Source: Halobacterium wangiae (GTDB lineage: Archaea > Halobacteriota > Halobacteria > Halobacteriales > Halobacteriaceae). Taken from it: a stretch of DNA of 64,000 nt. The first letter of the stretch is position 1; the number at the start of each line of letters is the position of its first letter. Under the pieces are notes generated by a model. It was given only the letters and a program-made list of their open reading frames with translations, had not been told where the DNA came from and did no database searches. The position numbers were made by a program, and so were the translations under genes. Shown one piece after another: positions 1 to 64,000 of this stretch. The DNA is taken from the NCBI RefSeq assembly GCF_021249345.1, contig NZ_CP089588.1, forward strand, positions 992,001 to 1,056,000, in the 5' to 3' direction.

Positions 1-64
1 CTGAACCGCGAAACGTCCTCCAGTCGAGCGGGGTGCTTTTGCCCGACCGACTACAACCGAGTCC

Positions 65-565
65 GTGGACCTCCACGTCAGGTACGAGGGCGACGACGAC
101 CCCGAGAAGTGCACGGCCCGGAAGCTGGCGCGCTTCGACATGGCCGCCCTCCACGAGTCGGCGCGCGCGACGCCCTACGGCGTGGTCCTGAACCCGCACG
201 CCGAGCAGGCGCTCTCGCCCGCGGACGCCGAGTACACCAATCTGGTCGCCCTCGACTGTTCGTGGGAGACGGCCGGGCGCGCGATGTTCGAGATGAAGGG
301 TGAACACCGCGCGCTCCCGTTCCTCGTCGCCGCCAACCCCGTGAACTACGGGCGACCGTTCCAGCTCAACACCGTGGAAGCGTTCGCCGGCGCCCTCTGC
401 ATCCTCGGGGAGCGCGAGCACGCCGAGCGCATCCTCGCGAAGTTCCGCTGGGGACACACGTTCCTCGAACTGAACGAGGAGCCCCTCCGCCGGTACAGCG
501 AGTGTGCGGACTCCGCCGAGGTGGTCGACGTGCAACAGGACTATCTGGACGCCGGCGAGCAGTAG
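65..565 (+). CDS. tsr3: Tsr3-type rRNA aminocarboxypropyltransferase (DUF367)
   Basis: Family role: transfers the 3-amino-3-carboxypropyl group of S-adenosylmethionine to a modified uridine in the small-subunit rRNA, a late ribosome-maturation step. The 166-aa protein has family hallmarks: [13 protein letters not shown] near residue 12, LDCSW near 66, [15 protein letters not shown] near 84, [11 protein letters not shown] near 101 and [15 protein letters not shown] near 126. The full length fits archaeal members. The start is GTG at 65; a TATA-like TGCTTTTG at 34-41 is correctly spaced for a leaderless transcript. A DUF488 gene follows 17 nt downstream, probably in the same transcript. The SAM substrate and exact target base come from family knowledge. 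Confidence 0.9.
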
Positions 566-582
566 GGAACGACAGCGCAGAG

Positions 583-1011
583 ATGACCGGGGAACTGTTC
601 GACACGTACGTGGCGGCGCTCCAGCACGACCAGGCCGACCTGCCCGCGGACGCGACGCTCGTGGGCGTGGTGCGGCGGCCGACCGGCTGGTTCTCCGCGA
701 CCGTCGACGAGAACGTGTCCGCCGTCGCCCCGCCCGAGGAACTGCTGGACGACGCGAAGTCCCGCGAGAGCGAACTCGAGTCCCGGGGCGTCGACGACGC
801 GGCGGCGAACCAGCGTGCGTGGGCGGACGTCGACTTCGCCGAGCGGTACCGCGAGTACCTCGACAGCGACCCCGGGGCGCGGGCTGCCGTCGCGGCGCTC
901 GAAGAGCGCCTCCGGGCGGGGGAGTCGCTGGCGCTCGTCTGTTTCGAGAACACCGACGAGAAGCGCTGCCACCGGACGATACTCCGCGAACGGCTGGCGG
1001 CACGGCTGTGA
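583..1011 (+). CDS. DUF488 family protein
   Basis: A 142-aa soluble acidic protein. Its C-terminal motif CFENTDEKRCHRTILRERL (about residues 120-138) is the DUF488 signature, in which a cysteine and a CH-R pair cluster near the end. The biochemical function of the family is not established. The ATG at 583 is chosen because an upstream in-frame start would overlap Tsr3 and add a non-conserved arginine-rich stretch. It lies directly after tsr3 and before the L40e gene, so co-transcription with tsr3 is likely. Confidence 0.75.
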   Translation: MTGELFDTYVAALQHDQADLPADATLVGVVRRPTGWFSATVDENVSAVAPPEELLDDAKSRESELESRGVDDAAANQRAWADVDFAERYREYLDSDPGARAAVAALEERLRAGESLALVCFENTDEKRCHRTILRERLAARL

Positions 1012-1079
1012 TCGGCGGCCGCTGGCGGCGCAAGTTCGACGTGGAGGTGGCGTCGTGACCACCGGTCCGTTCCGAACCG

Positions 1080-1086
1080 CTTAAAC
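1080..1086 (+). promoter_or_regulatory. TATA box of the L40e gene
   Basis: CTTAAAC is centred about 27 nt upstream of the ATG at 1110. This is the usual haloarchaeal distance from TATA box to start for a leaderless mRNA. Confidence 0.55.
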
Positions 1087-1109
1087 GCGGCGCGGGCGAA
1101 CCCGGGTGC

Positions 1110-1253
1110 ATGACCGAGACCATCGAGGACCGTCTGCTGGGCAAGCAGATCTGCATGCGATGCAACGCGCGGAACCCGAAGGACGCCGAGAGCTGCCGGA
1201 AGTGCGGCTACAAGAAGCTCCGTCCGAAAGCCAAGGAGACGCGTTCGACGTAA
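1110..1253 (+). CDS. rpl40e: 50S ribosomal protein L40e
   Basis: A 47-aa structural protein of the large ribosomal subunit. It opens [20 protein letters not shown] and carries two CxxC pairs, C15/C18 and C29/C32, forming the zinc ribbon expected of archaeal L40e (a free protein here, fused to ubiquitin in eukaryotes). The basic C-terminus [13 protein letters not shown] contrasts with the acidic proteome and fits rRNA binding. It is too short for most gene callers. It has its own TATA box, so it is probably transcribed alone; the GNAT gene downstream converges on it with 3 nt between stops. Confidence 0.95.
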
Positions 1254-1256
1254 CCG

Positions 1257-1796
1257 CTACTTCTCGCCGTCCCACTCGTCTTCGAGCACCGAGTAGTACC
1301 GCACGTCGAGGTACTCGCCGTTCGCGTACACCTGGTCGCGGTGGGTGCCCTCCAGTTCGTAGCCGAGTTTCTCCCAGATGCGCGCCGAGGCCTCGTTGCC
1401 CTCGAACACCCGCGCGACGACGCGGTGGCGCCGGTGCTGGTCGAACGCGTAGTCCGTGGCGAGACGGCCGGCTTCCGTGCCGTAGCCGTTCCCCCACTGC
1501 TCCTCGGCGAGGAAGATGCCGAGTTCCGCGCTCCCGTTGACGCTGTCGACGCCGTGGACGCCGAGGCTGCCGACGGGGTCGCCGTCGACGGCGACGACGA
1601 AGTTCACGTCGCCGTTGTCGGCGCTCGCGCGTTGCTCGTACCACTGACGTTCCTGTCTCTCGGTGAGCGGCGTGCGGGAACTGAGCATGCGCCACACGGC
1701 GGGGTCGTTGAGCGTGTCCTGGAGGAACGCCAGGTCGTCCTCGTCGACCGCACAGAGGTCGACCGTGTCGCCGGAGATGAATGGTCGGCCGGGCAT
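1257..1796 (-). CDS. RimJ/RimL-type GNAT N-acetyltransferase
   Basis: A 179-aa acyltransferase of the GNAT fold, expected to move acetyl from acetyl-CoA to an amino group. The layout is RimJ/RimL-like: an N-terminal PFISGDTVDLCAVDEDDL, then ELGIFLAEEQWGNGYGTEAG (about residues 91-110, the acetyl-CoA pyrophosphate-binding turn) and ARVFEGNEASARIWEKLGYE (about 127-146). The substrate cannot be told from sequence; family members modify protein N-termini, antibiotics or small amines. It is monocistronic and converges on rpl40e. Confidence 0.85.
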   Translation of the reverse strand: MPGRPFISGDTVDLCAVDEDDLAFLQDTLNDPAVWRMLSSRTPLTERQERQWYEQRASADNGDVNFVVAVDGDPVGSLGVHGVDSVNGSAELGIFLAEEQWGNGYGTEAGRLATDYAFDQHRRHRVVARVFEGNEASARIWEKLGYELEGTHRDQVYANGEYLDVRYYSVLEDEWDGEK

Positions 1797-1856
1797 ACGT
1801 ACAGAGACGTCGAGCGACAGAAAAAGGGTTCCCGTGGTCTGACAGTCCCTGCCAGG

Positions 1857-2474
1857 CTACTCGTCGGGGTACTTCGGTTCGCGGCGCTCGGCGCGCTCCA
1901 GCGCTCGTTCGACGACCGCCCGCACGTCGCCCTCGAAGACGCTCCCGTGGCCCGAGTACATCTCCCCGACGCCATCGCCGTCGGGCATGCGGTCGAGCAG
2001 CTCCCGGATGCTCTCGATCAGCCGGTCGCGGGACTGCCCGGCCATGTCCGTGCGGCCGAAGCTCCCGTCGTCGAAGGCGCCGTCGTCGTGGACGACGACG
2101 TCCCCGGAGAACAGCGCCGTCTCCGAGACGAACGAGACGTGGTCGGGGGCGTGCCCGGGCGTGTACACCACCTCGAACTCGTCGTCGCCGATAGTGACGC
2201 TGTCGCCGTCGGCGAGTTCGTGGGTCCGCAGCGGGTGGTCGTCGTAGGCGTACACGTCGGGGTCGAAGGCCTCACAGACGGCCTCGAGTTGCTGGACGTG
2301 GTCGCCGTGCTGGTGGGTGAGCACGACGGCGTCCAGGGTGTCCGTGTGGCGTCGAATCTCGTCGACGACGCCGTCGTAGGCGCCCGCGTCGACGAGTGTC
2401 GGGTGGCCGTCGAGCGCGAGGAAGGCGTTGCAGGTGAACGTCTCCGCGTCGCTCGTGACGTGTTCCACGTTCAT
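1857..2474 (-). CDS. Metallo-beta-lactamase fold hydrolase
   Basis: A 205-aa MBL-fold protein with the metal motif HQHGDH (about residue 55) and later ligands at GHAPDHVSF and YSGHGSVF, as in glyoxalase-II-like hydrolases. Family role: hydrolysis of a thioester, lactone or phosphoester at a dinuclear metal site; the substrate is unknown. I use ATG at 2474 (MNVEHVTSD) because an upstream in-frame start at 2531 runs through the divergent promoter. TTTAAG near 2496-2502, read on the minus strand, is correctly spaced for this start. Confidence 0.85.
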   Translation of the reverse strand: MNVEHVTSDAETFTCNAFLALDGHPTLVDAGAYDGVVDEIRRHTDTLDAVVLTHQHGDHVQQLEAVCEAFDPDVYAYDDHPLRTHELADGDSVTIGDDEFEVVYTPGHAPDHVSFVSETALFSGDVVVHDDGAFDDGSFGRTDMAGQSRDRLIESIRELLDRMPDGDGVGEMYSGHGSVFEGDVRAVVERALERAERREPKYPDE

Positions 2475-2545
2475 GGTGTGGTGGTGGCGCGCTGGCCCCT
2501 TAAACCGGCGGGGAATTTTTGTGGAGGCCACTCGTACCCACGAAC

Positions 2546-2725
2546 ATGGGCTTCGGGAGCTACGACGAATCCGAACAGGACAACCAGTCTCTCGACTCCG
2601 AGGACATCGACACCGAGGAGAGCCTGGACACGGGCGAGTTCGAACACGCGGGGGACGTGAGCTACGAGATCGGGGCGTCGAATGACGAACTGCTCGACCG
2701 CCTGCAGGACATCAAAGAGCAGTAG
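2546..2725 (+). CDS. DUF5786 small haloarchaeal protein
   Basis: A 59-aa, very acidic protein beginning MGFGSYDESEQDNQSLDSED and ending NDELLDRLQDIKEQ. This layout (a conserved MGFGSYDESEQ head and a short C-terminal helix) matches the haloarchaeal DUF5786 family, of unknown function. Start: ATG at 2546; upstream, AATTTTTG at 2514-2521 may serve as promoter. The DUF99 gene begins 4 nt after its stop, so the two are probably co-transcribed. Confidence 0.75.
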   Translation: MGFGSYDESEQDNQSLDSEDIDTEESLDTGEFEHAGDVSYEIGASNDELLDRLQDIKEQ

Positions 2726-2729
2726 CGCC

Positions 2730-3272
2730 GTGAAGACCGGGACGCGGGCGCTCGGCGTCGCCGAATCCTACCGTGGCGACCGCTCGACGCTCGCCGGCAC
2801 CGTAGTCCGTGCGTCCCGGGTCGTCGACGGCTTCTCGTTCTCGTCGTGTACGGTCGGCGGTACCGACAGCACCGACGCCGTCGTCGATGTCTACCGGAGC
2901 CTCGACCGCGAGGACGTCCGGTACGTCCTCGTGTCGGGCATCGCGCCGGCGTGGTTCAACGTCGTGGACCTCCACGCCGTCCACGAGGCGGTCGACCGCC
3001 CCGTGCTCTCGGTCTCCTTCGAGGCGAGTCCCGGGCTCGAGGACGCCATCGCGGAGGCGTTCGAGGGCGACGAGCGCGACCGGCGACTCGCCGTCTACGA
3101 CGCCCAGCCCGACCGCCAGGCTGTCGACGTGAACGGGGAGCGGGTGTTCGTGCGTGCCGTCGGCTGTGAGGACCCGGCGAACGTGGTCGAGTCGTTCACG
3201 CCGGAGGGTGGCCGGCCGGAGCCGCTGCGGGTGGCGCGGCTGGCGGCGCGGGCGGCCGACGACTACGCCTGA
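2730..3272 (+). CDS. DUF99 (UPF0215) family protein
   Basis: A 180-aa protein beginning VKTGTRALGVAESYRG from a GTG at 2730, placed 4 nt after the DUF5786 stop. The conserved core (TLAGTVVRASRVVDGFSFSS, then DVRYVLVSGIAPAWFNVVDL and RPVLSVSFEASPGLEDAI) is that of archaeal DUF99 proteins. Their function is unproven; a fold related to endonuclease V has been suggested for the family, but I see no catalytic set that settles it. A longer upstream start would overlap the DUF5786 gene in another frame. Confidence 0.8.
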   Translation: MKTGTRALGVAESYRGDRSTLAGTVVRASRVVDGFSFSSCTVGGTDSTDAVVDVYRSLDREDVRYVLVSGIAPAWFNVVDLHAVHEAVDRPVLSVSFEASPGLEDAIAEAFEGDERDRRLAVYDAQPDRQAVDVNGERVFVRAVGCEDPANVVESFTPEGGRPEPLRVARLAARAADDYA

Positions 3273-3329
3273 GTCCCTGCCAGTACGGCGACGACGAACG
3301 CTTAACAGCGCCCGCGTGGTAGCCGACCC

Positions 3330-3917
3330 ATGGACAGCATGGACGGCCTCGAGGTGACCGGGTGCACGAAGTGCGAGGAACTCGTCGAGTCCCGCTCGCA
3401 GATCGTCAACGGCGCCGGGCCCGCGGACGCCGACGTCCTGTTCGTCGGCGAGGGGCCGGGCGCCAACGAGGACGAACAGGGCGCACCGTTCGTCGGGCGG
3501 AGCGGCAGCGTCCTCGACGCCGCGCTCGCCGACGCCGGCCTCGAACGGGCGGACGTCCGCATCACGAACTGCGTGCGCTGCCGACCGCCCGAGAACCGCG
3601 ACCCCACGAAGGAGGAGCTGAACAACTGTCGGCCGTACCTCGAACGCGAGGTCGAACTCGTCGCTCCCGAGGTGCTCGTCACGCTCGGGAAGGTGCCGGG
3701 CGAACACCTACTCGGACGCAGCGTCGCGGTCACCTCGGAGACGGGCGACGTCGAGCGTGTCGAACTCGGCGGCGAGCCACGGGACGTGTTGCTCTGTCTC
3801 CACCCGGCGGCGACGCTGTACGACGCGAGCCAGAAGGAGGCGTTCCGCGAGACCATCGAGAAGGCGGCGACGATGGCTGGAGTCGAGGGTGGACAGTCCC
3901 GGCTGGGGGAGTACTAA
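3330..3917 (+). CDS. Family-4 (Fe-S) uracil-DNA glycosylase
   Basis: A 195-aa DNA-repair enzyme that removes uracil arising from cytosine deamination, important in a GC-rich genome. Motif A is GEGPGANEDEQGAPFVG (residues 40-56) and the C-terminal motif is LHPAAT. Cysteines C12, C15, C84 and C100 have the spacing (69 then 16 residues) of the 4Fe-4S ligands of family-4 UDGs. ATG at 3330 gives MDSMDGLEVT; M4 is an alternative. The 3' end overlaps the convergent phnE stop by 4 nt. Confidence 0.92.
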   Translation: MDSMDGLEVTGCTKCEELVESRSQIVNGAGPADADVLFVGEGPGANEDEQGAPFVGRSGSVLDAALADAGLERADVRITNCVRCRPPENRDPTKEELNNCRPYLEREVELVAPEVLVTLGKVPGEHLLGRSVAVTSETGDVERVELGGEPRDVLLCLHPAATLYDASQKEAFRETIEKAATMAGVEGGQSRLGEY

Positions 3918-4921
3918 TCCGAGGAGCGGCCGGTCCACTTGTCGGCGTCGAACAGCCCCTTGACGGCGTCGAAGAACGACGTCTCCTGGGTCTCGCCGGG
4001 GCGGAGGCGGGCGCGGATGCGCGAGGAGAGCAGTTCGACGCTGATGACGATGAGCACGACCATCAGCAGGCCGGCGGCCGCCTGCGCGTAGGCGTCCGGG
4101 GTGCCGAACTGGATCTTCAGGCTGATGTACTGGCCGAGACCGCCGGCGCCCACGACGCCGAGGCTGATGGCGATGCGGGTGTTGATCTCGAGGACGTACA
4201 TCGTCCACGCGATGAACGACGACGAGACCTGACTAAGCATCCCGAAGATGACCGTCTGCGGGCGGTTCGCGCCCGTCGAACTGATGGCCTCGATGGGGCC
4301 GTCGTTGATCTCTTCGAGTTCGTCCGTGAACAGGCGGCCCAGGTTACCGATGGTGTCCGTCGCGATGGCGAAGATGGCGGACTTCGGGCTGATACCGAAC
4401 AGCGGGATGTAGATGAGGATCCAGACGAGCGACGGCACGGCGCGAATCGTCGACATCGTGCCGCGGAAGATGAAGTTGAACGGGAACGGCGTGACGCGCT
4501 CGGAGCCGAGCACGCCGAGGAGGAGCGCGAGCGGGAATCCCAGCACGGTGCCGGTGAAGCCGACGATGATGGTCATGACGGCTGCCGCGACGAGCACCGA
4601 TCCACTGGACTGGGTCGCCCCTGCGCTCTCGACGATGGTACTGGGGTGGGTGAGACTGTACCAGAGGCCGTCGAGGCCGCTGACGCCCTGGCTCTTCGAC
4701 GCGAGCGTGAAGTCGACGAAGTCCGGGTTGAGGAACTCGGCGACGAAACTCAGCCAGATGGGGAACTGTCGGATCAGTTCTGCGACGGTGAACCCGACGT
4801 ACCGCATCCCGAGTGCGGTCGCCCCCGCCACGAAGAAGATGCCGAGCGCGCCGAGGATCCGGCGTCGGCGCTGTTTTCGTTCGATCCTGTCCTTGACTCG
4901 TTTGATGTCGCTTGACGCCAT
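3914..4921 (-). CDS. phnE: Phosphonate/phosphate-type ABC transporter permease PhnE
   Basis: A 335-aa membrane permease of the PhnE family: a basic cytoplasmic N-terminus (DRIERKQRRRRILG), about six hydrophobic segments, and the EAA-type cytoplasmic loop DELEEINDGPIEAISSTGAN (about residues 200-219) that contacts the ATPase. It is the third gene of phnD-phnC-phnE, 2 nt after phnC. The complex would import phosphonate, phosphite or phosphate. No C-P lyase or phosphonatase lies in the window, so the substrate stays open. Confidence 0.88.
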   Translation of the reverse strand: MASSDIKRVKDRIERKQRRRRILGALGIFFVAGATALGMRYVGFTVAELIRQFPIWLSFVAEFLNPDFVDFTLASKSQGVSGLDGLWYSLTHPSTIVESAGATQSSGSVLVAAAVMTIIVGFTGTVLGFPLALLLGVLGSERVTPFPFNFIFRGTMSTIRAVPSLVWILIYIPLFGISPKSAIFAIATDTIGNLGRLFTDELEEINDGPIEAISSTGANRPQTVIFGMLSQVSSSFIAWTMYVLEINTRIAISLGVVGAGGLGQYISLKIQFGTPDAYAQAAAGLLMVVLIVISVELLSSRIRARLRPGETQETSFFDAVKGLFDADKWTGRSSD

Positions 4922-4923
4922 TA

Positions 4924-5685
4924 TCAGTTCCCCGTGATGTGTTCGACGCCGTGGTCGGTGGTGTCGCCGTCGCCGTAGTAGATGCGGTCGACGACGTCCA
5001 TCGTCAGGTCTTCTTTCCCGCCGTCGAAGACGACTTCACCGTCGCGGAGGCCGATGAACCGTTCGCCGAACTCGCGGGCGATGTTCACCTGGTGGAGCGA
5101 GACGATCGACGTCAGGTCGCGTTCGGTCGCGGCGTCCTTCAGGTACTGCATCACTTCCTGGGCGGCCCGTGGGTCGAGGCTGGCGACCGGTTCGTCGGCC
5201 AGCAGCAGGCCCGGGTCCTGCGTGAGTGCGCGAGCGATGCCGACGCGCTGCTGTTGCCCGCCGGACATCGACCCGGCGCGCTGGTCGGCCTCCTCCAGCA
5301 GGCCGACGGTGTCGAGGGCGTTCAGCGCCATCTCCTTGTCCGGCTCGTCGTAGTGCGTGAGGACGCTGTCGACCGTCTCCGTGCGGTTCAGAGCGCCCGT
5401 CAGCGAGTTCCGGTACGCGCTCATCGACTCGACGAGGTAGTGCATCTGGAACACCATCGCCACGTCCGAACGGGTGCCCGTGACCACCTCGTCGCCGATA
5501 GAGAGGGTGCCCTCGGTCGGTTGCGTCAGGCCGTTGAGAATCCGGAGGAGCGTCGATTTTCCCGCGCCCGACGGCCCGAGCAAGACCACGAACTCGCCGT
5601 CGGGAATCTCGAATGATACGTCGTTCAACGCCACCGTGTCCTCGCCGTAGACCTTGGTGACGCCCGATGCGGTTACTGTCGCCAT
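4924..5685 (-). CDS. phnC: Phosphonate/phosphate-type ABC transporter ATPase PhnC
   Basis: A 253-aa ABC ATPase: Walker A GPSGAGKST (about residues 37-45), Q-loop MVFQMHYLV, signature MSGGQQQRVGIARAL, Walker B LLLADEPVASLDP, and the switch histidine in SIVSLHQV. The family-typical asparagine-rich LLRILNGL follows Walker A. It energises the PhnE permease at the inner face of the membrane. phnD lies upstream and phnE 2 nt downstream, so the three form one transcription unit. Confidence 0.93.
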   Translation of the reverse strand: MATVTASGVTKVYGEDTVALNDVSFEIPDGEFVVLLGPSGAGKSTLLRILNGLTQPTEGTLSIGDEVVTGTRSDVAMVFQMHYLVESMSAYRNSLTGALNRTETVDSVLTHYDEPDKEMALNALDTVGLLEEADQRAGSMSGGQQQRVGIARALTQDPGLLLADEPVASLDPRAAQEVMQYLKDAATERDLTSIVSLHQVNIAREFGERFIGLRDGEVVFDGGKEDLTMDVVDRIYYGDGDTTDHGVEHITGN

Positions 5686-5753
5686 TCTCTCGTTGTTGTA
5701 GGAGGCTGGCCTGAATAGGCCAAAATGTTATGTTTCTCAGTTCGGCGACTTCG

Positions 5754-6689
5754 TTATTCGTCGGCGTCCCCGAAGACGTCCTCGCTGTAGCCCAGTTCCT
5801 GGGCCACGTCGATGACGGGCTGGTACGTGTCGACGCCGCGTTCGCGGACGCCGGAGAACCAGATGTCGTCCTCGGTGCCTTCCTCGCCGTCGGCACCGTA
5901 GTACATCTCGTCGGATGCCTCCGTGAACGCCTTCGTGATGGTGTCCTTCTCGTCGTCCGAGAGCTTCGGGCTCACGACGATGGGCGCGCGCGGGATGCCG
6001 TCCTCGGAGGCGACCTCTCGGATACCCTCCGCGTACTCGCTCTCGTCGCCCGAGGCGATGAAGTAGCCGACGCCCGCTGCGGCGGCCTGCTCGTTGCGGA
6101 GTGCCTCCATCGCGGACGCGTGGCTCGACCAGTTCGGGTCGAAGTTCGCGCCTGCCGGGCTGCCGGGTTCGTCGGGAATCTCGAGGCCAGCGTCCTTCAG
6201 CATGTACAGGGGGTATAGCGAGCCGGACGCCGAGAGCGCGTCGGCGAACGCGACCGTCTCTCCCTCGAGGTCGGACAGCGACTCGATGTCGGAGTCCTCG
6301 CGGGTGACGATGACGGACTTGTACGTCCAGCCGCCGTACGCCTCCCGCTGGAGGATGATGTCGGCCTTCTCGGAGTTGACGCCGAGCGCGGCCGCGAACG
6401 GCCCCGTCTCCGCGACGTCCGCGGTGCCGGAGTCGAGGGCGTTGAGCGTCGCCGCGTAGTTCGCTGCGTACTTGATGTCGACCTCGTCGACTGCGTCGAT
6501 GGTCTCCGCGAGGCGTTCCTGGACGGGTTCGTACTGCGCCGTCATCTGGTCCTGCGGTTCGGTCGGTGACATCAGGAAGCGGACGTCGCCGTCGACGTAC
6601 GGCTGACTACCGAACTGTCCGAGACATCCTGCCGTGAGACCAGCGGCACCCGCTGCGCCGGCCGCCTTGAGGAACTTTCGTCGGTCCAT
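5754..6689 (-). CDS. phnD: PhnD-type phosphonate/phosphate-binding Tat lipoprotein
   Basis: A 311-aa solute-binding protein. The N-terminus MDRRKFLKAAG has the twin-arginine motif, followed by a hydrophobic stretch and a lipobox LTAGC with C22 as the likely lipidated residue, so it is exported folded and anchored outside. The body (MSPTEPQDQMTAQYEPVQER, then LDSGTADVAETGPFAAALG) is PhnD-like. I choose ATG at 6689 because a signal peptide begins there; an upstream in-frame ATG at 6764 would add 25 residues before the twin arginines. It is first in the phnDCE operon. Confidence 0.9.
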   Translation of the reverse strand: MDRRKFLKAAGAAGAAGLTAGCLGQFGSQPYVDGDVRFLMSPTEPQDQMTAQYEPVQERLAETIDAVDEVDIKYAANYAATLNALDSGTADVAETGPFAAALGVNSEKADIILQREAYGGWTYKSVIVTREDSDIESLSDLEGETVAFADALSASGSLYPLYMLKDAGLEIPDEPGSPAGANFDPNWSSHASAMEALRNEQAAAAGVGYFIASGDESEYAEGIREVASEDGIPRAPIVVSPKLSDDEKDTITKAFTEASDEMYYGADGEEGTEDDIWFSGVRERGVDTYQPVIDVAQELGYSEDVFGDADE

Positions 6690-6865
6690 GGGAAATACAG
6701 GCAAAAATTCGTTAGAATCGTCAAAAACCTTTCCATACCATTTACAGCCGTATACAGACGACACAACGACCCTCGCGAGGGATCCGTACCGCCGGGGGGC
6801 GACGGGGAGCCGGCAGGCATCGTTCGGAGGGAAAGGGACTTGCGGCGGGTCGTCCTAGGTGAGCT

Positions 6866-7522
6866 ATGAGTACGCCGCCACCCGAGCAGACGGCCGCGTC
6901 CGTCGTCGTCGTGGACTACGGCCTCGGGAACCTCCGCAGCGTCACGCGCGGGCTGGAGCGCGCGAACGCCGACGTCTCCGTCGTCGACGACCCGGCCGCC
7001 CTCGACGACGCGGACGGCATCGTCCTGCCGGGCGTCGGCGCGTTCGGCGACGGGATGGAGAACGCCGGCCCGTTCCGGGACGCGCTCGTCGACGCCGCCG
7101 CGGGCGGCCGCCCGGTGTTCGGCATCTGTCTCGGGATGCAGATGCTGCTGACCGAGAGCGAGGAGGCCGAGCGCGCGGGACAGGGCGACGCTCGCGGCCT
7201 CGACCTGATTCCGGGGCGCAACGTCCGCTTCAAGGGCGACGTGAAGGTTCCCCACATGGGCTGGAACGACCTGGACGTCGTTCGCGACCACCCGCTGGTC
7301 GAGGGCGTCGACGGCGAGTACGCCTACTTCGTCCACTCCTACTACGCCGAACTGGACAGCGACGACCACGCTGTCACGGAGACGGAGTACGGTACGCGGT
7401 TCCCCTCCATCGTTGCCAACGACGAGGGCAACGTCTTCGGCACGCAGTTCCACCCCGAGAAGTCCGGCGAGACCGGACTCCGGATCCTCCGGAACTTCGT
7501 GGACATCTGCGCCGAGCAGTAA
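6866..7522 (+). CDS. hisH: Imidazole glycerol phosphate synthase, glutaminase subunit HisH
   Basis: A 218-aa class-I glutamine amidotransferase that supplies ammonia to HisF in histidine biosynthesis. It shows VVDYGLGNLRS (about 15-25), the oxyanion region GVGAFGDGM, nucleophile C88 in FGICLGMQMLL, and the His-Glu pair in GTQFHPEKSG near the C-terminus. No other his gene is nearby, consistent with scattered his genes in haloarchaea. It ends at 7522, facing the structured repeat at 7568-7740. Confidence 0.95.
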   Translation: MSTPPPEQTAASVVVVDYGLGNLRSVTRGLERANADVSVVDDPAALDDADGIVLPGVGAFGDGMENAGPFRDALVDAAAGGRPVFGICLGMQMLLTESEEAERAGQGDARGLDLIPGRNVRFKGDVKVPHMGWNDLDVVRDHPLVEGVDGEYAYFVHSYYAELDSDDHAVTETEYGTRFPSIVANDEGNVFGTQFHPEKSGETGLRILRNFVDICAEQ

Positions 7523-7567
7523 CGACGCGACCCAGTCAGTCGAGCCCTACCCGCCCAACCGACGACC

Positions 7568-7740
7568 AGCATCCGCGAGCGAGCAGCTCGAAGAGCCCGA
7601 GCGAAGCGGTTCCCCCTGCGAGCGAACAGCGGCCGACGAGCGACTAACGCGAGCGTAGCGAGCGGCAGGAGCGAGGAGTGCTTTTCCCCAAGTTTTTGCC
7701 GAGTGGGGCGCGCGCAGCGCGCCCCACGCAGAGCAAAAAG
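7568..7740. repeat. Composite nested-hairpin repeat, copy A (between convergent genes)
   Basis: A GC-rich element between hisH and the convergent SWIM gene. Its right part is a nested palindrome: outer arms TTTTTGC (7693-7699) and GCAAAAA (7733-7739) enclose an 11-bp perfect stem, GTGGGGCGCGC at 7703-7713 and its complement at 7717-7727, with loop GCA. Its left end, AGCATCCGCGAGCGAGC then GCTC-GAA-GAGC, aligns with the left end of the element at 40270-40434. The T-run against the A-run suits termination on both strands. Homology of the two copies is my reading by eye. Confidence 0.6.
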
Positions 7741-7747
7741 TGGGATT

Positions 7748-8086
7748 TTAGAGGAAATCCCGGACTTCGCTGTAGAACATGTCGTGGTGGTCGACCTCCT
7801 CGACGCCTTCGGCGACGTCGACGGCGAGAGCGTGCCAGCAGAACTCGTCGGCCGCGAGGTTGTACTGGCTGTCGCGACAGGTGCAGCCGCCGTCCTCGAT
7901 GATGTACTCGTCTTCGTGGCCGACGACGACGGTGAAGTCGTTGTACTGTTTGACGCGGCCCTCGCTGGCGGCTTCGATGGCTCGCTGGCCGCGGTCTCCG
8001 TGTTCGGCGAGGAGACGCTCGGTGATGGGGGCGGTGAGTTCGCCTTCGGCGGCGAGTGACGCCCGCCAGTCGTCGACCTCGGGCAC
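7748..8086 (-). CDS. SWIM zinc-finger domain protein
   Basis: A 112-aa protein starting with GTG at 8086. Residues about 61-85 (EDGGCTCRDSQYNLAADEFC, then WHA) give the CxC...CxH spacing of a SWIM zinc finger, a domain used for DNA or protein binding. The N-terminal half has no recognisable catalytic domain. Stand-alone SWIM proteins are common in haloarchaea and mostly unassigned. It is divergent from the aceA leader and ends 8 nt from repeat copy A. Confidence 0.75.
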   Translation of the reverse strand: MPEVDDWRASLAAEGELTAPITERLLAEHGDRGQRAIEAASEGRVKQYNDFTVVVGHEDEYIIEDGGCTCRDSQYNLAADEFCWHALAVDVAEGVEEVDHHDMFYSEVRDFL

Positions 8087-8421
8087 GCCCCCCTGTTGAA
8101 CGGGCCGTGGTTTAGCCGGTTCGGTTGGCCCAGCAGCAATCCTTAATGATTATTAATACCCTTTTCCACATACCTGCATGATTATTCATTAACTTTATTC
8201 GCGTCACCGCCGCCTGTCTGGTCGTCGTGCTCGCAGCACACAGCCACGAACGGACTCGCACCACCCGCCGACCACCCAGAGACCGACGGAGACCCACCTG
8301 ATGCCCCGATACACCGACATCGAGAACACCGGCATGCCAGTCGTGCCAGACCTCAGAACGGACGCCGACCGCCAGCAGTGCCTCGAAGAGACCGTCCAGA
8401 GCCACCGACTCCCACCCACCG
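8087..8421. other. Long intergenic leader upstream of aceA
   Basis: This is the only gap above 300 nt between confident genes. Its left part (8135-8200) is the most AT-rich stretch nearby and holds two similar blocks, AATGATTATTAAT and CATGATTATTCATTA. ACTTTATTCGCG near 8190-8201 could be the aceA promoter, giving a leader of roughly 200 nt. Inside lie a possible 24-codon GTG ORF (8227-8301) and the coupled 42-aa ORF at 8301-8429. The SWIM gene promoter must lie at the left edge. Confidence 0.5.
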
Positions 8422-8429
8422 ATGACTGA
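8301..8429 (+). CDS. Small ORF (42 aa) translationally coupled to aceA
   Basis: ATG at 8301 opens a 42-codon ORF beginning [20 protein letters not shown] and ending RLPPTDD. Its stop overlaps the aceA start in the 8-nt arrangement ATGACTGA (8422-8429). The aceA stop overlaps the aceB start with exactly the same 8 nt (9452-9459). That identical junction, and the moderately acidic composition, argue that the ORF is translated. I do not recognise the protein; it could be a regulatory leader peptide or a small subunit. Confidence 0.45.
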
Positions 8430-9459
8430 CGACACCGACTACACGCGACGAGACCTCGACAACCCCGCGGGCCGTGAGTTCCGCGAGAAAATCGACGAAC
8501 AGGAGTACGTGTTCGCCCCCGGCCTCTACCACGCGCTGGACGCCCGCCTCGCCGAGATGGCGGGCCTCGACGCCGCGTACATGAGCGGCTACTCGACGGT
8601 GCTCGGCCAGTTCGGCCTCCCGGACCTCGAGATGGTGTCGATGACGGAGATGGTCGAGAACGCCAAGCGCATCGTCGACGCCACCGACCTCCCCGTCGTC
8701 GCGGACTGCGACACGGGCTACGGCGGCATCCACAACGTCCGGCGGGCCGTCCGGGAGTACGAGAAGGCGGGCGTCGCCGCCGTCCACATCGAGGACCAGA
8801 CGACGCCCAAGCGCTGTGGGCACATCGCTGGCAAGCAGATCGTCTCCCGGGAGAAGGCCCGCGCGCGCTTCGAGGCCGCAGTGGACGCCAGACAGAGCGA
8901 GGACACGGTCGTTATCGCGCGCACGGACGCCTACGGCTCCGCGAACGGCGACTGGGAGGAACACCTCGAACGCGGCCGCATCTACGCCGACGCCGGCGTC
9001 GACATCGTCTGGCCCGAGATGCCCGACCCCTCCCGCGAGGACGCCGTCGAGTACGCCGAGACCATCCACGAGACCCACCCGGACCTCGACCTCGCGTTCA
9101 ACTACTCGTCGTCGTTCGCGTGGAGCGAACAGGACGACCCGCTGACGTTCTCCGAACTCGGCGGCCTCGGCTACAACTACATCTTCGTGACGCTGTACGC
9201 GCTCCACTCGGGCGCCCACGCCGTCTACGAGGACATGGCGAACGTCCAGGAGAACGCCGAGCAGGCGCAGTTCGACCTCGAGGACCGCTACCTCGGCCAC
9301 GAGACGGAGAGCCACCACGAACTCTCCCAGGTGTCCCGGTACCAGGACATCGAGACGGAGTTCGACCCGGAGGCCCGCCGGCGCATCGAGAACTCCGAGG
9401 GGTTCTCCGAGGACGACGCCGACCCCATCACGGCCCAGGAAACCGGAGACGATGACTGA
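8422..9459 (+). CDS. aceA: Isocitrate lyase (PEP mutase/ICL superfamily)
   Basis: A 345-aa enzyme that cleaves isocitrate to succinate and glyoxylate, the first step of the glyoxylate bypass. It shows [20 protein letters not shown] (about 52-71), [10 protein letters not shown] (about 93-102, magnesium site) and [11 protein letters not shown] (about 124-134), whose cysteine matches the KRCGH active-site loop of isocitrate/methylisocitrate lyases. The length is closer to methylisocitrate lyase than to bacterial ICL, but the overlapping malate synthase gene downstream supports ICL. It overlaps aceB by 8 nt and the small ORF upstream by 8 nt. Confidence 0.88.
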
Positions 9460-10765
9460 CCCGACCGCGCGCCACTACGACCGCGAGTTCGTCCGGACGT
9501 TCTTCACGTCCCCGACCGCCGTGGAGGGCGAGGACGACTCCGCGAAGCTGCTCCGCCGGGCCGCCCAGCTCCGCGGCATGCAGGCGCCGGACGTCTGGGT
9601 GCCGGACAACGAGGACGCCACCGCCCCCTCGATGCGCGACGAAGGGGTAGAGAACGTCGTCGACGTCGTCGCCGAGCACGGCGCCGACTTCCCGGGCGAG
9701 ATCCACCCCCGCATCGTCTGGCACCGCGACGACCCCCAGACCCGCTACCGCGGGTTCCAACACGCTCTCGACATCGCCGACCCCCAGAACGGCGCCAGTG
9801 AGTACATCGACGGCTTCGTGATTCCGGAGGTCGGTGGCGTCGACGACTGGAAGAAGGCCGACGAGTGCCTCACCATCGTCGAGCACGAACACGGCCTCGA
9901 CCCCCGCTCGCTCTCGATGTCCGTCATCGTCGAGAGCGGGGAAGCCGAACTCGCGATGGGCGACCTCCGCGAGGAGATCGGCAAGTCCGAGAACAACCTC
10001 GAACGCCTGTTCCTCCTCGTCGACGGCGAGGTCGACTACACGAAGGACATGCGCGCGATGACGCCGACCGGCGAACTCCCACCGTGGCCCGAACTGCGGC
10101 ACAACACGTCTCGGGGCGCCAGCGCCGCCGGCCTCGTCGCCGTCGACGGCCCCTACGACGACATCCGGGACGTCGAGGGCTACCGCGAGCGCATGCGGGA
10201 GAACCGCGCGAAGGGGATGACCGGCATCTGGTCGCTCACCCCGACCCAGGTCGAGGTGGCGAACACCGCACCGCTCCCGCCCGAGTCCGGGCGCTGGTTG
10301 CTCGACGTCGACGGCGAGTCGGTCGAACTCGACCCCGAGGACGGCCGCCAGGTCTACCGCGGGAACGCACTCTCCCTCGAAGCGACCGGCGAGGACCAGT
10401 ACGTCCTCCGGGTCGGTGGCGACGAGCGAACACTCGACGGCGACGAACTCCACGAGAAACTGCTCGACCGCACGTCCTACGTCCCGAGCATGGACGACAT
10501 CGTGGACTCGATGGAGGCGTTCGAGACCGCCAAGGAGTCCGGGAAGGGCGCCATCGCGATGACGCAGTCGACGACGCTCGCCGTCGGCGACGTCGAAGTC
10601 GACCTGAGCCGGGACCGGATGTGGGACGAAGCCACCTACCAGGCCGCCCAGACGCCCATCACGCTGTTCCAAGACGTCTACGAACACCGGTCCGACCAGC
10701 ACGAAGAACTCGAAGAACGGTACGGTGCGGACGTCGTCGAACGCGCCACGAACGTCGGCGGCTGA
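9452..10765 (+). CDS. aceB: Malate synthase (haloarchaeal, HpcH/HpaI-like)
   Basis: A 437-aa protein, much shorter than bacterial malate synthases A and G but typical of the haloarchaeal type. Family role: condensing glyoxylate with acetyl-CoA to malate. The N-terminal part has CitE/HpcH-like features: [15 protein letters not shown] (about 49-63), [14 protein letters not shown] (about 80-93) and [12 protein letters not shown] (acidic metal-binding segment). The C-terminal third, with a stretch resembling a small beta domain, is specific to this group. Start ATG at 9452 lies within the end of aceA, so translation is probably coupled. Confidence 0.87.
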
Positions 10766-10802
10766 GCCGCTCGTTCGTTCTTCATCGTGGCTCGCGGCTC
10801 AC

Positions 10803-10875
10803 GGGTCGTTTCACTCCCCGCTCACTCGTTCCGAGGCGCGTAGCGCCTCGGGCCTCGCAACCACGACCCTTTTTT
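10803..10875 (+). terminator. Nested-hairpin terminator after aceB
   Basis: Outer arms GGGTCGT (10803-10809) and ACGACCC (10863-10869) enclose a 9-bp perfect stem, CCGAGGCGC (10831-10839) and GCGCCTCGG (10843-10851), with loop GTA. Six T residues follow (10870-10875). The stem plus U-tract fits a transcription terminator for the aceAB operon, just ahead of trm1. Confidence 0.6.
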
Positions 10876-10897
10876 CGCACCCCCACCGAGTAGCGGT

Positions 10898-12013
10898 ATG
10901 CTCGTCGAGGAGGGCGGCGTCACGGTCGAGGTTCCAGGGGAGTCCGGCGGCGGCGAGGGCGCCGACGACGGCGTGTTCTTCAACCCGACTCAGGAGCTCA
11001 ACCGGGACGTGACGGTCGCGACGCTGGCGGCGTACCGGGAGCGCGAGCCACGCGCGACCACCTACCTCGACGCGATGGCGGCCAGCGGCATCCGGGGCGT
11101 CCGGGCGGCCGCGAACGGCTGGGACGCGACGCTCGCCGACCTCGACCCGGACGCCGTGGAACTCGCACGGGCGAACCTCGCGCGAAACGGCCTCGACGGC
11201 GAGGTCGTCGAGCGGAACGTCAACAGCCTCCTGTACGACGACGACCGGTTCTTCGACATCGTGGACGTCGACCCGTTCGGGACGCCGATCCCGTTCGCGG
11301 ACGCGGCGTTCGCCAACGCCCGGAACCTCGTCTGCATCACGGCGACGGACACTGCCCCGCTCTGCGGTGCGCACTTCGAGTCCGGCGTGCGGAAGTACGG
11401 AGCAGTCCCGCGGAATACGGAGTACCACGCGGAGATGGGGCTGCGGGTGTTGCTGTCGGCGCTCGCGCGCACCGCGGCGCGCTACGACGTCGGCGTCACG
11501 CCCGTCCTGAGCCACGTCAGCGACCACTACGTGCGGACGTACCTCGACCTCTCCCACCGCGCGACGGACGCCAACAGCGCTATCGACGAACTCGGGTACG
11601 TCTACCACTGCCAGCAGTGTCTCCACCGCGAACACGAGGACGGCCTGATCGCCGACCCGCGCGACGAGTGCCCACACTGCGGCGGCGACCAGGTGCTGTC
11701 CGCCGGCCCGCTGTGGCTCGGTCCCGCCCACGACGAGGCGTTCGTGGCGAGTGTGCGCGAGCAGGTCACCGACGAGATGGGGACGGCGAAGCGCGCCCGG
11801 AAGCTCCTCGACACCGTCGAGGGCGAACTCCACGAACCAACGCACTTCGACCAGCACCGCCTCTACAGGCAGTGGTCCGAACCCGCGATCGGGATGGACG
11901 AGTTCCTCGACGAACTGACAGACGCCGGCCTCGCGGCCTCCCGGACGCACTTCGGGGGGACGACGTTCAAGACCGACGGGACGCTCGCCGACGTCGAGGC
12001 CGCCGTCCGCTGA
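10898..12013 (+). CDS. trm1: tRNA (guanine26-N2)-dimethyltransferase Trm1
   Basis: A 371-aa SAM-dependent methyltransferase making N2,N2-dimethylguanosine at tRNA position 26. It has an N-terminal [14 protein letters not shown] (about 27-40), a Rossmann motif [28 protein letters not shown], and the catalytic-region motif [11 protein letters not shown] (about 122-132). A zinc-ribbon insert follows (CQQC near 238 and CPHC near 258), typical of archaeal Trm1. Start ATG 10898; it lies downstream of the aceB terminator. Confidence 0.93.
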
Positions 12014-12077
12014 CCGACGGATGCATCAGTTCGCGCGCACGACCCGATTTATGGGTAGGGCTGCCGAACGTACCGAC

Positions 12078-13247
12078 GTGACCCGACTCCGGAACGCCAT
12101 CGGTCTCCTGAAGCAGATGGTCCGGACGGCGCGCGACGAACAGGTGACGTTCCTCTCGGCCGCCGTCGCGTACTACGCGTTCGTCTCTATCGTCCCCCTG
12201 CTGTTGCTCGGCGTCGCCGTCGGCACCGCCGTCGGCGGGGAGGCGCTCGTCGACGCCGTCGTCGGGAACCTCGACCAGTTCCTCACCGACACCGGACAGG
12301 ACGTCGTCCGCGACGCGCTGACGAGCGCCCGCGGACAGGTGAGCGCGACGGCCGCCGGGCTCGCCCTGTTGATGTGGTCCGGGCTGAAACTGTTCCGCGG
12401 CCTCGACGTGGCGTTCTCCCGGATCTACGGCGTCCAGGCTATCGAGTCGCTCCCGAAGCAGGTGACCGACGCCACCGTCGTGCTCGCCACCATCGCGGTG
12501 GCCGTCGTCGCCTCCGTCGGCATCGGCTTCCTCGTCCCGTCGCTCGGCGTCGTCGCGTACGTGAACGTCGCCACGGTGACGACGCTGTTCGTCTCGCTGT
12601 CGCTCGTCTTCCTGCCGGCCTACTACGTCTTTCCGAACGTCCCGATGACAGTTCGGCAGGCAGTCCCCGGGGCGACGTTCGCGGCCCTCGGGTGGACGGC
12701 CCTCTCCCAGTCCTTCCGCGTCTACACCGGGTACGTCGGGGGGATGGAGGTGTACGGCTTCCTCGGCGCGGCGCTGCTGCTGGTGACCTGGCTCTACGTT
12801 GGCGCCATAATTATCACCCTCGGTGCAGTATTGAATGCTGTGTTGTCGGGACGAACTGACGACGACGACGAATCCGCCCGCCCGCCCCCCGAGGAGGCGC
12901 CCGACATCGCCGAACTCGGCGCCGAAGTCGAGGCGATGCGCGCGGAGCTGGACGCGAAGACCGTGAGCAAGCAGGACCTCGAGAGCGACCTGAAGCGGTA
13001 CGTCCGCGCCCGGATGCGCCGCGGGCACGCCCGGGGCTGGGGGCCGTACCTCGTGTTGCTGTACGGCACGGCGATGACCATCGGCGCGTTCGTCTACCTC
13101 GGCGGTGGCTGGGCGATCCTGGCGATGGTCGTCGTCTGGCTCTCCACCCTCGGCCTCTACACGCTGATGGTGCTGTTCGGCCTCGGCGCGAACGCCATCG
13201 GCCTCCCGGGTCGCCTCGCCGACCGCGTGCGTTCGTGGCGATCATGA
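12078..13247 (+). CDS. YihY/BrkB family membrane protein
   Basis: A membrane protein of about 389 aa if read from the GTG at 12078; an in-frame ATG at 12021 would add 19 residues. I prefer 12078 because TTTATGGG at 12048-12055 then sits at TATA distance. The N-terminal FLSAAVAYYAFVSIVPLLLL and the later AWTALSQSF/GFLGAALLLVTWLYVGA segments are YihY/BrkB-like, with about six hydrophobic helices. An acidic cytoplasmic stretch (near 265-310) and three more hydrophobic segments follow, so the C-terminus is extended. Once called ribonuclease BN, the family's function is unsettled. The PAP2 gene overlaps it by 4 nt (ATGA). Confidence 0.8.
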   Translation: MTRLRNAIGLLKQMVRTARDEQVTFLSAAVAYYAFVSIVPLLLLGVAVGTAVGGEALVDAVVGNLDQFLTDTGQDVVRDALTSARGQVSATAAGLALLMWSGLKLFRGLDVAFSRIYGVQAIESLPKQVTDATVVLATIAVAVVASVGIGFLVPSLGVVAYVNVATVTTLFVSLSLVFLPAYYVFPNVPMTVRQAVPGATFAALGWTALSQSFRVYTGYVGGMEVYGFLGAALLLVTWLYVGAIIITLGAVLNAVLSGRTDDDDESARPPPEEAPDIAELGAEVEAMRAELDAKTVSKQDLESDLKRYVRARMRRGHARGWGPYLVLLYGTAMTIGAFVYLGGGWAILAMVVVWLSTLGLYTLMVLFGLGANAIGLPGRLADRVRSWRS

Positions 13248-14107
13248 CCGGGCGCGGAATCGGCGTGGCCGAGGCGATCGCCGGGAGCGTTCCAGGCTCG
13301 CTCGTCGTCGTGCTGGCCGTGCTCACCTTCCTCGGGAGCACCTGGCTCATCACGACACTCGGGCCCGCCGTCTACCTCTTCGGCCCGCGCCGCGGGCTGC
13401 TCTCGAGACGCGACGGCGCGCGCCTGCTCGCGGTGAGCATCGGCGCGCTCGCGCTCGTCGTCCTCCTGAAGGGGCTGTTCGACGTGGCGCGACCACCGGA
13501 GACGGTGATGCTGATCGCCGAGGAGGGCAACGGCTTCCCGAGCGGACACGCGACGGGGGCGGCGGCGTTCTACGGGGGACTCGCAGCGCTCGTCGGCGTC
13601 GGTACGCGCGTCCGACGGCTGCTGGCCGCGGCCGGGATGGTCGCCTTCGTCTCGTTCACGCGACTCGCGCTCGGCGTCCACTACCTCGTGGACGTGGTGG
13701 CTGGCGCCGCGCTCGGCGCCGCGTTCGTCGGCGTCCTACTCGCACTCACCCGTCGCCGCGTCGGCTACGGGTTCGGCGTCGCGTTCGTCACCGCGGTCGC
13801 CGCCGTCGTTCTCGTCGGGCCACACCACGACGCGATGGCCGCGCTCGGCGGGACGGCCGGTGTCCTCGTCGGCTGGTGGCTGGTCACCGAGCGTGACGCG
13901 CTCGAACGACCCGTACGCACGGTGCCGACGCTCGTGGCGCTGGCGCTGCTGGGCAGTGCGGCGGCAGCCACGCTGGCGCTCGACGCCCCGATTCCGGCAG
14001 TCGTGGCCGCCCACGTCGCCGCCGGAGTCGGGTTCGTCGGTCTGCCCGCGCTTCAGAAGGTCTCGAGGTACCGGTCGAGTTCCCAGTCGGAGACGTCGAC
14101 GCGGTAG
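13244..14107 (+). CDS. PAP2-superfamily membrane phosphatase
   Basis: A 287-aa integral membrane acid phosphatase. The three PAP2 motifs are present: KGLFDVARP (about 75-83), PSGHATG (about 98-104) and [18 protein letters not shown] (about 141-158), with the catalytic histidines in the last two. Likely substrates are lipid phosphates or polyprenyl diphosphates at the membrane; the sequence does not say which. ATG at 13244 overlaps the BrkB stop (ATGA), so the two are coupled and may both act at the membrane. Its last 55 nt overlap the convergent glnA end. Confidence 0.85.
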
Positions 14108-15420
14108 TCGTCGAACTCCGACCGCTTCGCCTCGACGAACTTCTCCGCGACGTGCTCGCCGAGCGCGTCGGTGACGACGTCGTCTTCGGCCAGTGCGTCC
14201 AGCGCCTCGCCGAGGTTCGACGGGAGCGTCTCGATGCCGTACTCCTGGCGTTTCTGCTCGTCGAACTCGTAGATGTTCTCACGGACCGGTTCGTCGCAGT
14301 CCAGTCCGCGCTCGATGCCGTCGAGGCCGGCGTGGATGAGCACCGCGAACGCGAGGTACGGGTTACACGACGGGTCGGGGAAGCGCGCCTCGATGCGGCT
14401 GGCAGCGGGCACGCGCGCCGCCGGCTTCCGGATGAGCGCCGAACGGTTGCGGTCGGACCACGCCACGTACACCGGGGCTTCGTAGCCCGGGACGAGGCGC
14501 TTGTAGGAGTTCACGGTCGGGTTCGTGACGGCCGCGAGCGCCTTCGCGTGTTCGAGGACGCCGGCGGTGAACTGTTTGGCCTCCTCGGAGAGGTTGAACT
14601 CGTCGTCGGCGTCGTGGAACGCGTTCGTGCCGTCCTCGGTGAACAGCGAGAAGTGGGCGTGCATGCCCGACCCGTTGATGCGCGGGATGGGCTTGGGCAT
14701 GAACGTCGCGTGGAGGTCGTGCTGGGCCGCGATAGCGCGGACGACCGTGCGGAACGTCCCGACGTTGTCGGCCGTCGTGAGGGCGTCGTCGTACTCGAAG
14801 TTGATCTCGTGTTGCCCCTCGGCGACCTCGTGGTGGGAGGCCTCGATCTCGAAGCCCATGTCCTCGAGGCCGTAGATGATGTCCCGGCGCACGTCGCTCG
14901 CGAGGTCCTTCGGCGCGAGGTCGAAGTAGCCGCCGGCGTCGTTGGTCTTCGTCGTCGCGCGGCCGTTCTCGTCCTCCTCGAAGAGGAAGAACTCGGGTTC
15001 GGGCGCGGCGTTCACCGTGTACCCCATCTCCTCCGCGCGGTCGAGGGCCTGCTTCAGGACGTAGCGCGGGTCGCCCTCGAACGGTTCGCCCGTCGAGGTG
15101 TTGATGACGTCACAGATGAGACGGGCGGCGCCGCCGGTCTCGCCCTCCCGGGTCCGCCACGGGAGCACCGAGAACGTCTCGGAGTCGGGCTTGAGGCGCA
15201 TGTCGGACTCCTGGATGCGGACGAAGCCGTCGATCGAGGACCCGTCGAAGTAGATACCCTCGCGGAACGCCTTCTCCGCCTGCGAGGCGGGGACGGAGAC
15301 GTTCTTCACGGTGCCGAGGATGTCCGTGAACTGGAGACGCAGGAAGTCGATGCCCTCTTCGTCAATCTTCTCGACGACCGCCTGCTCGCGTTCGTCGAGT
15401 TCCGAGTTGTCGTTCGTCAT
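14053..15420 (-). CDS. glnA: Glutamine synthetase (GS-I type)
   Basis: A 455-aa enzyme making glutamine from glutamate, ammonia and ATP, the main ammonia-assimilation step. It has the beta-grasp N-terminus ([19 protein letters not shown]), a metal-binding [17 protein letters not shown] (about 138-154), GMHAHFSLF (about 253-261) and the ATP-site motif [20 protein letters not shown] (about 308-327). No adenylylation-site tyrosine motif is obvious. It is divergent from lrp; GATTTAACC at 15452-15460 (minus) is the likely TATA box. Confidence 0.95.
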
Positions 15421-15491
15421 TTCTATGGACAGAACACACGACTACATCCACGGTTAAATCGTTACCGCTCGGGGTAAGTATGAGCCTGTGC

Positions 15492-15505
15492 GTCCAGAAC
15501 TGGAC
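15492..15505. promoter_or_regulatory. Inverted repeat between glnA and lrp, candidate operator
   Basis: GTCCAG-AA-CTGGAC is a perfect 6-bp inverted repeat. It lies about 10 nt upstream of the lrp TATA-like element (TTCTATAC, 15516-15523) and about 32 nt upstream of the glnA TATA. The position suits a regulator serving both genes; Lrp itself is the obvious candidate. Binding is inferred. Confidence 0.45.
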
Positions 15506-15545
15506 ATTCGTAAACTTCTATACGGGGGAGAGGCAATCGGGGTGT

Positions 15546-16007
15546 ATGACGTACGAGAACCTCGACGCGCGACTCGTGAACGAACTCCTCGGCGACGGCC
15601 GCGCCAGTCTCCGCAGTCTCGGCGAGGACCTCGGCGTCTCCGTCACCACCGTCTCGAACCACCTCCAGACCCTCGAGGAGGGCGGCGTCATCCAGGGGTA
15701 CACGCCCATCGTGAACTACGACGAACTCGGCTACGACGTCACCGCCATCCTCCAGCTCAAGGTCGAGGGCGGTGCACTCCCGGACATCACCGGTCGTCTC
15801 CGCGGTCACAAGCAGATGGTCTCCGTCTACGAGGTGACCGGCGACTACGACGTCGTCGCCGTCGGCAAGTTCAAAGACACCGACGACATGAACGCACTCA
15901 TCAAGGAACTGCTCGCGGACGCCGACATCAAGGAGTCCAACACGAGCGTCGTCCTGAACGCCGCCGCCGAGAACGAGCAGTTCGAACTCGACATCGACGA
16001 GGAGTAG
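15546..16007 (+). CDS. lrp: Lrp/AsnC-family transcriptional regulator next to glnA
   Basis: A 153-aa regulator with an N-terminal winged HTH ([31 protein letters not shown], quoted here as positions about 20-50) and a C-terminal RAM ligand-binding domain ([18 protein letters not shown] at about 92-109). I start at ATG 15546 ([10 protein letters not shown]) since TTCTATAC at 15516 gives a leaderless mRNA; a 22-residue upstream extension would run over the promoter. In Halobacterium salinarum an Lrp protein encoded next to glnA is reported to affect glnA expression, which this divergent arrangement matches. Confidence 0.92.
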
Positions 16008-16035
16008 CCCGGCGGTCCAACGGCAGAACGACTGC

Positions 16036-16491
16036 TCAATCCTCTCCAGGGTGCCGGACGACCGCCAGCCAGAACTCCTCGACGGACTGCACGAACTGGA
16101 TGAACTCCTCCGGTTCGACCGGCTTCTGGATGTAGTAGTCCGCGTCGAGGCCGTGCGACCTGGCGATATCCTCGCCCACGTCGGAACTCGAGAGGACGAC
16201 GATGGGGACGTCCGAGAGCGCCGACTCGTCTTTCAGTTCCGACAGCAGCTCCATCCCGGCTTTCCCGGGTAGCCGCGGTTCGAGCAACACGAGGTCGGGT
16301 CGGGGCATCTCCGCGTACGCACCGTGCTGCTGGACGAAGTCGATGGCCGCCTCGCCGTCGGTGACGGTGTAGATCTCGTTCAGCAGTTTCCCGTCGTTGA
16401 ACGATTCGGCGAAGAGCCGAGCGTCCCCCGGGTTGGGTTCGACCAGCAGGATGTCGATGTGATCGCCCACCCGTTCCTCGTCCGGCGTCAT
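16036..16491 (-). CDS. Stand-alone receiver-domain protein with altered phosphorylation site
   Basis: A 151-aa CheY-like receiver without output domain. The fold is clear: DILLVEPNPGDARLF (13-27), LVLLEPRLPGKAG (67-79), VVLSSSD (98-104) and YYIQKPVEPEEF (119-130). However the expected phospho-acceptor Asp is Glu71 and the second residue of the acidic pair is Pro19 (E18-P19). Switch residue S101 and K123 remain. It may be locked or phosphorylation-independent. Start ATG 16491 (MTPDEERVG) is preferred over an in-frame ATG 27 nt upstream. It converges with lrp. Confidence 0.85.
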   Translation of the reverse strand: MTPDEERVGDHIDILLVEPNPGDARLFAESFNDGKLLNEIYTVTDGEAAIDFVQQHGAYAEMPRPDLVLLEPRLPGKAGMELLSELKDESALSDVPIVVLSSSDVGEDIARSHGLDADYYIQKPVEPEEFIQFVQSVEEFWLAVVRHPGED

Positions 16492-16659
16492 TGTGCCTCG
16501 TAACCAGCGAACGGACATAAAGTAGCCGTCGGGAGCAACGTTCGCGCCGCCCGCACAGTGCCGCGCTGGCCTCCCAGCGCGCAGCCGTCGCTGTGCAGCG
16601 ACGCGTCGAAAGAAGTCGCGTGTCGGTGAGCGAGCGGGGCTCTGTCGGCTGTCGTGAAG

Positions 16660-16674
16660 TCGGTCTGAGACCGA
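16660..16674 (-). terminator. Hairpin just after the thermosome stop codon
   Basis: TCGGTC-TGA-GACCGA forms a perfect 6-bp stem 2 nt past the thermosome TAA. No clear U-tract follows. Two more stems lie within the next 100 nt: CGCGCTGG/CCAGCGCG (16562-16581) and GTCGCTG/CAGCGAC (16587-16602). The region may act as 3' end structure. Confidence 0.35.
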
Positions 16675-16676
16675 TC

Positions 16677-18341
16677 TTACATCATGCCGCCCATGCCGCC
16701 GCCCATGCCGCCCATGCCGCCGGCGCCGCCCTCGTCGTCACCCTTGTCGGTGGAGAGGTCGCCGGCGGAGATGATGTCGTCGATCTTGAGCACGAGGTTC
16801 GCGGCCTCGGAGGCGCTCGTGACGGCCTGCTCCTTGGCGTGAGCGGGCTCGACGACGCCAGCCTCGAAGGTGTCCTCGAGGTTGCCCGAGAGGACGTTCA
16901 GGCCGGTGCGCTCCTCGCCGGACTCGTGGGCCGAGCGGAGGTCGACGAGCGTGTCGATGGAGTCGAGGCCCGCGTTCTCCGCGAGGACGCGGGGGACGAG
17001 CTCCAGGGAGTCGGCGAACGCCTCGACGGCGAGCTGCTCGCGGCCGGAGACGGAGTCCGCGAAGTTGCGGAGGCGGTCCGCGAGTTCGACCTCGATGGCG
17101 CCGCCGCCGGGGAGCACGCGACCGTCGCTGAGCGTCTGGGCCGACACGTCGAGCGCGTCGGTGACACCGCGCTCGAGTTCGTCGACGACGTACTCGGTGG
17201 AGCCGCGCAGGAGGATGGTGACGCCGTGGGCCTCGTCGTCGTCGCCCTCGACGTAGAACAGTTCGTCCTCGTCGTCGCGCGTGACGGAGCCGCTGGCGAC
17301 GTCGTCCTCGCTGGCCGCGTCGAGGTCCGTGACGACGGACGAGTTGAGCACGTTCGTCAGGAACTCGATGTCGGACTTCTTCGTGCGGCGGACCGCGAGG
17401 ATGCCCTCCTTCGCGAGGTAGTGCTGGGCCATGTCGTCGATGCCCTTCTGGCAGAAGACGACGTTGGCGCCGGTGTCGACGATCTGCTGGACCTTCTCCT
17501 TGAGCTGCTGTTCCTCCTGGTCAAGGAAGGACTGGAGCTGGTCGGGGCTCTCGATGTTGACGTTCGTGTCGGCCTCGGCCTCCTCGACCTCGACGGCCTC
17601 GTTGAGGAGGAGGATGCGGGCGTCCTCGACGACGCTGGGCATCCCGTCGTGGACCGGGTCCTTGCTGATGGCTGCGCCGCGGAGGAGTTCGGACTCGCTG
17701 GAGCTACGGCCGGTCTGGGTCTCGATGTTGATGTTGGCTGCGTCGACGACGACGTCGCCGTCCTCGGTGTCGACGGCGACCTGCTTGATCGCCTCGTAGA
17801 TGATGCCGGAGAGGAGTTCCTTGTCGAGTTCGGCGCCCTTCCCGGTCATGGAGGTCTCGGCGACGCTCCGGATGAGGTCCTCGTCGTCGGGGTCGACCGC
17901 GATGGCGATGTCGTCGACCTCCTCGCGGGCCTGTTCGGCGGCGAGGTTGTACCCCTTGATGATGGCCGTCGGGTGGATGTCGTTCTCGAGGAGGTCCTCG
18001 GCGTTCTTGAGGAGTTCACCCGCGATGGCGACCGCGGTCGTGGTGCCGTCGCCGGCCTCGTCCTCCTGTGTCTCGGCGACCTCGACGATCATCTCAGCCG
18101 TCGGGTTGTCGATGTCCATCTCCTGGAGGATGGTGACGCCGTCGTTCGTGACGGTGACGTCGCCCATCGAGGAGACGAGCATCTTGTCCATCCCTTTCGG
18201 GCCGAGCGTGGAGCGTACCGCGTCGGCGACCGCGCGCGCCGCGGAGATGTTGTGCTCCTGGGCGTCCTTGTCCTTCACGCGCTGTGCGTCGTCGCCCATG
18301 ATGATCATCGGCTGACCCTGCATCCGGTTTCGCTGTGCCAT
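16677..18341 (-). CDS. thsA: Thermosome subunit (group II chaperonin)
   Basis: A 554-aa ATP-dependent chaperonin subunit that folds proteins inside a double-ring cage. Markers: [11 protein letters not shown] (about 46-56), [15 protein letters not shown] (ATP site, about 96-110), [34 protein letters not shown] in the apical/intermediate region, [10 protein letters not shown], and a C-terminal GGM-repeat tail ([17 protein letters not shown]) pointing into the cavity. The start is ATG 18341 ([18 protein letters not shown]) since the TATA box lies at 18369-18377. It resembles the Halobacterium alpha-type subunit; the alpha/beta label is from memory. Confidence 0.95.
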
Positions 18342-18368
18342 AGGTACTGGATAGATTGAATGTGATTC

Positions 18369-18377
18369 TATATAAAA
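18369..18377 (-). promoter_or_regulatory. TATA box of the thermosome gene
   Basis: TTTTATATA on the minus strand, preceded by a purine-rich BRE-like GGGGAAG, lies about 27 nt before a start site near 18346 and hence a 5-nt leader. It is the strongest TATA box in the window, in keeping with a highly expressed, heat-responsive gene. Confidence 0.75.
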
Positions 18378-18546
18378 CTTCCCCACACGTCAGCCGTGGA
18401 GTGGGCGGGTGCATTCCCAGTGAGCGCCTGAAACGCCTGCAATCTCGCCGAGGCAGCGAAATAGTGTGCCAGTCGTTCACACGAACCAACCCGGCAAAGA
18501 CGGGTTTTAAGTAATCCTCTGGCGGCCCGGTCCGCGTTCGCCCGCC

Positions 18547-18852
18547 CTACGCCTCCTCCTCGGCGGCGTAGCCGAGCGCCTCGACGTCGGAGAGGTTCCC
18601 CACGGGTTCGGTCGTGTCACGCTCGCCGTCGTACTCGTCGACCAGCGGTTCGAGCCAGCCGTTCGCCCACTGGGTCTCGATGCGGAACACGCGGTCGTCC
18701 TCGGTCTGGACCACCACCCAGAGTTCGCCGTCGTCGACGCGTTTGCGGTGTGAGTACCCCTCGAACTGTTCGCCCGCCACCTCGAAGCGCAGGCGCTCCA
18801 GCATCCCGAGGTCCGCGAGCGTCTCCGCCGGATTCTCGCTACACGTGGCCAT
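18547..18852 (-). CDS. Hypothetical protein (101 aa)
   Basis: A soluble, acidic 101-aa protein with no domain I recognise. It starts MATCSENPAETLADLGMLER; its middle part alternates polar and hydrophobic residues (LRFEVAGEQFEGYSHRKR, then GELWVVVQTEDDRVFRIETQ), which suggests a beta-rich fold. The acidic C-terminus ends GYAAEEEA. Codon use and acidity match neighbours. It lies alone between the thermosome promoter region and the divergent flank of the FNT gene. Confidence 0.6.
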   Translation of the reverse strand: MATCSENPAETLADLGMLERLRFEVAGEQFEGYSHRKRVDDGELWVVVQTEDDRVFRIETQWANGWLEPLVDEYDGERDTTEPVGNLSDVEALGYAAEEEA

Positions 18853-18963
18853 ACCACCTCACCGCGCCTACGCCATCTTGACTATACGTCGGCTACTCCC
18901 GATTATGGTCGAGTTAAACGCGTCACGCTGCCCCTACGCGGTCGGGGGCGGCCGAGAATCGTG

Positions 18964-19791
18964 CTACTCCGACTCGAAGTCGACGTCGGCCTCGTCGCCC
19001 GCGAGCGCGATGTGCCCGTAGTTGAGCAGGCCGACGAACACCGACCCGCCGACGACGTTGCCGACGGTCGCCAGCACCAGAAACTCCCCGAACGCCGCCG
19101 GCCCGACCCCCTGCCCGAGCAGCATCGCCGTCAGCAACTCCGTCGTCCCCAGGATGACGTGGTGGAACGGTCCGAACCCGATGGTCGCGGTGATTACCAG
19201 GACGACCACCACCCGCCCGATCGTGTCGCGGCTGGCGGCCGCCAGCCAGGTGGTCAGCCCCATCAGCCAGCCAGCGATGACCGCACTGGCGAGCACGACC
19301 CACCACGGGAGTCCGGTGAGCGCGTCCGCCAGCGACCCCACCGCGCCCGGTTCGACGACTCCCATCGCCGGGCCGACAACCGCGATCAGTCCCGCGAACC
19401 CGGCACAGCCCAGCAGGTTCGCGGCGTAGATGATCCCCCAGAACCGCCCCAGTTTCGAGAGCCCGATGCGCCCGTCGAGCACCGGGATGACGGCCATCGT
19501 CGCCTGGGCGGTGAACAGTTCGGTCTGGCCGATGACGACGAAGAGGAACGCGACGGCCGAGACCACCGCCAGCGTCACCTGTTTCGTGAGCTCCGAGCCG
19601 AACCCCCCGGAGTAGGTCAGCACCATCGCCATGAACAGCACGCCGAAGCTCAGGTTCAACCCCGCCGAGAAGCCCGAGAGGAACAGTCCTCTGGGCGGAC
19701 GGCCGACCTCCTTGAGGGCGTTCTCCATCTCGCGTTCCAGGATGTTGCGGTACGACAGCGTCGCACCGCTGGGATCGGAGTCCGTGGACAT
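18964..19791 (-). CDS. Formate/nitrite transporter (FNT) family channel
   Basis: A 275-aa membrane protein with about six helices, similar to FocA/NirC/FdhC channels that pass formate, nitrite or hydrosulfide. FNT traits: GFSAGLNLSFGVLFMAMV in helix 1, GQTELFTAQATM (about 87-98, the discontinuous-helix loop), IYAANLLGCAGFA, and FGPFHHVILGTTELL near the C-terminal half. The N-terminus ahead of helix 1 (NILEREMENALKEVGRPP) is longer than in FocA. No formate or nitrite enzyme is adjacent, so the substrate is open. GGTTTATGG near 19831 may be its promoter. Confidence 0.85.
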   Translation of the reverse strand: MSTDSDPSGATLSYRNILEREMENALKEVGRPPRGLFLSGFSAGLNLSFGVLFMAMVLTYSGGFGSELTKQVTLAVVSAVAFLFVVIGQTELFTAQATMAVIPVLDGRIGLSKLGRFWGIIYAANLLGCAGFAGLIAVVGPAMGVVEPGAVGSLADALTGLPWWVVLASAVIAGWLMGLTTWLAAASRDTIGRVVVVLVITATIGFGPFHHVILGTTELLTAMLLGQGVGPAAFGEFLVLATVGNVVGGSVFVGLLNYGHIALAGDEADVDFESE

Positions 19792-19934
19792 CGAGTAGTA
19801 GACCTACCACGCTAGTACGGCGACTGCGTCCATAAACCCGGTCACCGCGAGAGCGTCCACCCCAGAGGCGCTCGCACAGACTCACGTTCCCAGCGCGATG
19901 AACCGCGTTGCTCGGCGGTGAGTCCACAGAGAAG

Positions 19935-20016
19935 CGCCGGGACAGGGATTTGAACCCTGAACCCCGTAAGGGGACACGCTTTCCAGGCGTGCGCTTTGCC
20001 ATTCGGCCATCCCGGC
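19935..20016 (-). tRNA. tRNA-Ser (anticodon GGA)
   Basis: Read on the minus strand, GCCGGGA (5' acceptor arm) pairs with TCCCGGC, with discriminator G at 19935. The anticodon stem CACGC/GCGTG holds loop CTGGAAA, anticodon GGA at 19982-19984. A long variable arm with stem CCCC..GGGG and the T-arm loop GTTCAAATC are present, as needed for class-II tRNA-Ser. No CCA is encoded and I see no intron. It decodes UCC/UCU. Confidence 0.93.
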
Positions 20017-20063
20017 CTACACTACCGTACCTCGGTCCGGCGTTTAAACCCTTCTCTTCGGCG

Positions 20064-20252
20064 TCAGTACACCGCGTCGTGGAGGGCGTAGGAGGCGACG
20101 GTCGCGGCGGCGAAGACGGCGAGAGCGACGCCGAGCGTTGGGCCGAACCCGATACTGCGGTCCGCGAGGAGCAGGTACGCCTGTGCGAGCACGAGGAAGG
20201 CGAGCGCGCCGACGAGACCCCAGAGGAGACTCCCCTTCGTGTGCGCTTCCAT
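20064..20252 (-). CDS. Small membrane protein (62 aa)
   Basis: Sixty-two residues beginning MEAHTKGSLLWGLVGALAFL, with two hydrophobic segments (about 8-30 and 36-57) separated by a short polar turn ADRSIGFG. The start ATG at 20252 lies 2 nt past the ridA stop, so it is likely translated from the ridA transcript. Function unknown. A longer in-frame reading reaches back through ridA in another frame and is rejected. Confidence 0.6.
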   Translation of the reverse strand: MEAHTKGSLLWGLVGALAFLVLAQAYLLLADRSIGFGPTLGVALAVFAAATVASYALHDAVY

Positions 20253-20254
20253 GC

Positions 20255-20641
20255 CTAGTGCTGTGGCTGGGTGGCGATGGCCTCGATCTCGACGCCGACG
20301 CCCTTCGGGAGGTTGGCGACCTCGACCGCGGAGCGGGCGGGCGGGTTGTCCTGGAAGTACTCCTTGTAGGCGTCGTTCATCTCGTCGAAGTCCTGGATGT
20401 CGTCCATGAACACCGACACCTTGAGCACGTCCTGCATCGTCAGCCCCTCGTCCTCGAGGATGGCCTTCACGTTCTCGAGACTCTGGCGGGTCTGGACGGC
20501 GATGGCCTCGTCGTCGAGGAGGTCGCCCTCCGGGGTCATGGGAATCTGGCCCGCAGTGAACAGGAGGTTGCCGTCTGTCGTCGCCTGACTGTACGCGCCG
20601 ACCGCCGCCGGCGCGTCGGGGGTGTCGATGATGCGCTTCAT
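20255..20641 (-). CDS. ridA: RidA family enamine/imine deaminase
   Basis: A 128-aa YjgF/YER057c/UK114 protein. Family members hydrolyse reactive enamine/imine intermediates released by PLP enzymes such as threonine dehydratase. Signature parts: APAAVGAYSQATTDGNLLFTAGQIPM (shown as residues about 10-35) and the C-terminal PPARSAVEVANLPKGVGVEIEAIA, whose Arg (about 102) and Glu (about 118) are the usual active-site residues. ilvA lies 69 nt upstream on the same strand, a functional pairing. Confidence 0.93.
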   Translation of the reverse strand: MKRIIDTPDAPAAVGAYSQATTDGNLLFTAGQIPMTPEGDLLDDEAIAVQTRQSLENVKAILEDEGLTMQDVLKVSVFMDDIQDFDEMNDAYKEYFQDNPPARSAVEVANLPKGVGVEIEAIATQPQH

Positions 20642-20710
20642 ACTCGGTGGCTCGCGTGCACACCCCTTAAACCCACGGAGTCCGGCGCTCTCGGACGGGA
20701 CAGCGCGCAG

Positions 20711-21940
20711 TCAGTTCTGCGGGCGCGGGCCGTTGAGCACGGTCACCTCGAAGCCCTCCTCGCGGATGCGGTCGAGCAGCCCGTCGACGTGCTCGGGGCC
20801 GCGAGTCTCGAGGTCGAGTTCGACCTCGGTGGCGTTCATCGCGATGTCGCGGTTCGTGCGGTCGTGCTGGATGGCGTAGATGTTCGCGCGCTCGTCGGCG
20901 ACGACGTCCAGCAGGTCGTTGAGCGACCCGGGGCGGTCCTTCAGGACGGTGCGCAGTTTCACGTAGCGACCCTGGTCGACGAGGCCGCGCATGATGACCG
21001 TGGTGAGCAGGTTGAGGTCGATGTTCCCGCCGCAGAGCGCGGGCACGATGGTCTCGCCCTCCTCGTAGTCGAACTTCCGCTCGAGCACCGCCGCCAGCGG
21101 CGTCGCACCGGCGCCTTCGACGAGGGTCTTGCCGCGCTCGAGCAGCAGGACGAGCGCGGTCGCGATCTCGTCGTCGGAGACCGTGACCACCTCGTCGACG
21201 CGCTCGCGGATGACGGGGAACGTCCGCTCACCGACCCGTCGGACGGCGATGCCGTCCGCGATGGTGTCGACGGAGTCGACGCTCTGGGGACCCCCTTTGT
21301 CGAGGGAACTGGCGACGGTGGAGGCACCCTCGGCCTGTACGCCCACGACGCGAACGTCGGGGTCGTGGGCCTTCACCGCAGTCGCGATGCCCGAGATGAG
21401 GCCGCCGCCCCCGATGGGGACGACGACGGTGTCGAGGTCCGGGAGGTCGTCGACGATCTCGAGGCCGAGCGTCCCCTGCCCGGCCATGATGTACTCGTCG
21501 TCGAAGGCGTGGACGTACGTGCGGCCCTCTCGGTCCTCGATTTCGTGGGCGTAGGCCTGTGCCTCGTCGTAGTCCGCGCCGTCGAGGACGACCTCCGCGC
21601 CGTAGCTCCTGGTCGCCTTCACCTTCGAGATGGGGGCGGTCTCGGGCATCACGACCTTGGAGTCGACGCCGGAGCGACTCGCCGCGAGCGCGACGCCCTG
21701 CGCGTGGTTGCCGGCGGAGGCGGTGACGACGCCGGCGGCCTGCTCCTCGTCGGTGAGCGTGCGGATGCGGTTGGTGGCCCCCCGTATCTTGAACGACCCC
21801 GTCCGCTGGAAGCACTCCAGTTTCAGGTGGACGGAGGCGCCCGTCATGTCGGAGAACGTGTGGGAGTAGTCCAGGGGTGTGTGTCGGGCGACGTCCGCGA
21901 CGCGGTCGCGGGCCGCCAGCACGTCGTCGAGTTCGATCAT
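20711..21940 (-). CDS. ilvA: Threonine ammonia-lyase (threonine dehydratase)
   Basis: A 409-aa PLP enzyme converting threonine to 2-oxobutanoate and ammonia, the entry to isoleucine synthesis (or threonine catabolism). The catalytic lysine is in FQRTGSFKIRGATNR (about residue 50), ASAGNHAQGVALAA binds phosphate, and PIGGGGLISGIATAV is the PLP glycine loop. A C-terminal ACT domain (LRTVLKDRPGSLNDLLDVV onward) suggests allosteric control. Start ATG 21940 (MIELDDVLAARD). An open frame upstream to 23428 is a shadow of the MATE gene. ridA follows. Confidence 0.93.
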   Translation of the reverse strand: MIELDDVLAARDRVADVARHTPLDYSHTFSDMTGASVHLKLECFQRTGSFKIRGATNRIRTLTDEEQAAGVVTASAGNHAQGVALAASRSGVDSKVVMPETAPISKVKATRSYGAEVVLDGADYDEAQAYAHEIEDREGRTYVHAFDDEYIMAGQGTLGLEIVDDLPDLDTVVVPIGGGGLISGIATAVKAHDPDVRVVGVQAEGASTVASSLDKGGPQSVDSVDTIADGIAVRRVGERTFPVIRERVDEVVTVSDDEIATALVLLLERGKTLVEGAGATPLAAVLERKFDYEEGETIVPALCGGNIDLNLLTTVIMRGLVDQGRYVKLRTVLKDRPGSLNDLLDVVADERANIYAIQHDRTNRDIAMNATEVELDLETRGPEHVDGLLDRIREEGFEVTVLNGPRPQN

Positions 21941-22126
21941 GTCTGCGGCTACGAGGCAGTCGCTGTTAACGGTTGGTGATGTTGGCCCCAAGGAATGGGG
22001 AAAACCAGCGTGTGACGACTGAACCGAGAGACGGGACGGTAATAAAACCGACCAAACCGGAGTGAAAGTGAAACTGGAGGGTCGAGAGACCGATACGCAC
22101 TTTCCGCCCGACTGCGACGGGCCGCT

Positions 22127-23485
22127 GTGTACCCGCGACTGCGGACCGTGTGGCGCCGGGTCTTCGCGCTCGCGTGGCCGGTGATGGCCGAGCAGACGCT
22201 CCGCACGCTGATGCGGACGGTCGACGTCCTCGTCACTGCCGCCATCTCCCCGGCCGCCGTCGTCGCCGTCGGCCTCGCCGACCTCTACGCGCGCTTCCCG
22301 CTCCGCGTGGGTCTCGGCCTCGGTGGCGGCGCCATCAGCCTCTCCAGTCAGGACACCGGCCGCGGCGCCGCAGTCACTCGCGACGAGGCCATCACACAGG
22401 CCATCATCCTCGGCGCGCTCGCCGGCCTCCCGTTCGCCGCGTTCGGCCTCCTGTTCGGCCCGGCGGCCATCCGCCTGCTCGGTGCGAACCCGACCGTCGT
22501 CGACCTCGGCGGGACCTACCTCGCAGTCGTCCTCCTCACCGCGCCGGCGCGTCACGTCGCCCTGATCGCGGCGCGCTCGCTGCAGGGGACCGGCGACACC
22601 CGGACGCCGATGTACGTCAACGCCGTCTCGAACGTCGGCAACATCCTGGGGAGTTTCGGCCTCGGCCTCGGCTACTTCGGACTCCCGGAACTCGGCGTGT
22701 TCGGCGTCGGTGTCGCCACCGCCTCGGCGAACGTCTTCACGTCGCTCGCGCTCGTCGCGGCCATCGCCTCCCGCCACACTACCGCCGGGTTCGCGCGCCC
22801 GCAGTCGACGGTCATCACGCGCCAGCTGTTCGTCGTCAGCGTGCCGAAGATCGTCGAGGGGATGAGCTCCGCGCTCGCGGAGTTCCCGTTCAACGCGCTC
22901 CTCCTGACGTTCGGCACGAACGTCAACGCCGCCTTCCAGATCGGGCGCCGGGCCTACCAGCAGGTGACGGGGCCGCTGTCCCGGGGCTACAGCGTCGCCG
23001 CGAACGTCGTCGTCGGGCAGGCGCTCGGCGAGGGTGACCCGGCCCGCGCGCGCTTCGACGGCTGGGCGGTCGCCGCGCTCGGCCTCCTCACCGTCGGCAG
23101 CGTCGGATTCGGCCTCGCGTACTTCGCCCGTCCGCTCGTCATGCTGCTCGACGACAACCCGGAGACACTCCGGTACGGCGTCTGGTTCGCTCGCGCGTAC
23201 GGTCTCAGCGCGCCGTTCCTCGTCGCGTTCGTCGCGCTCTCCGGCGCGCTCCAGGGCGCCAGCGAGACCCGCGTCCCGCTTGTCGCTCGCGCCACCGGCA
23301 TGTTCGGCTTCCTGCTCGGGTTCTCCTACCTCGCCGGCGTCGTCCTCGACTGGGGCGTCACCGGCGCGTACTGGGGCGTGGCGCTCGCGAACGTCTGGAT
23401 GGCCGCCGTCGTCGTCGCCGGCTTCCACTGGGGCGACTGGGCGAGCAGAGCGGCAGGCATGATGGCCGAACGCGCCGACAGTTGA
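22127..23485 (+). CDS. MATE family efflux transporter
   Basis: A 452-aa multidrug/toxin extrusion-type membrane protein of about twelve helices. It starts with GTG at 22127 (VYPRLRTVWRRVFALAWPVM). MATE-like stretches: PVMAEQTLRTLMRTVDVLVT in helix 1, RSLQGTGDTRTPMYVNAVSNV (written as about residues 150-170) and the second-half counterpart LQGASETRVPLVARATG. The pseudo-repeat of the two halves fits the family fold. The substrate and coupling ion are unknown. It lies upstream of the ars genes but has its own start and is separated by 118 nt. Confidence 0.85.
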   Translation: MYPRLRTVWRRVFALAWPVMAEQTLRTLMRTVDVLVTAAISPAAVVAVGLADLYARFPLRVGLGLGGGAISLSSQDTGRGAAVTRDEAITQAIILGALAGLPFAAFGLLFGPAAIRLLGANPTVVDLGGTYLAVVLLTAPARHVALIAARSLQGTGDTRTPMYVNAVSNVGNILGSFGLGLGYFGLPELGVFGVGVATASANVFTSLALVAAIASRHTTAGFARPQSTVITRQLFVVSVPKIVEGMSSALAEFPFNALLLTFGTNVNAAFQIGRRAYQQVTGPLSRGYSVAANVVVGQALGEGDPARARFDGWAVAALGLLTVGSVGFGLAYFARPLVMLLDDNPETLRYGVWFARAYGLSAPFLVAFVALSGALQGASETRVPLVARATGMFGFLLGFSYLAGVVLDWGVTGAYWGVALANVWMAAVVVAGFHWGDWASRAAGMMAERADS

Positions 23486-23587
23486 ACGGCAGCTAATCTA
23501 GTTTCTCTATAGAGGAACGCGTATCTACACCCAGGGAGCTAGATTCGGGTTCGAGACGCCCCGTTCGGAACAGTTAATTGAGAAAGT

Positions 23588-23599
23588 GTTCAATTGAAC
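23588..23599. promoter_or_regulatory. Perfect palindrome at the arsR start, candidate ArsR operator
   Basis: GTTCAATTGAAC is a 12-bp perfect palindrome ending 4 nt before the arsR ATG. A related half, AGTTAATTGA (23573-23582), precedes it and may include the TATA element. Placement over the presumed transcription start suits repression. An extra palindrome, CTCTATAGAG, lies at 23504-23513. Confidence 0.55.
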
Positions 23600-23603
23600 T
23601 ACG

Positions 23604-23999
23604 ATGGCACAAGCCACGGACAGATTACGCCGGTACCTCGACGACGAGCTCGGGGAGTGCCGGAGCGAGGACGTCGAGCAGCGACTCGACGAACTCGGCA
23701 CGCTCGAGGCCGCACTCGGCTCGGCGCGCGTCGAGGCCGAACTCGACGTCCTGTCGGCGCTCGCCAACGAGACCCGGTACACGCTCGTGCGCGTGCTCGT
23801 CGCCGCCGGCGAGGAGCTCTGCGTCTGCGAACTCAACGCCGTCGTCGACGTGACCGAGAGCGGACTGAGCCACGCGCTGTCGGCGCTCGTCGACGCGGGG
23901 CTCGTCGAGGGCCGGAAGGACGGCCGCTGGAAGAAGTACCGCGCGACGAACCGCGCCGTCGCGCTCGTCACCGTCCTCGAGGGGAGCGTCAGTGAGTGA
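23604..23999 (+). CDS. arsR: ArsR-family metalloregulator
   Basis: A 131-aa repressor with a winged HTH from about residue 48 (LSALANETRYTLVRVLVAAG). The metal-sensing motif ELCVCEL gives C73 and C75 in the ArsR alpha-3 position for arsenite or antimonite, and C19 in the N-terminal extension could be a third thiol ligand. The recognition helix region is TESGLSHALSALVDAGLVEG. It overlaps acr3 by 8 nt, so it should control acr3 and arsC from its own promoter. Confidence 0.9.
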   Translation: MAQATDRLRRYLDDELGECRSEDVEQRLDELGTLEAALGSARVEAELDVLSALANETRYTLVRVLVAAGEELCVCELNAVVDVTESGLSHALSALVDAGLVEGRKDGRWKKYRATNRAVALVTVLEGSVSE

Positions 24000-25131
24000 G
24001 GTCGCCCACGACCACGGGCCGGACTGCGGGTGTGCCGACTGCGGCGACCCGCGGTCGATGGACTTCCTCGACAGGTACCTCACCGTCTGGATCTTCGCCG
24101 CGATGGCGCTCGGCGTCGGCCTGGGCTTCGTCACGCCGTCGGTGACCGGGCCGATCCAGGACCTCCACCTCGTCGAGATCGGGCTCGTCGTGATGATGTA
24201 CCCGCCGCTGGCGAAAGCGGACTACAGTCAGCTCCGGGCCGTGTTCAGCAACTGGCGCGTGCTCGGCCTGAGCCTCGTGCAGAACTGGCTCATCGGGCCG
24301 ACGTTGATGTTCGGGCTCGCCGTCTTCTTCTTCGGCGGCCTCGTCCCCGGTCTGCCCGCTCGTCCCGAGTACTTCCTCGGCCTCGTGTTCATCGGAATGG
24401 CGCGCTGCATCGCGATGGTGCTCGTCTGGAACGAACTCGCGGAGGGGTCGACGGAGTACGTCACCGGCCTCGTCGCGTTCAACAGCCTCTTCCAGATCCT
24501 CACCTACGGCGTATACGTCTGGTTCTTCGCGCTGGTCCTTCCGCCGCTGCTCGGGATGGACGCGCTCGTCGCCGGCATCACGACCTTCGACGTCACCCCG
24601 GTGCAGGTGGTCGAGGCCATCGTCGTCTTCCTCGGCATCCCGTTCCTCGGGGGGTTCCTCACGCGCTACGTCGGCACCCGGGTGAAGAGCGAGCAGTGGT
24701 ACGACGACGAGTTCGTCCCGAGAATCGACCCGCTGACGCTGGTCGCGCTGCTGTTCACCGTCGTCGTCATGTTCGCCACGCAGGGCGAGAATATCGTCGC
24801 CACCCCGGGCGACGTCCTGCTCATCGCGGTGCCACTCACCATCTACTTCGTCGTGATGTTCCTCGTCAGCTTCGGGATGGGACGGGGCATCGGCGCGGAC
24901 TACTCCACGACCACCGCCATCGGCTTCACGGCCGCCTCGAACAACTTCGAACTCGCCATCGCCGTCGCCGTCGCCGTCTTCGGCGTCGGCTCCGGTGTCG
25001 CGTTCGCGACCGTCGTCGGTCCGCTCATCGAGGTCCCCGTCCTCCTCGCGCTCGTCAACGTCGCGCTGTACTTCCAGCGGCGCTACGACTGGAGCGCCCG
25101 CGGCGACGCCGCCACTCCAACCACCGATTGA
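23992..25131 (+). CDS. acr3: Acr3-type arsenite efflux permease
   Basis: A 379-aa member of the Acr3/BASS fold with about ten helices that extrudes arsenite (or antimonite). The conserved cysteine of helix 4 is in FIGMARCIAMVLVWNELAEG (about 137). FTAASNNFELAIAVAVAVFG (about 302-321) is the characteristic second-half motif. Translation starts with GTG at 23992 inside arsR. Unusual: the first 20 residues are His/Cys-rich, SEVAHDHGPDCGCADCGDP, with C12, C14 and C17, absent from typical Acr3, and could bind metal. Confidence 0.9.
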   Translation: MSEVAHDHGPDCGCADCGDPRSMDFLDRYLTVWIFAAMALGVGLGFVTPSVTGPIQDLHLVEIGLVVMMYPPLAKADYSQLRAVFSNWRVLGLSLVQNWLIGPTLMFGLAVFFFGGLVPGLPARPEYFLGLVFIGMARCIAMVLVWNELAEGSTEYVTGLVAFNSLFQILTYGVYVWFFALVLPPLLGMDALVAGITTFDVTPVQVVEAIVVFLGIPFLGGFLTRYVGTRVKSEQWYDDEFVPRIDPLTLVALLFTVVVMFATQGENIVATPGDVLLIAVPLTIYFVVMFLVSFGMGRGIGADYSTTTAIGFTAASNNFELAIAVAVAVFGVGSGVAFATVVGPLIEVPVLLALVNVALYFQRRYDWSARGDAATPTTD

Positions 25132-25137
25132 CCAACA

Positions 25138-25251
25138 ATGTCCACTGACAACCCCACCGACGACCAGACCCGCGTCGTCGTCTGCGTGCAGAACGCCGTT
25201 TCACCCGCAGTGCGACGTGCTCTGCACGCCCGGCGAGGAGTGGTCGCGTGA
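25138..25251 (+). pseudogene. Truncated arsC-like fragment between acr3 and arsC
   Basis: A 37-codon ORF starts 6 nt after acr3: MSTDNPTDDQTRVVVCVQNA matches the start of a low-molecular-weight phosphatase-type arsenate reductase up to the CVQNA of its P-loop, then diverges (VSPAVRRALHARRGVVA) and stops at 25251. The 18-nt GTCTGCGTGCAGAACGCC at 25180-25197 recurs exactly at 25269-25286 inside the intact arsC. I read it as the remnant of a duplicated arsC. Its stop overlaps the arsC GTG, so it may still couple translation. Confidence 0.5.
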
Positions 25252-25679
25252 CCACCACCGTCGCCTTCGTCTGCGTGCAGAACGCCGGTCGCTCCCAGAT
25301 GTCCGCCGCGTTCGCCGAGCGCGAAGTCGACCGCCGTGGCCTCGCCGACCGCGTCGAGATTCTCACCGGCGGCACTCACCCCGCCGACCACGTCCACGAA
25401 GGGGTCGTCGCGGCGATGGCCGACGCCGGCTTCGACCTCTCCGACCGGACGCCCCGCGAGATCCCACTCGACGAACTCCGAACCTGTGACTACGTCGCGA
25501 CGATGGGCTGTTCGACCCTCAACGTCGACGAAGTGCGTGACGACGTCGACGTCCGCGACTGGGCGCTCGCCGACCCGGACGGCCAGGACCCCGAGGCAGT
25601 CCGGGAGATACGCGACGAGATCGAAGATCGAGTCGTTGCGCTGTTCGACGAACTGGAGCGGGAAGGCGTGACGGCGTAG
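25248..25679 (+). CDS. arsC: Arsenate reductase, low-MW phosphatase type
   Basis: A 143-aa enzyme of the LMW protein-tyrosine-phosphatase fold that reduces arsenate to arsenite for export by Acr3. The P-loop CVQNAGRS (C9 to R15) carries the nucleophile; C88 in VATMGCS is in the place of a resolving cysteine, and VRDWALADPDGQD (about 104-116) supplies the acid. GTG at 25248 gives MTTTVAFVCV and overlaps the stop of the arsC remnant by 4 nt. A phosphatase role is the alternative, but context favours arsenate. Confidence 0.88.
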   Translation: MTTTVAFVCVQNAGRSQMSAAFAEREVDRRGLADRVEILTGGTHPADHVHEGVVAAMADAGFDLSDRTPREIPLDELRTCDYVATMGCSTLNVDEVRDDVDVRDWALADPDGQDPEAVREIRDEIEDRVVALFDELEREGVTA

Positions 25680-25808
25680 CGGTCGACAGGAATCTGGCCG
25701 ACCAGACGTCAGTGCGACGAATCCGGGTGGTCCGTCTGCCGAACGGCCCCGTGGACGTCACCCGCTCGGAACCAGTGTCTTTACGTGACGCTCGGCCGAC
25801 AGCACCGA

Positions 25809-26036
25809 ATGATGAGTCTGCCCTCCATCGTGTTCGGAGCGTTCACCCTGCTCCTCGGTGTCTACCTGTACCTGAACGCGGCGTGGGAGTTCGAGCAGAG
25901 CATGCGGCTCCACGGCGTCGACACCGACGCGATCGAGGCACGCGAGACCCAGTCAGGTGTCCGACGGAACCGACTGGGCGCCCTCGTCGTGGCCGTCTTC
26001 GGGGCGGGGTGGCTGGCCTGGGGACTGCTCGGGTGA
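25809..26036 (+). CDS. Small membrane protein (75 aa)
   Basis: ATG at 25809 (MMSLPSIVFGAFTLLLGVYL) gives two hydrophobic segments, about 4-24 and 53-74, joined by an acidic loop (EFEQSMRLHGVDTDAIEARE). TCTTTACG at 25778-25785 is correctly spaced as TATA element. I do not recognise the family. It stands alone between arsC and the convergent citrate synthase. Confidence 0.6.
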   Translation: MMSLPSIVFGAFTLLLGVYLYLNAAWEFEQSMRLHGVDTDAIEARETQSGVRRNRLGALVVAVFGAGWLAWGLLG

Positions 26037-26144
26037 TCGTCGCTCGACGCTCGCCACTGGGCCGTACTCGGTGACCAGTTGGCGGGAACGGCGACGAAAC
26101 GCGCGTCGACGACTGAGAGAGAGAAGAGCGTGAGAGTGTGCCGC

Positions 26145-27281
26145 CTACCGGTCGTTGATGCCCGGGAACTCCCGGTCCTCCTCGCCGACGTAGCGGGCGC
26201 GCGGCCGGATGAGGCGGTTGTCATCGTACTGCTCCAGGATGTGGCCGACCCAGCCGCCGACGCGGGACATCGCGAAGATGGGCGTGTAGATGTCGATCGG
26301 GATGCCCATCTGGTAGTACGTCGAGGCGGAGTAGAAGTCGACGTTCGGCGCGAGGCCCTTCTCCTTGGCCATGTACTCCTCGATGGTGGTGCTCATCTCG
26401 TACCACTTGGTGTCGCCAGCGGCCTCGCCGAGGTCCTCGGACTGCTCGCCGAGGATCTTCGCGCGCGGGTCCTTGACGTTGTAGACGCGGTGGCCGAAGC
26501 CAGCGACGCGCTTGCCCTCTTCGAGGGCGTTCTGCACCCACTCGAGGGGGTCCATGTCGCTGTCGTCGACCTCCTTCAGCATGCGCATCACGTTGGCGTT
26601 GGCGCCGCCGTGGAGGCTCCCGGAGAGCGTGCCGATGGCGGACGTGACCGCCGAGTGGACGTCCGCGAGCGTGCTTGCGGTGACCATCGAGGAGAACGTC
26701 GACGCGTTGAGGCCGTGGTCGGCGTGGAGCACGAGCGCCTGATCGAAGACGTCGGCGAGCACGTCGTCGGGCTCCTCGTCGTTGAGCATGTAGAGGAAGT
26801 TCGCCGCGTGGTCGAGGTCTTTCCGGGGTTCGACGACGTCGTCGCCGTTGCGGAGGCGCGTGAACGCCGCGACGATGGTCGGCACCTTCGCGGTGATGCG
26901 CTTGCCCTTCCGGAGGGTCGCCTCGCGGTCGGTCGGGTCGGCGTCCGCGTCCTCGTCGAAGGCGGAGAGTTCGGAGACGGCCGTGCGGAGCGCGGCCATC
27001 GGCCCCTCATCGGCGTCCGCGAGGTCGGCGACCAGCGAGAGGACGTCGTCGTCGACGGCGCGGTAGCCCGCCATCTCGTCGCGGAAGGCGTCCAGTTCCT
27101 CCCGGTTCGGGAGTCGGCCGTTCCAGAGGAGGTACAGCACCTCCTCGTAGCTGGCGTCCCGCGCCAGGTCCTCGATGGTGTAGCCGCGGTAGACGAGTTT
27201 CCCCGCGTCGCCGTCGATGTAACTGAGCTCGGACTCGGCGACGAGCACACCTTCGAGACCTTTCTTGAGTTCGTCTGCCAT
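26145..27281 (-). CDS. citZ: Citrate synthase
   Basis: A 378-aa enzyme condensing oxaloacetate and acetyl-CoA to citrate. Motifs: VLHADHGLNASTFSSMVTAS (first active-site His, about 217-236), SLHGGANANVMRML, GFGHRVYNVKDPRA (second His, about 293-306) and a C-terminal DFYSASTYYQMGIP (catalytic Asp region). The length fits the archaeal type-II-like dimer. 2-Methylcitrate synthase is a close relative and cannot be excluded. CATTAGG near 27306 is a likely TATA. Together with aceAB it brackets the glyoxylate bypass. Confidence 0.93.
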   Translation of the reverse strand: MADELKKGLEGVLVAESELSYIDGDAGKLVYRGYTIEDLARDASYEEVLYLLWNGRLPNREELDAFRDEMAGYRAVDDDVLSLVADLADADEGPMAALRTAVSELSAFDEDADADPTDREATLRKGKRITAKVPTIVAAFTRLRNGDDVVEPRKDLDHAANFLYMLNDEEPDDVLADVFDQALVLHADHGLNASTFSSMVTASTLADVHSAVTSAIGTLSGSLHGGANANVMRMLKEVDDSDMDPLEWVQNALEEGKRVAGFGHRVYNVKDPRAKILGEQSEDLGEAAGDTKWYEMSTTIEEYMAKEKGLAPNVDFYSASTYYQMGIPIDIYTPIFAMSRVGGWVGHILEQYDDNRLIRPRARYVGEEDREFPGINDR

Positions 27282-27408
27282 AGGTTGTGGTCCTCGGGGT
27301 CGCTCCTAATGGGTGTCGGTTTCTGGCGCGAACACGGGGGCCCCGCCCCCGTTTCCGGCCGACTACCCCACGCGAACGTTTTTCGCACGGGGGCCAGAAC
27401 GTGTAGCC

Positions 27409-28602
27409 ATGAGCGGTCGCGTCGAGTACGAACCCGCGAGCGTGAAAGCCCTCCTCGCGGAGATGAAAGACACCGCCGAACTCCTCATCGACCTCTCGTT
27501 CTCGGCGGTGCTCCACGGCAGCGACGACGTGGCAGCGGAGGTGCTGCGCCTCGAAGAACGCATGGACATCCTCCAGTTGCGCGCCCGGATGAGCCTCCTG
27601 ATGGCCGCGCGCAACCCGGAGGACGCGGAGACGCTGGCGCCGGTCCTCGGCGTCGTCGGCGCCGCCGAGAAGATCAGCGACGCCGCGGGCGACGTCGCGA
27701 AGGTGGTCCTGGAGGACATCGGCGTCCCGGACGCGATGCGCGCGGCACTCCCGGAGGCCGTCGAGTCGCTGGTGCGTGCGGAACTCGCCCCCGATTCGCC
27801 GTACGCTGGCCGTACGCTCGGCGACGTGAACCTGGAGACAGAGACGGGTGTCCGCGTCATCGCGCTCCGGCGGGGCGGCGACTGGATCCTGAACCCCGAC
27901 CGGGAGACCACCCTGCGGGCCGCGGACGTGCTCCTCCTGCGCGGCCCGGAGACGCGCGTCGACGCCGTCTTCGAGACGGCGACCGGCGAGCGCTACGAAC
28001 ACCCCGAACCCGTCGAACCCGACATCGAGGACCTCGAGCGCGCCGTCGACTCCGTGGTGCTGATGAAGAACATGAGCGAACTCGCGGTCGACCTCGCCTA
28101 CGGCGCCGTCCTCTTCGACTCCGAGGACCTCGCCAGCGAGGTGGTCGAACTCGAGGCCGAGGTGGACGCGCTGAAGTCCCGCTTCGAGGCGTGGACGCTG
28201 CGGGCCGCAGGCCGCGTCGAGGACCCGGTGTCGCTGCGCGGCCTCGTCCACATCGCCACCTCGACGGAGGTCATCAGCGACGCCGCCCTCGAGATCAGCG
28301 AGGGTGTGCTGCGCGGCCTCGACACCCACGTCGTCGTCCAGGAGGCCGTTGGGGAGTCCGACGAGGTGCTCGTCCGGGTCGTCGTGGAGGGCGACAGCGA
28401 ACTCGCGGGGACGACGCTCGGCGGCGAGCAGGTGGAGACGGAGACGGGGATGCGCGTCATCGCGGTGCGGCGGCCGGACGCCGACAGCGACGAGTGGGTC
28501 GTCCAGCCGAGTTCGGCGACGAACGTCGAGGCGGGCGACGTGCTGCTGGCAAAGGGGACGCGGGCGAGCGGCGACCGCCTGCGGACGCTCGCAGCAGGCT
28601 AG
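27409..28602 (+). CDS. Duplicated PhoU-TrkA_C protein (potassium-channel-type regulator)
   Basis: A 397-aa soluble protein made of two similar halves. Each half has a PhoU-like helical part (ASVKALLAEMKDTAELLIDL and DLERAVDSVVLMKNMSELAV) followed by a TrkA_C ligand domain (YAGRTLGDVNLETETGVRVI and LAGTTLGGEQVETETGMRVI). No membrane helix or Rossmann RCK_N is present. Family proteins gate cation channels or transporters in response to nucleotides; the partner channel is not in the window. ATG 27409 is chosen over an upstream in-frame ATG because the extension is proline-rich and non-conserved. It ends overlapping the next, convergent gene by 4 nt. Confidence 0.82.
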   Translation: MSGRVEYEPASVKALLAEMKDTAELLIDLSFSAVLHGSDDVAAEVLRLEERMDILQLRARMSLLMAARNPEDAETLAPVLGVVGAAEKISDAAGDVAKVVLEDIGVPDAMRAALPEAVESLVRAELAPDSPYAGRTLGDVNLETETGVRVIALRRGGDWILNPDRETTLRAADVLLLRGPETRVDAVFETATGERYEHPEPVEPDIEDLERAVDSVVLMKNMSELAVDLAYGAVLFDSEDLASEVVELEAEVDALKSRFEAWTLRAAGRVEDPVSLRGLVHIATSTEVISDAALEISEGVLRGLDTHVVVQEAVGESDEVLVRVVVEGDSELAGTTLGGEQVETETGMRVIAVRRPDADSDEWVVQPSSATNVEAGDVLLAKGTRASGDRLRTLAAG

Positions 28603-29195
28603 CGCAGCGCCTTCCGCTCGGCGACGACGGCGCGTAGCGCGAGGTCCGGCAGCGGCACCGCGAGGTAGTCGCGGCCGTCGTCGTAGCCCGTCACCGTCAC
28701 CATCGACGTCTCCGACGTCTCGAAGCGGAGTTCGAAGCCCGCCGGGTCCTCGGTGGTCCGCGCGGTCGTGACGCGGTTCACGATGCCGTCCTCGACCAGT
28801 CGCTTCCGGCGCTCGGCGAGTCCGGCGGCGACGTCGGCGTCGACGCCGAGCGCGTCGTAGCCGTCGTCGCTCCCCCGGACCCGGGAGAGCAGGCCGCCGC
28901 TCTCCGGTGGTTCGACGCCGGAGCGAGCGTAGACGTGGCCGTCCTCGCGGAACACCACGAGGCGGGCGGTGCAGTTCTCGCCCGCGAAGCCGACATCGCA
29001 CGTGAACGTGTAGCGCTTCTCAGCGTGGTCGGTGGACTCGACATCGAAGCGGTGACCGCCCGGGGACTTCTCGGCTCCCCTGAGCGGCGCGAGCACGCCC
29101 GCGACGACGGCCGACGGCGTCGGTAGTCCATCGCCACCGTCGCCGTCGTCGCCCATCGCCGCAGCGAGGCGCGTCGGGAAGTCGTCGTCCGCCAT
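28599..29195 (-). CDS. Hypothetical haloarchaeal protein (198 aa)
   Basis: An acidic 198-aa protein starting MADDDFPTRLAAAMGDDGDG. The middle (RYTFTCDVGFAGENCTARLVVFRED) looks beta-rich with two cysteines, and the C-terminal half (DALGVDADVAAGLAERRKRLVEDGIVN, then FELRFETSETSMVTVTGYDDG) has a helix-strand pattern. No catalytic motif or membrane segment is evident. Stop overlaps the PhoU-TrkA_C stop region by 4 nt in convergent orientation. Confidence 0.65.
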   Translation of the reverse strand: MADDDFPTRLAAAMGDDGDGGDGLPTPSAVVAGVLAPLRGAEKSPGGHRFDVESTDHAEKRYTFTCDVGFAGENCTARLVVFREDGHVYARSGVEPPESGGLLSRVRGSDDGYDALGVDADVAAGLAERRKRLVEDGIVNRVTTARTTEDPAGFELRFETSETSMVTVTGYDDGRDYLAVPLPDLALRAVVAERKALR

Positions 29196-29245
29196 CTGCC
29201 AGATGGAACGCGTCCGCGTACAATAGGTTTACTTCTGGAAAGTAA

Positions 29246-29500
29246 CTAGTCGAGGGACCGCGAGAGGCGGTAGGCGGCGCCCAGCGTGAACACGAGCGTC
29301 GCCAGGAGGCCCACGGTGAACGCGAGCACGAGGCCGAGCGCAATCAGGTACGGCGAGGCGTACGGCGACCCGCCCGAGGAGACGACGAACAGGTAGTACG
29401 TCCCGACGGCGACGAGAAGCCCCACGAGGAACCCGCGTTTCGCCTGCGTCGCCACGTCGAGCGCGCGCACGAAGTTGTCGACACCGGGCCGCTCGGACAT
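29246..29500 (-). CDS. Small two-helix membrane protein (84 aa)
   Basis: ATG at 29500 (MSERPGVDNFVRALDVATQA) gives an 84-aa protein with two membrane segments, about 23-42 and 51-76. It lies 50 nt downstream of the 198-aa gene start on the same strand and is divergent from the AstE-like gene. Similar short membrane proteins are common in haloarchaea; I cannot assign a function. The longer in-frame reading to 29698 is antisense to the AstE-like gene and is rejected. Confidence 0.65.
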   Translation of the reverse strand: MSERPGVDNFVRALDVATQAKRGFLVGLLVAVGTYYLFVVSSGGSPYASPYLIALGLVLAFTVGLLATLVFTLGAAYRLSRSLD

Positions 29501-29585
29501 ACCCGTGCGTTGTGACGGATTCGGGAAAGCCTCGTCGGTTCCGGGACCGAATCGCTCAAGGCCCAGCCCACGCCTTCTGTACGTA

Positions 29586-30542
29586 ATGACTACGCTCGGC
29601 ACGGCGTCCGCGGCCCCCGGGGAGCTCGACACGGGTCGGCTCACCGTCGGCGAGACCCGGGACGGCACCGCGGTCGGCCTCCCGGTCGCGGTCGTCAACG
29701 GCGAACGCGACGGGAAGACCCTCTACGTGCAGGCCGCCAGCGACGGCGACGAACTCAACGGCGTCGGCGTCGTGCGCCGCGTCGTCCCGCAGCTCGACCC
29801 CTCGGAGCTCGCGGGCGAGGTGCTCGTCGTCGGCATCACGAACTACCACGCCTTCCAGGTGGGCGAACACCGCAACCCCATCGACGACACGAAGCTGAAC
29901 CGCGCCTACCCGGGGAAGGCCAACGGCTCCTCCTCCGAGCGCATCGCCCACGCGACGTTCTCGGCGGCCGAGAACGCCGACCTCATCCTGGACCTCCACC
30001 AGGGCTCGACCTCCCGGATGATCAACGAGGTGCGGGTGCGCTGTGGCCGCCACCACCGCCTCCACGGCGACTGCCTCGAACTCGCGAAGGTGTTCGGCTG
30101 CGGCCACGTCCTCGACCAGAAGGGGCCGGAGGGCCAGCTCGCCCGCGCCGGCCCCGACGAGGGCATCCCGACCGTCGACCCCGAACTCGGCGGCTGCGTC
30201 GGCCTCGATGAGGAGTCAGTCCAGTACGGCGTCGACGGCGTGTTCAACGTCCTCGAGTACTACGGCTTCCTCGACGGCGACGTCGAAACCCAGCCACAGA
30301 CCCGCGCGAAGGAGTTCGACCGCTACGGCTCGCCGGTCGGCGGCCTCGTCCAGTTCAAACCGGAACTCGGCGAGGCGGTCGAGTCCGGCGACACGCTGTT
30401 CGAAGTGACGGACGTCTTCGGCACGCTGAAGGCCACCGTCACGGCCGACGACGACGGCATCTTCTGGCGCACCTGTCGGCTCCCGCAGGTCGCCACCGGG
30501 GAGTACGTCTGCTCCGTAGGCACCGACGTCGATACCTACTGA
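29586..30542 (+). CDS. AstE/AspA-like (M14-type) zinc deacylase, variant metal site
   Basis: A 318-aa protein of the succinylglutamate desuccinylase/aspartoacylase family, which removes acyl groups from amino acids. It retains the C-terminal ligand DLHQGSTSR (about 138-146), HRNPIDDTKLNRAYPG (about 98-113) and a C-terminal lipoyl-like beta domain (GGLVQFKPELGEAVESGDTL). The first ligand motif, normally HGxE, reads ASDGDELNG (about 51-59): Asp replaces His. The start ATG 29586 follows a likely promoter. The stop overlaps the thrC ATG (TGATG), so a role next to amino-acid synthesis is plausible. Confidence 0.8.
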   Translation: MTTLGTASAAPGELDTGRLTVGETRDGTAVGLPVAVVNGERDGKTLYVQAASDGDELNGVGVVRRVVPQLDPSELAGEVLVVGITNYHAFQVGEHRNPIDDTKLNRAYPGKANGSSSERIAHATFSAAENADLILDLHQGSTSRMINEVRVRCGRHHRLHGDCLELAKVFGCGHVLDQKGPEGQLARAGPDEGIPTVDPELGGCVGLDEESVQYGVDGVFNVLEYYGFLDGDVETQPQTRAKEFDRYGSPVGGLVQFKPELGEAVESGDTLFEVTDVFGTLKATVTADDDGIFWRTCRLPQVATGEYVCSVGTDVDTY

Positions 30543-31624
30543 TGACGACCAATCTCGACTGTCGTTCCTGTGGTCGAACGTACGAGTCCGGCCCGGACGA
30601 GCCGTGGCGCTGCGACTGCGGCCACACGCTGGACTTCGCCGAACGACCGCTCCCTGACAGCGACGACCCGGACGTCGACCCGCGGGAGGGACTGTGGGCG
30701 TTCTCGGAGTTCCTGCCGGTCGGACGGGAGGTGACCCTCGGCGAGGGGTGGACGCCGCTGGCCGACGCACCCCACTGGGACGCGGAGTTCAAACTCGACT
30801 ACGTGTTCCCCTCCGGGAGTTTCAAGGACCGCGGCGCGGCGCTGACGCTCTCGCGGGCGGCGGAACTCGGCGTCGAGCGCGTCGTCGAGGACTCCTCGGG
30901 GAACGCGGGCGCGGCCATCGCGCAGTACGCCGCGCGAGCGGGCATCGACGCCGACATCTACGTGCCCGCGGACGCCAAGCAGTCGAAACTCGACGCAATC
31001 GAGGCGGCGGGCGCGACGCCCGTGCGCGTCGAGGGGACACGCCAGGACGTGACCGACGCCTGCGTCCGCGAAGCCGTCGGCGGCGACGCGTGGTACGCGA
31101 GTCACGCGTGGAACCCGGCGTTCTTCGCTGGCACGTCGACGTTCGCACTCGAACTCGCCTACCAGCGCGACTGGGACGTGCCTGACGCGGTCGTGCTGCC
31201 GCTCGGCCACGGCACGCTGTTCCTCGGCGCCTCCCGCGGGTTCCGAGCGCTCCGCGACGCCGGCTGGACAGACGAGGTGCCCCGCCTGCTCGGCGTGCAG
31301 GCCTCGGGCGTCGCGCCGATCGTCGAGGAACTCCACAGACCCGAGCGGGCCGGGACGAACGACGTCGCCGACGGCATCCAGATCCGCGAGCCAGCACGGC
31401 GAGACGAGATTCTCGAAGCCATCGAGGCGACAGGCGGCGACGCGATCGCCTGCGACGCCGACACGACTGGCGACGCGCTCGGGGCGCTCCACGAGCGCGG
31501 CTTCTACGTCGAACCGACGAGCGCCGTAGGCGTGGCTGGGCTCGAAGCGTACCGCGAACGCGGCGAACTCGCGTCGGACGACGACGTGGTCGTCGCGCTG
31601 ACCGGGAGCGGGCTGAAGACGTGA
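30542..31624 (+). CDS. thrC: Threonine synthase
   Basis: A 360-aa PLP enzyme making threonine from O-phosphohomoserine. The N-terminus has a zinc ribbon (CRSCGRTY, then WRCDCGHTL), typical of archaeal ThrC. The PLP lysine lies in FPSGSFKDRGAALTL (about 92-106), SSGNAGAAIAQYAA is the phosphate/substrate loop, and PLGHGTLFLGASRGF the glycine-rich loop. The last has GHG rather than the usual GxG pattern. ATG 30542 overlaps the AstE-like stop, and the NUDIX GTG overlaps the thrC stop by 4 nt: one operon of three. Confidence 0.88.
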   Translation: MTTNLDCRSCGRTYESGPDEPWRCDCGHTLDFAERPLPDSDDPDVDPREGLWAFSEFLPVGREVTLGEGWTPLADAPHWDAEFKLDYVFPSGSFKDRGAALTLSRAAELGVERVVEDSSGNAGAAIAQYAARAGIDADIYVPADAKQSKLDAIEAAGATPVRVEGTRQDVTDACVREAVGGDAWYASHAWNPAFFAGTSTFALELAYQRDWDVPDAVVLPLGHGTLFLGASRGFRALRDAGWTDEVPRLLGVQASGVAPIVEELHRPERAGTNDVADGIQIREPARRDEILEAIEATGGDAIACDADTTGDALGALHERGFYVEPTSAVGVAGLEAYRERGELASDDDVVVALTGSGLKT

Positions 31625-32145
31625 TTCCGTCGTTCTGTCCCCAGTGCGGGACCGAGCTCGGCGAGCGACGCATCGAGGGACGCGACCGCAAGTGGTGCGG
31701 GTCCTGCGAGCGGCCCGTCTACCGGAATGCGGTGCCCTGCGCGGGCGTCACGGTGCTCGACGGCGACCGGGTGCTGCTCGTCCAGCGGACGGCGCCGCCT
31801 GGCGAGGGGGAGTGGTCGATTCCCGCCGGCCACCTAGAGGTCGAGGAGGAGCCCCGCGTGGGGGCGGCGCGAGAGCTGAAGGAGGAGACCGGGCTCTCTA
31901 TCGACCCCGCGGCGCTGACGCTCCTGGAGACGGCCCAGCTCGATTCTCTCGGGGAGAAACACGTCGTCTCGGTCGGGTACGCGGCGAGTGTCGCCGACGT
32001 GACCGGGACGCCGGAGGCGGGGTCGGACGCGGCGGCCGTCGAGTGGGTGCCCCTGGACGGCCTCGCGGAGCGGCCGCTCCGGCCACACGTCGAGCAGAGA
32101 GTGAGGGTGCGGTTCGCGCGCTGGCCGACTAGCGGATCGTCTTGA
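31621..32145 (+). CDS. NUDIX hydrolase with N-terminal zinc ribbon
   Basis: A 174-aa pyrophosphohydrolase. A zinc ribbon (C6-C9 and C26-C29) precedes the NUDIX domain; the NUDIX box is GHLEVEEEPRVGAARELKEE followed by TGL (about residues 70-92), with all catalytic glutamates. The zinc-ribbon layout recalls NudC-type NADH/NAD-capped RNA hydrolases, but the substrate cannot be fixed from sequence. GTG 31621 overlaps the thrC stop (GTGA), so it is translated from the same mRNA. It ends overlapping the convergent DUF7511 gene by 17 nt. Confidence 0.87.
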   Translation: MIPSFCPQCGTELGERRIEGRDRKWCGSCERPVYRNAVPCAGVTVLDGDRVLLVQRTAPPGEGEWSIPAGHLEVEEEPRVGAARELKEETGLSIDPAALTLLETAQLDSLGEKHVVSVGYAASVADVTGTPEAGSDAAAVEWVPLDGLAERPLRPHVEQRVRVRFARWPTSGSS

Positions 32146-32335
32146 GGTCGACGAACGCGTCGTCGGCGGCGGTCACCCAGGTGGTGACCAGTTCGTCGGC
32201 GGGGGCGTGGGCGGGGAACAGGGTGCACTCCTCCCGTCCGTCCTGGGACTCGATGCGGGCGAGGAGCCGGGACGAGGCGCCGTCGCTGCTGACGCCCTGT
32301 GCGGGGTCGGGGTGGGTGCGGTGTCCACCGTTCAT
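32129..32335 (-). CDS. DUF7511-like small haloarchaeal protein
   Basis: A 68-aa acidic protein. The conserved core LLARIESQDGREECTLFPAH (about 24-43), then ADELVTTWVTA and FVDLKTIR, matches a short haloarchaeal family I know as DUF7511, of unknown function. It starts at ATG 32335; GTAGTGAATAAAG just upstream (near 32352-32364) may hold its promoter. It converges on the NUDIX gene, sharing 17 nt. Confidence 0.65.
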   Translation of the reverse strand: MNGGHRTHPDPAQGVSSDGASSRLLARIESQDGREECTLFPAHAPADELVTTWVTAADDAFVDLKTIR

Positions 32336-32428
32336 GGTTCCAGCTACGTCCGGTAGTGAATAAAGTGTTGTGGTACGGTGCCACGAGTTCGCAAAGGGAC
32401 CCGGCGAGTGAGACTCGCCCGCCTCGAA

Positions 32429-33691
32429 CTACCGCTCCGGGTGGACTGGAGCGTCCCACTCGCCGCGGACGAGTGGTCTGGCGACGTGCCGGCGGGCACA
32501 CGGCGGTACCTCGTACCAGCCGACCTCGAGGTCTCGGTCGAGGGGGCGGGGCACCTTGCCGGCGGCGTCGGTGCCACAGTCGCGACAGCGGTAACCCTGG
32601 CCGGCGCCCGCGCTCTCCATCCGGTTGCCACAGGACGGGCAGGTCGGCGTCTCCCGCGCGGTCGTGACGAGGTCGCGGACCGCGAACTTCTCCAGTTTGA
32701 GCGTGCCGTCGCTCACCTCGCCACAGACCGTGAGGTAGTCCCCGGGGACGAGCGCACGCACCCGGTCGCGGAAGCGCTTCGTGGGTTCGAAGGCGGCACA
32801 CTGGATTCGCTCGCCGTCGGCCTCGACGGGGACGAAGACGTGGCCGCCGCGACGGGTCTCGGGGTCGCCGGCGACCGTCACGTCGACGCGGTAGGCGCGG
32901 CCGTCCTGGACGTCCGAGAGGTCGGCGTCCGCGAGGTGGGCGTCGGTACCCTGGTTCGTCACGAACAGGGCGCTCGCGTGGACTGGTTCGCTGTCGATTT
33001 CGTCGGCGACCCACGCGACCGTCTCCGGGTCGTCGCCGCGGATACCGTAGAGGATGGGGCCGGGCGTGTGTGGGACGCAGACGGTCTCGCCCTCCCCCCG
33101 GTCGACGGTGTCCCAGGCGTCCGGGTAGGCGGCGTCCGCGGCCGCGAACACGCTGTCGGCGTCGACGCGGCGTTCGGTCCCCCAGCGCTCGGGGTCGCGG
33201 TAGTCGATGCGCTCGTAGGTCCAGTCGTCGAAGGCCGTCCACGCACCCACCGCCGCGAGCGCACCCATCACGCCGCGGCCGTTCCCCCAGCCAGCGGTGT
33301 CGTAGCCGTGGGCTGCCGCCAGCGAGTGAGCCTCCTCCGGGTCGAGGTGTTCGCGCATCGCTCGCGCGGCGAACTCGGCGACCGCGGCGGGCGCCTCGAC
33401 CTCGTGAGCGACGACGACCCCAGGGTTCGTCCGTGGGTCGTCGGTCTCGGCGGTCGCCGCGACCACGTCCGTCGCGACCTCGAAGGCGACGGCGGGGTCG
33501 ACGTCCGCGTGGACCGCGAGTGCGGCGTTCCCGCGGGTCTTGTACTCGACGGCGGGGTTGAGGCGGACGAGCAGCAGGCGCTCGACGCTGGCGCCGCGTT
33601 CGCGCAGTCGCTGCGCGACGAGGTGGGCGGCGTACGTCGTACACATCCCGCGCTCGCGGGAGTCCGTGTCGTCGAGCGCAACGACGGTCAT
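32429..33691 (-). CDS. tiaS: tRNA(Ile2) 2-agmatinylcytidine synthetase TiaS
   Basis: A 420-aa archaeal enzyme that joins agmatine to cytidine 34 of tRNA-Ile(CAU), so that it reads AUA rather than AUG. It begins [20 protein letters not shown] (the DDTDS kinase-like motif), has [18 protein letters not shown] (about 157-174), an OB-fold segment ([20 protein letters not shown]) and a C-terminal zinc ribbon CPSCGNRM...CRDCG. ATG 33691 is chosen since the upstream 35 residues of the open frame run through the promoter of the divergent XRE gene. Confidence 0.92.
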
Positions 33692-33800
33692 CCCCTCGAC
33701 GTACGTCCCCGGAACGTTTCGCGTTTCCGGTCCGGGCGGGTGGCGATACTCGTCGGAGTGGCCCGAAATCGCGCGGGAGCGCGGGTTTCCCGGCACAACG

Positions 33801-33808
33801 CATATATG
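33801..33808 (+). promoter_or_regulatory. TATA box of the XRE-family regulator gene
   Basis: CATATATG is centred 27 nt upstream of the ATG at 33832, predicting a leaderless transcript. Confidence 0.6.
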
Positions 33809-33831
33809 TGGTCACCGGCTTACGTCCCCGT

Positions 33832-34794
33832 ATGTCACGGTCGGCACTCATCGAGAACGTCACCGCGATGCTCGGGGACGCGGGGTTCACGGTGAGCGAC
33901 CGCTGTGCAACCCGACCGAAGAGCTTCGACGTCGCGGCGCGGCGCGGCGACAACGTCGTGCTCGTGAAGATCCTCGGCAACATCGACGCCTTCGACGGTG
34001 AGACGGGCGCCGAGATGCGCCGCATCGGGAGCTACCTGCAGGCCACGCCGATGGTCATCGGCCTCCGCACTCGCGACGAGGAGCTGAAACCCGGCGTCGT
34101 CTACTTCCGGCACGGCGTCCCCGTGCTCAGCCCGGACACCGCGATGGACTTCTTCGTCGAGGGCGTCCCGCCGCTCATCTACGCGGCCCCGGGCGGCCTC
34201 TACGTCAACATCGACGGCGACGTGCTCGCGGACCGGCGCAAGAACGAGGAGCTGAGCCTCGGCCAGCTCGCGAACGAACTCGGCGTCTCCCGGCGCACCG
34301 TCTCGAAGTACGAGGACGGGATGAACGCCAGCATCGAGGTGGCGATGGCGCTCGAGGAGCTGTTCGGCGGCGACCTCACTGCGCCCGTCTCCGTGATGGA
34401 CGGGGCAGAGGAGGTCCGGGACGCCGACCCCACGCCAGAGGACCCCGAGGCCGCGCCCGAGGACGTGCCCGTGTTGAGCGTGCTCGCGCGCGTCGGCTTC
34501 GAGGTGCACCCGACGCTCCGGGCGCCGTTCAAGGCCGTTGGCGAGGACCTCTCGCGGGCAGACCGCCTGCTCACCGGCCACTCCGCGTTCACGGAGGCCG
34601 CCGTCAAGCGCGCCCGCATCATGAGTTCGCTCGGCGAGGTCACGCACACGCGAGCAGTGTACGTCGTCGACGAGGCGAGTCGCGAGTCCATCGACGGCAC
34701 CGCCATCGTCGAGCGCGAGGAGCTCGAGGACGTCGAGGAGGCCGAGGAGTTCCGCGACCTGCTGGCCGGCCGCGGCGACCCCCAGGAAGCCTGA
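33832..34794 (+). CDS. Archaeal XRE-type HTH regulator
   Basis: A 320-aa protein of the archaeal putative HTH-type regulatory family. The N-terminal domain ([20 protein letters not shown], then [15 protein letters not shown]) resembles a nuclease-like fold found with these regulators. The HTH lies at about 134-165 ([20 protein letters not shown], then SKYEDG). A C-terminal region ([20 protein letters not shown]) may sense a ligand. The widely conserved archaeal protein has no agreed target. It is divergent from tiaS with its own TATA box. Confidence 0.82.
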
Positions 34795-34954
34795 CGACAG
34801 CGTTCACTTCTGCTGACACGAGTTCGCAGTCCGGGGTGAAGCGGCAATCATTTCCGAATCCGTGCCGTCTCGGACGTTGAAGAAATTAGAGAGGAGCTAT
34901 CAGCACTGATAGTCCCGGGCGAACAGTTATGGGCGGAACCGGGCACCTGTCGGT

Positions 34955-35887
34955 ATGCCTGCAGACGGCGAGCAACTCGCATCTGACGCTATCGACACGG
35001 ACGTGACAGACGACCTCGCGGAGACCGACGACGTCGAGGACGAGAACGTCGCCGACATCAAAGAGTCGCTGCTCGAACTGTACCGGTCCTCCGAGGAGAT
35101 CGCCGCGAGCATCAACGAGATCGACGCGCTCTCGGACGAGCAGAGCGAGGGGATGGACCAGGTCGCCTCCGAGGTCACGGAACTCAGCGCGGCCATCGAG
35201 CAGGTGGCGGCGTCCGCCGAACAGGTGTCCAGCGCGAGCAGGCAGGCCCGGACGAACGCCGACGAGAGCCAGGCGGCCGCCGAGGAGGTACTTGACTCGA
35301 TGGAGCGCGTCCAGAACGCCACCGAGTCGGTCGCCGGGGACGTCCGAACCATCCGGGACGGCGTCGAGCACATCGACAGCGTCGTCGAGGTCATCAACGA
35401 CATCGCCGACCAGACGAACCTGCTGGCGCTCAACGCCAGCATCGAGGCCGCACGCGCCGGCGAGGCGGGCGCCGGCTTCTCCGTGGTCGCCGACGAGATC
35501 AAGGAACTGGCGGCAGAGTCCCAGGACCAGGCCGGCGAGATCGAGGAGATGGTGGCGTCCATCCAGACCGACGCCGAGTCCGCCGTCGAGAACCTCGACG
35601 AGAACACGGGCGTCGTCGACGAGGGGATCGAACAGGTCGCTACCGCGATGGACAAACTCGACGACATCTCTGGGGCGGTCCGCGAGGTGTCCCTGGGCAT
35701 CGAGGAGGTGGCAACGGCGACCGACCAGCAGGCCGCCAGCGCGGAGGAGGTGTCCGCGATGGTGAAACAGACCGCCCAGAACGCCGAGGAGATCAGCGCG
35801 GAGACGACGGACATCGCGGCAGCCATCCAGGAGCAGACGGCGATGGTCGACGACGTCAACAACGAACTGACGGACATCGACGAGTAA
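34955..35887 (+). CDS. Soluble methyl-accepting chemotaxis signalling protein without sensor domain
   Basis: A 310-aa protein composed almost only of the MCP cytoplasmic coiled-coil hairpin. The tip that binds CheW/CheA is [20 protein letters not shown] followed by [19 protein letters not shown] (about 149-187). Heptad-rich flanks with Glu/Gln pairs ([27 protein letters not shown]) could be methylation sites. There is no membrane helix, HAMP, PAS or ligand domain; the first 45 residues are a short acidic, probably disordered, tail. A partner must supply the input. GTTATGGG at 34926-34933 is the TATA. A HalOD1 gene follows. Confidence 0.88.
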
Positions 35888-35985
35888 GCCGACGGCGGGC
35901 GGGTACGGTGCCGTCGCGCCACCACGCTGTCCACGTTCAGCTTGCGTCGACGTTGTTACCAGCTACCGGTACAATGGTCACGAAA

Positions 35986-35995
35986 GTTATATTTA
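35986..35995 (+). promoter_or_regulatory. TATA box of the HalOD1 gene at 36022
   Basis: GTTATATTTA lies about 30 nt before the ATG at 36022. AT-rich and well placed; a leader of 0-5 nt is expected. Confidence 0.6.
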
Positions 35996-36021
35996 GGGCA
36001 GTCTCGCAGTACAGTGCGTAG

Positions 36022-36351
36022 ATGTCGGGTACCAACGTCAGAGAGCACGCGGACGAGGCACACGATTCAGGGGCGAGTTCTTCGGTCTCCAGTTCTGTCA
36101 CCACGACGTACGACTGGGCGAACGTCGAACCGACGACCGCGGTCGTCGAGACCACTGCGGCTGCGACGGGCCGCGAGCCGACCGACCTCGACGTCCTCCA
36201 CGAGGCCGTCGACACGGGGGCGTTGAACGCGTTCCTCCGGTCGAGTCGGGCGGACGGCGACGAGGACCTCCGCATCTCCTTCGACTACCAGGGCTGTACG
36301 GTGATCGCGCGACAGGGTGGCCGCGTCACGGTGTACCCGGTCGACGGCTGA
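36022..36351 (+). CDS. HalOD1 (halobacterial output domain 1) protein
   Basis: A 109-aa protein. After a Ser/Thr-rich head (SGASSSVSSSVTTT) comes the HalOD1 domain: YDWANVEPTTAVVETTAAAT (about 30-49), DLDVLHEAVDTGALNAFL and a final strand pair ISFDYQGCTVIARQGGRVTV. The domain is predicted from haloarchaeal signalling proteins and its function is not established. A second HalOD1 gene is at 45161. Strong TATA box upstream, so monocistronic. Confidence 0.8.
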   Translation: MSGTNVREHADEAHDSGASSSVSSSVTTTYDWANVEPTTAVVETTAAATGREPTDLDVLHEAVDTGALNAFLRSSRADGDEDLRISFDYQGCTVIARQGGRVTVYPVDG

Positions 36352-36424
36352 GTCGCTACTGTCCTGTCCGCAGTTCTACGGGATCGACGTCACCAGACGG
36401 CGGGCCGCTGGGAGAAGCAGCGTG

Positions 36425-36670
36425 CTACGAGCCGTACGTCTCCTCGAGGTACGCCACGATGTCGTCGCTCTCCGGCATCCCCTCGACGCCGTGTTCGGTG
36501 TCGACGAGGACGGGAACGCCAGTCTGGCCGCTGACGGCCTCCACCTCGTCGCGTTCGGCGTGCGAGCCGGGGACGCTGTGTCGCTCGTAGTCGAGACCGA
36601 GTTCGTCGAGTTTCGTCTCGACTTTCGCGCAGTACGGACAGCCGTCGAGTGCGTACAGTTCGAGTGCCAT
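36425..36670 (-). CDS. Glutaredoxin-like protein
   Basis: An 81-aa thioredoxin-fold protein. Active-site CPYC is at residues 11-14 (LYALDGCPYCAKVETKLDEL) and the cis-proline loop is TGVPVLVD (about 50-57). Family role: thiol-disulfide exchange. Haloarchaea generally use gamma-glutamylcysteine rather than glutathione, so that may be its partner thiol. Start ATG 36670; the longer in-frame reading upstream is antisense to the NCS2 gene. Confidence 0.85.
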   Translation of the reverse strand: MALELYALDGCPYCAKVETKLDELGLDYERHSVPGSHAERDEVEAVSGQTGVPVLVDTEHGVEGMPESDDIVAYLEETYGS

Positions 36671-36726
36671 ACTCGCGTGTAGACACGTCTCACTGAAGAA
36701 TTCGGTGGTCGAAGCGGGGAGGACCG

Positions 36727-38163
36727 CTACACCGCGGCCGAGAGCACGCCGCTGGTGCGGACGTAGAAGTAGACGATGAACAGCCCGGCGAGCACCCACT
36801 GACCGACGTGAACGTCGTCCCACTCGCCCACAGCGCCCTTGACGATGGGGTAGGAGACGATGCCGGCCGCGAGGCCGTACGCGATGGAGAACGTGAACGG
36901 CATCACGAAGACGGTGAGCGCGGCGGGGATGGCGTACGTGACGTCCTGCCACGCGATCTCGGCGACGTTCGCGAGCATGATGATGCCGACGACGACGAGC
37001 ACGAGGTGGCTCGCGTACGTCGGGATGGCGACGGCCAGCGGGACGACGGCCAGGCTGAGGACGAACAGCACGGCGACGACGAGCGCCGTCAGCCCGGTGC
37101 GACCGCCCTCCTCGACGCCGGTGGCGGACTCGATGTACGTCGTGACGGTGGACGTGCCGAGCATCCCGCCAACGGTGGTGCCGATGGCGTCAGCCATCAG
37201 CGGCTTGTCGATGTCGGGGAGGTTGCCGTCCTCGTCGAGGAAGCCGGCGGCCTGCCCGACGCCGGTGAGCGTGCCGGCAGTGTCGAAGAAGTCCACGAAG
37301 AAGAACGTGAAGACGATGAGCGCGAACGACACGCCCTCGATGTTCTCGAGGCCGGTCACGAACGCGCCGGCCAGCGGCGTGATGTCGTAGCTGGCGGCGT
37401 TGTAGGTGATGGGCGCGTCGGGGACCAGCGGCACCGGCGACTGAAGGGTGGCGCCGTAGATCTCCGTGGCCTTCGCGGCCGGGTATGCGGCGTAGTCGAG
37501 TGCGCTGGCGGCGTAACCGAGCAGACTCGTCGCGATGATGCCGACGACGATGCTTCCGGTGACGCCGCGGGCGTACAGCGCCAGTGTCAACAGCAGTCCG
37601 ACGACGCTGACGATGGCGACGGGGTCGCTCGCGAACACCGGGCTGAACCCGACGAAGGTGGCGGGGTCGCCGACGACGACCCGCATCTCCTGCAGTCCGA
37701 TGATGGCGAGGAAGAGTCCGATACCCGCTCCGACGGCGAGTTTGACGGGCTCGGGGAACAGTTTGATGATGTACTCGCGGGCGCCGACGGCGGTGAGCGC
37801 GATGAAGATGACGCCCTCCACGACGACGGCGGCGAGTGCGGTCTGCCAGGCGACGCCGAGGCCGAGGACGACCGTGTACGCGAAGAACGCGTTGAGGCCG
37901 AGGCCGGGCGCCTGCGCGAACGGTCTGTTGGCGTACAGCGCCATCACGAGCGTCGCCGTGGCGGCGGCGATCAGCGTGACGACCGCGATCATCTGGAACG
38001 TGCGCTCCGGACCGATACCGTCGATCTGGATGGCGTCCGCAAGGATGACCGGGTTGACGACGACGATGTAGGACATCGTCAGGAACGTGGTGATGCCGGC
38101 GATCAGTTCGGTACTGACGTCCGTGTCGTGTTCGTCGAGTGCGAAGTAGTCAGCGAGCCCCAT
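36727..38163 (-). CDS. NCS2 family purine permease (AzgA/PbuG type)
   Basis: A 478-aa membrane transporter of about 13-14 helices. Its N-terminus STELIAGITTFLTMSYIVVV followed by NPVILADA is the hallmark of the AzgA/PbuG branch of NCS2, which takes up adenine, hypoxanthine or guanine by proton symport. DFFDTAGTLTGVGQAAGF (about 289-306) and TSTVTTYIESATGVEEGGRTG are the substrate-binding segments. Two copies of ATGCACGTTCG flank its TATA box. An HTH-phosphoribosyltransferase gene is 147 nt upstream on the same strand. Confidence 0.88.
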   Translation of the reverse strand: MGLADYFALDEHDTDVSTELIAGITTFLTMSYIVVVNPVILADAIQIDGIGPERTFQMIAVVTLIAAATATLVMALYANRPFAQAPGLGLNAFFAYTVVLGLGVAWQTALAAVVVEGVIFIALTAVGAREYIIKLFPEPVKLAVGAGIGLFLAIIGLQEMRVVVGDPATFVGFSPVFASDPVAIVSVVGLLLTLALYARGVTGSIVVGIIATSLLGYAASALDYAAYPAAKATEIYGATLQSPVPLVPDAPITYNAASYDITPLAGAFVTGLENIEGVSFALIVFTFFFVDFFDTAGTLTGVGQAAGFLDEDGNLPDIDKPLMADAIGTTVGGMLGTSTVTTYIESATGVEEGGRTGLTALVVAVLFVLSLAVVPLAVAIPTYASHLVLVVVGIIMLANVAEIAWQDVTYAIPAALTVFVMPFTFSIAYGLAAGIVSYPIVKGAVGEWDDVHVGQWVLAGLFIVYFYVRTSGVLSAAV

Positions 38164-38164
38164 G

Positions 38165-38175
38165 ATGCACGTTCG
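38165..38175. promoter_or_regulatory. Operator-like repeat at the purine permease start, copy 1
   Basis: ATGCACGTTCG (minus strand CGAACGTGCAT) lies over the predicted transcription start of the NCS2 gene. It repeats exactly at 38208-38218. Placement over the start would suit repression. Confidence 0.45.
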
Positions 38176-38207
38176 AGCACATCGGCACCAGAGTATTAAG
38201 CATTGTT

Positions 38208-38218
38208 ATGCACGTTCG
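38208..38218. promoter_or_regulatory. Operator-like repeat upstream of the purine permease TATA, copy 2
   Basis: Second exact copy of ATGCACGTTCG, 43 nt from copy 1 and just upstream of the TATA-like CTTAATAC (minus strand, 38192-38199). An inverted partial copy, CGTGCAT, follows at 38224-38230. A related ACGCACGTTT stands before the HTH-PRTase gene. Confidence 0.45.
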
Positions 38219-38310
38219 TCCTTCGTGCATCCCAACACGTTCTAGAGGGCGAGGATGAGCACAGGCGTGTACAGAATCGGCCGATCTGCGGGGTCGAGCG
38301 GACCGACGGG

Positions 38311-39024
38311 TCAGTCGAGGTGTGCGAGTGCGCCGACCGGAGCGTCCGTGAGGGCGCGGGCACGTTCGATACCCTCCTCGCCGGCTGCGATGAGTGTGAA
38401 CACGCCGGTGACGTCGGCGTCGGCGGCGTGTGCGATGTCGAGGAGGAGTTCTTGGGTCTCGCCCGAGCGGATGAGGTCGTCGACGACGAGCACCGTGTCG
38501 CCCGCACCGATGGCCGCCGCCGGCAGGTAGTAGGTCAGTTCGATGCCCGAGTCGAGGCGCTGGCGGGCCTCGATGAACTCCTCGACGGCGGTCTCCTTGG
38601 ACTTCTTCGCGTACGCGCAGTCGGCGCCGTAGTAGGAGGCCAGCGCGGCGGCGAGCGTGATGCCGTCGGTGGCCGCGGTGAGCACGACGTCGGGGCGCTC
38701 GAAGTCGAACGTCTCGGCGGTGACGGGCGCCGCCAGGTCGAGGAACGACTGGTCGAAGACGACGCCGGAGTTGTCCACGTAGCCCTCGTCATCGACGCGC
38801 ACGCGGGAGGTCAGCTCTTCGCGCAGCAGGTCGGCGCCGGCGTCGCTGACGACCGCCTCCGCGCGGTCCGCGCTCGGGAGGACGTGGCCGTTGACGTAGC
38901 GGTTCAGGTCGCCGGCGGGGAGGCCCGTCTCCGCGGAGAGTTCGTCGTAGGTGCGGGTCTCCTTCAGCGTCCGCAGGACCGCGACGGCCTGCAACTGCAG
39001 GGCCGCCTTCTCGGCTCGGTTCAT
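38311..39024 (-). CDS. Phosphoribosyltransferase-like regulator with N-terminal HTH
   Basis: A 237-aa protein joining an N-terminal HTH (TRTYDELSAETGLPAGDLNR, about 23-42) to a type-I phosphoribosyltransferase domain. The PRPP-binding motif is VLVVDDLIRSGETQ (about 180-193); TAATDGITLAAALASYYGAD is the PPi-loop region. It resembles bacterial PurR-type repressors, where a PRTase fold senses PRPP and has lost catalysis; whether it is still an enzyme is open. I start at ATG 39024. A motif related to that of the permease lies in its promoter, so it probably controls both. Confidence 0.85.
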   Translation of the reverse strand: MNRAEKAALQLQAVAVLRTLKETRTYDELSAETGLPAGDLNRYVNGHVLPSADRAEAVVSDAGADLLREELTSRVRVDDEGYVDNSGVVFDQSFLDLAAPVTAETFDFERPDVVLTAATDGITLAAALASYYGADCAYAKKSKETAVEEFIEARQRLDSGIELTYYLPAAAIGAGDTVLVVDDLIRSGETQELLLDIAHAADADVTGVFTLIAAGEEGIERARALTDAPVGALAHLD

Positions 39025-39030
39025 ACGAGT

Positions 39031-39040
39031 ACGCACGTTT
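39031..39040. promoter_or_regulatory. Operator-like motif in the HTH-PRTase promoter
   Basis: ACGCACGTTT (minus strand AAACGTGCGT) lies between the TATA-like TATTCAAG (39048-39055, minus) and the ATG at 39024. It shares AACGTGC with the two sites before the purine permease, suggesting autoregulation. Confidence 0.4.
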
Positions 39041-39146
39041 CCACAAACTTGAATACCTCGAAACGGTTCGGCCGGGAAGGAACCACGAACGCGCTGTGCC
39101 CCGCGACGGCTGCTGGACCGTCAGTGACCGTGGCTCCGACGCCGGG

Positions 39147-39671
39147 TCACGCTGAATCGAGCAGGTCGCTCGCCGTGACGAGCGCCTCCATCTCGACGCC
39201 GTGCTCGGCGAGCAGGTCGCGGCCACCCTCCTCCCTGTCGACCACGAGCAGCGCCCGGTTCACCGTTGCGCCGGCGTCGCGAAGCGCCGTCACGGCGTCC
39301 ATCGCCGACTGCCCGGTGGTGGCGATGTCCTCGACGACGACGACCTCCTCGCCGTCGTCGAGGCGGCCCTCGATGCGGTTGCCCGTGCCGTACTCCTTGG
39401 CCTGCTTGCGCGCGATGACGTACGGGACGTCCGCGACCACGGACGTCGCGGCGGCGAGGGGCACGCCGCCGAGTGCCACGCCGCCGAGTTTCGTCCCGGG
39501 GTCGACGCGCTCCGCGAACGCCTCCGCGATGGCGCGCAGGCACTCTGGGTCCGTCTCGAAGAGGTACTTGTCCACGTAGTACTCCGAGGTGCCGCCGTGG
39601 GAGAGTTCGAACTCGCCGAACTGGACGGCGTCCGCGTCCCGCAGCGCCGCGATGAGGTCGTCGTTCGCCAT
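39147..39671 (-). CDS. pyrE: Orotate phosphoribosyltransferase
   Basis: A 174-aa enzyme that attaches PRPP-derived ribose 5-phosphate to orotate, giving OMP in pyrimidine synthesis. Markers: [20 protein letters not shown] (about 22-41), [35 protein letters not shown] (catalytic Lys region) and PRPP motif [18 protein letters not shown] (about 110-127). Standard length. No AACGTGC motif occurs at its promoter, so it is not obviously part of the neighbouring purine control. Confidence 0.94.
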
Positions 39672-39780
39672 TGGCAGAGACGGCGCGCCGGTCCAGTAAA
39701 AGGTGTCCGGTCAGCGGCGCCCGCCTGGGTCGGAGTCGTACCCCAAATTGGTTTGGCGGACGCCGACGAACCGACCGTCC

Positions 39781-40260
39781 GTGCAGGTCCGGGAGGCTAC
39801 ACCGGCGGACGCCGAAGCCGTCGCCCGCGTCGCCGACGCGGCGTGGCACGACGCCCACGCCGGCATCGTCGGCGAAGACGCAGTCGAGGCGTTCCTCGCG
39901 GAGTACTACGACCCGGACGCCCTCCGCGAACGATACCGCGACGCGGAGAGCGTGACGTTCGTCGCCGAGGACACCGAACGAGTCGTCGGCTACGCGAGCG
40001 GCGTGCCCGCAGACGACGGCTACACGCTCGGGTCACTGTACGTCCACCCCGACCGGCAGGGAGCGGGCATCGGCAGTCGACTGCTCGCCCGTGTCGAGGA
40101 CGCCGCCCGCCAGGCAGACTACGACGCCGTGGACCTCGTGGTGATGGCCGGGAACGACGACTCCATCGGCTTCTACGAGTCGAAGGGGTACGAGCGCGTG
40201 GACGACCACTACGACGAGCTGCTCGACGTCGACGGCTACGTGTACGAGAAACCGGTCTAG
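39781..40260 (+). CDS. GNAT family N-acetyltransferase
   Basis: A 159-aa GNAT protein from GTG 39781 (VQVREATPADAEAVARVADA). Acetyl-CoA motif: GSLYVHPDRQGAGIGSRLLA (about 83-102), then ARQADYDAVDLVVMAGNDDS and GFYESKGYERVDDHY. The substrate is unknown. An in-frame ATG at 39703 would add 26 residues without conservation and overlap the divergent pyrE promoter. It converges on carS across repeat copy B. Confidence 0.8.
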   Translation: MQVREATPADAEAVARVADAAWHDAHAGIVGEDAVEAFLAEYYDPDALRERYRDAESVTFVAEDTERVVGYASGVPADDGYTLGSLYVHPDRQGAGIGSRLLARVEDAARQADYDAVDLVVMAGNDDSIGFYESKGYERVDDHYDELLDVDGYVYEKPV

Positions 40261-40269
40261 CGCGCGGGA

Positions 40270-40434
40270 AGCATCCGGCGACCGAGCGGGTCGAAGACCC
40301 CGGAAGGTCGCCGGTTCACCGCGCCGCAGGCGCGGGCGCCGAGGACCCCCGGAGTGGGGTCCGACGGCGCTTTTGGGCGAGCTTTTACCGAGCGAGGCGG
40401 CCGAAGGCCGCCGAGCGCAGCGTAAAAGCTCGCT
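40270..40434. repeat. Composite nested-hairpin repeat, copy B (between convergent genes)
   Basis: At least four palindromes in 165 nt between the GNAT gene and carS. (1) CCGGCGACC (40275-40283)/GGTCGCCGG (40306-40314) enclosing GGGTC-GAA-GACCC. (2) CCGCGCC-GCA-GGCGCGG (40319-40335). (3) GCGCCG/CGGCGC (40336-40341, 40365-40370) enclosing GGACCCC/GGGGTCC, then TTTT. (4) GCGAGCTTTTAC (40377-40388)/GTAAAAGCTCGC (40422-40433) enclosing GGCGGCC-GAA-GGCCGCC. Left and right ends align with copy A at 7568-7740. Probably a two-way terminator. Confidence 0.65.
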
Positions 40435-40979
40435 CACCAGGGCTCGTCTTTGAGCCCCAACTGGTACGCGCCGACGTTGGTGCCGACGTGGAGGACGGGC
40501 GTGAGGACGAGCACGGCGACGACCACCTCGAGGGTGAACGTGTCGCCGAACCAGGCGGGGGCGGCGAGTGCGGTGAGCACGAGCGCGACGACGACGAAGT
40601 CGAGCTGGTCGACGAGCGGGAAGGCGGCGCCGCGTTCGCGGCCGGTGCGCCGCTTGAGGAACGACGCGAGGATGTCGCCGAGCATCGCGCCGGCCGGGAG
40701 CGCGACCGTCGCGGCGAGCGGGAACGCCGGGAGTGGGACGCCGAGTGCTTCGCTCGCGGCGGGTTCGAGGGTGTTCAGCGCGGCGGTGAGCGCGACGCCG
40801 GCAAGCGTCCCGACGAACGTGCCCCGCCACGTCTTTCCGTCGCCGAGGACGCGGCGACCGTTCCACGTGCGGCCGCCGTCGATGGGGCGGCCGCCGCCCG
40901 CGAGCACCGCGACGTTGTTCGGGACGTAGGCGGGGAGCATCGCCCAGAACGCGACGGCGACGGTGGCTGCGAGATCCAT
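40434..40979 (-). CDS. carS: CDP-archaeol synthase CarS
   Basis: A 181-aa membrane enzyme that makes CDP-archaeol from CTP and digeranylgeranylglyceryl phosphate, the branch point of archaeal phospholipid synthesis. It has about five helices and the family motifs [20 protein letters not shown] (about 14-33), [20 protein letters not shown] (about 34-53) and [15 protein letters not shown] (about 95-109). ATG 40979 ([11 protein letters not shown]) is chosen over one 27 nt upstream. It ends next to hairpin 4 of repeat copy B. Confidence 0.93.
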
Positions 40980-41065
40980 GCTCGCCGGTGCACGTGGCGG
41001 CCGCAAAAACCCGTGGGTTTCCGGGACACGGGTCGTTTAAGGGAGGGCGGCCCACAGGGACACGT

Positions 41066-41905
41066 ATGATACCGCCCATCGCGAGTCGGTTCGTCGCGGG
41101 GGAGTCACCTGCGGCGGCGTTAGACCACGTCGACGACCTGAACGACCAGGGGGTGAAGGCGATCCTCAACCTGCTCGGCGAGCACTACGAGGAGCGCCCG
41201 CCCGCCGACGAGGACGCGGCAGCGTACGAGGACCTCGTCCGGGACATCTCGGGGAGCGGGCTGGACGCCTGCATCTCCGTGAAGCCCTCGCAGATCGGCC
41301 TCGACGTCGGCGACGACGTGTTCGCGGAGAACCTCGCGGACATCGCCGCGGTGGCCGACGAGCACGGCGTGTTCACGTGGGTGGACATGGAGGACCACGA
41401 GACGACCGACGCGACGCTGGACGCCTTCGAGGACCTCACGACCGAGTACGAGGGCGGCGTCGGCGTCTGCGTGCAGGCGAACCTCAAGCGGACGGAGGAG
41501 GACCTCGAACGCCTCGCCGACCTCCCGGGGAAGGTACGCCTCGTCAAGGGCGCGTACGACGAGCCGCGGGAGCTCGCGTACAAGAACAAAGAGCGCGTCA
41601 ACGAGGCCTACCGGACCTACCTGAAGTTCATGTTCCAGGAGTTCGACGACGGCGTCGCGGTGGGGAGCCACGACCCCGAGATGATTGCACTCGCCCGCGA
41701 CCTCCACGACGAGTACGGGACGGACTACGAGATCCAGATGCTGATGGGCGTGCGCGACGACGCGCAGGTCGAACTCGCGGCGGAGGACGTCGAGGTCTGG
41801 CAGTACGTGCCGTACGGCGACAAGTGGTTCTCGTACTTCTACCGGCGTGCGATGGAGCGCAAGGAGAACATGCTGTTCGCGCTGCGGGCCGTCCTCGGGC
41901 GGTAG
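41066..41905 (+). CDS. Proline dehydrogenase
   Basis: A 279-aa FAD enzyme of the monofunctional PRODH family that oxidises proline to pyrroline-5-carboxylate. Markers: FTWVDMEDHETTDATLDAFE (about 101-120), GVCVQANLKRTEEDLERL, KVRLVKGAYDEPRELAYKNK, DYEIQMLMGVRDDAQ and the C-terminal YVPYGDKWFSYFYRRAMER with the substrate-binding RR. ATG 41066 is chosen since the longer frame runs over the divergent carS start. No P5C dehydrogenase is adjacent. A DUF502 gene follows. Confidence 0.9.
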   Translation: MIPPIASRFVAGESPAAALDHVDDLNDQGVKAILNLLGEHYEERPPADEDAAAYEDLVRDISGSGLDACISVKPSQIGLDVGDDVFAENLADIAAVADEHGVFTWVDMEDHETTDATLDAFEDLTTEYEGGVGVCVQANLKRTEEDLERLADLPGKVRLVKGAYDEPRELAYKNKERVNEAYRTYLKFMFQEFDDGVAVGSHDPEMIALARDLHDEYGTDYEIQMLMGVRDDAQVELAAEDVEVWQYVPYGDKWFSYFYRRAMERKENMLFALRAVLGR

Positions 41906-41952
41906 CGGGGCACCTCGCAATCAATTTAAGTCCTGCCTCTATGGGTTCGGGT

Positions 41953-42546
41953 ATGACCTCGTGGAAGCGGGACTTCGCGAGCGGACTCATCGTCCTCGTG
42001 CCGATCCTGGTCACGGCCTACGTCATCTACTGGCTGTTCGGCATCATCGCGGGCATCGCGGGTATCGCGACGTCCATCGACGACCCGGTGACCGCGGTAG
42101 GGCTGACGCTGCTGGTGTTCGTGTTGCTGGTGTTCTCGGTGGGCTACCTGATGCGGACGGCCGTCGGGGGCCTCGTCGAGGGCGTCATCGACGACCTGAT
42201 GAACCGACTGCCGATTCTCCGCATCGTCTACAACGCCTCGAAGATGGCCGTCGAGACGGTGCTCTCCGGTGGCACCGGCGAGTTCCAGAAACCCGTGAAG
42301 ATCACGCCGTGGCACGGGATGCGGATGACCGCGTTCAAGACCGGGAAGACGACCGACGACGGCCGCGAGGTGGTGTTCATGCCGACCTCCCCGAACATCA
42401 CCACGGGGTTCGTCATCGAGGTCGAACCCGAGGACATCGAGGAGACGGGAGAGAGCGTCGAGGACGCGCTGACGCGCGTGTTGAGTGCCGGCTTCGGCGA
42501 GAACGACAACAAGAGCATCGACGAGTTCGTCGGCGACGACGAGTAG
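41953..42546 (+). CDS. DUF502 family membrane protein
   Basis: A 197-aa protein starting MTSWKRDFASGLIVLVPILV, with two N-terminal membrane helices (about 10-35 and 45-70) and a soluble C-terminal part (KITPWHGMRMTAFKTGKTTD, then VVFMPTSPNITTGFVIEVEP). This layout is that of DUF502, a widespread family of unknown function. A second in-frame ATG at 41941 would add four residues. Probably independent of the PRODH gene 47 nt upstream: TTTAAG at 41926-41931 is well spaced as TATA. Confidence 0.8.
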   Translation: MTSWKRDFASGLIVLVPILVTAYVIYWLFGIIAGIAGIATSIDDPVTAVGLTLLVFVLLVFSVGYLMRTAVGGLVEGVIDDLMNRLPILRIVYNASKMAVETVLSGGTGEFQKPVKITPWHGMRMTAFKTGKTTDDGREVVFMPTSPNITTGFVIEVEPEDIEETGESVEDALTRVLSAGFGENDNKSIDEFVGDDE

Positions 42547-42638
42547 CGGTTCGGGCAGTCGGCTCTCTGGCGGGAATTGTTCTGCGGGGAAGCGAGAACC
42601 GAGACGTTCGGTGAAGTGTGTCTATCGAGGGCGCGAGT

Positions 42639-43565
42639 TCAGACGTAGTGGAACCACTCCTCGCGCTCGCCGGCCTCGACGAGGTCGAAGAACGCGGTCT
42701 GGAGTTCCTCGGTGACGGGGCCGCGGCCACCGTCGCCGATCTCGACGTTGTCGACCCGGCGGATGGGGGTGACCTCGGCGGCGCTGCCGGTGAAGAACAG
42801 TTCGTCGGCGGTGTTGAGTTCGCCACGCGAGATGGAGACGTTGTCGTGGACGGTGTAGCCACGCTCCTCGGCCAGCGTGATGACGGTCTCGCGGGTGATG
42901 CCGTCGAGGATGCTCTCGGAGAGGCCGGGCGTGTACAGTTCGCCGTCCCGGACGAGGAAGAGATTCTCGCCGGGGCCCTCCGCGACGTTACCCTCCTTGT
43001 TGAGGACGATGGCCTCGACGAAGCCGTTGCGGCGGGCCTCCTCGCCGGCGAGCATGGAGTTGACGTAGAGGCCGGTGGTCTTGGCGTTCGTCGGGATCTG
43101 GCTGGAGGAGTGCTTGCGCCACGAGGAGACCATCACTTCGACGCCGTTCTCGAGGGCGTCCTCGCCGAGGTAGGCGCCCCACGGCCACGCGGCGATGGTG
43201 ACGTCGGTCGGGCAGTCGCCTGGGGAGACGCCCAGCGTGTCGTAGCCGTAGTAGGCGAGCGGACGGATGTAACAGGACGCGAGGTCCTGGCGGTCGAGGA
43301 GTTCGGTCGTCGCCTCGGTGAGTTCCTCGGGGGTGTACTCGATCTCGAGGTCGTAGGGCTTGCAGGAGTTGTAGAGGCGTTCGAGGTGCTCCTCCCAGCG
43401 GAAGATGGCGGGGCCGTTGTCAGTGTCGTAGGCGCGCACGCCCTCGAAGACGCCGCTGCCGTAGTGGAGCGCGTGGGTGAGGACGTGGACCTTGGCGTCC
43501 TCCCAGTCCACGAACTCGCCGTTCATCCAGATCGTGTCAACGTCCATGTCGTCGAATCCGCTCAT
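42639..43565 (-). CDS. ilvE: Branched-chain amino-acid aminotransferase
   Basis: A 308-aa class-IV PLP transaminase interconverting Val/Leu/Ile and their 2-oxoacids. Features: HYGSGVFEGVRAYDTDNGPA (about 34-53), RPLAYYGYDTLGV, catalytic Lys in TNAKTTGLYVNSMLAGEEA (about 159-177), EAIVLNKEGNVAEGPGENLF and FFTGSAAEVTPIRRVD. ATG 43565 (MSGFDDMDVDTIWMN) is preferred; ATG at M7 is possible. Standalone, although ilvA in the same window supplies another step of isoleucine synthesis. Confidence 0.93.
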   Translation of the reverse strand: MSGFDDMDVDTIWMNGEFVDWEDAKVHVLTHALHYGSGVFEGVRAYDTDNGPAIFRWEEHLERLYNSCKPYDLEIEYTPEELTEATTELLDRQDLASCYIRPLAYYGYDTLGVSPGDCPTDVTIAAWPWGAYLGEDALENGVEVMVSSWRKHSSSQIPTNAKTTGLYVNSMLAGEEARRNGFVEAIVLNKEGNVAEGPGENLFLVRDGELYTPGLSESILDGITRETVITLAEERGYTVHDNVSISRGELNTADELFFTGSAAEVTPIRRVDNVEIGDGGRGPVTEELQTAFFDLVEAGEREEWFHYV

Positions 43566-43707
43566 ATTCGCCGGAACGGCGCGCCGTATCATAAAACCAC
43601 GAGTGACGCCTCCCGCGACCTTTGCCGGTTCCTCCAACCCCCGGCGGAAATGTCCTATGATAATTTAACCAACGCCCTTAATTACTGGAGTGAATTAGAT
43701 CGGGGCG

Positions 43708-45156
43708 ATGAGCGAGTTCACGCCACTCACCTACGACGACATCGACGAGGCCCTCCGGCCGAGCCTGCGCGAGGCGCTCGTGCCCGTCCTCGCCGTCGTC
43801 GTCTTCCTCGGCGTCGGCTCCGGCTACCTGGAGCTCGCGCCGCACGCACCGCTGCTGTGGAGCATCGTCTTCGCGGGCCTGTTCGCCCGCTACCGCCTCG
43901 CCTACGACTGGGAGGGCGTCTACGACGCCGCCGCCTCCGGCCTCCGCATGGGCCTGCAGGCGATCCTCATCCTGTTCGTCATCTACGGGCTCATCGCCAC
44001 GTGGACCAGCGCGGGCACCATCCCCGGACTGATGTACTACGGGCTGGACGCGCTGTCGCCGACCGTCTTCCTCCCGGTCACCGCCGTCCTCGCGGCCCTC
44101 GTCGCGTTCGCCATCGGCTCCTCGTGGACCACCGTCGGGACGCTCGGCGTCGCGTTCATCGGTATCGGCAACGGCCTCGGCGTCTCCCCCGCGATGACCG
44201 CGGGTGCCATCGTCTCCGGGGCGTACGCGGGCGACAAGCAGAGCCCCCTCTCGGACACGACCAACCTCGCGGCCGCCGTCACCAACACGAACCTCTACGA
44301 GCACATCAACGCGATGCGCACCGGCACCGCCATCGCGTTCGGCCTCTCGGTGGTCGCGTACGCCGTCCTCGGCGTGTTCGCCGTGAGCGACTCGGGCGCG
44401 GACGTCGCCGCCATCAGCGGCCCGCTCGCCGAGTCGTACGCGCTGGGCGCGCTGGTCTTCCTGCCGCTGGTCGTGACGTTCGGCCTCGCGATTCGGGGCT
44501 ACCCGCCGCTGCCCTCCCTCGTCGCCGGCATCTTCGCCGGCGCGTTCACCACGATCGTCGCCCAGGGCGCGTCGTTCACGTTCGCGTGGGACGTGTTCCT
44601 CAACGGAACCAGCCCCGCCACGGGGAGCGAACTCGTGAACGGGCTACTGACCACCGGCGGCGTCTCCGGGTCCGCCTGGACCATCGCCGTCGTCGTCGCC
44701 GCGCTCGCGCTCGGCGGCATCCTCGAACGCACCGGTATCCTCGCCACGCTCGCCCACCACCTCACGAACGCCGTCTGGTCGCCCGGGTCGCTGGTCGCGG
44801 GCACCGGGGCCGCCGCCATGGTGACCAACGCGTTCTCCGCCCAGCAGTACATGAGCATCGTGGTGCCGGGGATGAGCCTGCGGAACCTCTACGAGGAGTA
44901 CGGCCTCGAGGAACGCGACCTCTCGCGGGCCGTCGAGGCCGCCGGTACGCCGACCGGCCCGCTGTTCCCGTGGCACGCCGGCGCCGTCTACATGGCGGGC
45001 GTCCTCGGGCCGGCGTTCGCCACGTCGTGGGACTTCGCGGCGTTCTACTTCTTCGGGTTCCTCTCCCCGCTCGTGCTGTTCGCGATGGCGCTGTCCGGCC
45101 ACGGCTACACGCAGAACCGTGCGGAGGCCGACTCGGCGGCGCTCGCCGACGACTGA
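43708..45156 (+). CDS. nhaC: Na+/H+ antiporter, NhaC family
   Basis: A 482-aa membrane protein of about 11-12 helices. NhaC signatures: AFAIGSSWTTVGTLGVAFIG (about 131-150), AIVSGAYAGDKQSPLSDTTN (about 166-185) and NAFSAQQYMSIVVPGMSL (about 372-389). Expected to expel Na+ for H+, relevant at high salt. Related members exchange malate/lactate, but no such enzyme is near. ATTTAACC at 43662-43669 lies too far for a TATA of this start; AATTAC at 43679-43684 fits. Divergent from ilvE. Confidence 0.88.
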   Translation: MSEFTPLTYDDIDEALRPSLREALVPVLAVVVFLGVGSGYLELAPHAPLLWSIVFAGLFARYRLAYDWEGVYDAAASGLRMGLQAILILFVIYGLIATWTSAGTIPGLMYYGLDALSPTVFLPVTAVLAALVAFAIGSSWTTVGTLGVAFIGIGNGLGVSPAMTAGAIVSGAYAGDKQSPLSDTTNLAAAVTNTNLYEHINAMRTGTAIAFGLSVVAYAVLGVFAVSDSGADVAAISGPLAESYALGALVFLPLVVTFGLAIRGYPPLPSLVAGIFAGAFTTIVAQGASFTFAWDVFLNGTSPATGSELVNGLLTTGGVSGSAWTIAVVVAALALGGILERTGILATLAHHLTNAVWSPGSLVAGTGAAAMVTNAFSAQQYMSIVVPGMSLRNLYEEYGLEERDLSRAVEAAGTPTGPLFPWHAGAVYMAGVLGPAFATSWDFAAFYFFGFLSPLVLFAMALSGHGYTQNRAEADSAALADD

Positions 45157-45160
45157 GGCG

Positions 45161-45433
45161 CTACCGCTCCTCGAACAGTTTCCCGTCGCCGTCCGCGCTC
45201 ACCTGTACGCGGAGTCCGCAGAAGGAGAACTCGATGCAGGCCCGCTGCTCCGAGCGCGAGTCGAACAGTGCGTCCAACGCGTCGGGGTCGATCGCCGTGT
45301 ACAGCGGTGCTATCGACATCGGGTCCCGGCCCGTGTAGGAGGCGACGGACCGAACGACGGCCGCACTCACCGATTCGTCGTCGGTCCACGTGAACGTCTG
45401 GCTCGCCGTGCGCTGCGGATCTCCCTGCAACAT
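45161..45433 (-). CDS. HalOD1 domain protein, second copy
   Basis: A 90-aa protein with HalOD1 traits: SVSAAVVRSVASYTGRDPMS (about 20-39), APLYTAIDPDALDALFDSRS (about 42-61) and the strand pair IEFSFCGLRVQVSADGDGKL. Compared with the copy at 36022 it lacks the Ser/Thr-rich head. It sits at the 3' end of a three-gene minus-strand run (DUF7344, Bat-like, HalOD1) divergent from the 1111-aa sensor, which supports a regulatory role. It converges with nhaC, 4 nt between stops. Confidence 0.75.
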   Translation of the reverse strand: MLQGDPQRTASQTFTWTDDESVSAAVVRSVASYTGRDPMSIAPLYTAIDPDALDALFDSRSEQRACIEFSFCGLRVQVSADGDGKLFEER

Positions 45434-45490
45434 TGTCCCACGCTACGACCGGGCCGTGCCAATAGCTGATGGTTCCCTCGGGAACGGCGT

Positions 45491-46159
45491 TTAATACGGC
45501 TCGTTCGAATCGTCCCTCGTCGTCGGGTCGAGGAGCGTGCTGGTGACGAGGTTCCGCGTCCCGCGGCGGAGCCGGTTGGAGACGGCGCGGCCGCTGATGT
45601 CGAAGTGCTCGCCGAGGTCCGCCTGCGTGACACCCCTGGGTTCGTCGAAGTACCCGCGCTGGTAGGCGAAGATCAGCGTCTGTCGCTGTTCCGGGGTCAG
45701 CAGTCGGTCGTCGCTCAGCAGGTCCGCGAAGGCGTAGATGCGTCGTATCTCGACGGGTACCCCGCGGTCGGTGAACAGCTGGCGGAACGCTCCCAGCTGG
45801 TCGCGACTCGGGGCCCTGACCTGGAACGTCCAGCCGTCGGCGGTCCCGGTGGCGTCCAGTACCGTCGCCCGCATCTCATGTATCCCCTGGATGGCCACCG
45901 CGTCCGGCGTCCACTCCGCGCGGAACAGCGCGCTCGACTCCACCTCCGTGAGCACCTCGACGGTCGAGACGCCGGATTCGTCCCGTAGGCCCTCCAGAAA
46001 TCGCTGGTGGTCGACGTCGAAGACCCAGAAGAACGGGAGCGCGGCGTCGCCCGTGGGCACCAGCCGTTCGAGTTTGACCGTCGCCGCCGGGAGGGATTCG
46101 AGTGTCTCCCCGCCGGGGATCGCTCGCGGCGGGAGACTGAACTCGGCGACGATACTCAT
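45491..46159 (-). CDS. Bacterio-opsin-activator-like HTH_10 regulator
   Basis: A 222-aa regulator without PAS or GAF. The N-terminal two-thirds is the Bat-associated domain (IVAEFSLPPRAIPGGETLES and later IRRIYAFADLLSDDRLLTPE); the C-terminus is an HTH_10: QRQTLIFAYQRGYFDEPRGV followed by TQADLGEHFDISGRAVSNRL (about 160-199). Family members activate or repress haloarchaeal genes. The start is ATG 46159; a GTG two codons upstream is also possible. It lies in the run of DUF7344, this gene and HalOD1. Confidence 0.85.
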   Translation of the reverse strand: MSIVAEFSLPPRAIPGGETLESLPAATVKLERLVPTGDAALPFFWVFDVDHQRFLEGLRDESGVSTVEVLTEVESSALFRAEWTPDAVAIQGIHEMRATVLDATGTADGWTFQVRAPSRDQLGAFRQLFTDRGVPVEIRRIYAFADLLSDDRLLTPEQRQTLIFAYQRGYFDEPRGVTQADLGEHFDISGRAVSNRLRRGTRNLVTSTLLDPTTRDDSNEPY

Positions 46160-46234
46160 CGACACCAGTACGCCGACGAACCGTCCCTGGGGGTGGTCTC
46201 GTCGCGCGACAGGGGGCGAACAGTCGACGACCGA

Positions 46235-46546
46235 CTACTGGACCGCAACGAGATGGCAGTCCGCGTCGTACTCGAGGATACCCACGTCGTCGAGCACGGG
46301 GAGGTGGACGTGGTGGAGCGACACCGCAACCTCCTGGCGCGAAGTCGTGTCCTCGCCGGGGTCGGTAGGCACCCGTTCGAGCACCGCCGTCGTTAGTTCT
46401 TCCAGGGAGAGTTCGGTGGTCTGCTCGGGGAGGACGTCGAGGACGACCTGTCGGCGTTCGTCGGCGAGCAGTCGGTGGCGCTCGCTCTCGGTGAGGTCTG
46501 TGTCAGCGGCCTGTTCGAGTCCGTGTTCCAGTTGTGCCTTGCTCAT
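46235..46546 (-). CDS. DUF7344-like winged-helix protein
   Basis: A 103-aa protein from ATG 46546 (MSKAQLEHGLEQAADTDLTE). Residues about 25-100 (RHRLLADERRQVVLDVLPEQ, ELSLEELTTAVLERV, VAVSLHHVHLPVLDDVGILE) have the winged-helix pattern of the haloarchaeal DUF7344 family, presumed DNA-binding. First in a minus-strand run with the Bat-like and HalOD1 genes and divergent from the multi-PAS sensor across a 251-nt region. Confidence 0.75.
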   Translation of the reverse strand: MSKAQLEHGLEQAADTDLTESERHRLLADERRQVVLDVLPEQTTELSLEELTTAVLERVPTDPGEDTTSRQEVAVSLHHVHLPVLDDVGILEYDADCHLVAVQ

Positions 46547-46797
46547 TGTGTATGTCCACGGCTCCCAGCCGTCCGTTGGTGTTTCGAGAGACGTTCCCTC
46601 CCCGGGTAAGGGTTGACCATAAGAAATTAGGCCGGCGTTTTGTCGCCACCCCGGCGATTTAGTTGCAATTTGACAATCACGTGCCGGCGGATAGGTGCGA
46701 CTAGTTTCCAGCATCGCCGAGGATAATTACAGTGTTCTCGATTCGTTACCTCCGTCCACGGAGGGTTAATGAACCAGGAATACGACAGGGAGCACTG
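46547..46797. promoter_or_regulatory. Divergent control region of the sensory cluster
   Basis: A 251-nt, comparatively AT-rich gap between the DUF7344 gene and the multi-PAS gene. It contains AATTTGACAATCACGTG (46668-46684), GGATAATTAC (46722-46731) and a small hairpin CTCCGT-CC-ACGGAG (46750-46763). TATA elements for both genes must lie here, but none is unambiguous. Confidence 0.4.
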
Positions 46798-49700
46798 ATG
46801 GCAAGTGGCACGCTGAGTGAAGGGCTGCGCGAGACTCTCGAAGTCTTCGAGACGGTCGACGGGCCGGGCGAACCCTTGACGACGAACGAGGTCGCCGAGG
46901 CGTTGCCGATCTCGCGGCGGAGCACGTACGCTCGTCTGGAACGCCTCGCCGACGACGGCTACCTCCGGACCAAGAAAGTCGGGAGCAGGGGTCGCGTCTG
47001 GTGGCAGCCACCGACGGCTGCAGCCGCGGCCGACGTGTCGGGCAACGACGTCGAACTGGCGCGACTCATCGACAACACCCCGGGGATGGTGTACCGGTGT
47101 CTGGGCGAGTCGGGGTGGAAGTTGACGTTCGTCAGCGACGCCTGCAGTGACATCACGGGCTACGACGCCACCGCCCTCCAGTCCGGGGCCGTGAGCTGGG
47201 AGCGAGACGTCGTCCACCCGGACGACCGGGCCGAGGCGCGCGAAGAGATCACCGCGCAGCTGCGCGACGACGACCAGTTCACCGTCCAGTACCGCGTCCT
47301 GACCGCCGATGACGAGGTGCGGTGGGTGGCCGAGCACGGTACCCCCGTCGCCGACGCGGACGAACGGGCGTTCCGCGAGGGTGTCGTGACCGACGTCACC
47401 GAACAGCAGACGGTCGAGCGCGAACTCGCCGAGCGGGAGCGCCAGCTCCGCGAGGAGCAGGCGCTGGTCCAGAGCATCCTCGACAACCAGCGGGACATCG
47501 TCTACGCGGTGGACCCCGACGGGCAGTTCACGCGCTGGAACGACCGTCTCGTGGAGGTGACCGGCTACGCGGACGAGGAGATCGCGGAGATGGAGATCCC
47601 GGAGTTCATCGCCGACGAGGCGAGGGAGGAGGCCGCCGAGGCGATCCAGGACGTCGTCCTGCACGGCGAGAGCCGGACCCTCGAGTTGCCGCTGGTGACC
47701 GCCGACGGCACCGAGATCCCCTACGAGTTCACCGGCACCCCCATCCAGGAGGGCGGGAAGGTAGCGGGCCTCGTGGGCGTCGGTCGGGACGTCACCGAGC
47801 GCAAGAAGAAGGAACGACAGCTGGCGCGCCACCGCGACGACCTCGAGAGCGAACTGGAGGAGATCTACGGCCGCATCACGGACGCGTTCTTCGCGCTCGA
47901 CGAGGACTGGACGTTCACGCACGCCAACGACCGCGCCCAGGAGCTCGTCGACCCGGACGGCGACGGACTCGAGGGCGAGAACATCTGGGAGTCGTACCCG
48001 GACGCGGTCGACTCCCGGTTCGAGACCGAGTACCGGACGGCGATGGAGACCCAGGAGGCGACGACCTTCGAAGCGTACTACCCCGAGCCACTGGACGCGT
48101 GGTTCGAGGTCCACGCCTACCCCTCGGAGACCGGGCTGTCGGTGTACTTCCAGGACGTCACCGAGCGCAAGGAGTACGAACGGGAGCTCGGACTGTACGA
48201 GACCATCGTCGAGACGATCGAGGACGGCGTCTACGTCCTCGACGACGAGTTCCAGTTCGCGCAGGTCAACGACGCGTACGTCGAGATGACCGGCTACGAC
48301 CGCGAGGAGCTGCTCGGCTCGCACTGTTCGCTCGTCGTCGACCAGGCTGTGCTCGAGCAGTCCGCCGAGGACCTCCAGCAGATCATCGACGGGGAGGTGG
48401 CGGGCGCGACCATCGAGGCCGACATCCACCGGAAAGACGGCACCACGCTCCCCGCCGAGAGCCGGTTCACCGCGCTGCCGACAGTGGGCGACGACCCCCC
48501 GAAGAAGGTCGGCGTGGTCCGCGACGTCAGTGAGCGCAGGAAGCGCGAACGCGAACTCGAGGAGTCCGAGCGCCGCTACCGCACCATCGCGGAGTACTTC
48601 CCGAACGGCATCGTCACCCTCTTCGACCACGACTTCACCTACACGCTCGCCGCGGGGCAGGGGTTCGCCGACCTGTCCGTCGACCCCGAGGACGTCGATG
48701 GCAGGAGCTTCCGCGAGGCCTGGGACGAGGAGACCGCCGACGAACTCGAACCCGTCTTCGAGGCCGCACTCGACGGCGAGGAGCGGTCGGTCGAACTCTC
48801 CTACGCCGGCGCAGAGTGGGTCGTCCGCGGCGCCCCCATCACCGACGAGCGCGGCGAGGTGTTCGCCGGGATGACGACGTCCCAGAACATCACCGAGCGC
48901 AAGGAACGCGAGGAGGAACTGGTCCGCCAGCGCGAACAGCTGTCGGCGCTCAACGACATCAACGAGGTCGTCCACGAGATCACGGACGCCGCCATCGAGC
49001 AGTCCACGCGCGAGGAGATCGAGTCCGGCGTCTGCGAGCGCCTGGCTGCCACGGACTCCTACCGGTTCGCCTGGATCGGTGACGTGGACACGAACTCCCG
49101 GACCGTCGACTCGCGGGCAAGCGCGGGCACCGGAGGGTACCTCGACGACGTCACCATCTCCGTCGACCCGGACGACGAGCGCAGCGAGGGGCCGACCGGC
49201 AGGGCGCTGCGCACCGGTGAGATGCAGACGTCCCAGGACATCCAGAACGACGCGCAGTACGCGCCGTGGCGCCAGGTCGCCGAGACGTACGACTTCCGCT
49301 CCTCGGCGGCGATCCCGATCACCCACGAGGGGACGGTGTTCGGCGTGCTGAACGTCTACGCCGACCGCCCGTACGCCTTCGAGGAACAGGAACGGGCGGT
49401 CATCGGCCAGCTCGGCGAGATCGTCGGCCACGCCATCGCGGCCGTCGAGCGCAAACGCGCGCTGATGAGCGACGAGGTCGTCGAACTCCGGTTCCACATC
49501 CCGACGCTCTTCGAGAAGATCGACGCCGGAACCACCGGGAGCGGCCGGTTCACGGTCGAGGAGACCGTCCCGATAGCCGACGAGGAGTACCTCGTCTACG
49601 GGCAGGCCAGCCAGGACGCCGTCGAGAACGTCTCGGCCATCGTCGACGCCGTCCCCCACTGGGAGGAGGTGCGCTTCCAGGACGACGGCGACGGCGAGGT

Positions 49701-50133
49701 GGCCTTCGAGGCGCGACTCTCCGAACCGCCCGTACTGTCGGTGCTCGCGTCGCTAGGCGGCTCCGTCGAAGAGTTCGTCGTCGATGGCGGGGACCTCCAC
49801 ATGACCCTCCACCTCGCGCCGAGTTCGGACACCCGGGCGCTCGTCGACGCCGTCCGCGAGGCCTACCCCAGCGCGGAGATGGTGGCGCGACGTCAGACCA
49901 CGCGGCCCGGGACAGGCGCCGAGCAGTTCGACCACGTGTTCACCGAATCGCTCACCGACCGCCAGCGGGCGGCGCTCCGCGCGGCCTACCACGCGGGCTT
50001 CTTCGAGTGGCCACGGGAGGCCTCCGGCGAGGACGTCGCCGCGTCACTGGACGTCTCGGCGCCGACGTTCCACCAGCACCTCCGGAAGGCAGAGCAGCAG
50101 ATCTTCGAGTCGCTGCTGTCGTCGTCGTTCTGA
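46798..50133 (+). CDS. Multi-PAS/GAF sensor-regulator with N-terminal wHTH and C-terminal HTH_10
   Basis: An 1111-aa soluble protein. Order: winged HTH (about 8-72: TTNEVAEALPISRRSTYARL), five PAS domains ending at about 205, 335, 460, 580 and 705 (each closed by a [VI][TS]E[RQ] motif such as VTERKKKERQL), GAF (about 741-884), Bat-associated domain (about 890-1045) and HTH_10 (about 1050-1108: LTDRQRAALRAAYHAGFFEW). No HisKA/HATPase is present, so it senses and regulates without phosphotransfer. Bat of Halobacterium, which senses oxygen/light, has PAS-GAF-HTH only; the extra DNA-binding N-terminus is unusual. The start is ATG 46798. Confidence 0.88.
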   Translation: MASGTLSEGLRETLEVFETVDGPGEPLTTNEVAEALPISRRSTYARLERLADDGYLRTKKVGSRGRVWWQPPTAAAAADVSGNDVELARLIDNTPGMVYRCLGESGWKLTFVSDACSDITGYDATALQSGAVSWERDVVHPDDRAEAREEITAQLRDDDQFTVQYRVLTADDEVRWVAEHGTPVADADERAFREGVVTDVTEQQTVERELAERERQLREEQALVQSILDNQRDIVYAVDPDGQFTRWNDRLVEVTGYADEEIAEMEIPEFIADEAREEAAEAIQDVVLHGESRTLELPLVTADGTEIPYEFTGTPIQEGGKVAGLVGVGRDVTERKKKERQLARHRDDLESELEEIYGRITDAFFALDEDWTFTHANDRAQELVDPDGDGLEGENIWESYPDAVDSRFETEYRTAMETQEATTFEAYYPEPLDAWFEVHAYPSETGLSVYFQDVTERKEYERELGLYETIVETIEDGVYVLDDEFQFAQVNDAYVEMTGYDREELLGSHCSLVVDQAVLEQSAEDLQQIIDGEVAGATIEADIHRKDGTTLPAESRFTALPTVGDDPPKKVGVVRDVSERRKRERELEESERRYRTIAEYFPNGIVTLFDHDFTYTLAAGQGFADLSVDPEDVDGRSFREAWDEETADELEPVFEAALDGEERSVELSYAGAEWVVRGAPITDERGEVFAGMTTSQNITERKEREEELVRQREQLSALNDINEVVHEITDAAIEQSTREEIESGVCERLAATDSYRFAWIGDVDTNSRTVDSRASAGTGGYLDDVTISVDPDDERSEGPTGRALRTGEMQTSQDIQNDAQYAPWRQVAETYDFRSSAAIPITHEGTVFGVLNVYADRPYAFEEQERAVIGQLGEIVGHAIAAVERKRALMSDEVVELRFHIPTLFEKIDAGTTGSGRFTVEETVPIADEEYLVYGQASQDAVENVSAIVDAVPHWEEVRFQDDGDGEVAFEARLSEPPVLSVLASLGGSVEEFVVDGGDLHMTLHLAPSSDTRALVDAVREAYPSAEMVARRQTTRPGTGAEQFDHVFTESLTDRQRAALRAAYHAGFFEWPREASGEDVAASLDVSAPTFHQHLRKAEQQIFESLLSSSF

Positions 50134-50796
50134 CTACGGCCCGAACGCCGCCAGCAGGTCGCTCCCCTCCACGTAGACGAGTCCGTTGCGTTCGGCGTAC
50201 GCCTCCGCGTCCGCGACAGACAGCGCCTCGCCGGTCTCGTCGTCGAGCATCTCGCAGACCACGGCGGCGGGCGCGACACCGGCCTCGCGGGCGAGTTCGA
50301 CGGCGAGTTCTGTGTGGCCCTGTCGGTCGGCCAGCGAGGGCGCGGCGCGCAGCAGGTGGACGTGGCCGGGCGCGCGGAACTCGGTGGCGAAGTCGACGGC
50401 GTCGGGGTCTGCGGCCGCTTGCCCGAGTTCCGCGATGGTGAGCGCGCGGTCGTCGTCCGTGATGCCGGTGTACGTGTCGCGGTGGTTGACCGACAGCGAG
50501 AACGACGACCGCTCGTCGTAGCCGAGGTGGTCGTGGTCGGCGACGTCGTGGTCGATGACGTCGGCGACGAACGGCAGGTCGAAGGCGTCGGCCACCTCGT
50601 CGGCGAGCGCGACGCAGATGAGGCCACCGGCGTCGTTCCGGAGGCGGACGACGTCCGCTGGCGTGACGACTTCCGCGGGGTAGAAGAGGTCGACCTCGCC
50701 CTCGCGGTCGGCGGCGTCGTGGACGAGCACCGGCTCGCCGTCGCGGAACGCGGCGACGGCGCGCTCGACGGCGGTCACGTTACCGCTCTTCGACAC
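50134..50796 (-). CDS. ribB: 3,4-dihydroxy-2-butanone 4-phosphate synthase
   Basis: A 220-aa enzyme making the four-carbon precursor of riboflavin from ribulose 5-phosphate. Motifs: [20 protein letters not shown] (about 20-39, the acidic metal loop), [11 protein letters not shown] (about 53-63), [20 protein letters not shown] (about 100-119) and [11 protein letters not shown] (about 140-150, with the catalytic His). Its first 17 nt overlap rbkR, so the two are translationally coupled. It ends 1 nt past the multi-PAS stop in convergent orientation. Confidence 0.93.
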
Positions 50797-51484
50797 GGAT
50801 GGTCACCTCGTCGTCGTCGAGCAGGCCGAGTTCGTCGCGGAGCTTCTCGGGCGCGATGAGCTCCATCTGGCTCTCGTCGTGGTGGGTGCGGTCGGGGACG
50901 ATGACGTGGGCCGGCGAGAACTCGGTGTCGTCGCTGGCGACGGTGCAGGGGTAGCAGGTGGCCGAGCCGTACGTGCGCTCCTCGTCCTCCCACTCCTCGA
51001 TGGCTACGCCGGTCATCGCCTCGAGCGCCGAGCGAGCACGCTGGCTCTCGGCGTCGAGGTCGACGTTGAGCGTGCCGGGGTAGGGCTCGTAGCCCAGTTC
51101 CTCCCGGAACTGGCGGTTGTACCCGGGGAGGCTGATGTAGTGGCGGCCCTCGCCCATCCCGCTGGTGACCGAGCCGGAGAGGGCGAGTTCGTCGGGGTCC
51201 TCGAAGATGCGGCGGTAGTCCTCGTACTCGCGTTCGAGCGCGCGGCTGCCGGGGTCCGTGATGGCGACCCACTGGCCGTCGCTGACGAGGTCGCGCTCGA
51301 CGAGACCGGCGTCCTCGAGGGCCTGGAGCCGCCGGGAGGCGGTCTGGTTGGAGGCGTCGAGGTGGTCGGCGAGGTCCCCGCAGGAGACCTTGGTTTCGCC
51401 GCGGCGCGCGCCGTCGAGCGCGAGCAGTTTCAGCACGGCGAGTTCGTCGAACCCGACCTCGCGCGTGCGGGTGGCGTGTGACAT
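50780..51484 (-). CDS. rbkR: CTP-dependent riboflavin kinase with regulator HTH (RbkR)
   Basis: A 234-aa fusion of a winged HTH (about 15-75: [20 protein letters not shown]) and a DUF120 CTP-dependent riboflavin kinase (about 95-234: [30 protein letters not shown] and [14 protein letters not shown]). It makes FMN. Archaeal proteins of this architecture (RbkR) were reported to be both enzyme and repressor/regulator of riboflavin genes. Here a perfect palindrome stands upstream of its promoter. ATG 51484 ([10 protein letters not shown]) is chosen; ribB overlaps its end. Confidence 0.92.
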
Positions 51485-51526
51485 GTTCGTGGCTACTGTC
51501 GGGCCCCGCATAAGCATACCGGATAT

Positions 51527-51538
51527 GGAACGCGTTCC
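51527..51538. promoter_or_regulatory. Palindrome upstream of rbkR, candidate RbkR operator
   Basis: GGAACGCGTTCC is a 12-bp perfect palindrome about 43-54 nt before the rbkR start and just upstream of a TATA-like GCTTATGC (minus strand, near 51508-51515). It lies between rbkR and taw1, and no second copy was seen elsewhere in the window by eye. Confidence 0.5.
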
Positions 51539-51549
51539 GTAACTGGGAG

Positions 51550-52512
51550 TCAGTCGGCGCTCGCCGGGTCGCGCCGCCAGAACTCCGAGTCCGCCGCCAG
51601 TTCGGGCACCCAGGTGTCCCGCTCGCGGGCTAGCAGCGCTACGCGGGAGACTTCCTGGTCTCTCAGCACCGTGTGCTCGGGCATGTGTGCCTGGACGGCC
51701 TCCGCGAACGCGAGGACTTCCTCGTGGTCCGGCATCGCCGACCGGTCGAGGCGACTCCGGGAGTTGCCGACGTGCATGTACGCTTTCAGCTCCACGAAGT
51801 CCGGGTCCGCGCGCTCGAAGAACGCCGCGTACCAGTCCGGGTTCGCCATGTTCTCGCCGCCGACCAGCGTCGTCCGCAGCACGGTCCGGGTGTCGTCCTT
51901 CTCGTAGAGGACGTCCATCGTGTCCACGAGTTTCTCCCAGGCGTCGTCCTCCGTCGCGCCCACCACGTCGTCGAACGTCGCGCGCTCCGGGGCGTCCACG
52001 GAGACGTACAGCTGCGTCGGGTCGCACTCCCGCAGGACCTCGGGCCGGGTCCCGTTCGAGACGAGGAACGTCGTCAGCCCGCGGTCGTGGAACGCCTCCA
52101 GCAGTTCCGGCAGGTAGGGGTACAGCGTCGGTTCGCCGTCCAGCGAGATGGCGACGTGGCGGGGCTCCATCGCCTCCTCGAAGCGCGCTCTGGGCACCTC
52201 GTCGTTGCCGCCGAACCCCGAGAGGAGGCGCTTCTGGAGGGAGATGGAGGCGTCCACCACCGCCTCCGGGTCGTCCCACTCCACGCCGTCGAGTTCGTAC
52301 GTGTGGCCCGCGTGGTCCCGCCAGCAGAACACGCAGCGCTCGTTGCACCGCACCACGGGCGTCATCTGGATGCAGCGGTGCGAGCGGATCCCGTAGAAGG
52401 CGTGCTTGTAGCAGGTGCCCTCCCCACGGAGCGCGTTCGCCGTCCACCCGCAGGTCTGGGCCGCGGTGTGGTTCTCGTGGTGGTAGTCGGGGTCGTCCAC
52501 CTGCTTCGGCAT
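51550..52512 (-). CDS. taw1: tRNA 4-demethylwyosine synthase (TYW1/Taw1)
   Basis: A 320-aa radical-SAM enzyme that builds the tricyclic wyosine base from m1G37 of tRNA-Phe, using pyruvate. Radical-SAM cysteines are in [17 protein letters not shown] (about 55-71; CxxxCxxC); a second cluster's cysteines lie upstream (TCGWTANAL and GEGTCYKH). [20 protein letters not shown] and NGTRPEVL follow the archaeal Taw1 pattern. ATG 52512 ([15 protein letters not shown]) is chosen over an upstream in-frame ATG. It is upstream of rbkR on the same strand, yet rbkR has its own control site. Confidence 0.92.
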
Positions 52513-52649
52513 GCCACCGGGTTCGGCGCTCGCGGGCAAAAACGTGGCGCTACCCCGCCGCGAACGGTCGGCCCCGACGACCGCCCGACGCGGAGCGGGG
52601 GTTTGCCACGAGGAGAGATACCAAGTAACGGGGGCGAGTAGGCTGCCGC

Positions 52650-54119
52650 ATGAGCAGCACACGCTCTCTGGAGCGACACGACCTCCTCATCGGGGGTGAG
52701 CGCGTACCCCCCGCGAGCGACGAGTACGTCGAGACCGTCGACCCGGCGACCGGCGAGGCGTTCGCCGAGGTGGCAGTCGCGGACGAATCCGACGTCGACC
52801 GGGCCGTCCGGGCGGCCAGCGAGGCGTTCCCCGGGTGGCGGGACACGGACCCCGTCGAGCGCGGACAGACGCTCCACCGGGTCGCCGAACTGATCCGGGA
52901 CAACGCCGACGAACTCGCCGACCTCGAGTCCCGTGACCAGGGGAAGCCGCTCTCGCAGGCGCGTTCGGACATACTGAGCGCGGCGCGGTACTTCGAGTAC
53001 TACGCGGGCGCCGCCGACAAACTCGAGGGGCGCTCGGTCCCCGTCGGCACGGGACAGGTGGACTACGTGGTCCGGGAGCCCTACGGCGTCTCCGCGCAGA
53101 TCATCCCGTGGAACTTCCCGGGGAACCTCTTCGCGCGCGGCGTCGCGCCGGCGCTCGCCGCTGGGAACACCGCGGTCGTCAAGCCCGCGCCGACGACGCC
53201 GCTGTCGGCGTACCGTCTCGCCGAACTCTGCGCCGAGGCGGGCGTCCCCGAGGCGGCGGTGAACGTCGTCTCGGGCGCCGGCGAGACGGGCGCGGCGCTG
53301 ACGGACCACGCGGGCGTCGACACGATCACGTTCACCGGGAGCGTCCGCACGGGCCAGCGGGTGATGGAAGCGGCGGCGGGCAACGTCACCCCCGTGACCC
53401 TGGAACTCGGCGGGAAGAACCCGGCCATCGTCTACCCGGACGCCGACCTCGAGGAGGCCGTCTCGTGGGTCGAGCGGGGCATCTTCGCGAACGCGGGCCA
53501 GGTCTGCTCGGCGGCGGACCGCGCCATCGTCCACGAGGACCACTACGACGAGTTCGTCGAGCGCATCGTCGAGCGCGCCGAGGCGTACGAACTCGGTCCC
53601 GGCGCCGAGGACCCGGACATGGGGCCGTTGAACAGCGCCGAACACTTCGAGCGCGTGCGGGACTACGTCGAGGTCGGCGTCGAGGAGGGTGCGAGACTCG
53701 CCACCGGCGGGGAAGCGCCGGACCGCGACGGCTACTTCATCGAACCGACCGTGCTCGCCGACGTGGACAACGGGATGCGGGTCGCCCAGGAGGAGATATT
53801 CGGCCCGGTGTTGACCGTCATCCCGTACGGCGACGACGAGGACCCGGTCGACATCGGCAACGACGTCGACTACGGCCTCGTCGCCGGCGTGTTCACGAAC
53901 GACGTGCGGCGCGCCCACCGCGCGGCCCAGCGACTGCAGGCGGGTAACGTCTACGTCAACAAGTGGTTCGGGGACACGAACCAGACGCCGTTCGGGGGGT
54001 ACAAGCAGTCGGGCATCGGCCGCGAGAAGGGGCTGGAGGCCATGGACTCCTACCTCCAGTCGAAGAACGTCGCCGTCAACCTGGAGGAGGGGTCGGGCGG
54101 CGACCTCCCGGGCGCCTGA
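52650..54119 (+). CDS. Aldehyde dehydrogenase family protein
   Basis: A 489-aa NAD(P)-dependent ALDH. IIPWNFPGNLFARGVAPALA (about 151-170) and KPAPTTPLSAYRLAEL bind the cofactor; the general base Glu is in VTLELGGKNPAIVYPDADLE and the nucleophile Cys in GIFANAGQVCSAADR (about 281-295). QEEIFGPVLTVIPY (about 384-397) completes the set. The substrate is unknown; betaine aldehyde, succinate semialdehyde or glycolaldehyde dehydrogenases are all near relatives. An SDR gene and the liv importer follow on the same strand, hinting at one catabolic locus. Confidence 0.88.
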   Translation: MSSTRSLERHDLLIGGERVPPASDEYVETVDPATGEAFAEVAVADESDVDRAVRAASEAFPGWRDTDPVERGQTLHRVAELIRDNADELADLESRDQGKPLSQARSDILSAARYFEYYAGAADKLEGRSVPVGTGQVDYVVREPYGVSAQIIPWNFPGNLFARGVAPALAAGNTAVVKPAPTTPLSAYRLAELCAEAGVPEAAVNVVSGAGETGAALTDHAGVDTITFTGSVRTGQRVMEAAAGNVTPVTLELGGKNPAIVYPDADLEEAVSWVERGIFANAGQVCSAADRAIVHEDHYDEFVERIVERAEAYELGPGAEDPDMGPLNSAEHFERVRDYVEVGVEEGARLATGGEAPDRDGYFIEPTVLADVDNGMRVAQEEIFGPVLTVIPYGDDEDPVDIGNDVDYGLVAGVFTNDVRRAHRAAQRLQAGNVYVNKWFGDTNQTPFGGYKQSGIGREKGLEAMDSYLQSKNVAVNLEEGSGGDLPGA

Positions 54120-54173
54120 CCAGAACTGCCGGTGCTCCCCCTCTTTTAGTGCGTCGGCGTCCTCCGGTGAGCC

Positions 54174-54923
54174 ATGACAGTGAGTGACAAAGTAGTAGCG
54201 GTGACTGGAGCGGGCGCGGGGATGGGTCGGGCGACCGCGGAACTGTTCGCCGAACGCGGCGCGTCGGTCGTGGTCGTCGACCTCGACGAGGACGCCGCAG
54301 CGGAGACGGTCGACCGCATCGCGGCCGACGGCGGGGAGGCGACCGCGGTCCGCGCGGACGTCTCCGACGCCGACGACGTCGAGGGGTTCGTCGAGCACGC
54401 CGTCGACACCTACGGGCGCCTCGACGTCCTCCACAACAACGCCGGCGTCCCCCAGCGGTCGACGCCGGTCGAGGACGTCACCGAGGAGACCTGGGACCGC
54501 ATCCAGGACGTGAACCTCAAGAGCGCGTTCCTCGGCGCGAAGTTCGCGGTGCCACGGATGCGCGAGCAGGGCGGCGGCGTCATCCTCAACACGGCGTCCA
54601 CGGCGGCCATCCGCCCCCGGAATGGGCTGTCGGCGTACTGCGCGTCGAAGGGCGGCATGGTGACGCTGACGAAGCAACTGGCCCACGAACTCGCCGCAGA
54701 CGACGTCCGCGTGAACGCCATCTGTCCCGTCGCCACGGACACGGAGATGTTACCGGAGTTCACCAGCGACGGACTCACCGTCGACGAGATGGCAGCGACC
54801 ATCCCCCTCGGCCGCCTCGCGGAACCAGAGGACGTCGCGCAGGCGGCGGCGTTCCTGGCGTCCGACGACGCCGAGATGATCACCGGGACGGCCCTGGAGG
54901 TCGACGGCGGCCGCGACCTCTGA
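54174..54923 (+). CDS. Short-chain dehydrogenase/reductase (SDR)
   Basis: A 249-aa classical SDR: cofactor loop VTGAGAGMGRATAELF (about 9-24), acidic VVVDLDEDAAAE preferring NAD, NNAGVPQRSTP, catalytic Ser in NTASTAAIRP, and YxxxK in SAYCASKGGMVTL. The C-terminus ends TGTALEVDGGRDL, standard for the family. Likely alcohol/ketone oxidoreductase; the substrate is not deducible. It lies 54 nt after the ALDH gene and 111 nt before livJ, consistent with sequential oxidation of an imported alcohol-containing compound (inference). Confidence 0.88.
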   Translation: MTVSDKVVAVTGAGAGMGRATAELFAERGASVVVVDLDEDAAAETVDRIAADGGEATAVRADVSDADDVEGFVEHAVDTYGRLDVLHNNAGVPQRSTPVEDVTEETWDRIQDVNLKSAFLGAKFAVPRMREQGGGVILNTASTAAIRPRNGLSAYCASKGGMVTLTKQLAHELAADDVRVNAICPVATDTEMLPEFTSDGLTVDEMAATIPLGRLAEPEDVAQAAAFLASDDAEMITGTALEVDGGRDL

Positions 54924-55003
54924 GCGGCGACCGTAGCACGTCTGTCCCCATTCCGCCGCGGGTACCTCTGACGGAGCGGGTGATTGTTACCAGCGACAGA
55001 ATG

Positions 55004-55011
55004 CTTTTATC
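55004..55011 (+). promoter_or_regulatory. TATA box of the liv operon
   Basis: CTTTTATC is centred about 27 nt upstream of the livJ ATG at 55035, predicting a leaderless message. GAGAACCGTTCACATGAG, just before the start, includes a short imperfect inverted repeat (GTGAGAACCGTTCAC) that could bind a regulator. Confidence 0.6.
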
Positions 55012-55034
55012 CCTCTACTGTGAGAACCGTTCAC

Positions 55035-56366
55035 ATGAGAATCGACAGACGGCGATTCCTTAAACGATCTGGTGGCGTGGCAACAATCGCGGCCCTGGCC
55101 GGCTGCACAGGCGGCGACGGCGACGGGGGCGGCGACGACACGACCACCAGCGGCGGCGACACGACGACCACCAGCAGCGGCGGCGGCAACTCCGACGCGC
55201 TGAAGATCGGCGTCCTGCTGCCGTTCTCGGGTGACTACGCGTGGGTCGGCGCGAACGTCCTCCCGGTCGTCAACATGGTCGTCGAGGATATCAATGGGGC
55301 GGGCGGCATCGGCGGCCGGAACCTGACCGTGGTCCAGGGCGACACCGAAGCCTCACCGGACGCCTCCGTGTCGGCGACCAACCGCCTCGTCAACGTCGAG
55401 GAGGTCGACGCCATGATCGGCCCGACGAGCATCACCATGTCGGCGGTCATCGACACCCTCGTCGAGAACGAGGTACCGGTCGTCACGCCGACCGCCGGCA
55501 CCACGTCGCTGGACACCCGGGGCGGCGAGTACATCTTCCGGACGGTGTCCTCGGACTCCCTCGGGGGACGCGCCATCGCGAAGGCAGCCCGGGAGGAGCA
55601 GTACAACGGCACCCAGAGCTACGAGCGGATGGCGCTCATGGTCGGGAACAAGGAGGTGTTCCAGTCGTTCAAGGAACCGGTGCGCTCCTCGTTCGAGGAG
55701 TTCGGCGGCACCGTCACCACGGCCATGGACATCCGCACCGGGAAGGCGTCGTACACGTCGGAGGTCCAGCAGATGATGGATTCGGACCCCGAGATCTGCG
55801 TCCTCATCGCGTCGGTCGAGGACAGCGTCAAGATCACGGAGGCCGGCTTCCAGGCCGGCTACGAGGGTAACTGGTTCGCGACCCAGGACCAGACCAACGC
55901 GGACTTCCTCTCCCAGAGCGAGAACCAGGTCACGAACGGCATGCTCGGGCTGAACGCCGCGACCTACCAGCCCGCACAGGAGGCCGGCCGGCTCGACGCG
56001 TTCTTCAGCGACATAAAGGAGTACGCCGGCTGGGAGGAGGGCGGGAAGGTGTTCGCGACGAACACCTACGACGCGATGAACGTCGTGGGCCTCGCCTTGA
56101 AGCAGGTCGCCGCCGACGGCAGCGACTTCTCCGGGTCGAACATCGCCTCGGCCATCCCGACGGTGGCGAAGCCGCCCGAGCAGCAGGTGACCAACTACAG
56201 CGACGGGGCGTCCACCATCGAGGGCGGCACCGACGTCGACTACGAGGGGCTCGTCGGCCCCATCAACTTCGACGAGAACGGCGACATCGTCGCACCGTTC
56301 GCCATCAAGAAGGCACAGGACGGTAGCTGGACCGAGGCGGGTCGCCTGCCACCAGAGGCACTCTGA
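55035..56366 (+). CDS. livJ: LivJ-type ABC substrate-binding Tat lipoprotein
   Basis: A 443-aa binding protein of the branched-chain amino acid/amide class. MRIDRRRFLKRSGG is a twin-arginine signal, LAGC (C24) a lipobox, and residues about 25-53 a Gly/Asp/Thr-rich linker typical of haloarchaeal lipoproteins. The Periplasmic-binding fold type I follows: IGVLLPFSGDYAWVGANVLP (about 58-77) and INGAGGIGGRNLTVVQGDTE (about 89-108). Substrate could be amino acids, amides or urea. First gene of livJHMGF. Confidence 0.9.
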   Translation: MRIDRRRFLKRSGGVATIAALAGCTGGDGDGGGDDTTTSGGDTTTTSSGGGNSDALKIGVLLPFSGDYAWVGANVLPVVNMVVEDINGAGGIGGRNLTVVQGDTEASPDASVSATNRLVNVEEVDAMIGPTSITMSAVIDTLVENEVPVVTPTAGTTSLDTRGGEYIFRTVSSDSLGGRAIAKAAREEQYNGTQSYERMALMVGNKEVFQSFKEPVRSSFEEFGGTVTTAMDIRTGKASYTSEVQQMMDSDPEICVLIASVEDSVKITEAGFQAGYEGNWFATQDQTNADFLSQSENQVTNGMLGLNAATYQPAQEAGRLDAFFSDIKEYAGWEEGGKVFATNTYDAMNVVGLALKQVAADGSDFSGSNIASAIPTVAKPPEQQVTNYSDGASTIEGGTDVDYEGLVGPINFDENGDIVAPFAIKKAQDGSWTEAGRLPPEAL

Positions 56367-56384
56367 GCGCGTCCTCCCTCCAGA

Positions 56385-57266
56385 ATGGTTCTCGACAACC
56401 TCCTGCAGACGGTCGTGTTCGGCCTCATCGAGGGGAGTGTCATCGCCGTCGGCGCCGTCGGGCTGACGCTGTCCTACGGCGTGACGCGGTTCATCAACTT
56501 CGCGTACGGGGAGTTCCTCACGTACGGCGCCTACCTGACGGTGTTCCTCGCGGGCGGCCTGTTCGGCCTCTCAGTGCCGCTGCCGGCCGCCGCCGTGCTC
56601 GCCATCGTCATCGTCGGCCTGCTCGGCGTCGGCGTCTCCCGCGTGTTCTTCGAACCCATCTCCGGGCGCGGCGCGCTCCCCCTGCTCATCACCTCTATCG
56701 GCGTCTCGTTCGTGCTCCGGAACCTGCTCCAGGGGTGGGTCGGCGTCAGCGCGCGCCAGCTCCCCATCCCCCTGATGCGGCGCACGGACTACTTCGGGCT
56801 CGTCCAGCTCACGGACCTCGAGCTGGGCGTCATCGTCGCGAGCGTCGTCACCATGCTCGCCATCCACCTGCTGCTCCAGCAGACGATGCTCGGCAAGCGC
56901 ATGCGCGCGACCAGCGGCAACCGGGCGCTGGCCGAGGTGGCGGGCATCGACACGACGAACGTCGTCCGCCAGACGTGGTTCATCTCGGCCGGGGCGGGCG
57001 CGCTGGCCGGCATCCTCTACGCGGTGCTGTTCTCGCCGTTCCGGCCGGGCGTCGGCTTCGAGTACCTCATCGTCGTCTTCGCGGCGACGCTGCTCGGCGG
57101 CATCGGCCGGCCGTACGGCGCGATGCTCGGGGCGGTGTTCATCGGGCTCGCGATGAACTTCGGGTCGACGTACCTCTCCGCGAACTACACCCGGGCCTAC
57201 GCGTTCATCATCCTCGTGGGCGTCCTCCTGCTCAAACCGGAGGGCATCCGCGGAGGTGAGTTCTGA
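56385..57266 (+). CDS. livH: LivH-type ABC permease
   Basis: A 293-aa permease of about eight helices: GLIEGSVIAVGAVGLTLSYG (about 10-29), RFINFAYGEFLTYGAYLTVF, GKRMRATSGNRALAEVAGID (about 168-187, the cytoplasmic loop contacting the ATPase) and GGIGRPYGAMLGAVFIGLAM. It lies 18 nt after livJ, and its stop overlaps the livM start by 1 nt. Confidence 0.9.
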   Translation: MVLDNLLQTVVFGLIEGSVIAVGAVGLTLSYGVTRFINFAYGEFLTYGAYLTVFLAGGLFGLSVPLPAAAVLAIVIVGLLGVGVSRVFFEPISGRGALPLLITSIGVSFVLRNLLQGWVGVSARQLPIPLMRRTDYFGLVQLTDLELGVIVASVVTMLAIHLLLQQTMLGKRMRATSGNRALAEVAGIDTTNVVRQTWFISAGAGALAGILYAVLFSPFRPGVGFEYLIVVFAATLLGGIGRPYGAMLGAVFIGLAMNFGSTYLSANYTRAYAFIILVGVLLLKPEGIRGGEF

Positions 57267-58309
57267 TGGCGCTGCTCTCTGGGTGGGCGGCGTTCATCGT
57301 CACCATCGCCACCATCGGCTGCATCTACGGGCTGCTGACGCTCGGGCTGAACGTCCACTACGGCTACACCGGGCTGCTGAACTTCGGCCACGTCGCGTTC
57401 TTCGCGGCGGGCGCGTACGCGTCGGCCATCGTGACGATGCCGCCACCCTCGACGGTGACGAACGCGAGCTACGCTATCTGGCTCGACCTCCCGATGCCGT
57501 GGGGGTTCCCCGTCAGTCTCGCCGCCGCGTCGCTCGTCGGCGGCGCGCTGGCGCTGCTCATCGGCCTCACGAGCGTCCGCCTCGGCACCCACTACCTCGC
57601 CATCGCGACGTTCGCGCTGGCGGGCGTGTTCAGCGACGTGCTCGTCAACGAGGCTTGGCTCACCAACGGCTCGTTCGGGATGAACAGCGTCCCGAAGCCC
57701 GGGCAGGCCGCCCTCGGCCCGGACGCCTGGCAGCTCGCGTACCTCGCGTTCGCCGTCCTCAGCCTGGTCGCGGTCTACCTGCTGGTCGAACGCGTCCTCG
57801 ACGCGCCGTTCGGCCGGCTGCTGAAGGGCGTCCGCGAGAGCGAGGCCGCCGCCGAGATGCTCGGGAAGAACACCACCGTGGTGAAGCTGAAGTCGTTCGT
57901 CATCGGCGGCATGATCGCGGGGTTCGCGGGCGGCGTCTACGCTCACTACCTCGGCAGCGTCGTCACCGCGCAGTTCGTGCCCCACGTGACGTTCACGGTG
58001 TGGGCCGCGATGCTGCTCGGCGGCGCCGCGTCGAACACCGGCGCGGTCGCCGGCGCCGTGCTGGTCGTCGCGTTCGAGGAGTCGACCCGGTTCATCACGA
58101 CCGCCTACAACTGGGTCCAGGGGACGCTCCCGGACCCGCTGACCAGCGTGCTCCCGGCGCTCGTCGGCCCGCTCCCGGACAACCCGTCGTTCATCCCGAG
58201 CATGCGCTTCGTCGTCATCGGCCTGCTGTTCGTGCTCGTCATCCGGTACCGGCCGGAGGGACTGTTCGGCGACCCCTCGGAGATCGAGGCGCTGGGGGAG
58301 GAGGAGTGA
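57266..58309 (+). CDS. livM: LivM-type ABC permease
   Basis: A 347-aa permease with about ten helices: GLLTLGLNVHYGYTGLLNFG (about 21-40), HVAFFAAGAYASAIV, TSVRLGTHYLAIATFAL (about 108-124), LLKGVRESEAAAEMLGKNTT (about 186-205, ATPase-coupling loop) and GGAASNTGAVAGAVLVV. A long stretch between helices (TMPPPSTVTNASYAIWLDLP) faces outside. ATG 57266 overlaps livH (TGATG), and livG starts 3 nt past its stop. Confidence 0.9.
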   Translation: MALLSGWAAFIVTIATIGCIYGLLTLGLNVHYGYTGLLNFGHVAFFAAGAYASAIVTMPPPSTVTNASYAIWLDLPMPWGFPVSLAAASLVGGALALLIGLTSVRLGTHYLAIATFALAGVFSDVLVNEAWLTNGSFGMNSVPKPGQAALGPDAWQLAYLAFAVLSLVAVYLLVERVLDAPFGRLLKGVRESEAAAEMLGKNTTVVKLKSFVIGGMIAGFAGGVYAHYLGSVVTAQFVPHVTFTVWAAMLLGGAASNTGAVAGAVLVVAFEESTRFITTAYNWVQGTLPDPLTSVLPALVGPLPDNPSFIPSMRFVVIGLLFVLVIRYRPEGLFGDPSEIEALGEEE

Positions 58310-58312
58310 CCG

Positions 58313-59125
58313 ATGCAAACTGAGGACACACCGGCCGGCGGACAGTCGGCCGACGACGGCGCGGAGTTGCTCGAAGTCGAGAACGTCGTGAAGACGTTCG
58401 GCGGCCTGCTGGCCGTCGACGGCGCCACCTTCGGCGTCGAGCGCGCGTCCATCACGGGCCTCATCGGCCCGAACGGCGCCGGGAAGTCGACGCTGTTCAA
58501 CTGCATCACGGGCGTCCACCCGCCCGACAGCGGCACGGTGCGCCTCGACGGCGACCCCATCCAGGGGCGCTCGCCGACCGAGATCGCGCGCCGCGGCGTC
58601 GGCCGGACGTTCCAGACGCCGAAGACGTTCCGCGGGATGACCGTCCGCGAGAACCTCGCGTTCGCCGCGAAGGGGCAGGTCGGCGAGCGAGCGCTCAGCA
58701 CCATCTTCCAGTCCCGTGCGGTCAACGACCAGGAGGCCGACATCCAGGCGACGGTCGACGAGACCCTCGAGTTCCTCGAACTCGACCACCTCGCCGAGGA
58801 GTACGGGAGCGCGCTCTCGGGCGGCCAGCGGAAACTGCTGGAACTCGGCCGGGTGCTGATGATGGACCCCGAGATCATCCTGCTGGACGAGCCCATCGCG
58901 GGCGTCAACCCGTCGCTGACCGACGAACTGCTGGCCCGGCTCCGCGAACTCAACGACCGCGGCCGGACCATCCTGCTCATCGAGCACGACATGGGCGTCG
59001 TGATGGAGAACTGCGACCGGGTCGTCGTGATGCACAACGGGCAGACGCTTGCGTCGGGCCCGCCCTCGATCGTCCAGGAGGACGAACGGGTCGTCGAGGC
59101 CTACCTCGGGGGGTACGACCGATGA
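58313..59125 (+). CDS. livG: LivG-type ABC ATPase
   Basis: A 270-aa ABC ATPase: Walker A GPNGAGKST (about 52-60), Q-loop GRTFQTPKTFRGMTVRENL, signature LSGGQRKLLELGRVLMMDP (about 164-182), Walker B IILLDEPIAGVNPSLTDEL, and H-loop LLIEHDM. The PIAGVNP after Walker B is the LivG trait. A 20-residue N-terminal extension (MQTEDTPAGGQSADDGAELL) is not part of the domain; an internal start is possible. Overlaps livF by 4 nt. Confidence 0.93.
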   Translation: MQTEDTPAGGQSADDGAELLEVENVVKTFGGLLAVDGATFGVERASITGLIGPNGAGKSTLFNCITGVHPPDSGTVRLDGDPIQGRSPTEIARRGVGRTFQTPKTFRGMTVRENLAFAAKGQVGERALSTIFQSRAVNDQEADIQATVDETLEFLELDHLAEEYGSALSGGQRKLLELGRVLMMDPEIILLDEPIAGVNPSLTDELLARLRELNDRGRTILLIEHDMGVVMENCDRVVVMHNGQTLASGPPSIVQEDERVVEAYLGGYDR

Positions 59126-59856
59126 CCGACATCGAGACCGTCCGGCGGTACGACGACGCGGTGTTCTCCGCGCGCGACGTCGAGACCGGCTACGGCGACC
59201 TCCAGGTGCTGTACGGCGTCGACATCGACGTGCAGGACGACGAGATCGTGCTGGTGTTCGGGCCGAACGGCGCGGGGAAGTCGACGCTGATGCGCGCGCT
59301 GTTCAAGCAGTTGCCGCTGTGGGCCGGTACGATCGAGATCGACGGCGAGGACTACTCGGGACTCGAGGCCAACCAGATGGTCTCCCACGGGGTCGCGTAC
59401 GTCCCGCAGACGTCGAACGTGTTCCCCAACCTCACCGTCGCGGAGAACCTCGACATCGGGTCGATCCACGCCCGCGACGCGGACGACCGCCGCCAGCGGA
59501 TGTTCGACCTCTTCCCACGGCTCGAGGAGCGCCGCGGCCAGGACGCCGATACGCTGTCCGGCGGCGAACGCCAGATGCTGGCGATGGCGCGCGCGTTGAT
59601 GCCCGACCCCGACGTGTTGCTCATCGACGAGCCCTCCGCGGGGTTGGCGCCCCAGCTCATCGAGCGGACGTTCGATCACGTCGACCAGATCCGGCAGACC
59701 GGCACGGCGGTGTTGATGGTCGAACAGAACGTCGACGCCGCGCTCGACGTCACCGACCGCGCCTACGCCCTCGACATGGGCGAGAACAAGTTCGAGGCCG
59801 ACGCCGAGACCATCCGGAACTCCGAGCGCGTGCGGGACCTCTACCTCGGCAAGTAG
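59122..59856 (+). CDS. livF: LivF-type ABC ATPase
   Basis: A 244-aa ABC ATPase completing livJHMGF. Walker A GPNGAGKSTLMRALF (about 49-63), Q-loop YVPQTSNVFPNLTVAENLDI, signature LSGGERQMLAMARALMPDP (about 148-166), Walker B VLLIDEPSAGLAPQLIE and switch region LMVEQNVDAALDVTDR, all as in LivF. ATG 59122 overlaps the livG stop (ATGA). It is the last gene of the operon; argS has a separate start 57 nt on. Confidence 0.93.
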   Translation: MTDIETVRRYDDAVFSARDVETGYGDLQVLYGVDIDVQDDEIVLVFGPNGAGKSTLMRALFKQLPLWAGTIEIDGEDYSGLEANQMVSHGVAYVPQTSNVFPNLTVAENLDIGSIHARDADDRRQRMFDLFPRLEERRGQDADTLSGGERQMLAMARALMPDPDVLLIDEPSAGLAPQLIERTFDHVDQIRQTGTAVLMVEQNVDAALDVTDRAYALDMGENKFEADAETIRNSERVRDLYLGK

Positions 59857-59913
59857 GCCGCTCGCGTCCGGACTTTCAGAACACCTTTTGCCGCCGCCCA
59901 CGACCCACCGCAC

Positions 59914-61668
59914 ATGTTCATCGCTTTCCGCCGGGAGGTCGAGACGGCCCTCGCGGCCGCGCTCGACGACCTCGGCTACCCGACCGGGGACCTCGGCATC
60001 GAGGAACCGCCCGCGGACGTACCCGCCGTGCTCGCGTCCAGCGCGGCGTTCCGACTCGCGGGCGAGGCGGGGGCGCCCCCGCCGCAGGTCGCCGCGGAGC
60101 TCGCCGACGCCCTCGACCTGACCGAGGCGAACTACGTCGGCGGCGCCACCGCGCAGGGCCCGTACGTGAACTTCACGCCGAGCGAGGAGTACTACGCGGC
60201 CACCCTGGAGTCCGCGCAGGCCAACGGCTGGGGCCGCCTGCCCGACTCCGGGGAGTCGGTCGTCGTCGAGCACACGAGCGCGAACCCTACCGGTCCCGTC
60301 CACGTCGGGCGCGCCCGGAACCCCATCCTCGGCGACGCCGTCTCCCGCGTCCTCGACTACGCCGGCCACGACGTCACCCGCGAGTACTACGTCAACGACG
60401 CGGGGCGCCAGATGGCCGTGTTCACGTGGGCCTACGAGAACTTCGACGAGGCCGACCTCCCCGAACCCGGCCGCGACAAACCCGACTACGACCTCGTGCG
60501 CTACTACCGCGCGGGCAACGAGTTCCTGGAGGAGGGCGAACCGGAGGCCGTCGAGGAGGCAGAGGCGGAGATCGCGGCCATCATCGAGGGCCTCGACCGT
60601 GGCGACGAGGCGACCTACGAGCGCGTCGGCGAGGTCGTCGAGGGCGTGCTCGGCGGGATGCGGGAGACCCTCGAACGCCTCCCCGCGGAGTTCGACGAGT
60701 TCGTCCGGGAGACCGAGTTCCTCCGCGACGGCTCCACCCACGAGGTCGTCGCGGACCTGAAGGCCTCCGAGTACGCCTTTGAGGAGGAGGACGCCTGGCA
60801 GCTCGACCTCGAGGAGTGGGGCATCGAGCAGTCGTTCGTCTTCCTGCGCTCGGACGACACGACGCTGTACACCACCCGCGACCTCGCCCACCACGAGTGG
60901 AAGTTCGACACGTTCGACCGCGCGATCACCGTCCTCGGCGAGGACCAGGAGCTCCATGCGAACAAGCTTCGGGCCGCCCTCGACATCCGCGGTAACGACA
61001 CCGACCAGCTCGAGGAGCTGTTCTACGCGTGGGTGAACCTCCCGGGCGGCGAGTCGATGAGCACCCGGCAGGGCACCGGCGTCGACATGGACGACCTGCT
61101 CGACGAGGCCGTGCTGCGTGCCGAGGAGGCGGTCCGCTCCCGGATGGACGACCGCATCCGCGACGACGACCTCACCGAGGCCGACGTCGAGCGCATCGCC
61201 CGCCAGGTCGGCATCGGCGCGGTCCGCTACGACATCGTCTCCAAGCAGCCGACGAAGGCCATCACGTTCGACTGGGAGGACGCCCTCGACTTCGAGGGAC
61301 AGAGTGCGCCGTACGTCCAGTACGCCCACGCACGGGCCTGCGGAATTCTCGGCGAGGCCGGCGACGCGACGGCCACGCTCGACGCGGACCTGCTGACCAC
61401 CGACGAGGAACGGAACCTCCTGCAGGCGGTTGCGCGGTTCCCGGTGGTCGTCGAGTCCGCGGCGGACGAACTCGAACCCCACCAGGTCGCGACGTACGCC
61501 CGCGACTTCGTGGACACGTTCAACGCGTTCTACCGGTCGTGTCCGGTGCTCGCCGACGACGTGGACGACGACCTGCGGGACGCGCGTCTCGCGCTCGTCG
61601 AGGCGTCGCGGAACACGCTCGCGAACGCGCTGTCCGTCCTCGGCATCGAGGCGCCGGCGTCGATGTAG
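59914..61668 (+). CDS. argS: Arginyl-tRNA synthetase
   Basis: A 584-aa class-I synthetase. Order: N-terminal Arg-tRNA-binding domain (about 1-105), HIGH-type motif [20 protein letters not shown] (about 114-133; HVGR instead of HIGH), catalytic Rossmann region ([20 protein letters not shown]), KMSKS-like MSTRQGTG (about 383-390) and the C-terminal DALR anticodon domain. The absence of a canonical KMSKS lysine is normal for many ArgRS. Monocistronic; converges on a 33-aa membrane protein gene 1 nt away. Confidence 0.95.
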
Positions 61669-61669
61669 C

Positions 61670-61771
61670 CTACAGCGCGCCGACGAACGCCAGCACGCCG
61701 TAGAGGAGACCGAGCGCCAGCAGGACGTAGAGAATCAGCCAGCCGGTCGAGATCGAGTTGTCGGTTGCCAT
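61670..61771 (-). CDS. Single-helix membrane microprotein (33 aa)
   Basis: ATG at 61771 opens 33 codons, MATDNSISTGWLILYVLLAL followed by GLLYGVLAFVGAL. After nine polar residues a single 22-residue hydrophobic segment reaches the C-terminus. The codon pattern (GC-rich third positions) and the tight fit between argS and the minD end suggest a real gene; CGCTTAATC near 61794-61802 read on the minus strand (GATTAAGCG) is at TATA distance. Function unknown. Too short for most gene callers. Confidence 0.55.
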   Translation of the reverse strand: MATDNSISTGWLILYVLLALGLLYGVLAFVGAL

Positions 61772-61796
61772 ACGCCAAAGCGGTCGCGCCGTTCGC

Positions 61797-62651
61797 TTAA
61801 TCCTTCCCGTTCGACCCGAGGAGGCCGCCGGTCACCCGCGAGAGCAGCGACGGGCTCCCCCGTGTCCCTGGCTCGTCGGCGACCTCCGCGAGCGCGGCAC
61901 CCGCAGCCGCCGACGCCTCCTCGTCGTCGTTCTGGAACGACAGCGGCGGCGACTCCCCGAGCAGTTCGTAGCCGAGTTCCCGGTAGGACTGCGCGGCGGG
62001 GCTCTCCTCGGCGAAGACGACCAGCGGTTCGCCCGCCTCCTCGCTGTCGGCGACGCCGCCGTCCTCCGGGATGGAGCCCAGCAGCGGAACGTCGAGGTCC
62101 GCCACCGAGTCCTCCGTGTCGACGCTCCCGGAGACCCGCGTCAACACGAGGCCCGCGACCTCGCCGCCGACGCGTTCGGCGAGCGCGAGCGTCTTCGCGG
62201 TGTTCTCAAGGGCCGCGCCCTGCGGCGTCGACACCAGCAGCACGTCGTCGGCGAGGCCGAGTGGCACGGTCGTGTCGTGGCTCAGACCGCCGCCCGTGTC
62301 CACGACCACCACGTCGTACGCCTCGCGGAGGTCCGCGGCCACGTCCCTGAGCTTCGAGGGGTCCGCGCGCCCGAAGTCCTCGATGTCCGTCCCGCCGACC
62401 ATCACGTCCAGGTCGCCGGGCGCCGACCCGACGGCGTCCAGCGTCTCGGCGTCCCCCGCGAGAACGTCGTGCAGTGTCGCCGCGGCCGGTTCGACGGTGA
62501 GGACGGCGCCGAGGTTCGCCATCCCGAGGTCGTAGTCCACGAGCACCACCGACCGACCCGACTCCGCCATCGCGGCCGCGGCGTTCACCGCGGTCGTCGT
62601 CTTGCCGACGCCCCCTTTCCCGGAGGCGACGGCGAACACGTGCCCTGTCAT
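61797..62651 (-). CDS. minD: MinD/ParA-type P-loop ATPase
   Basis: A 284-aa deviant-Walker ATPase: GKGGVGKTTTAVNAA (about 11-25, with the signature lysine), VLVDYDLGMANLG (about 36-48), and VVVVDTGGGLSHDTTVPLG (about 113-131). The C-terminal SPSLLSRVTGGLLGS could be the amphipathic membrane-targeting helix. In Haloferax volcanii MinD proteins place polar structures rather than FtsZ rings; a similar role is likely. It is divergent from prf1; GCTTTAAGT at 62674-62682 (minus) is the TATA. Confidence 0.88.
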   Translation of the reverse strand: MTGHVFAVASGKGGVGKTTTAVNAAAAMAESGRSVVLVDYDLGMANLGAVLTVEPAAATLHDVLAGDAETLDAVGSAPGDLDVMVGGTDIEDFGRADPSKLRDVAADLREAYDVVVVDTGGGLSHDTTVPLGLADDVLLVSTPQGAALENTAKTLALAERVGGEVAGLVLTRVSGSVDTEDSVADLDVPLLGSIPEDGGVADSEEAGEPLVVFAEESPAAQSYRELGYELLGESPPLSFQNDDEEASAAAGAALAEVADEPGTRGSPSLLSRVTGGLLGSNGKD

Positions 62652-62703
62652 GTGCCCGCATACGCAGAGCGCGACTTAAAGCGTTGGGCGCGAGTGGGGT
62701 CAA

Positions 62704-62713
62704 AGCTTACTTA
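62704..62713 (+). promoter_or_regulatory. TATA-like element of prf1
   Basis: AGCTTACTTA is centred about 30 nt before the ATG at 62739; it faces the minD TATA at 62674-62682, so the two promoters are back to back in an 87-nt gap. Confidence 0.45.
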
Positions 62714-62738
62714 CCCGCTGGCCGGCTACTTCCGAGCA

Positions 62739-63989
62739 ATGAGCGAGCAGGAGGGCGTACCGTCCGAGGACCGTCGGAAGTACGAGTTCCAGAAGGTGAT
62801 CGAGGAGCTCAAGGACTACTCCGGGAGCGGCACGCAACTCGTCACCATCTACATCCCCCCGGACAAGCAGGTCTCGGACGTCGTCGCCCACGTCACGCAG
62901 GAGCACTCCGAGGCGTCGAACATCAAGTCGAAGCAGACCCGGACGAACGTCCAGGACGCACTCACCTCCATCAAGGACCGCCTCCGCTACTACGACACGT
63001 TCCCGCCGGACAACGGGATGGTCATCTTCTCCGGCGCCGTCGACTCCGGCGGCGGCCGCACCGACATGGTCACCGAGGTGCTGGAGTCCCCGCCCCAGCC
63101 CATCGAGTCGTTCCGCTACCACTGCGACAGCGAGTTCCTCACCGAACCGCTCCAGGAGATGCTCGGGGACAAGGGCCTGTACGGCCTCGTCGTCCTCGAC
63201 CGCCGGGAGGCCAACGTCGGCTGGCTGAAGGGCAAGCGCATTGAGGCCGTCAAGTCAGCGAGCAGCCTCGTCCCCGGCAAGCAGCGGAAGGGGGGCCAGT
63301 CTGCACAGCGGTTCGCCCGTCTCCGCCTCGAGGCCATCGACAACTTCTACCAGGAGATCGCGGAGATGGCCGACGACCTCTTCGTCCCGAAGCGCCACGA
63401 ACTCGACGGCATCCTCGTCGGCGGCCCCTCACCGACGAAGGACGAGTTCCTCGACGGCGACTACCTCCACCACGAACTCCAGGACCTCGTCCTCGGGAAG
63501 TTCGACGTCTCCTACACCGACGAGTCCGGCCTGAAGGAACTCGTCGACTCCGCACAGGAGACGCTCGCGGAAGCCGACCTGATGGACGACAAGGCGGACA
63601 TGGAGGAGTTCTTCAAGGAGCTCAACGGCGGCGACCTCGCCACCTACGGCTTCGACCAGACCCGCCAGAACCTCATCATGGGCTCCGTCGACCGCCTGCT
63701 CATCTCCGAGGACCTCCGCAAGGACGTCGTCACCTACGAGTGTCCGAACGACCACGACGAGCGCGAACTCATCAACCAGCGCGCCGACACCCCCGAACAC
63801 GAGTGCTCGGAGTGCGGCCAGGACGCCGAGGTCCTCGAACGCGAGGACGCCATCGACCACCTCATGAACATCGCCGAACAGCGCGGCACGGACACCCACT
63901 TCATCTCCACGGACTTCGAGAAGGGCGAACAGCTCCTCACCGCCTTCGGCGGGTTCGCGGGGCTGCTGCGGTACGGCACGGGCGTGTAA
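62739..63989 (+). CDS. prf1: Peptide chain release factor aRF1
   Basis: A 416-aa archaeal release factor that recognises all three stop codons. Stop-codon motif NIKS is at 61-64 (SEASNIKSKQTRTNVQ) and the peptidyl-hydrolysis motif GGQ at 185-187 (GKQRKGGQSAQRFARLR). The C-terminal domain carries zinc-finger-like cysteines (YECPNDHDE and EHECSECGQD). ATG 62739 (MSEQEGVPSED) follows the TATA at 62704. Downstream, TTTTT at 63996-64000, the window edge, may begin its terminator. Confidence 0.95.
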   Translation: MSEQEGVPSEDRRKYEFQKVIEELKDYSGSGTQLVTIYIPPDKQVSDVVAHVTQEHSEASNIKSKQTRTNVQDALTSIKDRLRYYDTFPPDNGMVIFSGAVDSGGGRTDMVTEVLESPPQPIESFRYHCDSEFLTEPLQEMLGDKGLYGLVVLDRREANVGWLKGKRIEAVKSASSLVPGKQRKGGQSAQRFARLRLEAIDNFYQEIAEMADDLFVPKRHELDGILVGGPSPTKDEFLDGDYLHHELQDLVLGKFDVSYTDESGLKELVDSAQETLAEADLMDDKADMEEFFKELNGGDLATYGFDQTRQNLIMGSVDRLLISEDLRKDVVTYECPNDHDERELINQRADTPEHECSECGQDAEVLEREDAIDHLMNIAEQRGTDTHFISTDFEKGEQLLTAFGGFAGLLRYGTGV

Positions 63990-64000
63990 AAGCACTTTTT

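Follow-up and report, generated by a model that had tools for sequence, protein, structure and literature searches.

Modular repeats such as BOX and ERIC are known from bacteria as composite hairpin elements with conserved ends and a variable middle; compared with the element studied here by description only, neither is, to our knowledge, fixed 3-10 nt after stop codons. In Haloferax volcanii, T-stretches are the intergenic termination motif, and reporter assays gave termination of 95% of transcripts for a T5C tract and of 59% for a hairpin alone (PMC7237163). Our element resembles these archaeal U-tract terminators in that a T-run follows closely on the end of the anchored gene, on that gene's sense strand, in a GC-rich genome. 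However, ordinary archaeal T-stretch sites are bare or sometimes accompanied by a hairpin, whereas here the T-run is an arm of a conserved four-module palindromic cassette and is present on both strands. Bacterial REP/BIME and REPIN sequences are likewise many-copy intergenic palindromes that occur in inverted pairs and have proposed terminator roles (PMC3733652, PMC2817692), but the cassette is ~200 bp long, has four modules, is anchored to stop codons, does not conserve its stem sequences, and has a copy number unrelated to Y1 transposase genes. With regard to the REP-type tag (GTAG/CGTC), AGCGTAGC was counted at parsed junctions and occurs in only 14 of 118. The PATEs of Haloquadratum and other IS605-derived elements are also haloarchaeal and non-coding with near-terminal palindromes, but they show strain-specific insertions and related IS605 termini (PMC3119063), whereas the cassettes occupy vertically conserved sites with no whole-copy duplication seen. 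Together, the cassettes are close in kind to T-stretch terminators and palindromic repeats and match no family tested, and no haloarchaeal repeat or palindrome of this kind was found described in the open-access literature searched. Their novelty lies in being anchored to stop codons and inherited at fixed addresses, and at the same time having their stems rapidly replaced.

The DNA stretch analysed (the window, 64 kb, 68% GC, G000:C1:992001-1056000, from a genome consisting of a single 3.11-Mb contig) contains two copies, A and B, which are members of one large cassette family across salt-loving archaea. The shared layout is AGCAT - P1 - (G/A)TTCAC - P2 - GCCGACGA - P3 - GAGGAGTGCTTTT - P4, where P4 is TTTT(T)-CCGA-[GC stem]-GCAG-AAAA(A). 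As the preliminary description had noted, both copies can be read directly to start with AGCATCC, to carry GAA-loop hairpins and GCTTTT, and to end in a T-arm, a GC-rich stem and an A-arm. The GCTTTT, at 7680 in A and 40369 in B, is near-invariant among 107 aligned copies.

Copy A occupies 7568..7744 on the plus strand, from AGCAT to GCAAAAAGTGGG, between hisH and the stop of an opposite-strand gene, and its covariance-model match (7670-7748) scores 86.9 bits. From sequence and alignment, its P1 (7573..7609) consists of an outer stem CCGC/GCGG, GA-rich internal loops and an inner GCTC-GAA-GAGC, the GAA-loop hairpin being read directly at 7586-7596. It is followed by the P2 region, which pairs weakly in this copy (7614..7632; sequence and alignment), and then, as placed by alignment, by the conserved linker GCCGACGA (7632..7639), by P3 GCGACTAACGCGAGCGTAGCGAGCGGCAGGAGCGA (7640..7674), a module near-identical in locus L004, and by the conserved GGAGTGCTTTT (7675..7685), the first T-run for rightward transcription. 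P4 (7693..7739), TTTTTGC-CGA-(GTGGGGCGCGC GCA GCGCGCCCCAC)-GCAGA-GCAAAAA, is a palindrome with T-runs on both strands; like the other modules it is given on the plus strand. The upstream neighbour (6866..7522, plus strand) is a hisH-like glutamine amidotransferase gene (Pfam GATase), and the anchor gene (7748..8086, minus strand), whose TAA stop (7748-7750) lies 8 nt from the A-run, encodes a protein of 112 aa with no assigned Pfam family.

Copy B (40270..40433, plus strand; covariance-model match 40359-40437, 57.8 bits) has, by sequence and alignment, a P1 of CCGGCGACC/GGTCGCCGG with an inner GGGTC-GAA-GACCC (40275..40314; GAA-loop hairpin read directly at 40288-40300) and a P2 of CCGCGCC-GCA-GGCGCGG (40319..40335). 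Its P3, GCGCCG[GGACCCC...GGGGTCC]CGGCGC (40336..40370), is supported by sequence and fold, and its P4 (40377..40433) has the T-run at 40383-40386 and the A-run at 40424-40427, all on the plus strand. A plus-strand GNAT acetyltransferase gene (39703..40260) is its upstream neighbour, and its anchor is the minus-strand gene for CDP-archaeol synthase (CarS; 40434..41006), with the stop at 40434-40436, 6 nt from the A-run.

The proposal that A and B belong to one diverged family holds across the genome. Of the two shared ends, AGCATCC by itself is near chance (8 matches vs 3.6 expected, not significant), whereas the P4 arrangement, as the pattern TTTTNCCGAGN{15,45}CGCAGNGNAAAA, gives 11 matches in the 3.11-Mb genome and 0 in the reversed control, and all 10 alignable pattern copies have the whole layout. 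Furthermore, a covariance model of the 3' module of the element (R1) finds 27 copies in the same genome at E<1e-3, and 13-47 copies per genome in 11 of the 12 other species of the genus. R1 matches are spread patchily over 131 of 194 sampled genomes of the class and 51 of 65 genera, and a genome of family f8 contains the complete P1-P4 layout (L058). No R1 match was found on the named haloarchaeal hisH loci outside the family, and none of the 4227 Rfam models matched the element at gathering or relaxed thresholds, the only hits being tRNA and one chance miRNA match. A second subtype, GGGACGTTTTTAGCGTAGCTTTTTGCGAG...GAGTAAAAAGGTACTA, is present in the window's genome (L033-L039). The sole Rfam match in the window is a minus-strand tRNA gene at 19935-20016. 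Species G007 (99% complete) has zero R1 matches, even at E<5; since its nusA-rpsL gap (L353) contains apparent decayed element remnants (AAAGCACTCC; CGAGCGCAGGGCAAAAGGTCGGG), the family has probably been lost there.

The element was first taken to sit in gaps between convergent genes. Convergent stops do flank both copies (plus 7522 and minus 7748 for A; plus 40260 and minus 40434 for B), but the constant feature of the site across the family is an opposite-strand stop codon or tRNA 3' end at P4, not a convergent gap. Nine genomes contributed 135 copies, of which 120 have an opposite-strand coding stop 3-10 nt (mode 6) past the P4 A-run and 4 more adjoin tRNA 3' ends; random positions have such a stop in 14 of 3000 cases (0.5%). 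In the window's genome alone the spacing is 4-9 nt in 25 of 28 copies. R1 has a few columns past the A-run and may lean towards stop-codon flanks; in the flank-unbiased set of 11 copies, where the pattern ends at AAAA, 9 are followed by a coding stop and 1 by a tRNA. Constraint is looser at the P1 side, where 18 of the 28 copies have an upstream same-strand gene end. Anchors supported by Pfam include the genes for AdoMet synthetase, a KH/NusA-like protein, EF-1 GEF, CarS (copy B), PCNA, PAC2 and FtsZ, and we take further anchors, by eye only, to be look-alikes of EF-2, LonB, DnaJ, Cdc6, GGPP synthase and PEP synthase. The nusA-rpsL gap contains a head-to-head pair of elements, whole or partly degenerate, in most genomes of the genus, the pair in the window's genome being L014/L019 (G000:C1:1691400-1691800); in the outgroups G026 and G035 this gap is 49 bp long and without element. 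At L014/L019 the rpsL start comes after a promoter-like box, CTTAAGTA. At two loci, L059 (G016:C1:1616434) and L236 (G010:C1:1714678), a direct-repeat, promoter-like AAAAGGTCGAAGTGTACGCCCGGAACACTA flanks the element instead of a stop codon.

A second gene-end sequence, repeat X, was observed alongside the family. It consists of a stop codon, then GGCGNACAGGCGGC ... GCTCCCGC ... TCACGCGCCGGGTTGGTCCCGGCTTCGTACTTGAACGTTCG, and terminates in a TATA-like TACTTGAA / TTCAAGTA. About 18-20 copies (L150-L167) are present in the window's genome, for example at G000:C1:857367, 1414127, 1449164, 2360279 and 3031347, and none in the window; in at least 7 cases repeat X lies directly upstream of a P1-P4 element.

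The sites are old and the stems young. By anchor-gene similarity (orthologs grouped at a 75% identity cut, among the copies listed in the genus search), 107 of 135 copies are at shared gene ends, in 35 groups. The elements themselves are 66.7% identical between orthologous sites, 64.1% between non-orthologous sites and 63.8% within a genome, a weak difference (p=0.04), and the anchor genes of the pairs under comparison have 87% identity. Gene conversion that homogenises the copies within a genome was rejected, same-genome copies being 63.8% identical vs 64.1% between genomes. At the hisH locus, the same anchor carries an element in 10 of 11 readable genomes of the genus, 2 of them degenerate (G001 and G006), and it does so irrespective of which gene, hisH or a GNAT gene, lies upstream. 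In several species the GNAT gene beside hisH is deleted or shortened (L173, L175, L177 and L179, in G004, G002, G010 and G012), and the element past it remains at the opposite-strand gene end.

Most stem modules are unique and some are common to several copies, but no pair of copies was seen to have two of the modules P1-P4 in common as exact matches. Recent whole-copy transposition is thus not seen, and transposition of whole copies was rejected on the strength of this mosaicism. It bears also on the suggestion, made in the preliminary description, of a small mobile element settled at 3' ends. Such an element, non-autonomous and MITE-, PATE- or REP-like, would have inserted as single-stranded DNA beside stop codons or T-runs and settled since. 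Its copies are dispersed and patchy among genera, with P1 and P4 as near-terminal palindromes, as in the Haloquadratum PATEs (PMC3119063), and with GNA triloops, which are extraordinarily stable in hairpins of single-stranded DNA (PMC4686876). Furthermore, several copies carry hairpin modules inside the loops of P1, P2, P3 or P4, and elements occur as head-to-head pairs. Nevertheless, most sites are common to several species, and near-identical copies at non-orthologous sites were not found. A Y1/IS200-type transposase is absent from six of the 13 genomes of the genus (G003, G005, G006, G008, G009 and G012, with 13-38 copies) and present in the element-free G007; an IS200/IS605 origin was rejected, as carrier status does not track Y1_Tnp. 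Viral contigs contain no exact copy of the conserved P4 core, and a consensus-like element sequence has no match in phages and four weak places in haloarchaeal plasmids. Recent mobility of the MITE, REP or IS605 type is therefore disfavoured by the vertically conserved sites and the lack of a pair sharing two stem modules, and we regard a settled mobile element as an improbable origin.

Two further observations concern the modules. GCGCGAGGCGGCGAAGCCGCCTCGGAATGCGC and TCTCGTGAGCGAAGCGAACGAGAG turn up again in other stems of other copies, as would be expected if one hairpin could insert into the loop of another (loci with recurrent modules are L284, L286, L288 and L292 in G008, L265 and L275 in G012, and L291). 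An extra double-hairpin on the P4 loop side, found in L032 of the window's genome (G000:C1:2215315) and in the nusA-rpsL gaps of G005 (L350) and G009 (L348), is alike across three genomes and two different sites.

The stems covary strongly, with a score of 0.393 vs 0.105 for shuffled alignments (0 of 500 shuffles reach 0.393) and 299 double-change cells vs 99 in shuffles, and the covariation collapses when the partners are slid. The compensatory change first noticed between A and B is thus a property of the family, but the selected RNA that it was held to imply is not supported. Covariation alone is no proof of selected RNA, and it is the symmetry of G.T and A.C mismatches that tells DNA palindromes or two-strand hairpins from a one-strand RNA. 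Selection on a single RNA strand is expected to favour G.U over A.C. Among the 1567 pairs of 242 distinct stems, 1540 are Watson-Crick, 15 G.T and 12 A.C, in a stem walk that stops at any other mismatch and handles these two alike. In tRNA stems of the same genome, called by ARAGORN as canonical pairs only, so that A.C is zero by construction, G.U makes up 38 of 667 pairs (5.7%; p about 3e-10 vs the element stems). Since G.T and A.C are equally rare, the stems do not bear the mark of pairing within a single RNA strand; the symmetry fits a DNA-level palindrome or hairpins needed on both strands, two cases that it does not separate. Further marks of the DNA level are the excess of triloops, the exact hairpin inversions between copies and the fully palindromic P4 at the CarS gene of G001, all described below.

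A structured RNA on the plus strand of the element, in which selection would act on P1-P4 as RNA (a small RNA, or an element that stabilises a 3'-UTR), would account for the covariation, for the strand specificity of the GA-rich (GA/GA) internal loops and the conserved unpaired linkers, and for the TATA-like TACTTGAA of repeat X upstream of five copies in the window's genome. It would account poorly for the mismatch counts and for the apical loops, where triloops (231 hairpins) outnumber tetraloops (25) and GNA loops (130) are accompanied by their inverted complement TNC (47). In addition, the upstream plus-strand gene is missing in about a third of the copies in the window's genome, and Rfam holds no match. 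We therefore consider an RNA of this kind rather unlikely. A kink-turn at the CCGA/GCAGN loop was also rejected, since the standard motif accommodates neither the additional C nor the frequent N=C.

The mismatch symmetry would also be expected if template switching kept quasi-palindromes at gene ends perfect as a mutational by-product, with little selected function beyond the T-runs. Indeed, six exact hairpin inversions were found between copies, the P4 at the CarS gene of G001 is fully palindromic, its CCGA side having become exactly complementary to the GCAG side, and G017 (L297) has the opposite conversion. However, near-invariant unpaired motifs persist in 107 copies, the four modules keep a fixed order across genera, and the spacing to the stop codon is tight, and we hold a pure by-product to be very unlikely.

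The best reading of the element, and one of the roles suggested in the preliminary description, is that it is probably a U-tract terminator cassette that works in both directions and is tied to certain genes at their 3' end. The main argument is the scarcity of T-runs at gene ends together with the analogy to the Haloferax volcanii reporter: among 67 gene ends of the window, called by codon usage, TTTT lies within 10 nt of the stop at 2, both element-bearing, and 60 have no TTTT within 100 nt. The tight anchoring to stops, the core-gene anchors and the inherited sites support such a terminator, and a hairpin needed on both strands would predict the symmetric depletion of G.T and A.C. On the anchored-gene side, RNA polymerase would meet a U4-5 tract 3-10 nt past the stop or mature tRNA end, and then the strong P4 palindrome; from the other side it would cross P1-P3 and then two U-tracts, GUGCUUUU and the one in the 5' arm of P4. 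As a palindrome whose arms carry T and A respectively, P4 could supply either strand with a U-tract and a hairpin from the same stretch of DNA, and may thus insulate a housekeeping gene against antisense transcription and read-through. Conservation falls on the linkers and internal loops (AGCAT, TTCAC, GCCGACGA, GAGGAGTGCTTTT and CCGA/GCAG), and the stem sequences would be free provided that pairing holds. The family, its anatomy, its anchoring, the conservation of its sites, the turnover of its stems and the mismatch symmetry are observed, whereas we infer both termination itself and the mechanism of stem rewriting. At the DNA level this rewriting may be fast and proceed by correction templated on the hairpin, by inversion of hairpins, and by the exchange or insertion of whole hairpin modules.

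Against a two-way terminator, the P1-P3 arms (about 120 bp) exceed what a U-tract terminator needs, and 10 of the 28 copies in the window's genome lack an upstream same-strand gene end, so that a two-way need is not evident there. The family is not essential, given the element-free 49-bp nusA-rpsL gaps of G026 and G035 and the loss in G007. A dedicated factor that rewrites or swaps the stems of class-wide DNA hairpin cassettes, whose gene-end addresses are inherited, is an unlikely but conceivable alternative; loss of this factor would explain why all that is left of the family in G007 is decayed remnants.

If the terminator reading is true, many haloarchaea have a common, previously uncatalogued cassette at the ends of core genes, from which haloarchaeal genetics could draw two-way terminators ready for use. 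Furthermore, the family poses a puzzle, in that the address of an element is kept for the age of the genus and its stems are replaced faster than the neighbouring genes diverge.

Follow-up and report, generated by a model that had tools for sequence, protein, structure and literature searches.

A candidate purine regulator of the HTH-PRTase type in haloarchaea and its predicted 18-bp palindromic operator

The genome of the haloarchaeon Halobacterium wangiae consists of one contig of 3.11 Mb, and the 64-kb stretch analyzed here (henceforth the window) carries on its minus strand, in this order, pyrE, a gene encoding a 237-residue protein that joins an HTH to a PRTase fold (henceforth HTH-PRTase, ATG at 39024) and an NCS2 permease gene (Table 1). 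A preliminary description of the locus had reported two exact copies of an 11-nt motif flanking the permease TATA, and the sequence AAACGTGCGT between the TATA and the start of the HTH-PRTase gene. An exact search of the window bore out both: CGAACGTGCAT occurs on the minus strand at 38165-38175 and 38208-38218, on either side of the TATA-like stretch CTTAATAC (38193-38200), the proximal copy being separated by one base from the permease ATG at 38163, and AAACGTGCGT lies at 39031-39040, also on the minus strand, between the TATA-like GTATTCAAG and the HTH-PRTase ATG. No further exact copy of CGAACGTGCAT exists in the 3,112,195-base genome, and the reversed control pattern gave none. With up to two mismatches, however, the window holds no excess of the motif (14 matches versus 22.4 expected), so that the 11-mer alone is weak evidence. 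PADLOC returned no result.

Table 1. Genes and predicted operator sites at the permease and HTH-PRTase promoters (window positions).
Feature	Position	Strand	Basis or score
HTH-PRTase, 237 aa, proposed purine regulator	38311..39024	-	NF006328/PRK08558, PF00156, AlphaFold/Foldseek
NCS2-family nucleobase permease (PF00860), downstream target	36727..38163	-	PF00860 E=2.7e-42
Predicted operator directly before permease start, TGTGCTCGAACGTGCATC	38164..38181	-	17.0 bits; contains one 11-mer
Predicted operator upstream of permease TATA, GAAGGACGAACGTGCATA	38207..38224	-	14.9 bits; contains other 11-mer
Possible third, weak permease site, TGTACACGCCTGTGCTCA	38256..38273	-	12.4 bits; not separable from chance
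Predicted operator on regulator's own TATA box, TATTCAAGTTTGTGGAAA	39038..39055	-	16.3 bits
AAACGTGCGT, overlapping register at regulator	39031..39040	-	2.5 bits in H. wangiae
Degenerate upstream operator of regulator, ACAGCGCGTTCGTGGTTC	39080..39097	-	4.4 bits
pyrE, neighbour without operator, negative control	39147..39671	-	TIGR00336 144 bits

The promoters of HTH-PRTase orthologues and of the permeases gave the motif its full shape. In the best 80 of 156 orthologues with flanks, all from named haloarchaeal genomes, these promoters repeatedly contain a palindrome of the form ATCCACGTTCGTGGAT, whose right half is the motif of the preliminary description; CGAACGTGCAT is half of an 18-bp palindrome, TATnCACGnnCGTGnATA, which the motif search on purine promoters described below recovered. 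The 11-mer as a binding unit was therefore rejected, being half of a palindrome and unenriched at two mismatches. A permease gene follows on the same strand within 700 nt at 52 of the 80 orthologous loci and at 3.1 kb at one more, and none was found within the available flanking sequence at the other 27. Palindromic EM (a motif search) on the regulator and permease promoters alone converged on TATGCACAATTGTGCATA, in which the operator is probably mixed with the conserved TATA region.

We ran palindromic EM from random starts on the promoters of purF, purD, purS and purL, each gene alone, from H. wangiae and 29 genomes of named organisms (29 or 30 sequences per run; one purF locus, L148, where the match begins inside the gene, was omitted, purL is missing from G017, and purF start codons were picked by a script rule). 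Every run returned the same palindrome (TATnCACGATCGTGnATA, TATnCACGnnCGTGnATA, TATnCACGTACGTGnATA and TATGCACGTACGTGCATA), with site fractions of 0.90, 0.95, 0.97 and 0.96, and the pooled motif carries 18.9 bits, compared with 6.7 in shuffled sequence. At a threshold of 10 bits, the matrix built from purF recognizes 27/29 purL, 27/30 purS and 23/30 purD promoters, together with 51 of 56 permease promoters (among them that of the window and some that belong to a second copy of the permease) and 34 of 81 regulator promoters. The latter are the weaker targets, with 34 to 57 of the 81 reaching 10 bits depending on the matrix. No control promoter or stretch reached that threshold with the purF matrix (pyrE 0/30, carS 0/15, 3' flanks 0/119, coding stretches 0/119); the purL matrix scored one of the 119 coding stretches, and shuffled promoters passed in 11 of 1180 cases with the purF matrix and in 1-2% overall. 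The earlier remark that pyrE lacks the motif holds: whichever of five matrices is used, 0/30 pyrE promoters score 10 bits or more.

The operators are also placed with near-constant spacing. Among sites of at least 10 bits, the distance from the 5' end of the operator to the start codon is 58 nt in 27/27 purL promoters, 68 nt in 26/27 purS promoters, 72-73 nt in 22/23 purD promoters and 90-93 nt in 28/28 purF promoters, and at all four genes the operator lies upstream of a conserved BRE/TATA-like stretch. A motif confined to Halobacterium was considered and rejected, as the permease sites match the class-wide palindrome.

We then scored the window with a pooled matrix trained on the purF, purD, purS and purL promoters of the 30 genomes, including H. 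wangiae, from which the promoters of the window were excluded. The three top scores in the 64 kb fall directly before the permease start, on the TATA box of the regulator and upstream of the permease TATA (17.0, 16.3 and 14.9 bits). Three places reach at least 14 bits, compared with 0.225 expected in second-order Markov sequence, and seven reach at least 12 bits, compared with 0.7 expected. Further palindrome-like places of 12.7-12.9 bits occur at 2535-2552, 8163-8180 and 41370-41387, the one at 41370 inside an open reading frame. At the regulator, AAACGTGCGT as the main site was rejected on its score (2.5 bits versus 16.3 for the TATA-box site); by eye, its register suits Natrialbales promoters better. 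The TATA region of the regulator is conserved in orthologous promoters, and many orthologues have a better palindrome (e.g. ACCACGTTCGTGGATA) at the place matching the degenerate upstream site.

When the whole H. wangiae genome was scanned for the palindrome, places immediately upstream of purF, purD and purS emerged, and later one upstream of purA; family matches confirmed the identity of the genes. The first, loose pattern returned 215 places versus 120 for the control, mostly noise. With the refined pattern, purF is preceded by the sole exact match and purD by the sole place with one mismatch, with operator sites also at purS, purA and purL; at up to three mismatches there are 141 places versus 15 for the reversed pattern, and many of the 141 must be noise. 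Footprints had supplied the loose pattern, and the first hits shaped the refined one, which makes the ranks in H. wangiae partly circular; the EM on four genes and the scan of eight genomes described below are cleaner tests, although seven of the 16 places in the latter are at training genes. Four places in H. wangiae with no known link to purine genes (99657, 252968, 1214627 and 947088, the last inside a lysS-like frame) score 14-15 bits, which equals the weaker permease site; a single weak site consequently proves nothing. In addition, a PurN/PurU-like formyltransferase frame lies near purS of H. wangiae (L114, 3173-3550); it resembles the PurN part of a purN-H fusion (40% identity over 133 residues).

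Extending the scan to eight genomes, palindromes with at most one mismatch occur at 16 places, compared with none for the reversed pattern, and all 16 are at purine, folD or permease genes. By gene, they fall at purF (four), purL (two), purS (one), purK(E) (two), purA (two) and purC (one), between a purN-H fusion and purB (two), upstream of folD (one) and at a permease not linked to the regulator (one); nine are at genes outside the training data. Haloferax prahovense, one of the eight, has no place at this threshold. The folD operator, in a Halorussus genome (G011, L362 1501-1518, one mismatch), overlaps the end of glyA and would link one-carbon supply to purine control. Across the purA operator, a small conserved protein (MIDRLEKEVDMLERHLQVLKMVIE...) is encoded divergently in two genera (L357 1694-1999 and L116 2812-3114); it may be a further member of the regulon or a mere neighbour. 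The preliminary description had predicted a small purine regulon and proposed a genome scan for the motif near promoters of purine genes. The scan found purF, purD, purS, purA and purL in H. wangiae, and the operator is present before purF, purD, purS and purL in most of the 30 genomes; the predicted regulon is there, and it is more than a small one.

Of 392 genomes of the phylum, 68 have a full-length match to the family NF006328 above the cut-off, and all of these belong to the order of the window (Halobacteriales); two of 14 control genomes also exceed the cut-off, so that members of the family may exist outside the phylum sampled. Thirteen other genomes of the same order lack HTH-PRTase; these are all the same-order genomes without the gene among those listed, a listing from which 19 genomes without any match are absent. 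The absences are spread over several families. We compared these 13 with 17 carriers, hand-picked from the 68 and matched to them by family. In the absence of HTH-PRTase, 0/13 purL and 0/13 purD promoters reach 8 bits (the best purL score below this threshold is 7.5 bits, in G332), compared with 12/17 purL and 11/17 purD promoters of carriers (Fisher, 7e-5 for purL and 2e-4 for purD). Counted by genus, by hand, the purL contrast is 0/8 versus 9/13 (p=0.0024). The purL region of G342 is shifted, as its match began at residue 66, and the regions of G158 and G342 are the least certain. The operator is thus missing at purL and purD where HTH-PRTase is missing, which points to HTH-PRTase as the binder. 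Another factor lost along with HTH-PRTase could be the true binder; nevertheless, the natural co-absence of protein and operator makes the assignment much firmer than the motif alone would.

Some carriers depart from the pattern. Five of the 17 have no operator at either purL or purD, and G355 has none at purD. A script located the start of the regulator in three of these five, G298, G373 and G382 (L339, L342 and L343), and found none for L340/L341 (G308 and G413). All three have a site of 9.7-11.4 bits before the regulator although purL and purD lack the operator, and two of them have sites of 16-20 bits no more than 600 nt downstream of the regulator, where a permease is expected (its identity was not checked). 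Judged from these promoters, the regulon has apparently undergone a natural shrinkage towards the regulator and permease in the three genomes.

HTH-PRTase itself is a full-length match to NF006328 (PRK08558; 348.3 bits versus a cut-off of 184, residues 2-237), with a PF00156 match, and its closest named orthologues, among the best 80 of 156, are from Halobacterium species at 87% identity. NCBI names this family adenine phosphoribosyltransferase; in the absence of activity data, enzyme activity is not excluded. Across the window protein and the 80 orthologues, 38 of residues 1-62 are invariant, as are 73 of the remaining ~175, and the PRPP loop VVDDLIRSGET is invariant in the orthologues. The AlphaFold model (pLDDT 86) predicts four N-terminal helices followed by a type I PRTase fold. 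Its best solved neighbour by Foldseek is B. subtilis PurR (E=8.5e-12 to 7rmw_B), and VIA-align places it near XPRT (Z 21.5 over 173 residues, 2.2 A), APRT and PurR (1o57_A, Z 19.1, 193 aligned, rmsd 4.3 A). A PurR-like architecture had been claimed from the start; it stands for the PRTase fold, whereas the DNA-binding domain apparently departs from it. HTH-PRTase has no Pfam match to the PurR winged helix but weak ones to HTH_3/HTH_31. PF01381 (HTH_3) matches 35 of 41 orthologues at E<=1 (best 0.0043), and the window protein scores 13.5 bits against it, below the cut-off of 23. A model of the HTH alone had no confident Foldseek match, the weak ones being led by XRE proteins. The HTH is probably XRE-like, although the Pfam and Foldseek matches are weak. 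H. wangiae has nine PRTase-domain matches, including two HPT_Archaea-family enzymes and upp, as well as, by eye, a prs-like frame. Given the separate HPT_Archaea-family enzymes, purine salvage need not depend on HTH-PRTase.

Haloarchaeal purine genes reportedly are co-regulated, cycle with cell division and respond to purine levels, and as far as the available portions of three papers show, their regulator was left open in 2007, 2013 and 2015 (PMC1906763, PMC3794607, PMC4540570). In the parts available, Todor et al. 2013 (PMC3794607) infer a purine regulator independent of TrmB in H. salinarum, report no PurR homologue by sequence in this organism and give three network-inferred regulator candidates (VNG5009H, VNG2614H and VNG2163H). 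The accessible sections of PMC4540570 describe a drop of pur transcripts as purines rise in H. salinarum, low PRPP, low purines and raised pur transcripts in ΔtrmB cells without glucose, weak binding of TrmB at purine genes, and a TrmB site position relative to the start that decides between activation and repression. EGRIN 2.0 (PMC4299497) mentions a purine corem in Halobacterium, in passing in the portion consulted. We found no publication on HTH-PRTase, or naming it as a purine regulator, in the open-licence PMC literature, subscription papers being outside the scope of the search. The present analysis supplies a definite candidate protein together with an exactly defined operator and a list of targets, which can be tested in standard laboratory strains.

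We consider it very probable that HTH-PRTase is the regulator of a class-wide haloarchaeal purine regulon. Binding is an inference, with no binding or expression experiment; the operator, its placement, its target set and its co-absence with the protein are established by comparison of sequences, and the fold is a model prediction. HTH-PRTase would bind the TATnCACGnnCGTGnATA palindrome, presumably as a dimer, and control purF, purD, purS and purL, in the genomes looked at also purKE, purC, purN-H, purB and purA, and folD in at least one of them. The nucleobase permease and HTH-PRTase itself would complete the regulon. The PRTase fold would have been turned into a sensor of the purine state. 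Under purine scarcity, HTH-PRTase would occupy the operators just upstream of BRE/TATA and activate the pur genes; activation would cease once a purine base or nucleotide is bound. The site on the regulator's TATA box and the one immediately preceding the permease start would serve as an autoregulatory brake. Activation is suggested by the upstream operators at the pur genes, and local repression by the sites on the TATA box of the regulator and before the permease start. The direction is inferred, and we lean only slightly towards activation at the pur genes. The ligand is inferred as well; we think it reasonably likely that the main signal is a purine and not PRPP.

A variant with the same protein and operator, rather than a rival regulator, is a repressor with a purine co-repressor, following the logic of E. 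coli PurR: loaded with purine, HTH-PRTase would shut down the pur genes, and it would leave them when purines run short. It is quite possible, though we do not favor it. The sites before the permease start and on the TATA box of the regulator are classical repressor positions, but the operators at purL, purS, purD and purF lie upstream of BRE/TATA, a position more typical of archaeal activators. The fall of pur transcripts with rising purines in H. salinarum is what a co-repressor would produce, and the dependence of activation or repression on the position of the TrmB site speaks against this variant (both from the part of PMC4540570 available).

A repressor responding to PRPP, as in B. subtilis PurR, would be freed from its operator by PRPP on the PRTase domain. 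The invariant PRPP loop and a set of best structural neighbours that includes PurR with cPRPP speak for it, but the operator does not resemble the PurBox, and the DNA-binding domain is apparently of another type. The ΔtrmB cells without glucose, with low PRPP yet raised pur transcripts, show the opposite of what an inducing PRPP predicts (PMC4540570, as far as available), which makes a purine base or nucleotide the better ligand candidate; on these data, we rejected PRPP-induced derepression as the leading mechanism and regard such a repressor as improbable.

It is also conceivable, but very improbable, that HTH-PRTase is only a salvage enzyme (an adenine PRTase) and the target of another regulator. 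The NCBI equivalog name, the intact PRPP loop and an HTH-PRTase promoter that carries the operator like the other targets would fit, and other candidates have been proposed, not mapped to HTH-PRTase (PMC3794607, in the part available). Loss of a mere target, however, should leave the purL and purD operators in place, yet they are gone from all 13 genomes without the gene. Moreover, the N-terminal HTH is the more conserved part of the protein, and the genome has two separate HPT_Archaea-family enzymes. Finally, a chance motif or mere conservation of neighbouring promoters, compatible with the unenriched 11-mer, can be discounted, since unlinked genes share the palindrome at near-fixed distances in 30 genomes and the near-perfect sites of eight genomes are without exception at purine-related genes.

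The proposed regulation of the purine genes by HTH-PRTase can be compared with four known systems. The first is the motif of cell cycle cluster 3 of H. salinarum, a cluster that according to the available part of Baumann et al. 2007 (PMC1906763) is made only of purine genes, with the MEME consensus THTHCWYKRWSGTGK in six of seven purine promoters. Letter by letter, this consensus is compatible with TATnCACGAACGTGn, and the H. salinarum sites deviate from it by no mismatch at purD and two each at purS and purL; the purF site is poor (6.9 bits, five mismatches). Unlike the operator described here, the motif comes from one species, and the portion of PMC1906763 at hand states no palindrome, regulator or fixed distance to the start, and mentions neither the permease nor HTH-PRTase.

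The second is the PRK08558 adenine phosphoribosyltransferase, the sequence family of HTH-PRTase (348 bits versus a cut-off of 184), whose name implies an enzyme, whereas the regulon and the co-absence suggest a regulator, there being no activity data. The third is B. subtilis PurR, which likewise fuses a DNA-binding domain to a type I PRTase fold and controls purine genes, and whose PRTase part is the solved structure nearest to HTH-PRTase by sequence and among the best by fold. HTH-PRTase, however, scores only 44.1 bits against TIGR01743 (cut-off 258.7). PurR has a winged-helix N-terminus and its operators are paired PurBoxes, unlike the haloarchaeal 18-bp palindrome, whose sites relative to TATA suggest activation. 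GfcR, the fourth, is also a PRTase-type regulator of haloarchaea, with an HTH + PRTase layout, but it belongs to separate families (NF045507 and NF002620) and has a different regulon. NF045507 (cut-off 300 bits) is not among the 11 families that HTH-PRTase matches at E<=0.001, and NF002620 gives only 19 bits. GfcR is encoded by pyrE1 and activates glucose/fructose degradation in haloarchaea (PMC11519228, part of the text).

From these comparisons we put forward, tentatively and short of favoring it, that the assembly of a purine regulator in archaea was independent of PurR in bacteria. This regulator would combine an XRE-like HTH with an APRT-like PRTase whose catalysis has become dispensable, read purine nucleotides and not PRPP, activate nearly the whole IMP/AMP pathway through upstream operators, and keep its own gene and the permease in check. 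If this is true, haloarchaea have, counting GfcR, at least twice turned phosphoribosyltransferases into transcription factors that sense metabolites. Transcription factors based on PRTases are a known general kind, and it is the assignment of this regulator to this operator that is new.
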